Below, one piece after another: positions 1 through 37,680 of a stretch of 37,680 nucleotides of DNA. The notes under the pieces were generated by a model that had not been told where the DNA came from, did no database searches, and saw only the letters and a list, made by a program, of their open reading frames with translations. The stretch spans positions 1-37,680 of IMG/VR virus record IMGVR_UViG_3300046791_000574. One strand, written 5' to 3'. Every line of letters starts with the position of its first letter. Position 1 is the first letter of the stretch. The translations under genes and the position numbers were made by a program. Source of the DNA: a virus.

Positions 1-127
1 GCCCGGGTCTTACGCGAGGTTGTGCGAGAGGAGACGGAGCGACCGGCCGGCTCCGCCGATCATGTCGCTGTCCCAGCGCTCGAACATCACGAACCCGGTC
101 TGGAAGTACTCGGCGTAGCGCTCGTTC
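1..127. repeat. Terminal direct repeat, left copy (circular-contig overlap)
   Basis: The first 127 bases are identical to the last 127 bases of the window. The repeat lies wholly within the 3' end and downstream flank of the capsid gene, so it is not a biological terminal repeat with its own content. A length of exactly 127 is the largest k-mer commonly used by short-read assemblers, which points to a circular assembly graph cut at an arbitrary place. The real circle is therefore 37,553 bp. A genuine direct terminal repeat is the less likely alternative. Confidence 0.95.
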
Positions 128-1371
128 AGCCGCACCAGGACCGGATTCAGGGCGCGTCGGATGACGAAGTGGTTGAAGTCACCGAAGACGATGCTCTCGT
201 TGTCCTCGACGACCGTGGCGTCCATGTCCTGGTTGATGAAGACCGGACGGTTGTAGATCGTGGCAACCGAACCGACCGCGTCGGTGGCGGGCCTGAAGAT
301 CGGACGCCCGTTGGAGTCGACGATCTTCTCGACGACCTTGAGGATGTCGTCGTGCATCATGAAGGCGACCTTGGGCCCGTTGCGGTAGCCCGGGTCGACG
401 GCGTGGTACAGGTTGACGATGTCGCCGAAGGCGATCGCCGTCGCCGACGCCGCCTTGAGCTCGGTGGTGTCCGCCAGGATAGCGGTGATGAGCCCACGCG
501 GCTTCGAGGAACCATCGGCCTTGGTGCCGTCGAAGTTCATCCCGCGCCCCATGCGCTCGCCGAGGACGCGAGCCAGCCAGCTCTCCGGGCTGAAGGCGCT
601 GTCCTGCATCAGCTGGTTCGGGGTCAGCACGATGTCGGAGGTGTAGAGGAAGGCCTGCATCACCACGGCGGCCGTGGTGGGGTCGACGTTGGTCGCGGCC
701 GCGGAGAGCTCGGCCAGGAGGTGCGCCTTGTTCGCGGTGTCGTTCAGGGTCGGGAAGGGCATGTCCGCCCCGGTGTCGGTGTTCACGAAGCGTGCGGCCT
801 GGGCGATTCCCGAGAAGTCCTTCAGGGCGACGTCGAGCTCGCGCATGAAGTCTTCGGCGACGGTCGCGTTGGCCGCGGCGGTGAGGGCGCGCTGCTCGGG
901 CGGGGCATCGAAGACGAAATTGCGTCGTCCCGGGAGGACGTAGGCCTGGCCCAGCTGTCGGGCCTGCGCCGGGACCAGCGCGCGCTGCTGGGCCAGGAGA
1001 TCGCGGGTGTCCGAGTCCCAGTCCGCCGGGGCCTGCGTGATGAACGCCCGGAAGGCGCGGAGCGCGGAGTCCTTTTCGAGCTTGGGTGCCGCGGCCGGCG
1101 CGCCGCCGCGGCCCGCCTCGCGGGTGTCCAGCTTGTCGAGCTCAGCCTGGCGCTCGTCGTGCCGGTGCTGGCGCTCGATGGCGGCCTCGAGCCCGGCGAT
1201 CTCCTTGCGCCGAGCATCGAACTCGGCGTCCATCTTTTCCCAGGACGTCTTCTCGTCGGCGGTCATGTCGCGGACCGCGCCCTTGTCGTCGGTGAGGCCG
1301 GAGAGGATCGCGCCCATCTGGGTCCAGAGGGCGAGGTTCTGTCGCTTGAGGGTGAGGACTTTCTGCAGCAT
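10..1371 (-). CDS. Major capsid protein, HK97 fold
   Basis: 453 residues, encoding the shell subunit of the icosahedral head. Residues 1 to about 85 are strongly charged and heptad-like (Lys/Arg/Glu with spaced Leu), as in the N-terminal scaffolding delta domain of HK97 gp5, which the prohead protease removes. The rest matches the family layout, with a central region around MPFPTLND and a C-terminal portion ending in RSLRLLSHNLA. The length is usual for unprocessed members. The start is supported by GGAG about 10 bases upstream. The protease gene lies directly upstream in transcription order, and the stop codon falls inside the contig-end repeat. A 162-base leader separates it from the protease, unusually long for this operon. 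Family call is firm; the cleavage site cannot be read by eye. Confidence 0.95.
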   Translation of the reverse strand: MLQKVLTLKRQNLALWTQMGAILSGLTDDKGAVRDMTADEKTSWEKMDAEFDARRKEIAGLEAAIERQHRHDERQAELDKLDTREAGRGGAPAAAPKLEKDSALRAFRAFITQAPADWDSDTRDLLAQQRALVPAQARQLGQAYVLPGRRNFVFDAPPEQRALTAAANATVAEDFMRELDVALKDFSGIAQAARFVNTDTGADMPFPTLNDTANKAHLLAELSAAATNVDPTTAAVVMQAFLYTSDIVLTPNQLMQDSAFSPESWLARVLGERMGRGMNFDGTKADGSSKPRGLITAILADTTELKAASATAIAFGDIVNLYHAVDPGYRNGPKVAFMMHDDILKVVEKIVDSNGRPIFRPATDAVGSVATIYNRPVFINQDMDATVVEDNESIVFGDFNHFVIRRALNPVLVRLNERYAEYFQTGFVMFERWDSDMIGGAGRSLRLLSHNLA

Positions 1372-1399
1372 GGCGGAGATCTCCGTGATGAACCGTCAG

Positions 1400-1444
1400 G
1401 TGACAGCTCATCGCGAGACTCCGCCGCGATGGGTGGCTGGTCAC
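1400..1444 (-). promoter_or_regulatory. Hairpin in the leader of the capsid gene
   Basis: The 162-base gap between protease and capsid genes (1372-1533) contains a nested inverted repeat. CATCGCG at 1409-1415 pairs perfectly with CGCGATG at 1425-1431 around a 9-base loop, and outer arms GTGAC (1400-1404) and GTCAC (1440-1444) pair outside an internal loop. It lies about 30-70 bases upstream of the capsid start on the minus-strand transcript. A role in mRNA stability or processing of an abundant message is an inference. No good sigma70 promoter was seen in the gap. Confidence 0.4.
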
Positions 1445-1533
1445 TCCCTTGCGCGCCGCTCGGGCCCCCGGTGAATCTCCGCCACCGTGAGCACCCTCGC
1501 GATTCCGCGCGCGCGGGGTGTTAACTGCTCAGC

Positions 1534-2136
1534 TCAGGACGCCAGTGCCTTCAAGCGCAGCGTCCGCTTCAACGCCTCAAGTTTTACCACGGACGGATTG
1601 ACCTGTCGAGAGTTTGCCAAACGTGCGGCCGCCCACGCCTGCATCGAGCGCACCGCGACGTCCGTCTGCGGATACGCCGGGAAGGTCACGCCCGGGCTGA
1701 CCTCGACGAGCGTGCACTTCGTCAGCGTCCGGATCTTCGAGCCGTCCGCCTCGGTCGCCCACTCGTCGGCCTCGGTGTAGAAGGCGAACGAGCAGCCGGT
1801 CACGTCGCCCCGCTTCAGGCTGACCATGCGATCGCGGAACCAGGTGGTGTCGGGCGGCGTGTTCTTGAACGCCAGGCCGGTGGCGTCCTCGGCCAGCTCG
1901 AGCGTGCCGGCGGCCAGGCGCCCCAGCACGAGGTCGTTCTCGTGGTTCCAGAGCGCCCGGATGTCGTGCGTCTTGATCGTCTCGGCGAAGGCGCCGGGCG
2001 CGATCTTCTCTCGGAAGCCGCCCAGGTCGTCGCTCAGCTGATTGAAGACGGCGACGTGCCCCTCGAGGGTGGGGGTCTTATCGTCGCCGGCAAGGCGCAT
2101 CTGCATCGGGAAGTGCCGCAGCTCGAGGTTCTTCAT
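1534..2136 (-). CDS. Prohead protease, HK97 gp4-like (peptidase U35)
   Basis: 200 residues. It is the serine protease that cleaves capsid N-terminal arms during head maturation. The U35 layout is visible: an N-terminal strand region, GAFAETI near residue 49, the catalytic His candidate at 65 in ALWNHE, the catalytic Ser candidate at 116 in GCSFAF, and an acidic residue at 145 in VEVSPGVTFPAYP, which is a family hallmark. Length is typical. AGGAGA lies 5 bases before the ATG. It sits between the putative decoration gene and the capsid gene, the standard position. Confident on family and motif grounds. Confidence 0.93.
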   Translation of the reverse strand: MKNLELRHFPMQMRLAGDDKTPTLEGHVAVFNQLSDDLGGFREKIAPGAFAETIKTHDIRALWNHENDLVLGRLAAGTLELAEDATGLAFKNTPPDTTWFRDRMVSLKRGDVTGCSFAFYTEADEWATEADGSKIRTLTKCTLVEVSPGVTFPAYPQTDVAVRSMQAWAAARLANSRQVNPSVVKLEALKRTLRLKALAS

Positions 2137-2179
2137 CGTCGTCTCCTATCCTGCCTTGGACCGCCGGACGCCGGGACGG

Positions 2180-2608
2180 CTACGGCCCGACCACGGATAC
2201 GCCGGCGACTGCGGCGTCCTGCGTCGCCGGGATGGCCCTCGCATTGTAGAGAACGTACACGGCGGAGAGCGTCGCGTTCTGCGTCGCCCGGCTTATGACC
2301 ACCTTCAGGTAGCGCTTCTGGCCGCGCGCGACGTCGATGTAGAACACCTTGTCGTCATCGGTGTCTGCAATCGACTGCGAGGTTCCCGCGATGTCCGCCG
2401 CGTCGGAGAGGCCCGAGTCGTTGCCGGACTGCGCCTTGATCGATGTGACGGCGCCGCTCACAATCGTGCCCATGTGGACCGCGATCAGACAGCCGTTGAA
2501 CCCGGCGCAGTCGATGATGGTCCCGTTGATGACGCTGGTCCCGGCCGCGCCCGCGGTCGGCGTGACTGCGCTCAACAGCTTGCTGCTCTTGATCAGGGCT
2601 GGTCTCAT
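2180..2608 (-). CDS. Small head-module protein, possible decoration or head-fibre protein
   Basis: 142 residues, Gly/Ala/Ser/Thr-rich with alternating hydrophobics throughout, suggesting an all-beta structural protein; no signal peptide. The ribosome binding site is the best in the genome: AAGGAGGTGA, a full anti-SD match at 2612-2621, 3 bases before the ATG. This implies high expression, as expected of a protein present in many copies per head. It lies between portal and protease. The pattern of strands around YIDVARGQKRYLKVVISR resembles the signal-peptide protein at 35307-35786 in style, though identity is low. Function is inferred from position and expression signals only. Confidence 0.6.
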   Translation of the reverse strand: MRPALIKSSKLLSAVTPTAGAAGTSVINGTIIDCAGFNGCLIAVHMGTIVSGAVTSIKAQSGNDSGLSDAADIAGTSQSIADTDDDKVFYIDVARGQKRYLKVVISRATQNATLSAVYVLYNARAIPATQDAAVAGVSVVGP

Positions 2609-2627
2609 CTGTCACCTCCTTCTAAGG

Positions 2628-4754
2628 TCAATCCGCGACGATGTCGCACTCGCACGCGCCGTGCAGGGGCGGGTGCCCGATGTTGTCTGACGGCTTCATC
2701 GGCCCGTCGCTGTCCGGGCCGCCCTGGACGTCCTGGCCGGCATTGACGAAGTTCTTGTCGACGCCGGCGACCTTGCCGTCGAGCGTCTGGCAGAAGTCGC
2801 AGGCGCCCGGATTGGCGACCCAGCGGTAGACGGTCAACCCCGCGACCAGGTAAAGCGTCTTCGCCGCCCCGCCCATAAACTGGACCGACTCGTTGAGGGC
2901 GATCTTCCCGGACCGCTTCTGCCCCCACTCGTCGAGCCGTGTCTGAATGGCCTCGGCCGCCGCCTCCTCGCCCTCCGCCTCGAACGCATCGAGCAGCGCC
3001 AGCAGCTGTAGGCGCCCCTCGGAGGCTTCGCGGATCCCGAACCGGCGGGTGTAGTCAACGGAGAACTTCTCCAGCTCGGGCGGCATCCCGTCGGACTCGT
3101 CGCTGCCCAGCTCCTGCGCGATCGCGCCGTCGATCAGTCCGGCGTAGGCGACGAGGACCGGCTGCATCTTCCCGGCCGCCCAGGTGTCGTGCGTCGCGTA
3201 GAAGTCGTCGATCGCGCGCCGCATCGCCGGGAACGAGCGCCGCGCCCGGGCGTCACCGCTCAGGTGCTGCTTCAGCTCCTTCTCGATGGCGCCGATCTCC
3301 CGCTTGACGATCATGGCGGCGCGGTCTTCGATCACCGGCAGATGGGCCTTGCGGATCTTCCTACGCAGCCGGAGCTTCGCGGCGCGGCGCGCTGCCGCCA
3401 GCGCAGCCGGCGCGATGCGCCGCGGCTCGGGTGGCGCCGGCGGCAGCGCCGCGCGCGGCGCGCCACCGAACGGCGCCTGACCAGGGTCGCCGCCGGCGCC
3501 GGGCGCCGGGTTTTTCGGCGGCTCGTCTGCGCCCACCTGGTCGGCGGGCTGCATGTTGAACGGCACGAGGTACATGTCGCCCTGCTCGCCGATCCCGGGC
3601 ATATCCTCGAGCTCGCGGACGTCGTTGGCGCTGAGCGTCCCCCACTGTCGGCCCGACGCATAGTAGGCCGCCCGGGACGCCGTATCGCCCCGCAGGATCC
3701 CCTGCAGGATGAAGTGGATGTATAAGCCCGCGGCTCGCTCCGCGGCGGTCAGGAGCTTGCGCGACATCTCCTGTTCCCACAGCTCGATCCACGGCTGCAG
3801 GTCGTCAAGGATATGCGCGAGGTTGGTGTGCTCGATGTTGGTGAAGGTGGCCTTGTCGAAGTCGTAGCACTTCTGCGGATTGACCCCGAAGAAGCGGCAC
3901 ACCTCGATCACGTTGAACTTCTTCGACTCCAGGAACTGCGCCTCGTCGGGCTTGATACCGATGTCCTTGTAATCCCACCCCTTCGGGAAGACGGCCGGCG
4001 TATGCCAGTTCGACTGCCCGCCTACGGCTTCGTCCCACCCGGCCCGGACGTTCAGGCGCCTCTCTTTGCTGACATCGCTATACGGCGTGGTGATGATCCC
4101 GGGGATCCGACCGCCCCGCTTGAAGAGGGTGTTGCCATACTCCTGCAGCGCCAGGCCAGACCCCAGGGCCTCGCGCGCCGCCGCGATCGCCGACAGCCCC
4201 TTGATCCCATCGAAGTTCAGGCCGGGAACATGCAGCACCTCGCTCGAGTCCCAGGGCTCACGGACACCGTCCGAGTTCTGGATGGTGTAAACCGTTCTCC
4301 CGCTCTTCTGAGGGATGACCTCCACGCCACTCGACGGCACCGGCCAGATCTCCCTGACGCGGCCACCACCATCCCGTCGGATGACCCCGTAGCCGTTGCC
4401 GTGGAACATGATGTTCGCCTGCATCATCTGCCGCATGCCGTAGGAGGTGTGGCGCGGGTTCGGCTGCAGGTGGAGCAGGTCGGACAGCGGGTGATCGTCG
4501 ACGCGCTTCCTGCCGCGCGGCGTCTCGCGCTTCATGACAACCAGCGGCAGCGAGGCGACGCCGCGGCTCAGCACCTGGACGCACCGGTAGGCGGCGGCCA
4601 GCCGAGTCGCCGAGGCCTGGTTGATCGCCTGGCCCGACGTCGAGGCTCCGCCGCCGTTGAAGAGATCCATGATGGCCTGGCAGTACGGCGATGCCGGATT
4701 CTCGATCGAGCGGCGTTGGATCCCGAAGTCGAAGGCGCGCGCGAGGCGTCCCAT
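2628..4754 (-). CDS. Portal protein fused to a MuF-type head morphogenesis domain
   Basis: 708 residues, roughly 1.7 times a normal HK97-family portal. Residues 1 to about 390 carry the portal fold: a typical N-terminus, then a segment near 275-330 with VCRFFGVNP, a Thr-Asn-Ile-Glu stretch and the LQPWIELWEQEM helix. A Pro/Gly/Ala linker (about 400-450) leads into an Arg-rich helical region and a C-terminal domain with CDFC near 650 and HPPLHGACECDI at the very end. That is the Cys/His signature of phage Mu gpF/SPP1 gp7 minor head proteins. The portal forms the dodecameric DNA gate; MuF proteins sit inside the head at the portal. TAGGAGA precedes the ATG. No separate MuF gene was found, which supports a real fusion. 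Confidence 0.92.
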   Translation of the reverse strand: MGRLARAFDFGIQRRSIENPASPYCQAIMDLFNGGGASTSGQAINQASATRLAAAYRCVQVLSRGVASLPLVVMKRETPRGRKRVDDHPLSDLLHLQPNPRHTSYGMRQMMQANIMFHGNGYGVIRRDGGGRVREIWPVPSSGVEVIPQKSGRTVYTIQNSDGVREPWDSSEVLHVPGLNFDGIKGLSAIAAAREALGSGLALQEYGNTLFKRGGRIPGIITTPYSDVSKERRLNVRAGWDEAVGGQSNWHTPAVFPKGWDYKDIGIKPDEAQFLESKKFNVIEVCRFFGVNPQKCYDFDKATFTNIEHTNLAHILDDLQPWIELWEQEMSRKLLTAAERAAGLYIHFILQGILRGDTASRAAYYASGRQWGTLSANDVRELEDMPGIGEQGDMYLVPFNMQPADQVGADEPPKNPAPGAGGDPGQAPFGGAPRAALPPAPPEPRRIAPAALAAARRAAKLRLRRKIRKAHLPVIEDRAAMIVKREIGAIEKELKQHLSGDARARRSFPAMRRAIDDFYATHDTWAAGKMQPVLVAYAGLIDGAIAQELGSDESDGMPPELEKFSVDYTRRFGIREASEGRLQLLALLDAFEAEGEEAAAEAIQTRLDEWGQKRSGKIALNESVQFMGGAAKTLYLVAGLTVYRWVANPGACDFCQTLDGKVAGVDKNFVNAGQDVQGGPDSDGPMKPSDNIGHPPLHGACECDIVAD

Positions 4755-4763
4755 CGTGGTCTC

Positions 4764-4952
4764 CTACGCTCCTCGTGTGGCGACGAAGATCAGCGCCAGG
4801 CCGAAGACGACGAGGCCGGCGCCCGGGTGGAAGAGTGCCGCGCCCACCGCGGTCGACGCAACGCCAACGAGCGCGATGGCATCCGACCAGTCGAACGCGC
4901 GCGACGGCGCCGCCGGCGTTCCTTCCTGCTGCGGGTGGGTGGCTTCCGTCAC
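4764..4952 (-). CDS. Small membrane protein between terminase and portal
   Basis: About 62 residues if translated from the GTG at 4952, one base after the terminase stop; ATG at 4976 or GTG at 5006 would add 8-18 residues inside the terminase gene. The second half is hydrophobic with two short candidate membrane segments (DAIALVGVASTAVGAALF and GLVVFGLALIFVA) joined by a His-Pro turn. The SD for every start is weak, so translation is probably coupled to terminase. The portal SD overlaps its stop codon. Function is unknown; a holin or portal-insertion factor would be guesses. Confidence 0.55.
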   Translation of the reverse strand: MTEATHPQQEGTPAAPSRAFDWSDAIALVGVASTAVGAALFHPGAGLVVFGLALIFVATRGA

Positions 4953-4953
4953 T

Positions 4954-6726
4954 TCAGAGGGGCTCGATCCGCGCATCCTCGACCACGCCCTCAGAGACCA
5001 GGGCACGAGAGAGTGCCATCACCAAAGCCACCATACCATCGATCCGCTCGCGCGATTTCTGTTTGGAAAGCTTCCAGTTGTCATAAGCGTCCTTCTGGAG
5101 GCTGGCATTGTCGGCGCACCAGGCCAGCACCGGGTGGCCGCCGTGCCGGATCTGCCGCCGGCGATAGAGCGCGTCCAGCTCCTTCGTCGGCGTCGTCATC
5201 GTGCCAAAGCCCTGGCTCACCCGGGCGACGGTGAACCCGTCCTCCTGCTCGAGCTCGGTGACGAGCTTGTGCGCGTTCCAGGCGTCGACGCCAATCTCCT
5301 GGATGGGAAACTCCCGGCCGAAGTCGTTGATGAACTTCCGGATCGCGCCGTGGTCGACGGCGTCCCCCTCGGTGGCAAAGATCGCGCCCTCCTCGCGCCA
5401 GACGTCGTAGGGCACCTGGTCCTTCTTCGACCGGACGCGGATCCCTTCCTCCGGGCACCAGAAGAAGCTGAGCGCGTCGTAGGCCGGCATCGGGTCGCCA
5501 TACTCCCAGGACGTGAGCTGCTTCGCGATGTCGGCGGCTTCCTTTTCGGTCGGGTAGCCGGGACCACCAGGCGCGATCGACGAGTCGAAGAGCGCGACGA
5601 AGGCCGAGAGGTCGGTGACCGTGGACAGGTCGAGGGCGCCGTAGCAGGGCCGGCCGGCGAGCGCGGCGCGCATCGCCTTGTAGTCGAGCGGGCCGGTGCA
5701 GGCGGCCCACTTCGTCATGTCGATCCACCGAATCACCTGGCGGACCCATTCGTTGCAGTGGAGACGACGGAAGCTGTTCTGGAACGCAGGCGACTGCTTC
5801 GCCTCCCGGTACTTTTCCTTCAGGTACTCGAGCTTCACCGACACGCCCAGGTTCGGGTTCACCTTGGCCCAGACCCTCGGGTCCTCCCAGCTCTCCAGCT
5901 TCTCGCCGGTGCGCGCCGGCCGGATGCCGTAGACGATCGGCAGGAAGGCGTCGTCCTCAACCCGGCCATCGAGGATCGCCAGGGCCTTGTTGTGCATCTC
6001 GCCGCACAGCGTCTTCAGGTCGAACCCGGCCGTGGTCATGGCGATGGTCAGCGGCTGGCGGCGCGCGCCCATGCCGGTCCGCATCGTGTCCCACATGTCG
6101 CGGTCGTCCTGGACGTGCAGCTCGTCGAACACGATGCCATGTGGGTTCAGCCCGTGCTTCTGCTGCACGTCGGCGCTGAGCACCTCGTACTTCGAGAGAG
6201 TCGACGGGATGACCAGGCTGCGCACGTAGACCTCCGCGCGCTTCATCAGCGCCGGGCTCTGGCGCACGATCTCCTTGGCCTGGTCGAAGACGATCCGCGC
6301 CTGCGTCCGGTCGTTGGCCAGGCTGTAGACCTCGGCCCCCGGCTCGTCGTCGATGTAGAGGAGCGCCAGGGCGATCGCCGCGGCGAGCATGCTCTTGCCG
6401 TTCTTCCTGGGGATCTCGATGTAGACCGTTCGGTAGCGGCGCAGCCCGTCGGCGCGCCGCTTCCATCCTGCGATGGCGCGGACGATCCACTTCTGCCACG
6501 GCTCGAGGATGAACGGCTGCCCGGCCCACTCCCCCTTCGTGTGCCGGACGTACCGCTCGATGAACTCCACCGCCCGGTCCGCGGCGACGTCGTCGAAGTA
6601 GTAGAGGTGGAGCTTGTCGTCAGGCGGGCGCGCCGCGGCGGCGAGCGCGCGGCGCCGGCGGCGCGGGAGGCGGCGGGACGGGCCGCGGCCCCGGCGTGCC
6701 GAAGAACTTCTCGTCTGGGTCCTCAC
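4954..6726 (-). CDS. terL: Terminase large subunit, ATPase and nuclease
   Basis: 590 residues from the longest start. It drives DNA packaging through the portal and cuts concatemers. The ATPase domain has a Walker A variant IPRKNGKS (105-112) and Walker B GIVFDELH with D201 and E202. The nuclease domain has ALDLSTVTD, with D366, and later acidic positions around IGVDAW and RIDG near the C-terminus. This is the Terminase_1 architecture that usually pairs with P27 small subunits. The first 35 or so residues are Arg/Pro-rich and overlap the small-subunit gene by 107 bases in another frame, so the start is uncertain. No start codon is evident directly after the small-subunit stop, so some overlap is likely real. 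Confidence 0.93.
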   Translation of the reverse strand: MRTQTRSSSARRGRGPSRRLPRRRRRALAAAARPPDDKLHLYYFDDVAADRAVEFIERYVRHTKGEWAGQPFILEPWQKWIVRAIAGWKRRADGLRRYRTVYIEIPRKNGKSMLAAAIALALLYIDDEPGAEVYSLANDRTQARIVFDQAKEIVRQSPALMKRAEVYVRSLVIPSTLSKYEVLSADVQQKHGLNPHGIVFDELHVQDDRDMWDTMRTGMGARRQPLTIAMTTAGFDLKTLCGEMHNKALAILDGRVEDDAFLPIVYGIRPARTGEKLESWEDPRVWAKVNPNLGVSVKLEYLKEKYREAKQSPAFQNSFRRLHCNEWVRQVIRWIDMTKWAACTGPLDYKAMRAALAGRPCYGALDLSTVTDLSAFVALFDSSIAPGGPGYPTEKEAADIAKQLTSWEYGDPMPAYDALSFFWCPEEGIRVRSKKDQVPYDVWREEGAIFATEGDAVDHGAIRKFINDFGREFPIQEIGVDAWNAHKLVTELEQEDGFTVARVSQGFGTMTTPTKELDALYRRRQIRHGGHPVLAWCADNASLQKDAYDNWKLSKQKSRERIDGMVALVMALSRALVSEGVVEDARIEPL

Positions 6727-7156
6727 TCTGTCCGTTCCCCGGGAAGTGGACGCGGTCGCGCGCCGCCGGCGTGAACCCGAATTCGGCGCTCAGCTCCTTC
6801 AGCTGCTTCACCGCCTGGGACTTGACCTGCATCGCGGCGGTGGTGTGCTCGTACCCCTTCTCCGTCGTTGCGGTGCGGCCGAGCTGCCGGATCGCGGCCA
6901 GTGCCCAGACCAGGTCGGCCCACGCCTCGCACAAGGCGGCCAGTGCGGCGCGGTCGAGGACCGTCAGGATGCCGAGCCGCTCGAGCTCCGGCGCCAGGCG
7001 GCACCATTCCTTCTTCGCTTCCTCGCTCAGTTCGTCGGGACATACGACGCCGGTGGTCGGCTTCGGCGCGTGCTTCTTCGGCAAGCGTCGCTTCCCCGGG
7101 TTGCCGCGCAGCAGGCGCAGCTCCGGAGGCTGCGGAGGTGGGCCGGGACGCGCCAT
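6620..7156 (-). CDS. terS: Terminase small subunit, P27 family
   Basis: 178 residues. It recognises the packaging site and loads the large subunit. The N-terminus has the family signature RLLRGNPGKRRLPK, followed by a Pro-rich stretch and an all-helical core (LSEEAKKEWCRLAPELERLG, then ALAALCEAWADLVWA). The C-terminal 30 residues are Pro/Arg/Ala-rich and lie in the region shared with the terL gene in another frame. The small terminase is preceded by 163 bases without a gene, containing a G-tract on the coding strand and a candidate promoter, and by an HNH nuclease gene. That trio is typical of cos-packaging phages. Confidence 0.9.
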   Translation of the reverse strand: MARPGPPPQPPELRLLRGNPGKRRLPKKHAPKPTTGVVCPDELSEEAKKEWCRLAPELERLGILTVLDRAALAALCEAWADLVWALAAIRQLGRTATTEKGYEHTTAAMQVKSQAVKQLKELSAEFGFTPAARDRVHFPGNGQSEDPDEKFFGTPGPRPVPPPPAPPAPRARRRGAPA

Positions 7157-7189
7157 CAGGGGCCATCCGAGGGGCTCGGGACCGAAGGA

Positions 7190-7211
7190 CCCCCTCCCCC
7201 ACCCCCCCCCC
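7190..7211 (-). other. G-tract capable of a G-quadruplex in the terS leader
   Basis: On the minus strand this is ten G, T, five G, A, five G, lying 34-55 bases before the terS start. It is by far the longest homopolymer tract in the window and meets the standard four-run quadruplex pattern many times over. It sits between a candidate promoter and terS, in the largest gap of this part of the genome, where cos sites normally lie. It could affect translation, transcription, polymerase progress or terminase recognition. The exact homopolymer length may include assembly error. Confidence 0.6.
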
Positions 7212-7281
7212 TTCGAACCTGCGGGCGCACGCGCGAGCCCGCTCGGCCGGTCCCTAGGGCAGGTCGCAGAGATTGAACCCC

Positions 7282-7309
7282 CCTATATCCCCCACGGCGC
7301 GCCTTGCAA
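7282..7309 (-). promoter_or_regulatory. Candidate sigma70 promoter for the packaging/head operon
   Basis: Reading leftwards: -35 TTGCAA (7304-7309), 16-base spacer, -10 TATAGG (7282-7287). AT-rich hexamers are rare in this GC-rich sequence, and this is the only gap of its size between the early block and terS. The predicted transcript starts near 7275 and would include the G-tract in its leader. The -10 box is only a moderate match. Confidence 0.45.
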
Positions 7310-7319
7310 CGATGGGCCA

Positions 7320-7691
7320 TCATGTCTGCCTCGCGGGCACCGACCGCGGCCGGTCGTGCTTCCCAGTCTTCACTGAGTGGTGCGTCTTGCACATGGTCTG
7401 CAGGTTGGCCGGGTCGAGGCGCGCGCCGCCCTGGCTGATGGGTACGATGTGGTCGACCTCGTTCCTCGTGTCTTCCTCGCCGCACCTCACGCACTCGGGG
7501 TGCTCGAGCAGGTGCTGGGCCCGCAGCTCTCGCCACTCGGAATCGTAGCCGCGGCGCGCCGCCGACGGTCGCAGTTCGTCCTCGCGCTTCCGTTCCTCTG
7601 ACCGGTGCGCCTCGCATCGGCTGGTGCCACGACCACGGATGAGGACGCCGCATCCTGGGTGGCGGCACGGGCGGGGTGTCATCCACGGCAT
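7320..7691 (-). CDS. HNH endonuclease
   Basis: 123 residues from the ATG at 7691, preceded by GAGG at good spacing. Motifs: CVRC at 67-70 and CKTHH at 101-105 as the zinc-binding pairs, with the betabeta-alpha-metal core NEVDHIVPISQGG (D80, H81) and NLQTMC (N97). An N-terminal CRHPGC adds possible metal ligands. In HK97-like and related phages an HNH protein encoded beside the terminase genes cooperates with terminase in cos cleavage, and position here fits. A free-standing homing-type nuclease is less likely given the integrated operon position. Confidence 0.9.
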   Translation of the reverse strand: MPWMTPRPCRHPGCGVLIRGRGTSRCEAHRSEERKREDELRPSAARRGYDSEWRELRAQHLLEHPECVRCGEEDTRNEVDHIVPISQGGARLDPANLQTMCKTHHSVKTGKHDRPRSVPARQT

Positions 7692-7698
7692 CGCAACC

Positions 7699-8100
7699 TC
7701 ACTGTCCTGCCGCCATTGTAGCGCCCGACGCGTTACTGACTGACAATCCGGAGAGCCAGCGCTCGAGCAGCCAACGCCGGACGATGTTCCCTCCTGGCCA
7801 CTTGAAGACGGGCTTCCCGATCTTGTTGGCGTACTTGACCTCGGCGAGCGTGCCAGCGCTGCCTTCCCATCCCTTGACCAGCACCACCCCGTCGCAGCGC
7901 TCGAGCAGCGCCAGGTCACCGCGCAGGAAGGTGTCGTCGGGAAGCGCTCCATCGAAGAACCGGCCGCTGGTGTGCGGGCAGACGGGCGCGGCGCCCATGC
8001 GCCACAGCTCGAGCGCCACGGTCTCGGCGCGCCGGATGTTACGTTCGATCTCCCAGGCATCCGCGCCACGATAGGGCCCCGCCACGTACACGACCCTCAT
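7699..8100 (-). CDS. Nucleoside 2-deoxyribosyltransferase-like protein (DUF4406 type)
   Basis: 133 residues. The N-terminus MRVVYVAGPYRG, the NIRRAE helix, the LWRMGAAPVCPHT segment, the CDGVVLVKGWEGSAG strand and the SAGTLAEVKYANKIGKPVF helix (candidate catalytic Glu 87) reproduce the 2-deoxyribosyltransferase/DUF4406 layout. Characterised relatives move deoxyribose between bases or hydrolyse nucleotide glycosidic bonds; the substrate cannot be told here. It overlaps rusA by ATGA. A second, distinct member lies at 11325-11909. Likely roles are nucleotide-pool adjustment or an NAD/nucleotide-signal function; both are inference. Confidence 0.75.
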   Translation of the reverse strand: MRVVYVAGPYRGADAWEIERNIRRAETVALELWRMGAAPVCPHTSGRFFDGALPDDTFLRGDLALLERCDGVVLVKGWEGSAGTLAEVKYANKIGKPVFKWPGGNIVRRWLLERWLSGLSVSNASGATMAAGQ

Positions 8101-8498
8101 GGCGGCAGCCCAGCGCGCCGCCGCGGTTCCGGGTCGACGTCGAGGATCACGACCCGCGTGGACGGCGCCTTCTCTCCAGGCGCCGGGTGCCGCTGGTCGA
8201 CTTCTTTGGTGCAGTGCGCCGGGCTGTCCCCTTTCAGCCAGCCGAGGCGCCGGAGCGCATCAAGGACAGGCTTCGCGCCGCCGTCGAGGTTGTCATCGTC
8301 GTACCGCTTCTGACCTGGCGCCTTCGGGTAGATGCGGGTGATGAAGACCGCCCGGCGGCCGGTCGCCCGGTTCAGTGCCGTCGTGGGAGGAAACTCCCGG
8401 AGCCAGGCGTCCCGCTCGCGCTTGTACTTCCATGCCGGCCCGCCGTGCCAGACGTTGACCGTCGGGAAGCGGCGCGGCACGTCGAACACGAACCTCAC
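8097..8498 (-). CDS. RusA-like Holliday junction resolvase
   Basis: 133 residues from GTG. RusA is a dimeric metal-dependent nuclease that cuts branched DNA, used by phages to resolve recombination or replication intermediates before packaging. The signature is clear: YDDDNLDGGAKPVLDAL (D67, D68, D69, N70, K76, D80) and GWLKGDS with D91. Length is normal. It is translationally coupled on both sides, by GTGA with the membrane protein before it and by ATGA with the deoxyribosyltransferase-like gene after it. Confidence 0.9.
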   Translation of the reverse strand: MRFVFDVPRRFPTVNVWHGGPAWKYKRERDAWLREFPPTTALNRATGRRAVFITRIYPKAPGQKRYDDDNLDGGAKPVLDALRRLGWLKGDSPAHCTKEVDQRHPAPGEKAPSTRVVILDVDPEPRRRAGLPP

Positions 8499-8767
8499 CC
8501 CGCGGCCCCGACCTGAACGGCGATCGCCAGGAGGACGCCGATCGCGATGCCGAGGAAGAGCGCCGCCGCCAGCGCGGTGACGACCTGGGTGCGCATGCGA
8601 TGGAGGATCGTCCTCGTCGGCAGCGGGTCGTTCAGCAGGCGCGCGAGCGTCTTCTGCATCAGGCGGCTCGTGCGCATCTCCTGCTCGAGCGCGGTCAGGG
8701 CCTCCGTCCTGGTCAGGCCCGTCAGCTCGCGCAGGCGCCCCGACAGCAGCACCAGGTCCCCGGCCAC
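8495..8767 (-). CDS. Small C-terminally anchored membrane protein
   Basis: 90 residues from the GTG at 8767, one base beyond the lipoprotein stop. Residues 1-60 are helical and charged, with a possible coiled coil around RTEALTALEQEMRTSRLMQK. Residues 61-86 are a single strong membrane segment (VVTALAAALFLGIAIGVLLA). This is a tail-anchored layout with the N-terminus presumably cytoplasmic. The SD is weak, consistent with coupling. An internal ATG (residue 31) is an alternative start. Pairing with a co-translated lipoprotein suggests an envelope-directed function such as superinfection exclusion, but that is inference. Confidence 0.6.
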   Translation of the reverse strand: MAGDLVLLSGRLRELTGLTRTEALTALEQEMRTSRLMQKTLARLLNDPLPTRTILHRMRTQVVTALAAALFLGIAIGVLLAIAVQVGAAG

Positions 8768-8768
8768 G

Positions 8769-9101
8769 TCAGCGCGCGCCAGGGCAGCGGTCGTCGAGCA
8801 GCTCGGGCGGGCAGCCGAAGCGACACTCCCCCGCCACGCTGCAGAGCCGCAGCCCGCAGCAGAGGTCGAGCCTCTCCTGCCAGCGCGGGTCGATGGTGAT
8901 GGGCCTTCCCTCCGGGTTGAGATACGGGCGGCAGTCGACGGCGCTCGGGCACGTCGATGCCCCCGGCACGGCGCAGACACCGTCGACGGTCGGGGCGATG
9001 GAGGACAGGCCGGCCCCATCGTGCGAGCCGCCTCCGCTCGAGCAGCCGGCGAGGATGGCGAGGGCGGCGAGGATCAGGAACATGGCGGTGGGTCGGTTCA
9101 T
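8769..9101 (-). CDS. Cys-rich lipoprotein
   Basis: 110 residues with a classic lipoprotein signal: positive start, hydrophobic core FLILAALAIL and lipobox LAGC with Cys20, followed by SSGGG. The mature part has nine further Cys, including an adjacent pair (CC, 81-82) and spaced singles, so a small disulfide-stapled periplasmic or outer-membrane-attached domain is likely. AAGAGGAGGA precedes the ATG, one of the stronger SD sequences. It overlaps the HTH gene by ATGA. Being in the early block rather than the lysis block makes an Rz1-type spanin unlikely; superinfection exclusion or lysogenic conversion is plausible but unproven. Confidence 0.75.
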   Translation of the reverse strand: MNRPTAMFLILAALAILAGCSSGGGSHDGAGLSSIAPTVDGVCAVPGASTCPSAVDCRPYLNPEGRPITIDPRWQERLDLCCGLRLCSVAGECRFGCPPELLDDRCPGAR

Positions 9102-9598
9102 CGGGCTCCTCCTCTTGACGGGTTGAGTCGTGCCAGGTAGTGCGACTTCTGCTTTCGGATGCGCGCGACGGCCACCTGGAGGCTCTCGCGGGCCGATTCG
9201 GAAAGTCCGCTCTGGGCGTGGCTGGCGCGATAGACCGTGGAGTAGGCGATGCCGGCCGCCTTGGCCAGGGCGTTGACGGACACGCCGAGCTCTTGGACCC
9301 AGCCGAGCACCAGCTTCCGGTCGGCCGCGAGGCTCTCTGCCGTGTGCCGTCTCCACCGCGCCCGTTTCGCGCGCTCGAGCGGCTCGTCGGCTGGCCGCGG
9401 CGGATCCGGGACGATCCGCGGCCTGGCGATCAACGGTGCGCGCTCCGGCTGGAGCGTGGCGGGCGCCCGACCCCAGTCTCCCGGTGGCGTCGGCCGCGGC
9501 TGCGAGGCGAGCAGCCCCCGGACCAGGGCAGCCACCGACTGCAGCTGCAGGTTGATCTGCTCGAGGAGCCTTCTCTCGTCAGGCAGGAATGACCTCAT
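9098..9598 (-). CDS. Helix-turn-helix DNA-binding protein
   Basis: 166 residues. N-terminal 35 residues form a helix (LLEQINLQLQSVAALVRGLL), followed by a Pro/Arg-rich linker to about 75. The C-terminal part has a helix-turn-helix of XRE/LacI style: LGVSVNALAKAAGIAYSTVYRA (about 104-125), followed by a helical tail. This is the clearest transcription-regulator candidate in the early operon and could be the lysogeny or early-gene regulator, but it is not divergently transcribed and no operator was linked to it. GGGAGGTAG gives a strong SD that overlaps the upstream stop. Confidence 0.65.
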   Translation of the reverse strand: MRSFLPDERRLLEQINLQLQSVAALVRGLLASQPRPTPPGDWGRAPATLQPERAPLIARPRIVPDPPRPADEPLERAKRARWRRHTAESLAADRKLVLGWVQELGVSVNALAKAAGIAYSTVYRASHAQSGLSESARESLQVAVARIRKQKSHYLARLNPSRGGAR

Positions 9599-9600
9599 CG

Positions 9601-11328
9601 CTACCTCCCCTCCAGGAACAGAACCGGCATGGCGACCACCTGGCCCCGGGACGGATAATCAATGAACCCCAGTGACCGCAGGCGCCCGATAGCGTTGGCG
9701 AACCCCTTGCTCGCCAGGTTGCCGTAGCCGGCGGCCGCGGCCAGGTTGGTGCGCTCGAGCGGGCCCGGGTACGCCTCGATCAGCGGCCGCATCAGGCGCT
9801 CGCTCGCCCCGCCCAGGAGTCGGAGCACTCGCTCCTGGATCTCGGCCGAAGACCGCGGCGCATCAACGGACTGCGCCAGGGCGCGCCCGGAGTCGGTAAG
9901 CGTCAGGCGCCCGGGGCCCGGATAGGCAATCTTCCCGGCGCTGCTCAGTGAGCCCATGGCGTTCGCGAACCCCTTGCTGGCGAGGTTCGTGTAGCCGGCG
10001 AGGAAGGCGACTTGGACACGCTCCGGTTCCGCTACGCCGAGGGCCTCGAGCTCTGCGAGGGCATCGAGCACGCGCTGGCCAGCACCGGAAAGGTGGCCGT
10101 TCCCCTCGATTCGGTCCCGGACCACCGGGCGCGCGGCTGCTGGCGCTGCGTTGGGAGCGAGTATCGGCTTCCACGGTGCCTTCTTTGCGAACGGACTGTT
10201 GGGCGGCGGCCAGCCCTGACCCTCGCGCGCCGAGTCGCGCAGCGCCACAGACAGCGCGAACGCCTCGGCGGCAACCGCTTTCCGCACGACATCCAATCGC
10301 TCGACCAGGGAATCCATATTCCCGATCCCGTGCTCGAGCCGCTTCACCTGCAGGTCCTTCAGGACCGGGACCTCGCGCACCTCCGCCTTCGCCGGCGCCG
10401 GCGTGCGCCTGTCCGCGGCTGCGAGCTGCGCCGCCAGGCTCTTCACCTCGGCGCGCAGGTCCGCCTCGGTCTTCGCCTTCCGCTCCTGCTCGGCCGGCAG
10501 GTCGGACAGCTTCGGCAGGAGCGCCCGGATCCGGTCGGTTGGCGGCGGCGCCGTGAACGCCAGGCGCGCCCCCGCCTTCGGGTGCGTCGTCTCGACCGGA
10601 CCGATGCGCACCTTCCGCACCTCGCGCGAGAGCGCCGGCCCGAAGACGAAGAACTCCCCCGCCTCGAGCTCGCGCAGTTCGCGCCAGCGCTCCTTCCCGA
10701 AGCCCAGCTCGTCGGCGGCGCGCTTCACGTCGACGTCGAGACCGGTGCGCCCGATCAGCTTGTTGTTCAGCTCAGCGGCCGCGTCCTTGTGCAGCTTGGA
10801 GAGCCTCTGGGTGGCGAGCACGGAGCCGAACCCGCGCTTCCGGCCCCGGGTGCAGAGGTCGATCACCGCGGTCGCCGACTCCGCCTCCCCCTGCTGCGGG
10901 CAGAAGACGTGCGCCTCGTCGAGCACCACCAGCGCCGGGTGCCACAGCTTCTTCGGCGCGTCGACGAGCGCCTCGAGGAAGCCGCGGACGAACCGGACCC
11001 GGTCGTGCGCCTTGAGCTCGTAGAGGTCGACGATGGCCGAGACCCCCAGCTCGAGGAGCCGCTGCGCCAGGAGGCCGGCGGCGCGCGGCTCGGCCGCCGT
11101 GTCGCCCCCGTGCTTCGCGGCCAGGACGTAATCGAACCGCTCCCGCAGGCTAGCGAACTCCCCTTCCGGGTCGAGCACCAGGTGCTGCACCGACCCGTGG
11201 CTCTGCTCGAGCAGCCGGCGGAGGCACCAGGACTTCCCCCCGCCGCTGTTCGCCTGCACTAGGCAGCGCGTGTCGATCAGCGTGGCGAGTCCGGTGTCGA
11301 CGCCGGGCGCGAGCTGGATCGTCCTCAC
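9601..11328 (-). CDS. HerA/FtsK-like ATPase with tandem C-terminal repeats
   Basis: 575 residues from the GTG at 11328 (GTGA overlap with the gene before it). Walker A is ANSGGGKS (26-33) and Walker B ALVVLDEAH (132-140), followed by a sensor region GSVLATQRLSKLHKD; this is the HerA-type DNA-translocase (DUF87) arrangement. Residues about 310-345 form a coiled coil. Two homologous segments near 440-480 and 525-560 each contain NLASKGFANA followed by YPG or YPS turns, likely duplicated winged-helix DNA-binding units. HerA hexamers pump or unwind DNA, usually with the nuclease NurA, which is absent here. Its partner may be ParB or RusA, but that is inference. Confidence 0.8.
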   Translation of the reverse strand: MRTIQLAPGVDTGLATLIDTRCLVQANSGGGKSWCLRRLLEQSHGSVQHLVLDPEGEFASLRERFDYVLAAKHGGDTAAEPRAAGLLAQRLLELGVSAIVDLYELKAHDRVRFVRGFLEALVDAPKKLWHPALVVLDEAHVFCPQQGEAESATAVIDLCTRGRKRGFGSVLATQRLSKLHKDAAAELNNKLIGRTGLDVDVKRAADELGFGKERWRELRELEAGEFFVFGPALSREVRKVRIGPVETTHPKAGARLAFTAPPPTDRIRALLPKLSDLPAEQERKAKTEADLRAEVKSLAAQLAAADRRTPAPAKAEVREVPVLKDLQVKRLEHGIGNMDSLVERLDVVRKAVAAEAFALSVALRDSAREGQGWPPPNSPFAKKAPWKPILAPNAAPAAARPVVRDRIEGNGHLSGAGQRVLDALAELEALGVAEPERVQVAFLAGYTNLASKGFANAMGSLSSAGKIAYPGPGRLTLTDSGRALAQSVDAPRSSAEIQERVLRLLGGASERLMRPLIEAYPGPLERTNLAAAAGYGNLASKGFANAIGRLRSLGFIDYPSRGQVVAMPVLFLEGR

Positions 11329-11909
11329 GCGACCGACCGCGTCTCTGGCTCGAGGAACCGCACAACCTTGACGAGCTCGCGCGCGTAGGCCAGTTCGCGC
11401 GCCGTGCTCTCCCCGATGTAGCCGCCGACGTTCAGGATCAGCACCTCGTCGGCGAGGTCGATCTTCTTCAGGTGCAGGGCGTCGAGCGCGATCTTCTGCT
11501 CTGGCGTGCAACCGATGTTCTCGCCGTGATGCTCGTAACGCACACGTTCGGATTCCGACTCAGGAGAGGGTCGATAGAAGCCCACCGAGAGGACTATCCT
11601 CCCGGCCATCGTCTCCTCATATTGCGCGCGCTGGAACGCTCCATAGAAGCGCGTCGAGCCGCACAGGCAAACGATGGTCGGGCGGGCTATCCGCGTCTGT
11701 ATCGCCAGCTCCATCATCACGCCGAGGCGGCGGTTCGCCTCCCAGTAGGCATCTCGGGAATCGAGGACGAGGTCGAACAGATCCCGTATGCGCCTGAACT
11801 GACCCGCCGGTAGCTGGATGAGGACCATGTCCGGCATGCTGTCGGCTAGCTCTGGGATCAGTCTCGCAACGCGCTTGCGGAGTTCTTCGGTGTCCTGGAG
11901 GCGGCTCAC
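11325..11909 (-). CDS. Nucleoside 2-deoxyribosyltransferase-like domain protein
   Basis: 194 residues from the GTG at 11909, which overlaps the ParB stop as GTGA. Residues 1-70 are a helical extension. From about 77, RPTIVCLCGSTRFYGAF, a Glu-Glu-Thr helix, the GRIVLSVGFY strand, ALDALHLKKIDLADEVLILN and GGYIGESTARELAYA match a deoxyribosyltransferase-like Rossmannoid family. The glycine-rich STR/GGYIG loops and the acidic residue after STA are the expected nucleotide-site elements. It is distinct from the shorter relative at 7699-8100. Substrate unknown; nucleotide salvage, base modification or signal-nucleotide cleavage are possible. Confidence 0.7.
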   Translation of the reverse strand: MSRLQDTEELRKRVARLIPELADSMPDMVLIQLPAGQFRRIRDLFDLVLDSRDAYWEANRRLGVMMELAIQTRIARPTIVCLCGSTRFYGAFQRAQYEETMAGRIVLSVGFYRPSPESESERVRYEHHGENIGCTPEQKIALDALHLKKIDLADEVLILNVGGYIGESTARELAYARELVKVVRFLEPETRSVA

Positions 11910-13585
11910 TTCCTGCTCCGTCCCTTCGCCTGACTCTTCAGCTTCGGTGGGAAGCAGGCGGTGCACCGGGTCTTCGTTCCGTCGGACCAGCCACAGCCGC
12001 TGGCGCAGGCCTTCTCCTCGGTGCAGCCGCACTTCCGGCAGGTGCCCTTCTTCGGCTTCCCCCCCGACTTTGCAGACGTCTGCACTGCGGGCTTCTCGAC
12101 CGGCGCCGCCTCGTTGAGTACGGCCCCGACGTCGATGCCGAAGGCCTTCATCTGCTTCCCGAACTGCTCACGCTCCCAGTTCCAGGGACTGCGGGAGTGC
12201 TGGATGGCGGCGTCGAAAGCCAGGTGGCGCACGAGCGCCTCGGCCGTCTTGCCGGGAGGCACCAGCTCGCGCGTCTCGCGATCGCTCCTCGCTGCGTCGG
12301 TGACGAACTTCATTGCCTGGCCGATCGGCGCCTTCAGGACCGCCGCAGCGAGCGCCTTCAGAAACGCCGGGCGCGCCGTCGTCCATCGCCTCCGCGCCAG
12401 CTCCTCCTTCTCGTTCGCCAGCTTCTGCTGCGCCTGTGCCCGGTTCTCGCGCTCGGCGATCTTGTCGCCGGTCCCGGATGTGACGCCGGCGCGCGCCCGG
12501 ATCCGCTCCTTCTGCCACGCCGCCCAGTGGGTCGCGCACTTCTCCTTGTTGACGCAGACCAGGAACGTCTCGCCCTGCCCCGGGCCGCACGCCACCAGGC
12601 CGAGGCGGCTCCGGTCGCAGGTCTTCGACTTCTCCTGTCCGTCGGCACGCTTCCAGGCCTCCAAGCCGAAGACCTTGTCCTTACCGGCGCCACGGACGTC
12701 GTCGCTCGCCCGATGCTGACGGGTGATGAGGATGACGCCGAGGCGATCGTCGGCGTGCTGCTCGATGGCCTGCGCCGTCTCCGGGAACAGGAACACGTCG
12801 ACGTGGGCGGGCTCGAACCGGACGTTGCGCTGGATCCACGCCTCGAGCTCCCGCACGCTGACCGCCTTCACGTGCGTGTATGGATCTTTCGAGGCGCGCT
12901 CGTCGTCATCAAACAGCGCCCCGCTCACGCTCTGGAAGACGCCCGAGTCGATCGCCGTCGAGTACCCGTTGCGAGTGGTGACATCGATCGCCCGCTTCTG
13001 GTCCTCCGGCTTCAGCCGCGCCAGCAGGATCGCGTGGCCGGCGCTGAACAGGGGCGGATCGCGAAGGAACAGCGCCTGCGCATCCGGCACCAGATCGAGC
13101 AGCTTCAGCCGGTCGTACACGTACTTCGGGCTTCGGCCGACCCGCGCCGCGATCTTCGCGACGTCGTATCCCGGCAGCCCCAGGAGTGCCTGGTAGCCCG
13201 AGGCCTCCTCGAACGCATGGACGTCCTCGCGCTGGTCGTTCTCCATGACCAGCAGCTCGAGGAACTCGTCGTCCGCCATCTCCCGGATCAGCACCGGGAC
13301 CGTCGGCCGACCGGCCGCGATCGCCGCGCGGAATCGCCGGTGTCCCGCCGCGATCTCGTAGAAGTCCCCGGCGCGCGCCGGCGCCGGGCGGACCAGGAGC
13401 GGGGTCACCACCCCCTTCGCCCGGACCGACTCCTCGAGCTCGCGCATGGACTCGGCCCGGAACCGCTTCCGTGGATTGTTCAGGGATTCCCGGAGCACCT
13501 TGACCGGCATCGCCGGCTCGAACTGCGCCGACCCCGACACGCTGAGATCCACACCCTCCACTGCCGCCGCCTCGTTCGTGTTCAT
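11906..13585 (-). CDS. ParB/Spo0J-family protein with Cys-rich C-terminus
   Basis: 559 residues from the ATG at 13585, with AGGAGGGG upstream. The ParB N-terminal CTPase/nuclease-like domain shows NPRKRF (37-42), GHRRFRAA (81-88) and ENDQRED (115-121), then an HTH at about 140-160 (YDVAKIAARVGRSPKYV). The rest is an extension with a CxxxxC-type cluster in the middle and a C-terminal zinc-binding module (CRKCGCTEEKAC, then CGW and CTAC). No ParA ATPase is encoded, so plasmid-style partition is doubtful given the integrase. Phage ParB-like proteins often sit in replication modules, as here, next to the initiator and HerA-like ATPase. Role: DNA-bound replication or regulatory factor, inferred. 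Confidence 0.85.
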   Translation of the reverse strand: MNTNEAAAVEGVDLSVSGSAQFEPAMPVKVLRESLNNPRKRFRAESMRELEESVRAKGVVTPLLVRPAPARAGDFYEIAAGHRRFRAAIAAGRPTVPVLIREMADDEFLELLVMENDQREDVHAFEEASGYQALLGLPGYDVAKIAARVGRSPKYVYDRLKLLDLVPDAQALFLRDPPLFSAGHAILLARLKPEDQKRAIDVTTRNGYSTAIDSGVFQSVSGALFDDDERASKDPYTHVKAVSVRELEAWIQRNVRFEPAHVDVFLFPETAQAIEQHADDRLGVILITRQHRASDDVRGAGKDKVFGLEAWKRADGQEKSKTCDRSRLGLVACGPGQGETFLVCVNKEKCATHWAAWQKERIRARAGVTSGTGDKIAERENRAQAQQKLANEKEELARRRWTTARPAFLKALAAAVLKAPIGQAMKFVTDAARSDRETRELVPPGKTAEALVRHLAFDAAIQHSRSPWNWEREQFGKQMKAFGIDVGAVLNEAAPVEKPAVQTSAKSGGKPKKGTCRKCGCTEEKACASGCGWSDGTKTRCTACFPPKLKSQAKGRSRK

Positions 13586-14121
13586 GCCGTCCCCTCCTGG
13601 GTTCGATCGACCGCGTCGACGCGCCGAGCCTCGACGGGGTTGGCCTTGGTCCACTGCCGGTACTCTTCCTCGCCGCTCCGGTACTTCAGCTTCTCCGCCC
13701 AGAAGGCCGCGCACCGACGCAGCCCCCGCGGGCACTCCATGCAGAACCAGGCCACCGTCTCCCGCCTGCCGGTCAGCGGCGAGACGCAACCCGGGTTGTC
13801 CTTCGTCCCCTTGAACTCGCCGAACGTCAGACCGAGGTCGCGGCAGTGCCGGCAGGAGATCCGCGCGCGCGGCGGTGCGATCTGGTCGGAGAGCTCGGCA
13901 GGGTCGATGAATCGCAGCGCCAGGGCGGCGAACCGTTGCACCATCGGCGGCAGGTCCTTCCACTCCGGATTCCCGAAGGCCTCGCTCTCTGGGTAGCGCA
14001 CCAGGCGGTTGTGCAGCGTCTCGGCCTGGCGGAAGGCCTCCTCGCTGACCCCGCGGCGCTCGTAGGCCCCCGCCACCGGCAGAAGCGTCTGGACCTCGGC
14101 GCGTTCGATCTCCCCCCTCAC
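13582..14121 (-). CDS. Unrecognised protein with Cys clusters
   Basis: 179 residues from the GTG at 14121, overlapping the replication-initiator stop as GTGA; its own stop overlaps the parB start as ATGA. Residues 1-85 are helical (YERRGVSEEAFRQAETLHNRL, then MVQRFAALALRFIDP). A Cys-rich segment follows: CRHC near 91-94, a single Cys, then CMEC and a further Cys before AFWAEKLKYR, consistent with a zinc-binding fold. Position between initiator and ParB suggests a replication accessory role, for instance helicase loading, but no family was recognised. Confidence 0.6.
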   Translation of the reverse strand: MRGEIERAEVQTLLPVAGAYERRGVSEEAFRQAETLHNRLVRYPESEAFGNPEWKDLPPMVQRFAALALRFIDPAELSDQIAPPRARISCRHCRDLGLTFGEFKGTKDNPGCVSPLTGRRETVAWFCMECPRGLRRCAAFWAEKLKYRSGEEEYRQWTKANPVEARRVDAVDRTQEGTA

Positions 14122-15128
14122 GAGCTGACCCCGAGCTCGCGGTTGATGTCCCGCATGCGTTGGCGCGCGCGGTCGGCGTCGGTCTCCGGCCGCTTCTCGG
14201 TGTTGACCAGCCGGGCGAAGTTCGCCGGCTCGAAGATCACCTGCGGTGACAGGAACTCCCAGCCCCGGGGATCGGTGCCGTCCAGGGCCCGGGCGTGCTG
14301 CTGGTCGACCATGCGCTTGCAGACCTCGGCGTCGAAGTCCTGGTGGGCGCGGTGGAGGCGCTCGGCGATCCGGCCGGCGAGCGGGAAGGCTCGGCCGGTC
14401 CGCTCGGCGAAGTGCGACAGGACGTCGAGGCAGGTAGGGCATCCTCCATCCGGGCGGCGCGCCTGAGGCGGCTCGTGATGGATCGGGATGACGACCGAGC
14501 CCCCCGTGTCCGGTGGATCCGGTCCATGTGTGGGTGCGCCGTTACCGACTACGTCTCCGCACACGCCTTCGACTACGTCTTCGCATACGACTACGGCCGC
14601 CGGATGCGCGCGCGCCGCGCGCGGGCCGCGGTCATTGGGCGGGCATGGCGCGGACATTCGGCGGTCATTGGGCGGGCATTCGGCGGGCAGCTGATTCGAA
14701 AGGACTTGCCGGATCGTAGTCTCGGGATTCCCCGATCGCTTGCCTGCATCGCGTCGGGCGACGCTGTCTTCGAGCTCGCCGATGGCGTCCAGCACCTCGA
14801 CGGGTGGGGCGGGGTATTTACTCCCGCTCCGGGCCCGCTGGCCGAAGTTGAAGAGCTGCAGGAGCCGGTCATCCCCGGCCTGGTAGAACGCCAGGAGGCG
14901 GACCTGCGCCAGCTCCTCGAGCCATGCGGCGACATGCTTCTCCGTGACCTGGTCGACCGACCGCGGCCGAGGGAAGCAGGCCGCGAGGACCAGGTAAGGC
15001 TCGGCGCTGAACCGGCCGTAGTCGTCGGCGACGGACTTGAGAGCGTGCCAGAGCACGATCCCCCCTAGGCTCGTCGAGGCGCAGCGGCGTGACCGGATCC
15101 ACCCCTCGCGCGTGATGCGGTTCGGCAT
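14118..15128 (-). CDS. Phage replication initiator / replisome organiser
   Basis: 336 residues. The N-terminus MPNRITREGWIRS and the following ALKSVADDYGRFSAEP and VAAWLEELAQVRLLAFY match the winged-helix domain of phage replisome organisers (DnaD/lambda-O-like). The C-terminus HARALDGTDPRGWEFLSPQVIFEPANFARLVN matches the conserved 'Phg_2220_C' type tail of these proteins, which contacts the helicase machinery. Residues 147-194 form a low-complexity linker with the repeat CPPNDR (151-156 and 162-167), encoded by DNA iterons at 14546-14687. Lambda O is built the same way, with ori inside its gene. No helicase or primase gene is evident, so host replication proteins are presumably recruited. 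Confidence 0.75.
   Translation of the reverse strand: MPNRITREGWIRSRRCASTSLGGIVLWHALKSVADDYGRFSAEPYLVLAACFPRPRSVDQVTEKHVAAWLEELAQVRLLAFYQAGDDRLLQLFNFGQRARSGSKYPAPPVEVLDAIGELEDSVARRDAGKRSGNPETTIRQVLSNQLPAECPPNDRRMSAPCPPNDRGPRAARAHPAAVVVCEDVVEGVCGDVVGNGAPTHGPDPPDTGGSVVIPIHHEPPQARRPDGGCPTCLDVLSHFAERTGRAFPLAGRIAERLHRAHQDFDAEVCKRMVDQQHARALDGTDPRGWEFLSPQVIFEPANFARLVNTEKRPETDADRARQRMRDINRELGVSS
14546..14687. repeat. ori: Iteron cluster, probable replication origin inside the initiator gene
   Basis: Two repeat sets. At 14633-14687 five tandem 11-bp units begin at 14633, 14644, 14655, 14666 and 14677, consensus CATTSGGCGGG; the second is degenerate, and 14633 and 14666 share an 18-base identity. An 11-bp period keeps all sites on one helix face. 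At 14546-14595 CGACTACG recurs at 14546, 14570 and 14588, the first two as CGACTACGTCTYCGCA. The cluster lies in the linker-coding part of the initiator gene, exactly where lambda carries its O-binding iterons. Function is inferred from architecture; no strongly AT-rich unwinding element is obvious nearby. Confidence 0.65.
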
Positions 15129-15370
15129 CAGCCCCTTCCCCCCTTCCCACGGGTTGGTGCCGCGGAGCTGCCTGGCTCCACCGGCGGTGACTTGCAGACC
15201 GACCGGTGCGCCACGCGCACGGTCAGCGATCGCGTGATGCGGTAGTCGCCCCTCGAGGCCTCGAAGATGACCAGGTCGTAGGTGGGCGAGTCGGGATCGA
15301 GCAGGATCCGCTGGCCGGTCTCGGTGCGGCCGACGTCGACCGGCCTGCTGCAGCCCGGGCAGGTGGTCAT
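15128..15370 (-). CDS. Small protein with N-terminal CxxC
   Basis: 80 residues. The N-terminus MTTCPGCSRPVDV is a one-knuckle metal-binding start, followed by GRTETGQRILLDPD and a short beta-rich stretch (YDLVIFEASRGDYRITRSLTVRVAH) and a disordered Gly/Pro tail. It resembles small phage zinc proteins that lie beside replication genes. Its stop TGA overlaps the initiator ATG as TGATG, and a GGGG SD overlaps the upstream stop. Function unknown. Confidence 0.6.
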   Translation of the reverse strand: MTTCPGCSRPVDVGRTETGQRILLDPDSPTYDLVIFEASRGDYRITRSLTVRVAHRSVCKSPPVEPGSSAAPTRGKGGRG

Positions 15371-15373
15371 CCC

Positions 15374-15700
15374 CTACACCCCCGCCCAGGTCTCGGCCAG
15401 CCGGGCCGTCGCGCGCAGCCGGTAGAGGACTGCCGCACGGAGCGCCGCGGGCACGCCGGCGTCGCGCATCGCCCAGACGTAGCGATCCGCCTCGAGCTGG
15501 CAGAACCAGCAGATCAGGTCGACCGCCCCGCCCAGAACCTTCCGGAAGCGCGTGCGCAGCTGCCACCCGGCCAGGCGCCCGACGCCCGCGACGCGGCGCA
15601 TCCGCTCGGCCGCGATCAGGACCTGCTCGTGCTTGCGGCCGCAGCACCGGCACCGTGGCAGCGTCACGACGACGTCGACCGTCGGATTGGCGCAGGTCAT
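15374..15700 (-). CDS. Unrecognised protein with paired Cys motifs
   Basis: 108 residues from the ATG at 15700 (AGGAGG upstream at good spacing). A CRCC pair near residue 17-20 followed by GRKHEQ, and a CWFC pair near 65-68, suggest a single zinc site binding two knuckles, with Arg-rich helices between and after (RLAGWQLRTRFRKVL; LRAAVLYRLRATARLAE). High positive charge fits nucleic acid binding. No family recognised. Confidence 0.55.
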   Translation of the reverse strand: MTCANPTVDVVVTLPRCRCCGRKHEQVLIAAERMRRVAGVGRLAGWQLRTRFRKVLGGAVDLICWFCQLEADRYVWAMRDAGVPAALRAAVLYRLRATARLAETWAGV

Positions 15701-15969
15701 GGCAGGAGCCTCCTGAACGTCTCCTCCGCGAGTCGCAGCAGGATGTAGGCGTAGACCAGGAACCCCGCGGCGAGGATCCCCGGCAGCCACATCGGCGTGG
15801 ACGCCGGCTGTGGCAGCGGCCGCGGCACCTGGTGGTCTGGAATCACGACGGCCCGCTCGGACTCGCTACCCGGCGCCGCTCGGAAGGTCAGCACGCGCCC
15901 CGGGTCCAGGCTCGCTGGGTCGGTGCCAGTCACTGCGCCACCAAAGCGATGCCCCCAGATGTGCACCAT
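15697..15969 (-). CDS. Small C-terminal-anchor membrane protein
   Basis: 90 residues, starting at the ATG that overlaps the previous stop as TGATG. The first 60 residues are polar (VHIWGHRFGGAVTGTDP and a Pro-rich linker), then one membrane segment at about 61-80 (LPGILAAGFLVYAYILLRL) and a short basic tail. Its stop overlaps the next gene as ATGA. Function unknown. Confidence 0.5.
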   Translation of the reverse strand: MVHIWGHRFGGAVTGTDPASLDPGRVLTFRAAPGSESERAVVIPDHQVPRPLPQPASTPMWLPGILAAGFLVYAYILLRLAEETFRRLLP

Positions 15970-16349
15970 CAGCGCCCCCTCTCCTGTTCGGGTGCCTGCC
16001 CCGGCCACCAGCAGGCGCACCCGTCGCGCGTTCCCTGGCGGTGGATCAGCCGGACCTCGAGCAGTTCGTTCAGGCGACGCCCGATGCGCTGGCGCCAGGT
16101 CTCCGGGTCTCCGACCCCGTAGAACACGTAGGCGCGCAGCCCCAGCTCGCGGGTGGTCATCCCGGGGTGGCGGCGGACCCACGCCAGCGCGAGGCGGCGT
16201 GCGCGCGTCATCGCCCCGGACGCGATCGACGCGGCCGCCGCGGCGCGGCTGGTGCCGGGATCGTCAGCGGTGTGGAGCTGCGTCAGCGGACGGTCGAAGA
16301 GCGGCAGCGCCGAGGCCTGCTCGAGCGGGTCCGGGCGCTGGCGGCTCAT
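15969..16349 (-). CDS. Winged-helix protein, probable transcription regulator
   Basis: 126 residues from the ATG at 16349 (ATGA overlap). After a polar start with the phage-typical DDPGTSRAAAAAS segment, residues about 60-120 read as a winged helix: ARRLALAWVRRHPGMTTRELG, WRQRIGRRLNELLEVRLIHR and a GTRDGCACWWPG wing. Similar small wHTH proteins are common in phage early operons. It could control early transcription or act in replication; target unknown. Confidence 0.6.
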   Translation of the reverse strand: MSRQRPDPLEQASALPLFDRPLTQLHTADDPGTSRAAAAASIASGAMTRARRLALAWVRRHPGMTTRELGLRAYVFYGVGDPETWRQRIGRRLNELLEVRLIHRQGTRDGCACWWPGQAPEQERGR

Positions 16350-16798
16350 CGCTCTCCCCTCTTGCTCGCCGCGCGGCCCTGGTCGGTCTTCCTGAGTGCG
16401 GCGCGGTTCAGCCACTCGCGCCGGTCTTGGATTTCCTTCACGAGGCCGCGGAACCGTTCCGGGTGCTCGGCGATCAGGGCGGCGACGGCCAGCATTTCGT
16501 CCCGCAGGACGCCTCCCTGGACACGGCCGTATTTACCGATCTCCCAGGAGATTTCCCGATCGAGGGCCCTGAGCGGGCTTTGCTCCCACGTCGGCCACCG
16601 CCACGACGCGTTGGAGCACGTCATGCAGGTGAGGAGGGCGCAGCGCTGCTGGCCGAGCTCTTTCAGTCGGGTCAGGAACTCTTCGCGGCTGATGGACTTG
16701 ACCTTGCTCGCGTCGTAGCCGCACTCGGTGGTCGCCGGGTCGCTCGGGTCCCGCCACGGCAGACGCGGGCGGACGACGTGATCGACTGGCTCATTCAT
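16346..16798 (-). CDS. Unrecognised early protein with CxxC
   Basis: 150 residues from the ATG at 16798. Has one Cys near the N-terminus (TTECGYD), then CALLTCMTC around residue 52-60 followed by an aromatic run (ASWRWPTW), and helical charged segments to a basic tail. Such clustered Cys suggest a metal site. It is coupled by ATGA overlaps to the DUF5131 gene before it and the wHTH gene after it. No family recognised. Confidence 0.5.
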   Translation of the reverse strand: MNEPVDHVVRPRLPWRDPSDPATTECGYDASKVKSISREEFLTRLKELGQQRCALLTCMTCSNASWRWPTWEQSPLRALDREISWEIGKYGRVQGGVLRDEMLAVAALIAEHPERFRGLVKEIQDRREWLNRAALRKTDQGRAASKRGER

Positions 16799-17895
16799 GC
16801 CGGCACCTGGCGCACGCGCAGGTCCTGCGGCCACTCGGCCGGGTCGCCGCCCTTGCGATCGAAGAGGCTGAATCCGACCGCCGGCACAGAGCAGACTCTC
16901 GTCGGCGGGCGCTGCCTGGCGGGCTCGCCTATCAGGGGCGGTACGTAGCCGCGGCCGTCCTCGAGGAGCCAGTGGTTGACGGGGAACCCGGCGTCATCCC
17001 CGAGGATCCAGCGCCCGGCCTGCTTCACGAAGCAGGGCACCGCCGCAGCCCGGCACTGCCCGACGATGGAGCGAATCCAGCCGACGTCGCACGGGCGCGC
17101 GCCGGGTCCTGACTCGCCACCGGCGATCACCCAGTCGAGGGCGACCTTCTCCCCGTCGTAGACCCGCTCGCCGCCGATTCCGGAGAGGAAAGACGACGAG
17201 CACGGATCGCTCTCGTGGGTTGAATCGAAGATGATCGGCCCGAGTAGCGGCTCCGCACTGATGAACCGGTTCGCCGCCGGCGTCTGCAACAGGAGCGGGA
17301 TGCGCTCGTCGGCCGTCGCCTGGTCCTCGACGCTCACCCCGAGCCAGACGTTCGGCAACGGCCAGTCGGCCATGCTGAGCGCCGAGTCCCCGGGCATGCG
17401 TTCCCCGATGAACCAGGGCAGCTCCTCGGAGAGAAGCTTGCGCATCCGCTCGGGTCGCTTCGTCAGGATCAGGAAGGTGTGCTGGTCACCGGTCCAGCAC
17501 TCCTCGTCGTGCTCCCGGTGTCCTGGCCGGCAGCCTAGGGTCGCCGAGGCCATGACGTCGAAGATCTGCGCCAGCGCCTCGACCGGGAGCGCCTCGTGGA
17601 ACAGGTCCGACATGGAGTTCACGAAGATGCGGAGCGGCTTCCGGCGCCGCAGCGGCCAGTCGAGCGCCTCCGGAACCAGCGCCACCTTGCCGGTCCAGCG
17701 TGGGCCGTTCGGCGTGTTCTCGGCGAAGCCGTGGAATGGCGCGGGCCGGTTGAGTGCACCGAGCAAACGCATCCTGCTGAACCGGACTGCGTGCCGCTCC
17801 GCGTAGCAGTTCCGGCACCCCTCCGAGACCCGCGAGCAGCCGCGCACCGGGTTCCAGGTCGCGTCGCACCACTCGATCGCGGAGAGGCCGCTCAA
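16795..17895 (-). CDS. Phage Gp37/Gp68 family protein (DUF5131)
   Basis: 366 residues from the TTG at 17895, which overlaps the previous stop as TTGA and follows a GGGGG SD. The N-terminus IEWCDATWNPVRGC then SEGCRNCYAERHA is the hallmark of the Gp37/Gp68 family, with C20, C27 and C30 spaced like a three-Cys cluster, followed by RIFVNSMSDLFHE, ILTKRPERM, NVWLGVSVEDQATADERIP, FISAEPLLGP and WVIAGGESGPGARP. The Cys pattern and barrel-like repeats resemble radical-SAM-type enzymes, but cofactor and reaction are not established for the family as far as I know. Length is normal. Family assignment is firm, function open. Confidence 0.88.
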   Translation of the reverse strand: MSGLSAIEWCDATWNPVRGCSRVSEGCRNCYAERHAVRFSRMRLLGALNRPAPFHGFAENTPNGPRWTGKVALVPEALDWPLRRRKPLRIFVNSMSDLFHEALPVEALAQIFDVMASATLGCRPGHREHDEECWTGDQHTFLILTKRPERMRKLLSEELPWFIGERMPGDSALSMADWPLPNVWLGVSVEDQATADERIPLLLQTPAANRFISAEPLLGPIIFDSTHESDPCSSSFLSGIGGERVYDGEKVALDWVIAGGESGPGARPCDVGWIRSIVGQCRAAAVPCFVKQAGRWILGDDAGFPVNHWLLEDGRGYVPPLIGEPARQRPPTRVCSVPAVGFSLFDRKGGDPAEWPQDLRVRQVPA

Positions 17896-18395
17896 GCTGG
17901 CCCCCGTTCGATGAATAGGGACGGCCCTTGGCACAGGGTCGAGAGCGCGGTCGCTGCCTCCACGGCTTCGATCGGGGAGTGCCCGAGGTAGAGCGCCGCG
18001 AGCGCGAAGTCCTGGCCGGCTCCGATGGCGTCGTAGGCGGCGATCTCGTCTGCGAAGAGGCCCTCGCAATGGAACAGGCGACCGCGCCAGCCGAGGAGGG
18101 AGTGGTTCTCCACCTTGCCGCTCTCGGTGCTGGTCTTCTTCCAGGCACCGAACTCGCCGAGGTATTCCGTGATTGACCTCACGTCGGCGCCGTGCGGCTG
18201 GTGGTTCATCGAGAACAGCCGCATGAGCCCGCCCTCTTCGCAGGTTCCAACCGTGCCGATGACGAGCGGCCCCTCATCCCACAGCTTCGTGAACTTCCCG
18301 AGGCCGACGACCTGTGTTGGCCAGCGCACCTGAATGGAGTCAGCAGCGATGCCGAAGCCGCCGCCCGAATAGACCTTGCCGGCGACGACGCTCAC
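17892..18395 (-). CDS. Ntn-hydrolase, HslV/proteasome-like
   Basis: 167 residues from the GTG at 18395. Family members cut peptide bonds with an N-terminal nucleophile exposed after Met removal; here Ser2 directly follows the initiator, in place of the Thr of HslV. Further matches are the Asp in GIAADSI (HslV Asp17 equivalent), a Lys in KFTKLW (Lys33 equivalent), the strand LVIGTVGT, and the C-terminal AIGAGQDFALAALYLGHSPIEAVEAA helix pair typical of proteasome-like folds. No partner unfoldase is encoded. It could process phage or host proteins; substrate unknown. First gene after the attachment region in the early operon. Confidence 0.75.
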   Translation of the reverse strand: MSVVAGKVYSGGGFGIAADSIQVRWPTQVVGLGKFTKLWDEGPLVIGTVGTCEEGGLMRLFSMNHQPHGADVRSITEYLGEFGAWKKTSTESGKVENHSLLGWRGRLFHCEGLFADEIAAYDAIGAGQDFALAALYLGHSPIEAVEAATALSTLCQGPSLFIERGPA

Positions 18396-19222
18396 GGCCT
18401 TCCGCCTTCGGCCGATCCGGGCGCGCAGGTGTCCTCCGGAGTGCTAACGCTCCGCACCCGCGCGCCCGTCCGGAACCGGAGGGGCGGCCCGGTCTGGCCG
18501 TCGATCGTGCGGGCCCCCATCGCCGAGGGCCCTGCGAGTCGAGGGGCGGGGACGCGCATCGGGATCCGGCGCGCCTGTCGTGGCGTGTACGTCGTACCGG
18601 ACCCTGGGTGGGAGGTGTGCCGTCGGGTCCGGGCGGGGACTAGGTCAGCCGCCAGGCTGGCGACGAGCTGGGCCGCCAGCCCGACGGATGCTGATGCCGG
18701 AGTCGACCCCGGGCGGGCCGCGAAGCCGCCAAAGCGAAGAACGCCCGGGGTCGGGCGGACCGCACGGCGCGATCCGGCGCTACAGGGTTGAAGGCTGGGT
18801 CGACCGGCAGAAGGGGTACAGCTGACCGGGCCGCGCTGTGCGTCCGGGGCCTCCCCTATCTGGACTGTCGGCCCCCGGCCTGTGGGCTTACGGGCGTTAC
18901 GGGCCTCGCTAGCAGAGGCGCTGCCCCCGCGGTCCCTGCCGGTCGACTCAGCCTTCCTTCGGTCGGGTCGGCCTTCGGAGAGCGAATCCGAAGGTCGCAA
19001 GTTCGAATCTTGCTGGGCGCACCACCCGGAGCGGTTCACGATCCGCCGGCACATCTTGCAGCCTGGCGTGGTGGTCCGGAAGTCGGCGGGCCGGCCGCAG
19101 CCGGTGCAGCGGAAGGCCGAAGTCACGAAAGACCGCCCCGGACGTCGGTGAAGACGCGTGGCGGGCTCTTGGGGAGATCGCCCCGAGGCGGTCGTTCCTG
19201 ATTTCGATTCGGGAATCATCAT
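18392..19222 (-). CDS. Putative Zn-ribbon ORF that runs through the attachment core
   Basis: 276 codons if real. Support at the start: ATG at 19222, GGGGAG 10 bases upstream, a TTGACA promoter candidate at 19252-19281, and a C4 zinc ribbon (C39, C42, C55, C58 in RCTGCGRPADF and PGCKMCRR). Support at the end: the stop TGA overlaps the GTG of the Ntn-hydrolase gene, the junction style used throughout this operon. Against: codons 67-84 are antisense to the tRNA-like attP core, and residues beyond about 80 look like noncoding GC-rich DNA. Integration would cut the frame after codon 67. A shorter separate gene from the ATG at 18559 (55 codons) to the same stop is an alternative for the 3' part. 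Confidence 0.35.
   Translation of the reverse strand: MMIPESKSGTTASGRSPQEPATRLHRRPGRSFVTSAFRCTGCGRPADFRTTTPGCKMCRRIVNRSGWCAQQDSNLRPSDSLSEGRPDRRKAESTGRDRGGSASASEARNARKPTGRGPTVQIGEAPDAQRGPVSCTPSAGRPSLQPCSAGSRRAVRPTPGVLRFGGFAARPGSTPASASVGLAAQLVASLAADLVPARTRRHTSHPGSGTTYTPRQARRIPMRVPAPRLAGPSAMGARTIDGQTGPPLRFRTGARVRSVSTPEDTCAPGSAEGGRP
18705..18752. repeat. 11-bp perfect inverted repeat left of attP
   Basis: GACCCCGGGCG (18705-18715) and CGCCCGGGGTC (18742-18752) are perfect inverted arms around 26 bases. It lies in the repeat-rich stretch next to the attachment core. It could be a protein-binding site or RNA hairpin; no T-run follows on either strand, so terminator function is unlikely. Confidence 0.4.
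18793..18953. repeat. 18-bp inverted repeat (17/18) flanking 125 bp, beside attP
   Basis: GGCTGGGTCGACCGGCAG (18793-18810) and CTGCCGGTCGACTCAGCC (18936-18953) are inverted copies with one mismatch. The right arm ends 19 bases before the attP core. A 9-base tandem direct repeat (TTACGGGC at 18888-18895 and 18897-18904) lies between the arms. Integrase arm-type sites, excisionase sites or another accessory protein would explain such an arrangement. No target-site duplication flanks it. Confidence 0.5.
18972..19024 (+). other. attP: attP core: 3' half of a tRNA gene, probably tRNA-Arg(NCG)
   Basis: Read on the plus strand this is a tRNA 3' half. The anticodon stem is TCGGA/TCCGA (18975-18979 and 18987-18991) around loop GAGCGAA, then variable loop AGGTC, T-stem GCAAG/CTTGC with loop TTCGAAT (18997-19013), acceptor strand TGGGCGC, discriminator A and encoded CCA (19022-19024). 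No matching 5' acceptor strand (GCGCCCA) or D-arm is upstream, and U33 is absent, so it is not a whole tRNA. The 3' acceptor strand and ...CGAA loop fit tRNA-Arg(NCG). Phage attP cores commonly copy tRNA 3' ends so that the host tRNA is rebuilt on integration. The tyrosine integrase gene lies 1.1 kb away. Confidence 0.85.
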
Positions 19223-19243
19223 CGCCGTTCATCTCCCCAAGAG
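19166..19243. repeat. 13-bp perfect inverted repeat right of attP
   Basis: CTCTTGGGGAGAT (19166-19178) and ATCTCCCCAAGAG (19231-19243) are perfect inverted arms separated by 52 bases, which also contain GATTC-GG-GAATC. The right arm overlaps the predicted transcription start and SD of the ORF at 19222, so folded RNA would hide that SD. It could be an RNA switch, a repressor operator pair with looping, or integrase accessory sites. Confidence 0.5.
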
Positions 19244-19251
19244 ACGCCGCG

Positions 19252-19281
19252 AAGATGCGCCCGCTCCCCCTCCCCTGTCAA
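19252..19281 (-). promoter_or_regulatory. Candidate promoter reading toward attP and the early operon
   Basis: Reading leftwards: -35 TTGACA, a perfect consensus (19276-19281), 18-base spacer, -10 CATCTT (19252-19257), a poor match. Predicted start near 19245, followed by GGGGAG and the ATG at 19222. It lies 29 bases past the HicA-like stop codon. It could drive the early genes in the circular phage genome. The weak -10 suggests an activator or no activity. Confidence 0.35.
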
Positions 19282-19310
19282 GGGGGTCGAGCAATCTATT
19301 TCCGTGCGGT

Positions 19311-19553
19311 CTATTTTCCGAGCAGCTCGATGCAGCCACAGGCGCAGCCGCGATCGATGAGCAGATGCCGGACCAGATGGCGGACATGCCCCACCTGAAC
19401 TTCGCCCTTCTTGGGCCCCGGGAACGAGGGGAAGGTATTGCCGCGCCATCGGATCGAGCGGTAATGGTCCGTGACGCGAAGCTCCCAGCCAGGGGCGCAG
19501 CGGTTGAGCATCTCCTCGACGGCCCGCCACTTCACGAGGCCGCGGGAGCCCAC
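19311..19553 (-). CDS. HicA-like toxin candidate
   Basis: 80 residues from a GTG placed directly after the antitoxin-like stop (TGAGTG). The layout is helix (WRAVEEMLNRCAPG), strands (WELRVTDHYRSIRW, then NTFPSFP) and helix (QVGHVRHLVRHLLID), matching the small double-stranded-RNA-binding fold of HicA mRNA interferases. The His in VTDHYRS aligns with the catalytic His, which follows Ser/Thr/Gly in HicA. A C-terminal CACGC cluster is unusual. HicA toxins cleave mRNA and are neutralised by HicB. Usual order is hicA-hicB, but antitoxin-first operons exist. Assignment rests on fold pattern and neighbour, not on clear identity. Confidence 0.55.
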   Translation of the reverse strand: MGSRGLVKWRAVEEMLNRCAPGWELRVTDHYRSIRWRGNTFPSFPGPKKGEVQVGHVRHLVRHLLIDRGCACGCIELLGK

Positions 19554-20051
19554 TCACGCAGCCGTTGGGAGCGCGGCTTCCTCGTGCCGATCCGCGGAGA
19601 AACCGAGGGCCGCTTCCGGCACTTCTTCGATGCTGATGAACGTCGGGGTCTCGGCCGGCTGTCGCGTCATCTGCGAGAAGGGCGGCTCGGGCCGGAGGTT
19701 GCCCGAACGGATCGCTTCGCTGGCCGCGGCCCATTCCGAGGTCGTCTCCTCGCATGACTCACCGAAGAACTCGGCGGCGGCGATGCTGAAGGCGTTGAGG
19801 CTGGTGCACTCAGACGCCTGGTCGTCGAGCACGTTCTTGAACGTCTCCGAGAATCGCAGGAACGCCTCCTGCGGCGTCGTGCCCGATGCGGCGAGCCCAC
19901 CCGGCTCGGCGCCATAGAGCCACCATGCCCCATCGTCTTCGCGCACCATTAGGGCCTTCCCACAGGCGCGCACCTTCGCCAGGAACCCGGCGCCGGGCAC
20001 CAGGTTGGTGATGGTGAAGATGATTGGGTAGGCCACGGAGTAGGTCTTCAT
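19554..20051 (-). CDS. HicB-like antitoxin candidate
   Basis: 165 residues from the ATG at 20051 (GTGAGGAGG at good spacing); an upstream ATG at 20081 lacks an SD. After a beta-rich start, residues about 20-75 match the HicB partial RNase H-like fold: GFLAKVRACGKALMV, DGAWWLYGAEPGGLAASGTTPQEAFLRFSETF. The GLAASGTTPQEA turn is the most HicB-like part. The C-terminal half is acidic and helical with no clear HTH or ribbon-helix-helix. A promoter with a dyad lies upstream. The pair may stabilise the prophage or block superinfection; both are inference. Confidence 0.6.
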   Translation of the reverse strand: MKTYSVAYPIIFTITNLVPGAGFLAKVRACGKALMVREDDGAWWLYGAEPGGLAASGTTPQEAFLRFSETFKNVLDDQASECTSLNAFSIAAAEFFGESCEETTSEWAAASEAIRSGNLRPEPPFSQMTRQPAETPTFISIEEVPEAALGFSADRHEEAALPTAA

Positions 20052-20090
20052 CTCTGGCCTCCTCACTTGCTTGGCTTTCACGGAGGCGGG

Positions 20091-20126
20091 AATATACCCC
20101 CAAGACCCCGGCAGGACAAGGGGTCT
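20091..20126 (-). promoter_or_regulatory. Promoter with operator-like dyad for the HicB/HicA-like pair
   Basis: Reading leftwards: -35 TTGTCC (20114-20119), 17-base spacer, -10 TATATT (20091-20096). A 7-bp inverted repeat AGACCCC (20103-20109) and GGGGTCT (20120-20126) brackets the -35 box. Toxin-antitoxin operons are normally repressed by the antitoxin binding such palindromes, so autoregulation is plausible. The start codon is about 35-40 bases downstream of the predicted transcript start. Confidence 0.6.
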
Positions 20127-20172
20127 AGGGCCACTATGCCACTTTCCCGCAGCACCCTCGTCAGCATACCAG

Positions 20173-21015
20173 TCATCGGGCCGGCCAGGGCCTCGGCGGC
20201 CCGATGAACCGCACCGATGCCAGGATGTGCTCCGGCGACAGGTGCGAGTAGCGCTCCGTCGTCTTGATCGACCGGTGCCCCATCAGCTTCTGCAGCACCC
20301 GCAGGCTGCCCCCATTCATCACATACCAGCTCCCGAAGGTGTGCCGCAGGGTATGGAAGGTGACGTCTGAACCCAGCCCGGCTCGCGCCCTGGCGCTCTC
20401 GAAGGAGGACCGGATGTCGTGCATCGCCGCCCCCCTCCACAGGAAGACCGGATCCTCGAGGCCGCCGGCGGGGAGCGCGCGGAGGCAGGAGTGCAGCATC
20501 TCGCTGAGCGGCAGGTGTCGCCGGCGCATCTTCCCCTTCGTGTTCTTCCGCGCGAAGGTGACGATGCGCGCCAGGAGGTCGACGTGCTGCCACTGGAGCC
20601 CCAGCACCTCGCTGAGGCGACCGCCGGTGTGCAGCGCTGTCGTGATCACCGGCCGCGCGTGCGGCGGCGCCGCCAGCGTCAGGCGCCCCGCCTCGTCGGG
20701 CGTCAGATAGCGGTCGCGCCCGTCGCCCTCCCGGAAACGCTTCACCTGCAGAGCGGGGTTCGGCCCCGAGCGATAGCCCCGGGTGGTGCACCACTCGAGG
20801 AACACGCTCAGCGCCGAGGCCTGGCGGTTGAGGGTCGGGCGCGCGATGCCCTCAGCGAGGCGCGACCTGAAGAAGCGCTCGACATCGATGACAGTGATCT
20901 GGTCGAGGGGGAGGTCGCCGAAGTGCCGCTCGAGGATGCGCATCTGGGACGGCATGGTGCGCAGGTCCTCGGAGTAGAGCTGGTGGTGAAGCAGAAACTC
21001 GGCGACGACCCCCAT
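20173..21015 (-). CDS. int: Tyrosine recombinase (integrase)
   Basis: 280 residues from the ATG at 21015. An N-terminal SAM-like core-binding domain (1 to about 95) precedes the catalytic domain with all active-site residues visible: R133 (TGGRLSEVLGL), Lys candidate 157 or 160 in KNTKGK, H221 and R224 (HTLRHTFGSW), H247 (LMGHRSIKTTE) and nucleophile Y256 (RYSHLS). A TTG at 21099 would extend it by 28 residues, but that TTG is part of a good -35 box, so I prefer the inner start although its SD (GGGCGAG) is weak. It integrates the phage at the tRNA-derived site. No excisionase was recognised. Confidence 0.93.
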   Translation of the reverse strand: MGVVAEFLLHHQLYSEDLRTMPSQMRILERHFGDLPLDQITVIDVERFFRSRLAEGIARPTLNRQASALSVFLEWCTTRGYRSGPNPALQVKRFREGDGRDRYLTPDEAGRLTLAAPPHARPVITTALHTGGRLSEVLGLQWQHVDLLARIVTFARKNTKGKMRRRHLPLSEMLHSCLRALPAGGLEDPVFLWRGAAMHDIRSSFESARARAGLGSDVTFHTLRHTFGSWYVMNGGSLRVLQKLMGHRSIKTTERYSHLSPEHILASVRFIGPPRPWPAR

Positions 21016-21070
21016 GAAATGCTCGCCCGGCAAGGGTTTCCCCGGAATGGGCGGCTTCGCGGTTTTTGGG

Positions 21071-21099
21071 TATATACGGCTGAAAGCCGCGCCCCGCAA
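21071..21099 (-). promoter_or_regulatory. Integrase promoter with a dyad in the spacer
   Basis: Reading leftwards: -35 TTGCGG (21094-21099), 17-base spacer, -10 TATATA (21071-21076). The spacer contains CGGCT-GAA-AGCCG on the plus strand (21077-21089), a 5-bp dyad that fills most of the space between the hexamers. A repressor bound there would block RNA polymerase. It lies just after the terminator that ends the lysis operon, so integrase appears to be a separate transcription unit. Confidence 0.6.
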
Positions 21100-21134
21100 G
21101 GCTTTTCAGGGAATCTGCAAGCGGAAAAGCAAAG

Positions 21135-21169
21135 GGGCCCGGTCCGCGTTCGGCGGCGCGGCCGGGCCC
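21135..21169 (-). terminator. Intrinsic terminator at the end of the late operon
   Basis: A 13-bp GC stem: 21135-21148 (GGGCCCGG, bulged T, CCGCG) pairs with 21157-21169 (CGCGG, CCGGGCCC) around an 8-base loop. On the minus strand it is followed by CTTTGCTTTTCC. It lies 47 bases past the stop of the last lysis-block gene and before the integrase promoter, so it separates late from integrase transcription. Confidence 0.75.
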
Positions 21170-21216
21170 ACTTCAGTGCCCGGCGGAGGGGAGCCGGACG
21201 GGTGCACCTGGTTGAT

Positions 21217-21585
21217 TTACTGCGGTCGGCGTCCCCAGATGAACGCCGCGCCTGGCATGACCTGCCAGGTATACGCCGTCGAACAATCGGCGCCTTCGCA
21301 ACGATCGTCCGGGTCGAGCCCCACGAGGCCGCCGACGCCATAGCAGAAGCCCCACTTCTTCGCCTTCGCCCCCTGGCACTCGTCGAGCGCCGCCATCAGG
21401 TCGGAGACAACGTGCTGCTGCTGGCGCTCCTGCTCGAGCGAGCGGCAGATGTAATCATCGCGGCACCAGCTGGGGCGACCGGTGTCCGCCGGCGGACGCG
21501 GGTCTGGTCCAGCGGCCGCGCCAGCGAGCGCCGCCGCGGCGAGCGCGAGCGCCAGGAGCCCCACTCGAGCGGCCCGCGCGGTCAT
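21217..21585 (-). CDS. Secreted small protein, possible spanin subunit
   Basis: 122 residues from the ATG at 21585, overlapping the previous stop as ATGA. A Sec signal peptide (about 1-25, VGLLALALAAAALAGAAAG) is followed by a short region with two Cys (WCRDDYICRSLEQERQQQHVVSDL), a helix, a Cys-containing Gly-rich segment (WGFCYGVGGLVGLDP) and a C-terminal strand pattern (TAYTWQVMPGAAFIWG). There is no lipobox. The last-in-cassette position after holin and endolysin suggests a role in outer-membrane disruption, but it does not match Rz or Rz1 clearly. Confidence 0.55.
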   Translation of the reverse strand: MTARAARVGLLALALAAAALAGAAAGPDPRPPADTGRPSWCRDDYICRSLEQERQQQHVVSDLMAALDECQGAKAKKWGFCYGVGGLVGLDPDDRCEGADCSTAYTWQVMPGAAFIWGRRPQ

Positions 21586-21821
21586 GGCCTCTTCCGCGGC
21601 AGGCGGCGCGCGGCATCCCCGATCAGCTCGTTGCCGTGCTCCTGCAGCGCCGCGCCGCCCTTCCCTGCCGCGGCATCGATGGCGCTCGAGCGCGCCTCCG
21701 CAGCGGCCTGGCGGCGCGCGCCGGCGGCGCCGCGGTGGCGCTGGAACCAGCCATAGACGGCGATGCCCCCGATCGACAGCGCCGCCCCAGCCAGGGTGAC
21801 GAGGACTCCCTCGAGGTTCAC
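21582..21821 (-). CDS. Small N-terminally anchored lysis-block protein
   Basis: 79 residues from the GTG at 21821 (GTGA overlap with the holin stop). One membrane segment at about 5-25 (GVLVTLAGAALSIGGIAVYGW) is followed by an Ala/Arg-rich helix, an i-spanin-like or antiholin-like layout. Position between the holin and the secreted protein supports a lysis role. Not assignable to a family. Confidence 0.55.
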   Translation of the reverse strand: MNLEGVLVTLAGAALSIGGIAVYGWFQRHRGAAGARRQAAAEARSSAIDAAAGKGGAALQEHGNELIGDAARRLPRKRP

Positions 21822-22276
21822 GACCCACCTCCGGCCGGCGGCGGCGGATCGCCGAGGACCTTTGCCTTGACGGTGGCCACCGCCGTATCGGCCAGCGTGC
21901 GCGCCGCCTCGTTGTCGACCTCGGGCCAGAACTTCTCGACGAAATGGTTAAGGAGCTGCGCGCCGGCGGCGCCGAGGAGCGCCCACATCATCGCGCGCGC
22001 CCAGGATGTCGGACCCTCGCCGAGATCGAGCACGCCATCGGTGTGCAGCCGATAGAAGAGGAACCAGCAGACCGCGAACGACAGCAGCGGCCGCGTCGCC
22101 CGGAAGGGCGCCTCGACCCAGCGAAGCCCTGGCAGCCGCAGCGCTGGGCCGACGAGCCACCCGAAGCCGATCCAGACGCCCAGGCTGCAGACGGCCGCGA
22201 GCACGAGCGGCTTCCCGTGGGCGCGGATCATCTCGCCGAACAGTGCGGTCGCATCGTTGGTCAGCGTCTCGAGCAT
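21818..22276 (-). CDS. Holin-like protein with three membrane segments
   Basis: 152 residues, ATG at 22276 with GGAGGA upstream. Three candidate transmembrane segments: about 23-45 (LVLAAVCSLGVWIGFGWLVG), 62-78 (RPLLSFAVCWFLFYRL) and 93-110 (ARAMMWALLGAAGAQLL), then a polar C-terminal tail with a Pro/Gly end. Three segments fit a class I holin, which permeabilises the inner membrane to release the endolysin. The gene is 3' of the endolysin, in a cassette of small membrane and secreted proteins. Call rests on topology and context. Confidence 0.6.
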   Translation of the reverse strand: MLETLTNDATALFGEMIRAHGKPLVLAAVCSLGVWIGFGWLVGPALRLPGLRWVEAPFRATRPLLSFAVCWFLFYRLHTDGVLDLGEGPTSWARAMMWALLGAAGAQLLNHFVEKFWPEVDNEAARTLADTAVATVKAKVLGDPPPPAGGGS

Positions 22277-22279
22277 CGC

Positions 22280-22699
22280 TCAGTCCTCCCGCGCCGCGGG
22301 CGCGTGAACGTCCAGACGAGGCGCCGCGAAGGCGGTGCCGAACAGGATCGAAGGAAGCGGCCCCAAGGCGGCGGAAGGGATGGATCCGACGACCACCGGC
22401 GCACCGATGCACCCCTCATCGATGATCTTCTGGGCGCCCGGCGGCTCCAGCCAGCCATTCGTCCGGCTCGTCGCCGTCATCCACCAGATGCCCGCGAGCT
22501 GCACCTCGCAGTCGCGCCTCTGGCGGTTCTTGATCGACGCGAGGTCGAGCTCGATGGCGGCGACGCGCCGGTCGCCACGGAGGACGAAAAGGCCGATCGG
22601 GATCGACCAGCTCAGGAACCACCCTCCCGGCGCGCCGAGCGCGATGCCGAGCAGGAGCGTCGGGCCCCACTTCCTGGTCAGTTCGCGGATGGCGTTCAC
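22280..22699 (-). CDS. Membrane protein of the lysis block
   Basis: 139 residues from the GTG at 22699, overlapping the endolysin stop as GTGA. A hydrophobic region at about 13-40 (one long or two short membrane segments) is followed by a charged helix (RRVAAIELDLASIKNRQRRD) and a soluble C-terminal domain with two Cys and several Gly/Pro turns. It could be an inner-membrane spanin partner or an antiholin. No family recognised. Confidence 0.5.
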   Translation of the reverse strand: MNAIRELTRKWGPTLLLGIALGAPGGWFLSWSIPIGLFVLRGDRRVAAIELDLASIKNRQRRDCEVQLAGIWWMTATSRTNGWLEPPGAQKIIDEGCIGAPVVVGSIPSAALGPLPSILFGTAFAAPRLDVHAPAARED

Positions 22700-23223
22700 G
22701 CGCGTCTCCCGGCCGCATAGCCGTCGTAGAGGATGCGGACCGCCTTTTTGTACTCGACCGGATCGATCGAGTCGCGCGCCGTCCCGCTGTTCCAGGCGTC
22801 GAAGACGTCCTCGACCGTTTCGTCGTTGAACCGGTCGAGCACCCGCGCGTTGATGTGGGCGGCGACATAGGGACCGGACACGACAGGGTCGCGCAGCCGA
22901 ACCGGGTCTCCCTCGTAGCCGCGCAGGAGGGCGGTCGGAAACATGATCTGCCATGGTCCCCAGGATGAATGCGCTGCGCAGCCCCAGAGGAAGTCATGCC
23001 GCTCCATCGCGGGCGTGTGGTACTTGCCCTTGTAGCAGTACGACAGCTCGTGCAGGGATGCGCGCCATCGGCCGAGGCGGCGCAGCTCGTGCTGCGCGAT
23101 GGCCCGCAGGATGGCGACGGGATCGATGGTCGGAGGGACGTGGAGGAGCGGCGCATTCATGGCGATCGCGTTCGCCAGCGAACGCTCGATCTCCAGCTCG
23201 ATGGCCTGCTCGTCGACCGTCAT
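22696..23223 (-). CDS. Endolysin, transglycosylase (SLT) type
   Basis: 175 residues from the ATG at 23223 (ATGA overlap). The lysozyme-like fold is recognisable by PVAILRAIAQHELRR with catalytic Glu candidate E46, the SSWGPWQIMFPTA motif (86-98) equivalent to the SxGLMQI box of soluble lytic transglycosylases, then VAAHINARVLDRF and DAWNSG (142-147), equivalent to AYNxG. It would cleave the glycan chains of peptidoglycan. There is no signal peptide, so it needs the holin for access. Neighbouring holin-like and membrane genes complete a lysis cassette. Confidence 0.85.
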   Translation of the reverse strand: MTVDEQAIELEIERSLANAIAMNAPLLHVPPTIDPVAILRAIAQHELRRLGRWRASLHELSYCYKGKYHTPAMERHDFLWGCAAHSSWGPWQIMFPTALLRGYEGDPVRLRDPVVSGPYVAAHINARVLDRFNDETVEDVFDAWNSGTARDSIDPVEYKKAVRILYDGYAAGRRA

Positions 23224-23390
23224 ATCGGCCTCGGCCAGCGGCTCGCCGGGACCACTTCCCACTCGAGCGTCCTGCGGGTCTCGGTATCGATGGTCCGGAC
23301 TAGCACGCGACCGCAGGTGATAGCGAACGCCGTGTTGAGCAGACCGAGCCACGTCCAGCCGCGAATCCAGAAGCGATCGCGCAGCCTCAT
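23220..23390 (-). CDS. Tiny membrane-associated protein
   Basis: 56 residues from the ATG at 23390. A basic start (MRLRDRFWIRG) is followed by one hydrophobic segment (WTWLGLLNTAFAITCGRVLV, about 12-31) and a polar tail. Bracketed by ATGA overlaps, so translation is credible. Function unknown; a pinholin or antiholin is possible by size alone. Confidence 0.45.
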   Translation of the reverse strand: MRLRDRFWIRGWTWLGLLNTAFAITCGRVLVRTIDTETRRTLEWEVVPASRWPRPI

Positions 23391-23713
23391 GCGTTGGTCA
23401 CCTCTCCGCCGCGGACATAGCCGTGCCAACGGCAGCCGGACAGCAGAAGGATCGACGACGACCCGGCCACGAGGGTCAGGTCATCGAACCCGGTCCCTTC
23501 GAACTCCCACCTCCCGGGCACCGGGTTGGTCGTCTGCGGGACGTGCGGTCGCCAGCAGATGATCTGATGCGTGCCGACCCGTCCGGCATTCGCCTTGAAG
23601 CAGATAGGGCAGAGGAACATGACCCCGTCGGCCTCAGCGAAGGCGACGCCCATCGTGTGCGACTCGTCGCTGTTCCTCTTGAGGAACACCGGATCGAGGT
23701 CCAGGAGCCTCAT
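23387..23713 (-). CDS. DUF6527-like small zinc-site protein
   Basis: 108 residues from the ATG at 23713. The segment VMFLCPICFK (CxxC about 35-38), THQIICW, then GRWEFEGTGFDDLTL and a C-terminal CRWHGYVRGGEVTNA reproduces the layout of DUF6527-type phage proteins found in tail and lysis regions of many temperate phages. The Cys and His residues suggest a bound metal. Biochemical role is not known to me. Confidence 0.6.
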   Translation of the reverse strand: MRLLDLDPVFLKRNSDESHTMGVAFAEADGVMFLCPICFKANAGRVGTHQIICWRPHVPQTTNPVPGRWEFEGTGFDDLTLVAGSSSILLLSGCRWHGYVRGGEVTNA

Positions 23714-23985
23714 GGCGCGCCCCCCATATCGGGGCTCTGCGCCCGCGCGGTCGCCTGAGCCGCGGCGCTCGGATAGAGCAGCGGGTGGTAGGCGCCCGGC
23801 CACTCGATCAGCTCTTCCGGGAGATCGACGTCCAGCGAGAGGGGCCCAACGAAGTCGGTGCCGGCGACCCGGCAACGCGCCGCGGCCGCGGCCTCGGAGC
23901 TGTAGATCCCTAGGACCTCCCACGCCGAGGCCTTCGAAGGCCCCCGATAATCGTGGGTGCGCGCAGCGACCCAGACCTGCGTCAT
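23710..23985 (-). CDS. Small conserved-looking protein, function unknown
   Basis: 91 residues from the ATG at 23985 (ATGA overlap). The start TQVWVAARTHDYRGPSKASAWEVLGIYSSEAAAAARCRVAG resembles small 'VWVVxxxH...VxGVFxSxxxA' phage proteins (DUF7336-like in style), probably an alpha/beta fold. It lies between the tail and lysis blocks. No catalytic motif is visible. Confidence 0.5.
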   Translation of the reverse strand: MTQVWVAARTHDYRGPSKASAWEVLGIYSSEAAAAARCRVAGTDFVGPLSLDVDLPEELIEWPGAYHPLLYPSAAAQATARAQSPDMGGAP

Positions 23986-24311
23986 GGCGCGCAACCCTCC
24001 GCGGCACAGGAGCCGAAGTCGTTGTAGGCCAGAGGGCAGCCGAACAGAAACACGGCCCCCGGCGGCGGCTCGAGGAAGTCCTCCAGCGTCGCCGAGATCG
24101 CTGTCCCAACGTCCCAGACTCCCCGCGACAGCATCACCGCGCACTCTTGCTGCCGGCCGTCCTCACCGACAAGGCAGCCGCCATCCGTGTAGGCCACCAT
24201 CGCCCTGACCTGATACGGCACCTGATACCGGACGTGCTCCGGATGCAGCAGGGTCGAGCCGTCGCACAGCGCCACCGGCGGCAGCCAGGAGAGCGTCCAG
24301 AGTAAGAGCAC
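23982..24311 (-). CDS. Small Cys-containing protein with a short hydrophobic start
   Basis: 109 residues from the GTG at 24311, which shares a base with the tailspike stop (TAGTG). The first 15 residues (LLLWTLSWLPPVAL) look like a short signal sequence but lack positive charge; the VALC site is a poor lipobox. Six further Cys lie in the rest, including paired positions near the C-terminus (FGSCAAEGCAP). Possibly secreted and disulfide-bonded. Its link to the tailspike by stop-start overlap may mean co-function. No family recognised. Confidence 0.45.
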   Translation of the reverse strand: MLLLWTLSWLPPVALCDGSTLLHPEHVRYQVPYQVRAMVAYTDGGCLVGEDGRQQECAVMLSRGVWDVGTAISATLEDFLEPPPGAVFLFGCPLAYNDFGSCAAEGCAP

Positions 24312-26347
24312 TAGACGCAGCTCCCCGTTGCGTTCGTGATCTCCCAGGTGTTCGCAGCCTTGCAGTAACAGTCGGCCCCGCTCGTGTCGGCGTAGCGGTC
24401 CCCGATGCTGCACGTGCTGGGAGCTGTCGCGAGCGGCGTGTTGCGAATGACGCCGGTCGTCAGCGGCGAGTTGAAGACCTTGAGCGTTCCGCCCCCGGCC
24501 GAGTATTTCCCCTCGTGGCGCACGCCATAGAGGTCCACCGAGAACCCGGACGCCGTCTCTGCGGTGTCCACATCGTAGCTATTCGTCGTGTCCCCGCCGA
24601 CCCGCCGGATGCTGCCGCCATGCATCGAGACGTTCCAGCCCGCATGGTCGGCATCGGCCGGGACCTTGATTCCGACCAGATCGACGGTGGTGCCGGCGCC
24701 GTACATGTCGATGTCTGTCCCGGTGAGCGAGATCAGCAGGGGATTTGTTGGCGCGCCGGGTTCGGTCGCCGTATCAATCACCCTGAGTGCGCCAGTGTTC
24801 GACGCATGCGTCGACTGCATATAGATCCGACTCCCGGAGATGGCGATTCGCGGCTGAATAGTCCCCGTCGATCCGGACGAAGTCGAACCGATGACCCACG
24901 CCCCACAGTTGGCGCAGTTCATCGTTTGCCGCACCCAAAACACCGCACCGGAGACGTCGATCTCAATGTTCGGGTTGGTCCAGTTGAAGACCGTGATTGG
25001 CTGATTGGCCCCGACGTTCGTGTTGTCGCCGACGAAGGTGTCGCCAGACGAGATAAATCGATCATCGCGCCCGAGGAACAGACCATCCCAACACGTCTGC
25101 CAGATGTTGCCCTGCGAGTACCAGGTGATCGCACTCAGGGCGTTCGACCCGGCATCGTGCAGGGTGTCAACGGTGCAGTCGGTCAGGTCTCCGACGATGC
25201 TGTTCCTGACGTAGAAGGTCGTCGGCACCGTGTTCGCCGTGCCACCGCGTAGAGGAGCGATCTGGCCGACGAATGTTAGGTTCGATATTCCTGCGCCGGT
25301 GATGTCCGCACCGATCGCGATCGTCCCATCGATGACCACCGACCCAGGCGGGCCGAGGCCGACAACCTGCACATAGGCTTTGCTGAGAGTAAAGATCGTC
25401 GCATTCCCATAGGTGCCCGGAAGCATGTAGACGGTATAGGGCTTCGTGATCGCGTTATCGCTGATGCTGGCGAGCGCCAGGTCGATCGACGTGTAACGAC
25501 AGGTAGAGCAGACGAGGCGGCTCTGTCCGTTCGTCGTCGGGATGTCGTAGAGCGTCGTCCCGCTGTCAGGTGAAAACGACGGGTATCCGAGCGCAAAGTT
25601 AAAGCGCCTGGCCCCTTCGGTGAGCGTATTCGGCGAGCTCGTCAGATAGGACGGGAACCGCATCTCGCCGTCCATGACCTGGAAGATCGACTTCAGCCCG
25701 GAGTTGTTCGCCTGTCCGGTGATGGTCGTCCCAGAACCGGAGCAGCCGCAGTTCACCGTCGCGGTCCCGATGGCGCTGTAGATGCCGGCCCCCGAGCCGC
25801 AGGTCTTCACGACCGTCGGCGCATCGGTGATGTTGATATAGGCCGGCGCCCAGTGCGATGCGGTCGGTGGGAAGTCTGCCGGCCGCGTCAGCGGGATGTT
25901 CTTGCTCGTCGCCCACCCTGTTTGATTGGATGTGAACGGGGAGAGCGCCGTCTGGCCGCCCCGGTTGTAGTATGCCGCCCCGAACTGCCACGTCTTCGAT
26001 CCAAGGCACCCGCTGACCCCGGTCGGGGTGCCGACGGTGGGCGCCGTCGGCGGGTTGGGCATCGTGTAGTCGATCTGCGTCTGGGCCAACGGCACGCTGC
26101 CGGTGGCGCCCGAGAGGAGAGGGCCTGACCCGGAGAGCTGTGTGTTGGGGCCTCCCGATGCCGTGCTGTCGAAAATGGTGTGCGTCGTCAGCCCGGCGCC
26201 GAAGCTCTGTAGCACCGAATAGACCCACTGGCGCCCCTGCAGCACGGCGGGCGTGATCGTGTTCGGGCTCGACTGCGACAGCAGCGGCACCGCCGTCACC
26301 AGCAGCAGCACCACGCCCAGGGCCCAGATTGCTCGACGGCTTCTCAT
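24311..26347 (-). CDS. Tailspike / receptor-binding protein with beta-helix and N-terminal signal peptide
   Basis: 678 residues, ATG at 26347 with GAGGAGCG upstream. Residues 1-26 form a textbook Sec signal (RRAIWALGVVLLLVTAVPLLSQ). Residues about 270-600 have short repeated strands with Gly/Asn/Asp turns (TYGNATIFTLSKAYVQVVGLG, SVVIDGTIAIGADITGAGISNLTFVG, and similar), the look of a right-handed parallel beta-helix as in pectin-lyase-like tailspikes that bind or degrade surface polysaccharide. The C-terminal 35 residues hold a Cys-rich cap (CSIGDRYADTSGADCYC). Tail proteins normally assemble in the cytoplasm, so the signal peptide is odd. It lies after the fibre gene at the end of the tail block. 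Confidence 0.75.
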   Translation of the reverse strand: MRSRRAIWALGVVLLLVTAVPLLSQSSPNTITPAVLQGRQWVYSVLQSFGAGLTTHTIFDSTASGGPNTQLSGSGPLLSGATGSVPLAQTQIDYTMPNPPTAPTVGTPTGVSGCLGSKTWQFGAAYYNRGGQTALSPFTSNQTGWATSKNIPLTRPADFPPTASHWAPAYINITDAPTVVKTCGSGAGIYSAIGTATVNCGCSGSGTTITGQANNSGLKSIFQVMDGEMRFPSYLTSSPNTLTEGARRFNFALGYPSFSPDSGTTLYDIPTTNGQSRLVCSTCRYTSIDLALASISDNAITKPYTVYMLPGTYGNATIFTLSKAYVQVVGLGPPGSVVIDGTIAIGADITGAGISNLTFVGQIAPLRGGTANTVPTTFYVRNSIVGDLTDCTVDTLHDAGSNALSAITWYSQGNIWQTCWDGLFLGRDDRFISSGDTFVGDNTNVGANQPITVFNWTNPNIEIDVSGAVFWVRQTMNCANCGAWVIGSTSSGSTGTIQPRIAISGSRIYMQSTHASNTGALRVIDTATEPGAPTNPLLISLTGTDIDMYGAGTTVDLVGIKVPADADHAGWNVSMHGGSIRRVGGDTTNSYDVDTAETASGFSVDLYGVRHEGKYSAGGGTLKVFNSPLTTGVIRNTPLATAPSTCSIGDRYADTSGADCYCKAANTWEITNATGSCV

Positions 26348-26357
26348 CGCTCGCTCC

Positions 26358-27209
26358 TCACGCTGCATCCACAAGCGCATCCACGGCCAGGCGGCACCGA
26401 TCGGCATCGACCTGGAATGCGGTGGTCCCAGCCCCGCCTCCACCCACGTGCGACTGGATCGCGGCAATCACCCCCATGAGTCGGCGCGATGTCGGCAGAC
26501 TCGTCGTGAACGTCTCCTTCAGGACGCCGTCGATGTAGCACTTCGCCCGGTTGCTCGGGCTGTCCGTGAACTCGATGTAGGGTTCGAACCAGGTGTCGGC
26601 CGAGGTGCGCGCGAAGTTGCTGCCGTTGACCTGCGAGCCGTTGTCGCGTGTGACGAACCGGAAGTTGGACGTGTCCGGCATCTCGAGCCAGATGCCGCTG
26701 TTCGGCGAGGACCCGGGCGTCAGGTCGGTGACCAGGCCCCAGACGTTGTGGGCCTCCTTGTTCGCCCGCTGCCCCCGCCATTTCGTTCGCGCCCGATAGG
26801 TGACCGGCCGGGTCGAATCGTTGAAAACGAAGTCCTGCAGGCTCAGCAGGATCGAGTAGCGGCTGTTCGTGGACGCATCGTCGGCGTCCAAGCGCAGCAC
26901 GCTGAACGCCGGCGAGCTCGGCAGGGCCACATCTGGAGTTCCGGCCCCGCCGCTCTGGAGCAGAGCCCAGATGCCGCGCCCGTCGAATCTCACCCTGGTC
27001 GACAGTGAACCGACGCCTCCTGCCTCGATAAACCGCCCCGCCGGGCCGTTGAAGTGGTCGGTCACGAGGATGCCGGTCTCGAGCTGGCCCACGCGCCCGT
27101 TGAGGTTGTCGAAGTCGTCCTTCATCTTCCGGAAGAACGCCTGGCGCAGCAGCGCCTTGTAGGCCGTCTCCGGCGTCGTGAAGGCCGCGAAGTCGGGCCA
27201 GGAGGACAT
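26358..27209 (-). CDS. Tail fibre protein, jelly-roll type
   Basis: 283 residues, starting at a TGATG overlap with the tail-hub gene. An N-terminal helix (KALLRQAFFRKMKDDFDNLNGRVGQLE) looks like a trimerising coiled coil that attaches to the tail tip. The rest is beta-rich with a lectin/LamG-like pattern (FDGRGIWALLQSG, YRARTKWRG, NFRFVTRDNGSQVNG, WFEPYIEFTDSPSNRAKCYIDGVLKETFTTS), suggesting carbohydrate binding. Probably an adhesion fibre working with the tailspike. Confidence 0.65.
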   Translation of the reverse strand: MSSWPDFAAFTTPETAYKALLRQAFFRKMKDDFDNLNGRVGQLETGILVTDHFNGPAGRFIEAGGVGSLSTRVRFDGRGIWALLQSGGAGTPDVALPSSPAFSVLRLDADDASTNSRYSILLSLQDFVFNDSTRPVTYRARTKWRGQRANKEAHNVWGLVTDLTPGSSPNSGIWLEMPDTSNFRFVTRDNGSQVNGSNFARTSADTWFEPYIEFTDSPSNRAKCYIDGVLKETFTTSLPTSRRLMGVIAAIQSHVGGGGAGTTAFQVDADRCRLAVDALVDAA

Positions 27210-28882
27210 CAGGCCACCTCGAAGAACAGGGCGCCATCGGCGAACGTCGTGCCGGCGTCGTCCCCGATGTAGGCGTACTCCTTCTCAGCGGCGCTGGCAG
27301 TGTCGTAGGTGAGCGCGGCGGCGTCGTCTCCTATCCAGGCGGCCCGGTTATAGCCGGCGTCGATCAGGTCGAACTGGACGACGGCCGCCTCTGGCCGCTC
27401 GACGCGCTCCACCACCTCGAGGCGGACGGCCGAGTAGCCACGCGCCCCCGTCCTGTGGTTCGGGATCCGGCTGTGGGAGAAGATGACGACGTCGCCGAGC
27501 TCGATCGCCTTCTTATGGATCCCGCAGACGACCGTCAGCGTGGGCGGCACGATCAGGTAGCGACGGATCAGGTTGGCCGCCAGCTGCTCGCCGAGCCGCG
27601 TGGCCTGCAGGTCGCTCTGCAGCCCTGACTCCTCGAGCTCGACGGCTCCCCGCTCCTTCGTCAGGGCCTGATCGGCCGTGTCCTCGAGAAGAACCGACGC
27701 CGGCGGGAAGCCGCGCTCGATGTCGAAGTCGTAGCCGATCTTCACCCGGTTGACGTGCAGCTTGAAGTCTCGCCCCCATCGCCAGGACGCCACGTCGGCC
27801 TCGGTGATCGTCGGCAGGCCCACGCCGGCCTCATCCGGCCAGGCCGGGCGGTAGAGTCGCAGGCTGAATCGACCATCTCCCCGCAGCCGCGGGTAGCCCA
27901 GGAGGCGGTAGAAGCGCTGCTCGAGGAACCGGAACCCCTGCGAGCTCTGGCGCAGCTCGAAGCGCCAGATGTCGTTCGGCATGACCCGGTCGCGTTCCTT
28001 CACCATGTCGGCCGCATCGATCATCGAGGCCGGAACGCCGAGGCCGGTCGGCATCCCGACCGCCTCCTCGAGCGGGAAGGTCGCGTTCCCGAAATCCCCC
28101 GTCAGGAGGGCGTAGATCAGGTTGACCGGATTGCCCTGCAGGATCGTGGTCGCCCATCGGATTGGATCCCCGGCGGCGTAGGAGCTGGCCAGGGAGGCAC
28201 CGAGCTGCCACTTCAGGTAGATCGTCGCGCCGACCACGCCGGCGACCTCGATCTTCTCCTCATCGCCCTCGTACCCGCCGGCGGTGGAGGGCCCCAGGAA
28301 GAGCTTGTCGCCCTCCGAGAGTCCGGGGATATTCGCTGCGACCACGAACTTGTCGCCGGCCGTCGCCGCGACACCGAGCCGGTCGCTGTATCGCTGCAGC
28401 CCCGAGGCCTCCGCGTTCACGCACAGGTCCTCGTTCTGGGCCCGCTTCACGTCGACCACCGTGAAGGTGTATGTGACCCCGTCCTCGTCGAGCGCGACGT
28501 CGCTGATCTGGGCCAGCGCCACCGGAGCGAAGTCGCTCTCCGCCATCCCCGCCTCGCCCTCGTAGATGGTCACGTTCCGGTTTAGGAGGCTCGGGACCGT
28601 CGGGCTGGTCTTGTCGGTGCTGACCAGGTCGGTGATCTCGCCGGCGGTATCGACGATCTTCAGGTCGCTGATGCGGAGGGTCGCCTTCCCTTGCAGTGGG
28701 CTGAGCGTCTGTCCGATCTCGGTCGGGACCCGCATGTAGGGCTTCTTCGTCACCCCGGCCCCGGCCACGGGCGCGGTCGAGAAATGCTTCGTCGTCAGGC
28801 CCTCGATGGCGATGTAGTAGACCGGCGCCTGCTCGCGCTCGGCCTTCCGGGCCGCCCAGGTGGCATTTGGGATGTAAACCAT
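27209..28882 (-). CDS. Tail-tip hub / minor tail protein
   Basis: 557 residues from the ATG at 28882 (TGATG overlap). Long beta-rich segments (PYMRVPTEIGQTLSPLQGK, ATLRISDLKIVDTAGEITDL, AQISDVALDEDGVTYTF), an aromatic/Arg-rich middle (RFELRQSSQGFRFLEQRFYRLLGYPRLRGDGRFSL), and a C-terminal region with VVCGIHKKAIELGDVVIFSHSRIP that resembles the hub domains of siphophage tail-tip proteins. Position after the distal-tail-like gene and before the fibre gives the expected Dit-hub-fibre order. Family identity would need profile search. Confidence 0.6.
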   Translation of the reverse strand: MVYIPNATWAARKAEREQAPVYYIAIEGLTTKHFSTAPVAGAGVTKKPYMRVPTEIGQTLSPLQGKATLRISDLKIVDTAGEITDLVSTDKTSPTVPSLLNRNVTIYEGEAGMAESDFAPVALAQISDVALDEDGVTYTFTVVDVKRAQNEDLCVNAEASGLQRYSDRLGVAATAGDKFVVAANIPGLSEGDKLFLGPSTAGGYEGDEEKIEVAGVVGATIYLKWQLGASLASSYAAGDPIRWATTILQGNPVNLIYALLTGDFGNATFPLEEAVGMPTGLGVPASMIDAADMVKERDRVMPNDIWRFELRQSSQGFRFLEQRFYRLLGYPRLRGDGRFSLRLYRPAWPDEAGVGLPTITEADVASWRWGRDFKLHVNRVKIGYDFDIERGFPPASVLLEDTADQALTKERGAVELEESGLQSDLQATRLGEQLAANLIRRYLIVPPTLTVVCGIHKKAIELGDVVIFSHSRIPNHRTGARGYSAVRLEVVERVERPEAAVVQFDLIDAGYNRAAWIGDDAAALTYDTASAAEKEYAYIGDDAGTTFADGALFFEVA

Positions 28883-29982
28883 CAGGAGCGGTCCTCTTCG
28901 CACTGGTGGTCGAAGCCGTAGGTCACGCCCGGGTTCTCTTCGGCCGGCCGGTCGGTGTCGAGGCTGACGAGCTTCGGGAAGTAGTCCTGGCTCCGGAAGA
29001 CGTCCCCGGTCACGTAGGTAAACTTCAGGTTCGCCAGGGCGGTCGCCTTGACGTTCGTGGTGATGGTGTCGACCTGGATGATCTCCTCGTTGTGCCCGCC
29101 GGCCTGGCGCAGGCGGTACTTCCGGCCGACCACCACGCTGCTGGTGTTCGCCAGCGGGATGTCCTTCTGCCCGGCCGCGGCGCCGCCGCTGAGCGCCAGG
29201 TCCACGACGTCGGCGCTGTCGAGGGCGAAGGCGTACGGGTTCCCCTGCACCGCCCAGGCCCACCAGGCGACCAACGAATCCCAGAAGGCGACGTCCTGGA
29301 ACCGGCTCAGCTGGATCCGGAGGCGCCGGAAGCTCGCCAGGAGGTTGGTCGCATGCGTGACGCCGTGGCTGCGCGCCATCGATCGGTCGCTCACCGGCTG
29401 GTTCGAGTAGCCGGTCAGCGGCCCCGGGAAGTCGAGGCTGTTGCCGTTCCAGGTAAGCCGCGGGTTGGCCATCAGGATCGGCACCTGGAGAATGTCCGCG
29501 ACCGGGTCGCCGAAGCCGAAGCGGACCTTGCCGGCGCCGGCGCCGCCGCCCACGGAGTTGTCGCGCGTCCACTGGAACAGCACCCGCAACCGATCCCCGG
29601 TCGTCGGGCCGGTCTGCGCCAGGGTCGTTCCGTTGAAGACGTGCACCCCGGTCGAGCCGAGGACCTGCGGCGCGGTCGTGCCGGCATACGCCTCGATCGG
29701 CGCGCCGGCGCCGCTGACCCGGAAGAGGGCGAGCGCCAGGCTGAGCTTCGGGTTCGCGACGGTGACATCGACCTGGGCGCGCCAGGCCCCCACGGGCCAG
29801 TCGCTCGAGCCTGGCTGGTTCGCTGGGCTGAAGAAGTAGTCGGTCTCCATCGAATCGAAGGGGACGTCGACCTCGGTCTCGCCGGTGTTCTCGACGTAGC
29901 GCAGGAGGCGGCTGGTGAAGTTCGCCCCGCCCGGGAGATCGCTCGGCGTGTCGTCCCACGCCCAGACCCAGGGCGCCTGCAC
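28882..29982 (-). CDS. Distal-tail-like minor tail protein
   Basis: 366 residues from the GTG at 29982. The first part (to about 165) is beta-rich with alternating hydrophobics (WRAQVDVTVANPKLSLALALFRV, DRLRVLFQWTRDN), a jelly-roll pattern. The second part (RLTWNGNSLDFPGPLTGYSN, LRIQLSRFQDVAFWDSLVAWWAWAVQGNPYAFALDS, then IPLANTSSVVVGRKYRLR) matches structural tail-tip proteins that connect the tube to the hub. Gene order supports this. Overlaps the hub gene by TGATG. Confidence 0.55.
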   Translation of the reverse strand: MQAPWVWAWDDTPSDLPGGANFTSRLLRYVENTGETEVDVPFDSMETDYFFSPANQPGSSDWPVGAWRAQVDVTVANPKLSLALALFRVSGAGAPIEAYAGTTAPQVLGSTGVHVFNGTTLAQTGPTTGDRLRVLFQWTRDNSVGGGAGAGKVRFGFGDPVADILQVPILMANPRLTWNGNSLDFPGPLTGYSNQPVSDRSMARSHGVTHATNLLASFRRLRIQLSRFQDVAFWDSLVAWWAWAVQGNPYAFALDSADVVDLALSGGAAAGQKDIPLANTSSVVVGRKYRLRQAGGHNEEIIQVDTITTNVKATALANLKFTYVTGDVFRSQDYFPKLVSLDTDRPAEENPGVTYGFDHQCEEDRS

Positions 29983-29983
29983 G

Positions 29984-30343
29984 TCAGATCGTCCGCCACG
30001 TCGTCCCGTCCCATGAGGAGTGCGCCCCACTGTCGGTGGCGATGTAGAGGCACGGCGTCGCCGGCGTCGCCGGGCGGTCCGCCGCGGCGCCGGCGAGGAT
30101 CTGCTCGACCCGGACGACGGCGCGCGCTTCCTGGTCATCCCACGAGCTGGTGAGCCCCGACCCCTCGAACTTCAACGGCCCGACCCCCAGCTCGTCGGCG
30201 CGATCGCGCTCGATGACCCGGACGGTGGCGCGCGCCGCCTCGGCGCTGGCGCGGTTCCGGATCGCCGCCGTCGCCTGGTCGACCGGGCCGGGCGTCGCCG
30301 GCCCGCCCCCGCCCCCCGTCTCTCCTGGATTCTGGAGAGGCAT
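29984..30343 (-). CDS. Small tail-tip protein with fibre-type C-terminus
   Basis: 119 residues from the ATG at 30343 (GGAGG about 7 bases upstream). Gly-rich start, a helix (AAIRNRASAEAARATVRVIERDRADELG), and an end CLYIATDSGAHSSWDGTTWRTI that is the common tip motif of phage fibres and collars. This is the first gene after the plus-strand PDZ gene interrupts the tail operon, so its transcription depends on read-through under that gene. Confidence 0.55.
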   Translation of the reverse strand: MPLQNPGETGGGGGPATPGPVDQATAAIRNRASAEAARATVRVIERDRADELGVGPLKFEGSGLTSSWDDQEARAVVRVEQILAGAAADRPATPATPCLYIATDSGAHSSWDGTTWRTI

Positions 30344-30366
30344 CAGGCGGCCTCCGCCAGAAGGCC

Positions 30367-30395
30367 TTGCATGGCGGTCGGTTCCGGCGTATACG
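30367..30395 (+). promoter_or_regulatory. Promoter of the plus-strand PDZ gene
   Basis: -35 TTGCAT (30367-30372), 17-base spacer, -10 TATACG (30390-30395) on the plus strand, about 35 bases before the SD of the PDZ gene. It is the only good plus-strand promoter pattern noticed, and its position just before the only plus-strand gene makes it convincing. It would be active in a lysogen without late activators. Confidence 0.65.
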
Positions 30396-30435
30396 AGGAC
30401 CACGAAACCCGCCTTTGCATTCGGAGAACACCACG

Positions 30436-31149
30436 ATGAGATCGATAGCTATCCTTCTTGCCCTGAGCGCTGTCTCGTTCGTCGACAGCGCCGCGCTTGC
30501 CGATGAGCCGGCGGCTCGCCACGACCGTCCATGGTTCGGAACCTTCTGCGCGCCGGCGGTCGACTGGAACATGAACCCCATGCTGCTGGTGAAAGAGGTC
30601 ATATCGGGGTCCCCGGCCGAGGACGCAGGGATCGCCGAGGGCGATTTCATACGGGCGCTGAACGGGACTCCCATCGCGGATACGGCAGCCCTCGGCGCTG
30701 CCCTCGACAAGAGCAGCTCCGGCGACGTTCTTGTGGTGACCATCGCTCGCGGAAGTGAGGTCCTGGCCGTCCCCGTTACCCTTCGAGTGCCTACCGAATC
30801 CCAGCGCGCAGAGATGGCGGCCCGCCGCGAGGCGCTTGCGACTACGACCGCCGACCAGGATGCGCCGCACATGGTCTTCATCCCGCAGCGCCTGTGCCTG
30901 GTCGGGGTGACCTATGGCGAGGCCCTGGCGATGAGTCTTGTTCCCGGCTCCGTCTCGATGGACGTCAATGAGATCGGAGCCTGCAGACACCCTGTCGACC
31001 CATGCGCGCCCGTCGTACTCACGAAACAGTCCAAATCGAAGACCGTTGTCGAGCGCATGGGCGTCCGCTACAAGCTGAAGGGTGACTGGCAAGCCATTAC
31101 GCACGATGACCGAGAGCAGTGCCTCGAGGCCATCTCGCGCCAGCCCTGA
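30436..31149 (+). CDS. Periplasmic PDZ-domain protein, lysogenic 'moron'
   Basis: 237 residues from the ATG at 30436 (GGAG about 9 bases upstream). A Sec signal peptide (about 1-23, SIAILLALSAVSFVDSAALA) is followed by a PDZ domain at about 50-115: LLVKEVISGSPAEDAGIAEGDFIRALNGTPI and SGDVLVVTIARGSEVLAVPVTL. The C-terminal half has three Cys and no recognisable protease domain, so it binds peptides or C-termini rather than cutting. It is the only gene on the plus strand, has its own promoter, and is visibly less GC-rich than its neighbours. It sits between tape measure and tail-tip genes, a typical insertion spot for cargo genes. Envelope stress or host-surface modulation is an inference. Confidence 0.85.
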   Translation: MRSIAILLALSAVSFVDSAALADEPAARHDRPWFGTFCAPAVDWNMNPMLLVKEVISGSPAEDAGIAEGDFIRALNGTPIADTAALGAALDKSSSGDVLVVTIARGSEVLAVPVTLRVPTESQRAEMAARREALATTTADQDAPHMVFIPQRLCLVGVTYGEALAMSLVPGSVSMDVNEIGACRHPVDPCAPVVLTKQSKSKTVVERMGVRYKLKGDWQAITHDDREQCLEAISRQP

Positions 31150-31163
31150 ACCAGGCGAACGCA

Positions 31164-33074
31164 TCACGCGAGCACCGTCGTCGCCGGTAGGTAGTAGCCG
31201 CGGCGCTCCACCAGGACCCTGATCTCCTCCAGCATCTCGATCGCTTCCGCGGTCTTGTCTCGACGAGGCAGGATGGTGATCGGCATCGAGACTTCCGGTC
31301 CGATCGGGAGCGCCATGCCGGCGCTCGCGAAGCTGGCGGCGCTTCCGATGCCGGCCCCCAGACCTGGACTCACGAACTGGGCGGGCTGGCCGATAGAGTC
31401 GAGCACGCCACCAAGGCCGCTGAAGCCACCCGAGGAGAGCACGGAGCCGGCCTGGCTTCCGGCCGCCGCGCCAGCTGGCCCGCCGAAGGCGGCGCCCAGC
31501 GCCGTGAAAATCGCCTTGATTATCGTCGCGCGGAGGATTGCTTTCAGCAGATCGGCCAGGAGCCCCCGGAAGAACTGACCCCAGGCAATCTTGGCGCCGA
31601 GGGCCGCATCGATCATCGCTCCGCCGAAGCTCTCGGCAGCGCCGGTCAGGCCATCCTGGAGCGCCATCTGCGTATCGGTCATGACCTGCAGCGTTCCCTG
31701 GACGGCATGCTGCGCGGCGCTCAGATCGTCCTGCCACTCCGGGAGTTGTCTCGTGATCTCGGTGATCGCGCCGAGTGCTTGGTCCCATTGCTCCGGCGAG
31801 ATCAAACCCTGGCGATTCAGGTCCTGGAGCAGGAGCAGCGCGTTGTCGACGCCGAACAGCTGATCCTCGAGCTCCTTGAATGTTGGGATGCCGAGGGTCT
31901 TGAGCTGTTCGGTCAACCGCTCGATTTCGGATTTCGCCTTGGCCGCACCGATGCCGATGTTGCCGATGGCGTCCGGCACGATGGTCTTCCCCGTGCCCTT
32001 GCCCAGGCCCTCGATGATCTGGCGGATCTTCTCGGCGACCGTGTCGGCGCTGTCGCCGGCCTCGCCGAACGCGCCCTTGAGCTCGCCGAGGCGGGTCTGC
32101 CACTGGCCCGCCCATTTCGCCAGAGCGATCGAGTCCTGGTCCGTCCACCCGAAGGCCTCTTTGACGAGCGCCGGCGCGTCGTCGGCGAGCGCGGCCAGGG
32201 CGACCAGGACCTGCCCCAGCGAGAGCCCCATCGAGATCAGCCGGAACTCGAAGGCCGTAACCTCCGCCGCGATCATGATCAGCCCCAGGGCCGCTCGCGA
32301 CAGCACTGTCACGAGCGTCTGGAACGCCTCGCTGTGCTCCCCGACAAATCCGGTGGCTTCCTTCAGGATGGCCGAGAGCCCCTCGAGGACACCGCGGAAG
32401 GCCTCGTTCTCGACGACCGCCCGGCCGGTCTCCTGCATCAGGTCGTCGTAGTCGTTCGCGATCCGCTGCAAGGCCCCGGAGAAGGTCTTCCCGGTGATGG
32501 CCGCGGCGCCGCCCATCTTGTCGTTAATCTGGCTGATGACCTGGGCGAAGCGGTCCCCCTTCGAGGCGGACGCGTCGAAGTCGGTGGCGATCCCCTGCAG
32601 GCGGCCGCTTCCCTTGACCAGGACGTTGACCATCTGGGTCGCGGCGGATTCGACGTCCTGGCCGGTGGCGGCGGCATAGTCGAGGGCCGCCTTCGTCGCC
32701 TGCTCGAGCGCATCCCCGCTGAGCTGGCCGAGCTGCGCGAAGGTGGAGACCACCCCGGAGATCGTCTCGTCGCCGACCGTGGTGACGTCCTGCAGGGTGG
32801 AGATGAACTTCCCGAGGTGCATGCGGACGGCGTCGGTGTTCTGACCGATCGAGGCGAGCGCCGTGGCCAGACGGACGTCCGCCTTCTCCTGCTCGGCCGC
32901 GGCCATCGTGGCCTTCGTGATCGCATAGCCGATGGCGGCGAGCGCCGCCCCGGCGGCGGCAGCCATGACCGGGAGCGAGGTGAGGTTCTTCCCGAGGCTG
33001 GCGAGCGCCTTGTCGGCCTCGTTCTTGGCCTTGATGATGATGCTGACGTTTCGTTCAGTGCCGCCCACGGCCAC
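31164..33074 (-). CDS. Tail tape measure protein
   Basis: 636 residues from the GTG at 33074 (AAAGGAAG upstream). It sets tail length and is ejected with the DNA. Features: N-terminal ERNVSIIIKAKNEADKALASLG, long amphipathic helices, a phage-minor-tail-like central part (LPVMAAAAGAALAAIGYAITKATMAAAEQEKADVRLATALA), several hydrophobic segments (about 265-310 and 510-560) as in membrane-spanning tape measures, and a Gly/Ala-rich end. It follows the two chaperone ORFs and overlaps the second by 20 bases. Its length suggests a tail of roughly 0.1 micrometre by the usual 1.5 angstrom-per-residue rule. Ends 14 bases from the convergent PDZ gene. Confidence 0.88.
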   Translation of the reverse strand: MAVGGTERNVSIIIKAKNEADKALASLGKNLTSLPVMAAAAGAALAAIGYAITKATMAAAEQEKADVRLATALASIGQNTDAVRMHLGKFISTLQDVTTVGDETISGVVSTFAQLGQLSGDALEQATKAALDYAAATGQDVESAATQMVNVLVKGSGRLQGIATDFDASASKGDRFAQVISQINDKMGGAAAITGKTFSGALQRIANDYDDLMQETGRAVVENEAFRGVLEGLSAILKEATGFVGEHSEAFQTLVTVLSRAALGLIMIAAEVTAFEFRLISMGLSLGQVLVALAALADDAPALVKEAFGWTDQDSIALAKWAGQWQTRLGELKGAFGEAGDSADTVAEKIRQIIEGLGKGTGKTIVPDAIGNIGIGAAKAKSEIERLTEQLKTLGIPTFKELEDQLFGVDNALLLLQDLNRQGLISPEQWDQALGAITEITRQLPEWQDDLSAAQHAVQGTLQVMTDTQMALQDGLTGAAESFGGAMIDAALGAKIAWGQFFRGLLADLLKAILRATIIKAIFTALGAAFGGPAGAAAGSQAGSVLSSGGFSGLGGVLDSIGQPAQFVSPGLGAGIGSAASFASAGMALPIGPEVSMPITILPRRDKTAEAIEMLEEIRVLVERRGYYLPATTVLA

Positions 33075-33231
33075 GCTTCCTTTCGAGTTGCCCCATCAGC
33101 CGCCGCTCCGCCTGGACGCCCCAGTTGTGGGCCCAGAGGTCGATCGAAAACGCCAGGAACTCATCCCTCTCGCCGACCAGCACCGAGGGCCGCACCCCGT
33201 ACCTCTTGCCGATGGAGTCGAGATGCTCCAT
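33055..33231 (-). CDS. Second tail-assembly chaperone ORF (gpT-like)
   Basis: 58 codons from the ATG at 33231. The sequence MEHLDSIGKRYGVRPSVLVG, then DEFLAFSIDLWAHNWG and ERRLMGQLERKR, is typical of the short second chaperone ORF of siphophages (a small Pro-Ser-x-Leu box, then a Trp-rich helix). It starts 14 bases after the first chaperone stop in the -1 frame, which stays open upstream into the first gene, and overlaps the tape-measure start. No SD precedes the ATG, so it is made by coupled reinitiation or as a frameshift extension; I see no canonical XXXYYYZ slip site. Confidence 0.65.
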   Translation of the reverse strand: MEHLDSIGKRYGVRPSVLVGERDEFLAFSIDLWAHNWGVQAERRLMGQLERKRGRGRH

Positions 33232-33245
33232 TGCCCGGCGGTCGG

Positions 33246-33668
33246 CTACGAAGGGCGGATCGACTCCCCGGCCTCCTTCGAGTAGCCCGAGAGCTGGAGG
33301 ATCTCGTTGAAGAGCCGGAACTGGTCCTCGAGCGGCAGGTCGGCCACCACGGGACCGGCGGCCGGGTCATCGCCGAACTTGGGTTCGACACACCCGGCGG
33401 CGACGACCTTTTCGATCAGCGGGAAGACTTCCGCGATCTTTGGATTGCTGACGAGCTCGCGGATCCCCTCGCCCGCCAGGTCGCCGCCTGTCAGCGCCCG
33501 GGCTGCCTCCCCGAGCGAGGACACGTCCAGGAGCTGTCCCACCAGCCTTCCCAGGTGCGACAGGCCGAGGGCGCGCACCAGGACGCCCCCCATGCTGGTT
33601 TCGACACGCCGCCGGCGCGTGGCGACGATCGAATCCGCGGTCAGAAGACCCGACTTCCCCTCCTGCAT
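33246..33668 (-). CDS. Tail-assembly chaperone (gpG-like)
   Basis: 140 residues from the ATG at 33668, with GAGGAGGAA as a strong SD. Basic start (LLTADSIVATRRRRVETSMGGV), helices, and a C-terminal acidic/hydrophobic part (LPLEDQFRLFNEILQLSGYSKEAG). Position between tail tube and tape measure is diagnostic of the chaperone that wraps the tape measure during tail assembly. Lambda-type G/GT pairs use a -1 frameshift; the next ORF is in the -1 frame here too. Confidence 0.75.
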   Translation of the reverse strand: MQEGKSGLLTADSIVATRRRRVETSMGGVLVRALGLSHLGRLVGQLLDVSSLGEAARALTGGDLAGEGIRELVSNPKIAEVFPLIEKVVAAGCVEPKFGDDPAAGPVVADLPLEDQFRLFNEILQLSGYSKEAGESIRPS

Positions 33669-33687
33669 TGATTCCTCCTCGGTCGGC

Positions 33688-34662
33688 TCAGCCGATGGAC
33701 GCCTCGTTGTTGACAACCACCAGGGTGAGCAGCTCCCCGGAGGTTGGCTTCAGTGCCTTGAACGGGATCTCGGACTTCACGATGCCGGGCCCCTTGACGA
33801 CGAACGGGTTGCCGGTGACCAGGCACTTCAGGAGCGTGAAATCCATCCGGTAATTGCCGGCGCCGAGGACCGGGCCGGCGTTCAGCGCCTCGAGCTTGAA
33901 CAGCACGCCGGCGTCGAGCTTCGACCAGTCGGCCTGTAGCGCGTCGACCGTGACGGTGCCGGTGATCAGGCGGCGAGTGTCGGACTGCACAGGCTCGTCG
34001 ATGTTCTTCGAGCCGCACACCCGCTTCTCGAGGTCGAGCCCCCGGTCGAAGTTGATCTCGACCGAATCCACCTTGCGGACGACGTCATCGAACTCGACGC
34101 TCAGCTGGTGGCCGGCGACATAGGTGGCGTTCGATGGGAAGGTCGGTGAGACGGCGGCGATCAGGCTGGCGTCTTTCCCCGCCCCCTCGAACTCGATCTG
34201 CATGTTGCGCTCGGGCGCCATCGAGAACTTCGCCGAGTTCAGCTTGTAGCCGACCGCGCGCAGCTGCGGCGTGCTACCGGCGTCGACGTCGCGATGGACG
34301 TGGAGCGACAGCCCCTTGCCCGTCATCGGCGTATCCTTGCAGATGAAGGTGTGGGTGTTACGCACCCCCGGCTCGGTGGCAACGCTCGAGCCGCTGGCAT
34401 CCCCGAGGAGGTGCTCGAAGAGCCGGAGCATCCCCTGGTAGTTCGCCTCGACCGCGAAGGCCCCCTTCACCCCGAAGAGCGCGTCGTACATGTTCCCCTC
34501 GCGCTCGTCGATGTCGCGCACGACCTGGCGGGCCACTCGATCCCGGACGGTCTCGATCCCCTCCGACACCAGCTCGGCGAACTTCACCGCGGCGACACCG
34601 GTGCCCCAGGTGGTCTCCTGGTCCCATCCGACGAAGGAATTACGTCCGAATCCCTGGGGCAT
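33688..34662 (-). CDS. Major tail tube protein
   Basis: 324 residues, ATG with GGGAGGTA upstream. Typical start NSFVGWDQETTWGTGV, then beta-rich strands (GAFAVEANYQGMLRLFEHLLGD, HTFICKDTPMTGKGLSLHVHRD, AGYKLNSAKFSM region) and a C-terminal half (SVEFDDVVRKVDSVEINFDRGLDLE, GTVTVDALQADWSKLDAGVLFKLEAL) of the tail-tube family with an extended second domain. It polymerises as hexameric rings to form the non-contractile tube. Position after the terminator-like and small genes fits. Confidence 0.8.
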   Translation of the reverse strand: MPQGFGRNSFVGWDQETTWGTGVAAVKFAELVSEGIETVRDRVARQVVRDIDEREGNMYDALFGVKGAFAVEANYQGMLRLFEHLLGDASGSSVATEPGVRNTHTFICKDTPMTGKGLSLHVHRDVDAGSTPQLRAVGYKLNSAKFSMAPERNMQIEFEGAGKDASLIAAVSPTFPSNATYVAGHQLSVEFDDVVRKVDSVEINFDRGLDLEKRVCGSKNIDEPVQSDTRRLITGTVTVDALQADWSKLDAGVLFKLEALNAGPVLGAGNYRMDFTLLKCLVTGNPFVVKGPGIVKSEIPFKALKPTSGELLTLVVVNNEASIG

Positions 34663-34665
34663 GGC

Positions 34666-34863
34666 CTACCTCCCTCGCCGCGCGCGCGGCTCCTCGTGCG
34701 TGGCTTCGGCGGCCTCCACCTTCGCGGCGGCCTCCCAGTGCTGCGGCCGCTGCTCGAGCAGCGCCTCCGCGGTGGCCTGCGGAATCTCCAGCTCTTCCCC
34801 CTCGCTGACCTCGCCGGCGCTCTCGACGTGAACCGTCCCCATGCCCAGGTAGCGGAGCCTCAT
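34666..34863 (-). CDS. Small structural-module protein
   Basis: 65 residues from the ATG at 34863 (ATGA overlap). MRLRYLGMGTVHVESAGEVSEGEELEIPQATAEALLEQRPQHWE is a short beta motif followed by a helix and a charged tail. Its look matches small phage proteins that accompany head-tail joining genes and resembles the start of the 117-residue protein at 37141-37494. Role unknown. Confidence 0.5.
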   Translation of the reverse strand: MRLRYLGMGTVHVESAGEVSEGEELEIPQATAEALLEQRPQHWEAAAKVEAAEATHEEPRARRGR

Positions 34864-35297
34864 GCGTTCCCCCTGTCGTGGCGGTATTCGACCTCGACGA
34901 AGATTTCCGCCCGGTGCACGCGGGCGGTGACCGCCTGGATCGTCTTGTCGGAGAAGTAGCCGGTGACCATCGCCCCGTTGTCTCCGGTGGCCAGGCCGCC
35001 GAGGGTCGGGTCGATGGAGATCGCGTCCTTGAGGGCCTTGTAGAGCGGCCAGAAGAGACGGGTCGGGTTGTCCCCCCGCACGATCGAGAGGAAGAAGAAC
35101 CCCGCCCTCGGGCTGATGCTGGCCGTCGGCTTGTATTCGTTACGCTCGCCGGCGTCGCCGAGATAGGCCGCCGGCGGGTTGTCCTCCTGGAGCCAGTCCT
35201 TCCCGACGTCGTTGAGCAGCCCCGTCGACTTGTAGCCGGCGAGCACGCTCTTCGCGATCAGGGCGTCGGCGATCTGGACCAGGACCGGATTCGGCAA
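34860..35297 (-). CDS. Tail terminator-like protein
   Basis: 145 residues from the TTG at 35297 with AGGGGGAA upstream. The N-terminal helix (VLVQIADALIAKSVLAGY), middle strands (GFFFLSIVRGDNPTR) and C-terminal AVTARVHRAEIFVEVEYRHDRGN fit the size and order of tail terminators that cap the tube and join the head. It lies just before tail tube and after connector genes, the usual place. Sequence-level support is moderate. Confidence 0.55.
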   Translation of the reverse strand: MPNPVLVQIADALIAKSVLAGYKSTGLLNDVGKDWLQEDNPPAAYLGDAGERNEYKPTASISPRAGFFFLSIVRGDNPTRLFWPLYKALKDAISIDPTLGGLATGDNGAMVTGYFSDKTIQAVTARVHRAEIFVEVEYRHDRGNA

Positions 35298-35306
35298 CGG
35301 TTCCCC

Positions 35307-35786
35307 CTATTTCACGACCGCGGTGACGGAGAAGGTCTCGCTCGGTGTCGACCCGGAGATGTTCCAGGCGGCGCGCACCTGGCTGACGTAGAGCTCGCAG
35401 GTGGCTACGTACTTGGCCGCCGTGACCACCGCGACCTCGTTGACGATGTCGCGCTGCGATGCGGCCGCGGTGCCCGGTGCCGTGGCGCTCGCCTTCACGA
35501 CGTTCTGGCACGCGAGCTGATACCAGTTGACGCCGTTGTCGACGGTCCCCTCGAGCCAGACCTCGAACGGGTTGACGGTCCCCGAGCCCGCGGTGACATT
35601 GACCAGGACCGTGATGAAGCGGTAGCCGCCCAGGTCGACGAGCGAGCCCTGGCCGGCGGCGATCTGCGCGCCCGAGGCCTTCAGAACGAACGAGTCGGCC
35701 GCGGCCGCCGGCGGCGCCGCCAGCACGGCGAGCGCGAGAAGCAGGACGGCCGAAGATAGGCGGCGCAGGCGGGTCTGGATCTTCAT
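35307..35786 (-). CDS. Signal-peptide protein in the head-tail joining region
   Basis: 159 residues from the ATG at 35786 (a GTG one codon earlier is closer to the GGAGG). Residues 1-30 form a Sec signal (RRLSSAVLLLALAVLAAPPAAAA). The rest is beta-rich (GGYRFITVLVNVTAGSGTVNPFEVWLEG, ATCELYVSQVRAAWNIS) with one Cys pair. It resembles small phage beta-sandwich structural proteins, but those lack signal peptides. Embedded between connector and tail terminator genes with a TGATG overlap. Either a periplasmic accessory protein or a structural protein whose N-terminus only looks like a signal. Confidence 0.6.
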   Translation of the reverse strand: MKIQTRLRRLSSAVLLLALAVLAAPPAAAADSFVLKASGAQIAAGQGSLVDLGGYRFITVLVNVTAGSGTVNPFEVWLEGTVDNGVNWYQLACQNVVKASATAPGTAAASQRDIVNEVAVVTAAKYVATCELYVSQVRAAWNISGSTPSETFSVTAVVK

Positions 35787-36178
35787 CACTTGCCTCCGTG
35801 CTGCAGGACGGGCGGGATGCCGACGATTTCGACGACCTGGTCCTCGGTGGCGGCCAGCGCCGGCGCGAGAAACGGGAAGGCCCGGCTGTGGACCGTCCCG
35901 AACTCGAGGAAGTGGGCGAACCAGGCGCGGCGACGGGACGGCCCGATGCGCGCCGTGAAGTCGAACAGAGAGTTGACCTCGACGTTGAACCCCATCGCCC
36001 CCCTGACCCTGGCGCTGTGGGTCTCCTCGCGGGCCGTCTCGCTCACCAGCGTCGCGGCCTGCTTCAGCCGTTCGCGGAGCCCCTGCTTGAACTCATGCTG
36101 CAGCTCGGAGAAGAACCCCGCCGCCTCCTCGAAGCCGATGGCCTCGACGAAGAACCCGCCCGCCGCCTGGAGCCTCAT
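35786..36178 (-). CDS. HK97 gp10-like tail-completion protein
   Basis: 130 residues from the ATG at 36178 (ATGA overlap). Helical start (FVEAIGFEEAAGFFSELQHEFKQGLRERLKQAATLV) and C-terminal FTARIGPSRRRAWFAHFLEFGTVHSRAFPFLAPAL are family hallmarks: the FLEFGT and PFLxPAL boxes define HK97 gp10-like proteins. These complete the neck between connector and tail. Position directly after the connector supports it. Confidence 0.85.
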   Translation of the reverse strand: MRLQAAGGFFVEAIGFEEAAGFFSELQHEFKQGLRERLKQAATLVSETAREETHSARVRGAMGFNVEVNSLFDFTARIGPSRRRAWFAHFLEFGTVHSRAFPFLAPALAATEDQVVEIVGIPPVLQHGGK

Positions 36179-37134
36179 GCGGCCTCCAGAAGGTAGGTGG
36201 CGAGACGCGAGGTGCGCATCTCGATCAGCTGCTGCGGCCGCATGAAGGTGATCTGGCCGTCGCCGAGGACCTGCGAGAGAAGGTGCCCCGTCTGGGCGTT
36301 GTTGATCCGCGAGACGACGTCCTCGGTCGCCAGACCAACCACCGCCTCCGGGACGGCGGCGAACCCGGCGACATAGATCACCCGGTAGCGCTTCTTGCCT
36401 TCGAGCCAGAGGCCGCAGTGCGCGACCAGGTCCAGCCGCCCTCGGCCGACGAACCGCGGCTGCGACCGGAGCCCGGCCAGGACGTAGCTGCTGCGCGGCA
36501 CGACGGTGCGCGACTCGGTGACGCCGCCGGCGCCGTCGTCCAGGTACTGGACGGATTCGACCGAGGTGATCGAGACCAGCGGACCGGCTGTCAGCATCAG
36601 GCTCCGGGTGCAGGAGCCGTCGATGTACTCGGTGTAGGTCTGTTCGATGAAGGTGCGCCCGACCAGGTCCTGGTATTCCTCGGAGACCTCCGAGATCACC
36701 AGGTTGATCAGGCTGTCGAGCGGATGCGTATCGCCTGGCTGGATCGGGGTCTGGGTTCCCGGCTTCAGCAGCCCCATCCTGGTGCGCACCCGGTCGAGCG
36801 AGGTCAGGAGCGTGGTCGAGACGGAGATCCCCGGGGCCGTGACGATGTCGTAGTCGGTGATCCTGTCGTCGGTGGTCGGAGGCCCCGGGTTCGTCAGGGT
36901 CAACGTGAACTGGCCCAGGCGGGAGAGCGTGACCGTGACGAGGACCCAGCCGGTCACGCCTGGGTAGTTGGTCAGCGTGACGGCGGCGAGCTCGGGCGCG
37001 GACGCAGCGAGGCGGTCGGGGCCGAGCAGCGATTTCGAGACGTTCGCTGCCTGGCCCGCGACGAAGTTCCCGTTGATGTCCCGGACGGGGTGGAAGAACT
37101 GGAAGGCCACCCCCATCTGCGCCGCGTACAGCAT
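36175..37134 (-). CDS. Head-tail connector, gp6-like, with an extra N-terminal domain
   Basis: 319 residues, longer than the 100-200 usual for gp6-type adaptors. The adaptor domain begins near residue 110: LDRVRTRMGLLKPG, DSLINLVISEVSEEYQDLVGRTF (the conserved paired helices), FIEQTYTEYIDGSCTRSLML, then SSYVLAGLRSQPRF and RYRVIYVAGFAAVPEAV. The first 105 residues are beta-rich and may be a separate decoration or linker domain. GAGGAG overlaps the previous stop as the SD. It forms the dodecameric ring below the portal. Confidence 0.8.
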   Translation of the reverse strand: MLYAAQMGVAFQFFHPVRDINGNFVAGQAANVSKSLLGPDRLAASAPELAAVTLTNYPGVTGWVLVTVTLSRLGQFTLTLTNPGPPTTDDRITDYDIVTAPGISVSTTLLTSLDRVRTRMGLLKPGTQTPIQPGDTHPLDSLINLVISEVSEEYQDLVGRTFIEQTYTEYIDGSCTRSLMLTAGPLVSITSVESVQYLDDGAGGVTESRTVVPRSSYVLAGLRSQPRFVGRGRLDLVAHCGLWLEGKKRYRVIYVAGFAAVPEAVVGLATEDVVSRINNAQTGHLLSQVLGDGQITFMRPQQLIEMRTSRLATYLLEAA

Positions 37135-37140
37135 CGGGCC

Positions 37141-37494
37141 TTACTCCTCGAGGTGCGCCTGGCAGAACTTCTTGCCGGCCACGGGCGCGCGCAGGCAGCG
37201 ATTCCCCTTGGCGGTGGACCCCGCGCAGGTGGCCGAATCGTTGTCCGCCTCGGGCTTCTCGGCGGGCGGCTTGATAGCTCTCTCGACCTTGCCCTTCTTC
37301 GGCGGCGGGAGCAGTTCCTCGGGCGGCTTGTCGAAGAGCTCGCCATCGACCTGCGCGTCCTTCGGGGCCTCGGTGCCGATGCCGTGCTCGATCAGCCGCT
37401 GGCCCTGGCGCTCCGAGCACTTGATGGTCATGCCCGGCTTGAACTCGAAACCGGTGCCGGCCATGCCACCGGCCGGCGTGAGCTTGACGTTCAT
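37141..37494 (-). CDS. Small head protein with C-terminal zinc knuckle (DUF5763-like)
   Basis: 117 residues, ATG with AAAGGAGGAA upstream (strong). The N-terminal 45 residues (VKLTPAGGMAGTGFEFKPGMTIKC and a helix) resemble the 65-residue protein at 34666-34863. A Pro/Lys-rich linker follows, then CAGSTAKGNRCLRAPVAGKKFCQAHLEE, a Cys-Cys-Cys-His knuckle of the DUF5763 type. Immediately downstream of the capsid gene in transcription order, across the contig join. Role unknown; strong SD suggests a structural protein. Confidence 0.6.
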   Translation of the reverse strand: MNVKLTPAGGMAGTGFEFKPGMTIKCSERQGQRLIEHGIGTEAPKDAQVDGELFDKPPEELLPPPKKGKVERAIKPPAEKPEADNDSATCAGSTAKGNRCLRAPVAGKKFCQAHLEE

Positions 37495-37531
37495 CCGTTC
37501 CTCCTTTGTGCCGAGACGTGAAAGGGCAGGA

Positions 37532-37549
37532 CGGGGCCCGAAGGCCCCG
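37532..37549 (-). terminator. UUCG hairpin after the capsid gene
   Basis: On the minus-strand RNA this is a perfect 7-bp stem CGGGGCC / GGCCCCG closing a UUCG tetraloop, one of the most stable hairpins known. It lies 13 bases past the capsid stop codon (at 37563-37565 in this copy) and before the next gene's SD. Only a weak pyrimidine tract (GTCCTGCCCTTTC) follows, so it may be a partial terminator or an mRNA 3'-end protector that gives capsid more mRNA than downstream genes. Confidence 0.55.
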
Positions 37550-37553
37550 CCCC

Positions 37554-37680
37554 GCCCGGGTCTTACGCGAGGTTGTGCGAGAGGAGACGGAGCGACCGGC
37601 CGGCTCCGCCGATCATGTCGCTGTCCCAGCGCTCGAACATCACGAACCCGGTCTGGAAGTACTCGGCGTAGCGCTCGTTC
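37554..37680. repeat. Terminal direct repeat, right copy; start of the capsid gene 3' end
   Basis: Identical to bases 1-127. It contains the capsid stop codon (37563-37565) and the last 39 codons of the capsid gene, which continue from base 1 of the window. When the contig is closed these copies merge into one, and the capsid gene follows the 117-residue small protein gene. Confidence 0.95.

Follow-up and report, generated by a model that had tools for sequence, protein, structure and literature searches.

A prophage cargo slot beside the tape measure gene whose late strand may be kept translatable through antisense genes

The closest described relatives of the locus treated here are noncontiguous operons, in which an antisense gene with its own promoter is flanked by co-directional operon genes. 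In phage phi80, taiEcA/atiEcA lie in the Q late operon, where the antisense immune gene is active during lysogeny and reduced by late expression (PMC11364771); tha/ith of 80alpha provide a precedent in S. aureus (PMC11087260). Such operons pose the question of how the outer operon is transcribed and translated through 0.5–1.3 kb of antisense sequence. A different use of two strands is known from ambigrammatic narnaviruses, whose reverse frame is stop-free and codon-aligned, with CUA, UUA, and UCA being avoided (PMC7010960, PMC6884476, PMC8316113). Here, we describe a prophage cargo slot for which it is fairly probable, taking the explanation as a whole, that it forms a noncontiguous operon whose late strand is kept translatable through the cargo.

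The window—the whole stretch of DNA analyzed, 37,680 nucleotides of IMG/VR record IMGVR_UViG_3300046791_000574—bears a 127-bp exact direct terminal repeat (1–127 and 37554–37680) and hence appears to represent a complete genome, about 37.55 kb in size. A tyrosine integrase (20173–21099, minus strand; Pfam PF00589, E = 3.4e-25), together with integrases encoded by two relatives, marks this phage and its clade as temperate. Beside the integrase, the phage encodes a HerA/Zot-like ATPase, a 685-aa ParB-like protein, and a replication-initiation-like protein (9601–15653, minus strand), which are possibly plasmid-like maintenance genes, and a DUF5131 protein (16795–18069, minus strand; Pfam E = 4.5e-75, phrog_2045) lies outside the structural gene block. 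The slot itself is framed by two late genes on the minus strand: upstream, the tape measure protein gene (31164–33074; Pfam TMP_2, E = 4.7e-4; PHROG tail length tape measure) and, as the next tail gene after the slot, a gene assigned by alignment and referred to as nx (29984–30343; 119 aa, C-terminal end LYIATDSGAHSSWDGTTWRTI). A scan of GTDB with the tape measure and tail alignments gave no match.

Between these two genes, the plus strand carries the open reading frame at 30367–31149 that the first-pass annotation had claimed. Its stop at 31149 stands, and its start is better placed at ATG 30436 than at the first-listed TTG 30367, because the proposed −35 box begins with this TTG and a Shine–Dalgarno-like GGAG (30423–30426, plus strand) lies nine bases before the ATG. 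The cargo gene thus spans 30436–31149 and encodes 237 aa, as judged from the open reading frame list, Pfam, coding support, a PDB sequence search, and hydropathy. The hydrophobic N terminus (mean 2.07 over 15 residues) includes a predicted signal peptide, MRSIAILLALSAVSFVDSAALA (30436–30501, plus strand), whose AxA-type cleavage site was assigned by inspection. It is followed by an HtrA/DegQ-type PDZ domain at about aa 33–116 (30532–30783, plus strand) with Pfam matches to PF13180 (E = 1.9e-10), PF17820 (2e-10), and PF00595 (2.6e-7); its closest solved chains are DegQ/DegP PDZ1 (E~2e-8 over 73–85 residues). In the Pfam search, PDZ alone was matched and no trypsin-like protease domain was found, so that the earlier description of an exported PDZ protein devoid of a protease holds, with export being predicted. 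Its description as the only plus-strand gene needs a qualification: it is the sole one combining good coding support with a family match, while a few short plus-strand frames are listed as well.

The remainder of the protein bears a C-terminal domain at about aa 142–232 (30859–31131, plus strand), which is common to the PDZ protein of a relative, L023 (BLASTP 2e-10), and whose last part matches a small exported protein of another, L003 (pairwise 2e-8); the latter two proteins also match each other (BLASTP 9e-7). This domain has no Pfam match in either PDZ protein. AlphaFold models calculated from two-sequence alignments reached mean pLDDT values of 43.5 and 47.8, too poor for a fold search. 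Searches with the PDZ protein yielded no full-length relative in IMG/VR, in INPHARED (one weak PDZ-only match), or among plasmids (PDZ-only matches). Homologues of the slot were reached only via the tape measure, capsid, and nx proteins as anchors.

A moron, in the classical definition, is inserted between two genes that lie side by side in a related phage and carries its own promoter, its own terminator, and a deviating base composition. At sequence level, the window gene has a promoter-like site of its own: the first-pass annotation had proposed TTGCAT-17-TATACG, which is found exactly at 30367–30395 (plus strand) and ranks in the top 2.2% by score among equal-length stretches of the same genome; a stricter consensus promoter scan did not list it. 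It lacks its own terminator, no terminator-like site being present at 30000–31600. The lower GC content claimed for the gene amounts to a slight difference (64.6% vs 68.5% for the genome). At the place corresponding to the window site, L002 and L004 retain TTGCGC-17-TATACG with scores not above background, whereas L003 (TTGACG-17-TACCGT, rank 0.7%) and L032 (TTGTCT-16-TATAAT, rank 0.3%) bear sites of different sequence. For L020 and L023, the promoters picked by eye are outscored by other sites there and were not counted.

The slot was compared between the window and the six relatives whose contigs cross this spot (L002, L003, L004, L020, L023, and L032; n = 7), found by a search with the tape measure, capsid, and next-tail proteins; L025 is identical to L023 over the slot. 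In all seven phages, the stretch from the tape measure gene to nx is occupied by one or two genes on the opposite strand, and the layout of a noncontiguous operon seen in the window—an antisense gene, preceded by a promoter-like site, amid operon genes that share one direction—recurs in the six relatives. The cargo itself varies. L002 (6688–7320) and L004 (9917–10540) encode proteins with a weak HIRAN match, under the Pfam cut-off, and a C-terminal membrane segment, and L003 combines a HIRAN-like gene (10374–10862; all three on the minus strand of their contigs, two with the membrane anchor) with the small exported protein mentioned above. The cargo proteins of L020 and L032 belong to one further exported family (39% identity), and L023 bears an exported PDZ protein with the window-type C-terminal domain plus a small membrane-anchored protein. 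By hydropathy, eight of the nine cargo proteins look exported or membrane-anchored, through an N-terminal signal/membrane segment or a C-terminal one.

No empty slot was found among the seven phages. In L006 and L011, which bear distant tape measure homologues, the tape measure gene runs straight into the next late gene, which is unrelated. The tape measure protein of L023 is only 37% identical to that of the window, and the presence of a PDZ protein in the slot despite this distance suggests an old arrangement rather than a recent insertion. The earlier reading of a moron inside the tail operon hence survives in part: the gene is on the opposite strand, has a promoter-like site, and resides in a temperate phage, but it is not isolated, as the slot is filled in all seven. 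Judged from the genomes compared, the slot is a long-lived one with exchangeable cargo and not a one-off moron. As a side observation, nx seems frameshifted near its 5′ end in L023 (14843–15200), with the same sequence in L025, which is either real or a shared assembly error.

The late strand opposite the cargo shows an unexpected organization, one that the first-pass annotation had missed. In the window, a stop-free late-strand frame of 274 codons (30343–31167, minus strand), hereafter the bridge, is codon-aligned with the PDZ gene; its GTG/ATG overlap the tape measure stop (GTGATG), and its TGA overlaps the ATG of nx (TGATG). From the tape measure stop to the nx start, the codon-aligned late frame has 0 stops in 7/7 slots—the reverse-frame openness that is one hallmark of ambigrammatic genes—whereas the other two frames have 2–17 stops each. 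A start overlapping the tape measure stop (ATGA or GTGA) lies in the bridge frame in six of the seven slots, and the bridge stop overlaps the nx start (TGATG or TAGTG) in every slot but that of L032, whose bridge continues to 12 bases beyond the first base of the nx start codon. The distances from cargo to nx are 93, 75, 81, 78, 63, 87, and 42 bases, those from the tape measure stop to the cargo stop 15, 6, 6, 12, 9, −58, and 6, and those between paired cargo genes 66 and 12. Thereby, 15 of 16 junction distances are divisible by three (binomial P = 8e-7 if independent), or 13 of 14 if only distinct distances are counted (P = 6e-6); these nominal values, like those for codon usage below, are optimistic because the seven slots share ancestry and nine cargo genes are a small set.

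The register exception is the tape measure side of L023 (−58). There, a GTGA-initiated frame of 24 codons terminates at a TGATG, and the ATG of this overlap leads into the open frame; a crossing in this phage would have to be relayed through the short frame. Separately, an opposite-strand HNH endonuclease gene (PF01844, E = 1.8e-6) lies directly after nx in L035 (6195–6746, minus strand); here too, a late-strand frame starting at a GTG that overlaps the nx stop (TAGTG) is in register and runs stop-free through the gene, a phase that may follow from the CTAG overlap of two stops.

An open antisense frame alone says little: among the window's own genes, chance alone leaves the aligned antisense frame open in about 50–67% of stretches of such length. 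Openness by itself was hence dropped as a signal, since this control showed open aligned antisense frames to be common in these GC-rich genomes, and the case rests on the joint pattern of phase and codon avoidance. The complements of TTA, CTA, and TCA are stops. In the cargo, TCA and CTA together account for 0 of 199 codons and TTA for 0 of 17, at an A-ending share of 12.5% in six four-fold families, whereas genes with a similar A-ending share, taken from the same phages as controls, show 35/713 and 3/26, respectively. For TCA and CTA, the difference between cargo and controls corresponds to a Fisher P of 1.5e-4 (1.6e-3 if each family is represented by a single gene). The avoidance of these codons beyond composition—the second hallmark of ambigrammatic genes—is thus present in the cargo.

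These data also bear on a simpler reading, in which the window gene is an ordinary opposite-strand moron, the openness of the late strand results incidentally from high GC, and the agreement in phase reflects chance and shared ancestry. The frequency of open aligned antisense frames in these genomes and the homology of the slots speak for it, as does the sparing use of TCA and CTA in the late genes as well (7/459). Yet the junction distances vary from slot to slot (93, 75, 81, 78, 63, 87, and 42 on one side; 15, 6, 12, and 9 on the other) while remaining multiples of three, and the cargo is richer in A-ending codons but still bears no TCA, CTA, or TTA. We therefore rate this reading as rather unlikely.

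Alternatively, both strands might be truly coding, with the bridge frame encoding either a late protein that has a function or an extension of the tape measure protein reached by frameshifting, overprinted on the cargo. This would explain why most slots have a frame devoid of stops whose start and stop are coupled. However, substitutions in the cargo favor sense position 3, and conservation is lower for the late than for the sense reading in three comparisons (0.70 vs 0.78, 0.25 vs 0.39, and 0.30 vs 0.48). Moreover, with cargo families that have no relation to one another, the late-strand readings cannot all encode a single conserved protein. This makes dual coding improbable. The PDZ and HIRAN-like matches, in combination with the sense-position-3 substitutions, identify the cargo strand as coding, and the late-strand open reading frame was therefore rejected as the true gene in place of the cargo; the bridge product itself is probably without function.

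Returning to the noncontiguous operon with a translatable late strand, the following course of events can be sketched. In the lysogen, the cargo would be made from its own promoter with the late operon being off; after induction, the late polymerase would cross the slot antisense and turn the cargo down, as reported for phi80 taiEcA, an experimental precedent for such silencing. We regard expression of the cargo in the lysogen, followed by late silencing, as probable. The late message, on the other side, is probably translated across the antisense cargo, because the frame is stop-free and in register, the junctions are multiples of three, and TTA, CTA, and TCA are absent. Ribosomes ending the tape measure gene would restart at the overlapping codon and trail the polymerase via the bridge to nx. 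The late message would otherwise stay untranslated for 0.5–1.3 kb; ribosome passage along the bridge might avoid this, so that Rho-type polarity would be prevented and the tail genes would stay translationally coupled. Several genes at the nx position carry their own Shine–Dalgarno-like sequence, and the coupling may therefore be unneeded. Whether the clade selects exchangeable antisense cargo for being ambigrammatic—such that ribosomes cross in register from the tape measure stop to the next start—is, in our estimate, an evenly balanced proposition. If true, it would represent a general solution for placing an opposite-strand gene inside an operon while escaping polarity.

What the PDZ protein would do, probably in the periplasm, is a separate, last step. 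Tape-measure-directed exclusion is known from SNIPE (PMC13190303), and prophage-encoded HK97 gp15 and TP-J34 Ltp are described as blocking DNA entry and as linked to the tape measure protein (cited in PMC10883804). Such exclusion proteins resemble the slot cargo in their membrane or surface location; no sequence relation was found in a PADLOC search, which gave no match. An action of the PDZ protein on phage entry, i.e., superinfection exclusion, is somewhat favored by the tape measure neighbor, the predicted envelope destination, a geometry like that of sieA, and these exclusion precedents, and it is put forward here tentatively. The protein might instead modulate host envelope proteolysis as a binding partner or decoy for DegP/DegS-type substrates, which would change only this last step of the explanation given above. 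Its PDZ domain is most like DegQ/DegP PDZ1 and comes without the protease domain these proteins have. Nevertheless, the PDZ proteins of the window and L023 bear the extra C-terminal domain lacking a Pfam match, which sets the window protein further apart from DegQ/DegP, and the cargo of L002, L004, L020, and L032 has no PDZ domain, so that the theme shared by the slot cargo is the envelope and not proteolysis. A role in proteolysis, one of two suggested in the first-pass annotation, is neither supported nor refuted by the analysis and is rated as rather unlikely, somewhat below exclusion. A virion or tail-assembly component would fit the location in the tail operon; the opposite strand, the promoter-like site, and the export signal argue against it, and it was rejected as unrelated proteins replace the PDZ protein in phages with closely related tail genes, leaving this option scarcely credible. 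In any case, the slot beside the tape measure gene is a place to seek new envelope-acting, possibly anti-phage, proteins.

Compared with known systems, the slot resembles phi80 tai and 80alpha tha/ith in bearing one or more genes with their own promoter that are read against the surrounding operon. Unlike these, it lies between the tape measure and the next tail gene, its cargo is envelope-directed and exchangeable, no counter-defense partner was identified here, and a frame free of stops and in register is kept on the operon strand. In phi80, the late-operon gene gp52 on the opposite strand, whose position leads us to equate it with the tai gene, has 15 stops in the aligned late frame compared with 0 in the window slot. 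Similarly, P22 sieA has its own promoter and lies on the opposite strand directly after a DNA-ejection protein gene (16) and upstream of the tailspike, but it encodes a membrane protein unrelated to the window cargo and has six stops in its aligned late frame. P22 late transcription is antiterminated by gp23, and phi80 late transcription is antiterminated as well, which would remove the need for an open aligned frame there. The lack of such a frame in P22 and phi80 hence fits an explanation by polarity without proving it, their GC content also being much lower. Ambigrammatic narnaviruses differ in having RNA genomes and in using the polymerase gene, whereas here DNA phage cargo of 140–263 codons is concerned, whose reverse frame is joined to both flanking genes. 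In a literature search that covered few subscription papers, no report was found of a phage late operon whose antisense cargo is kept open and in register with the genes on both sides. The noncontiguous operon and the codon-aligned open reverse frame are each already known, and it is their combination that, within the scope of this search, appears to be new: a natural system in which an operon strand seems to be kept translatable by narnavirus-type codon avoidance, and which is testable with synonymous edits.
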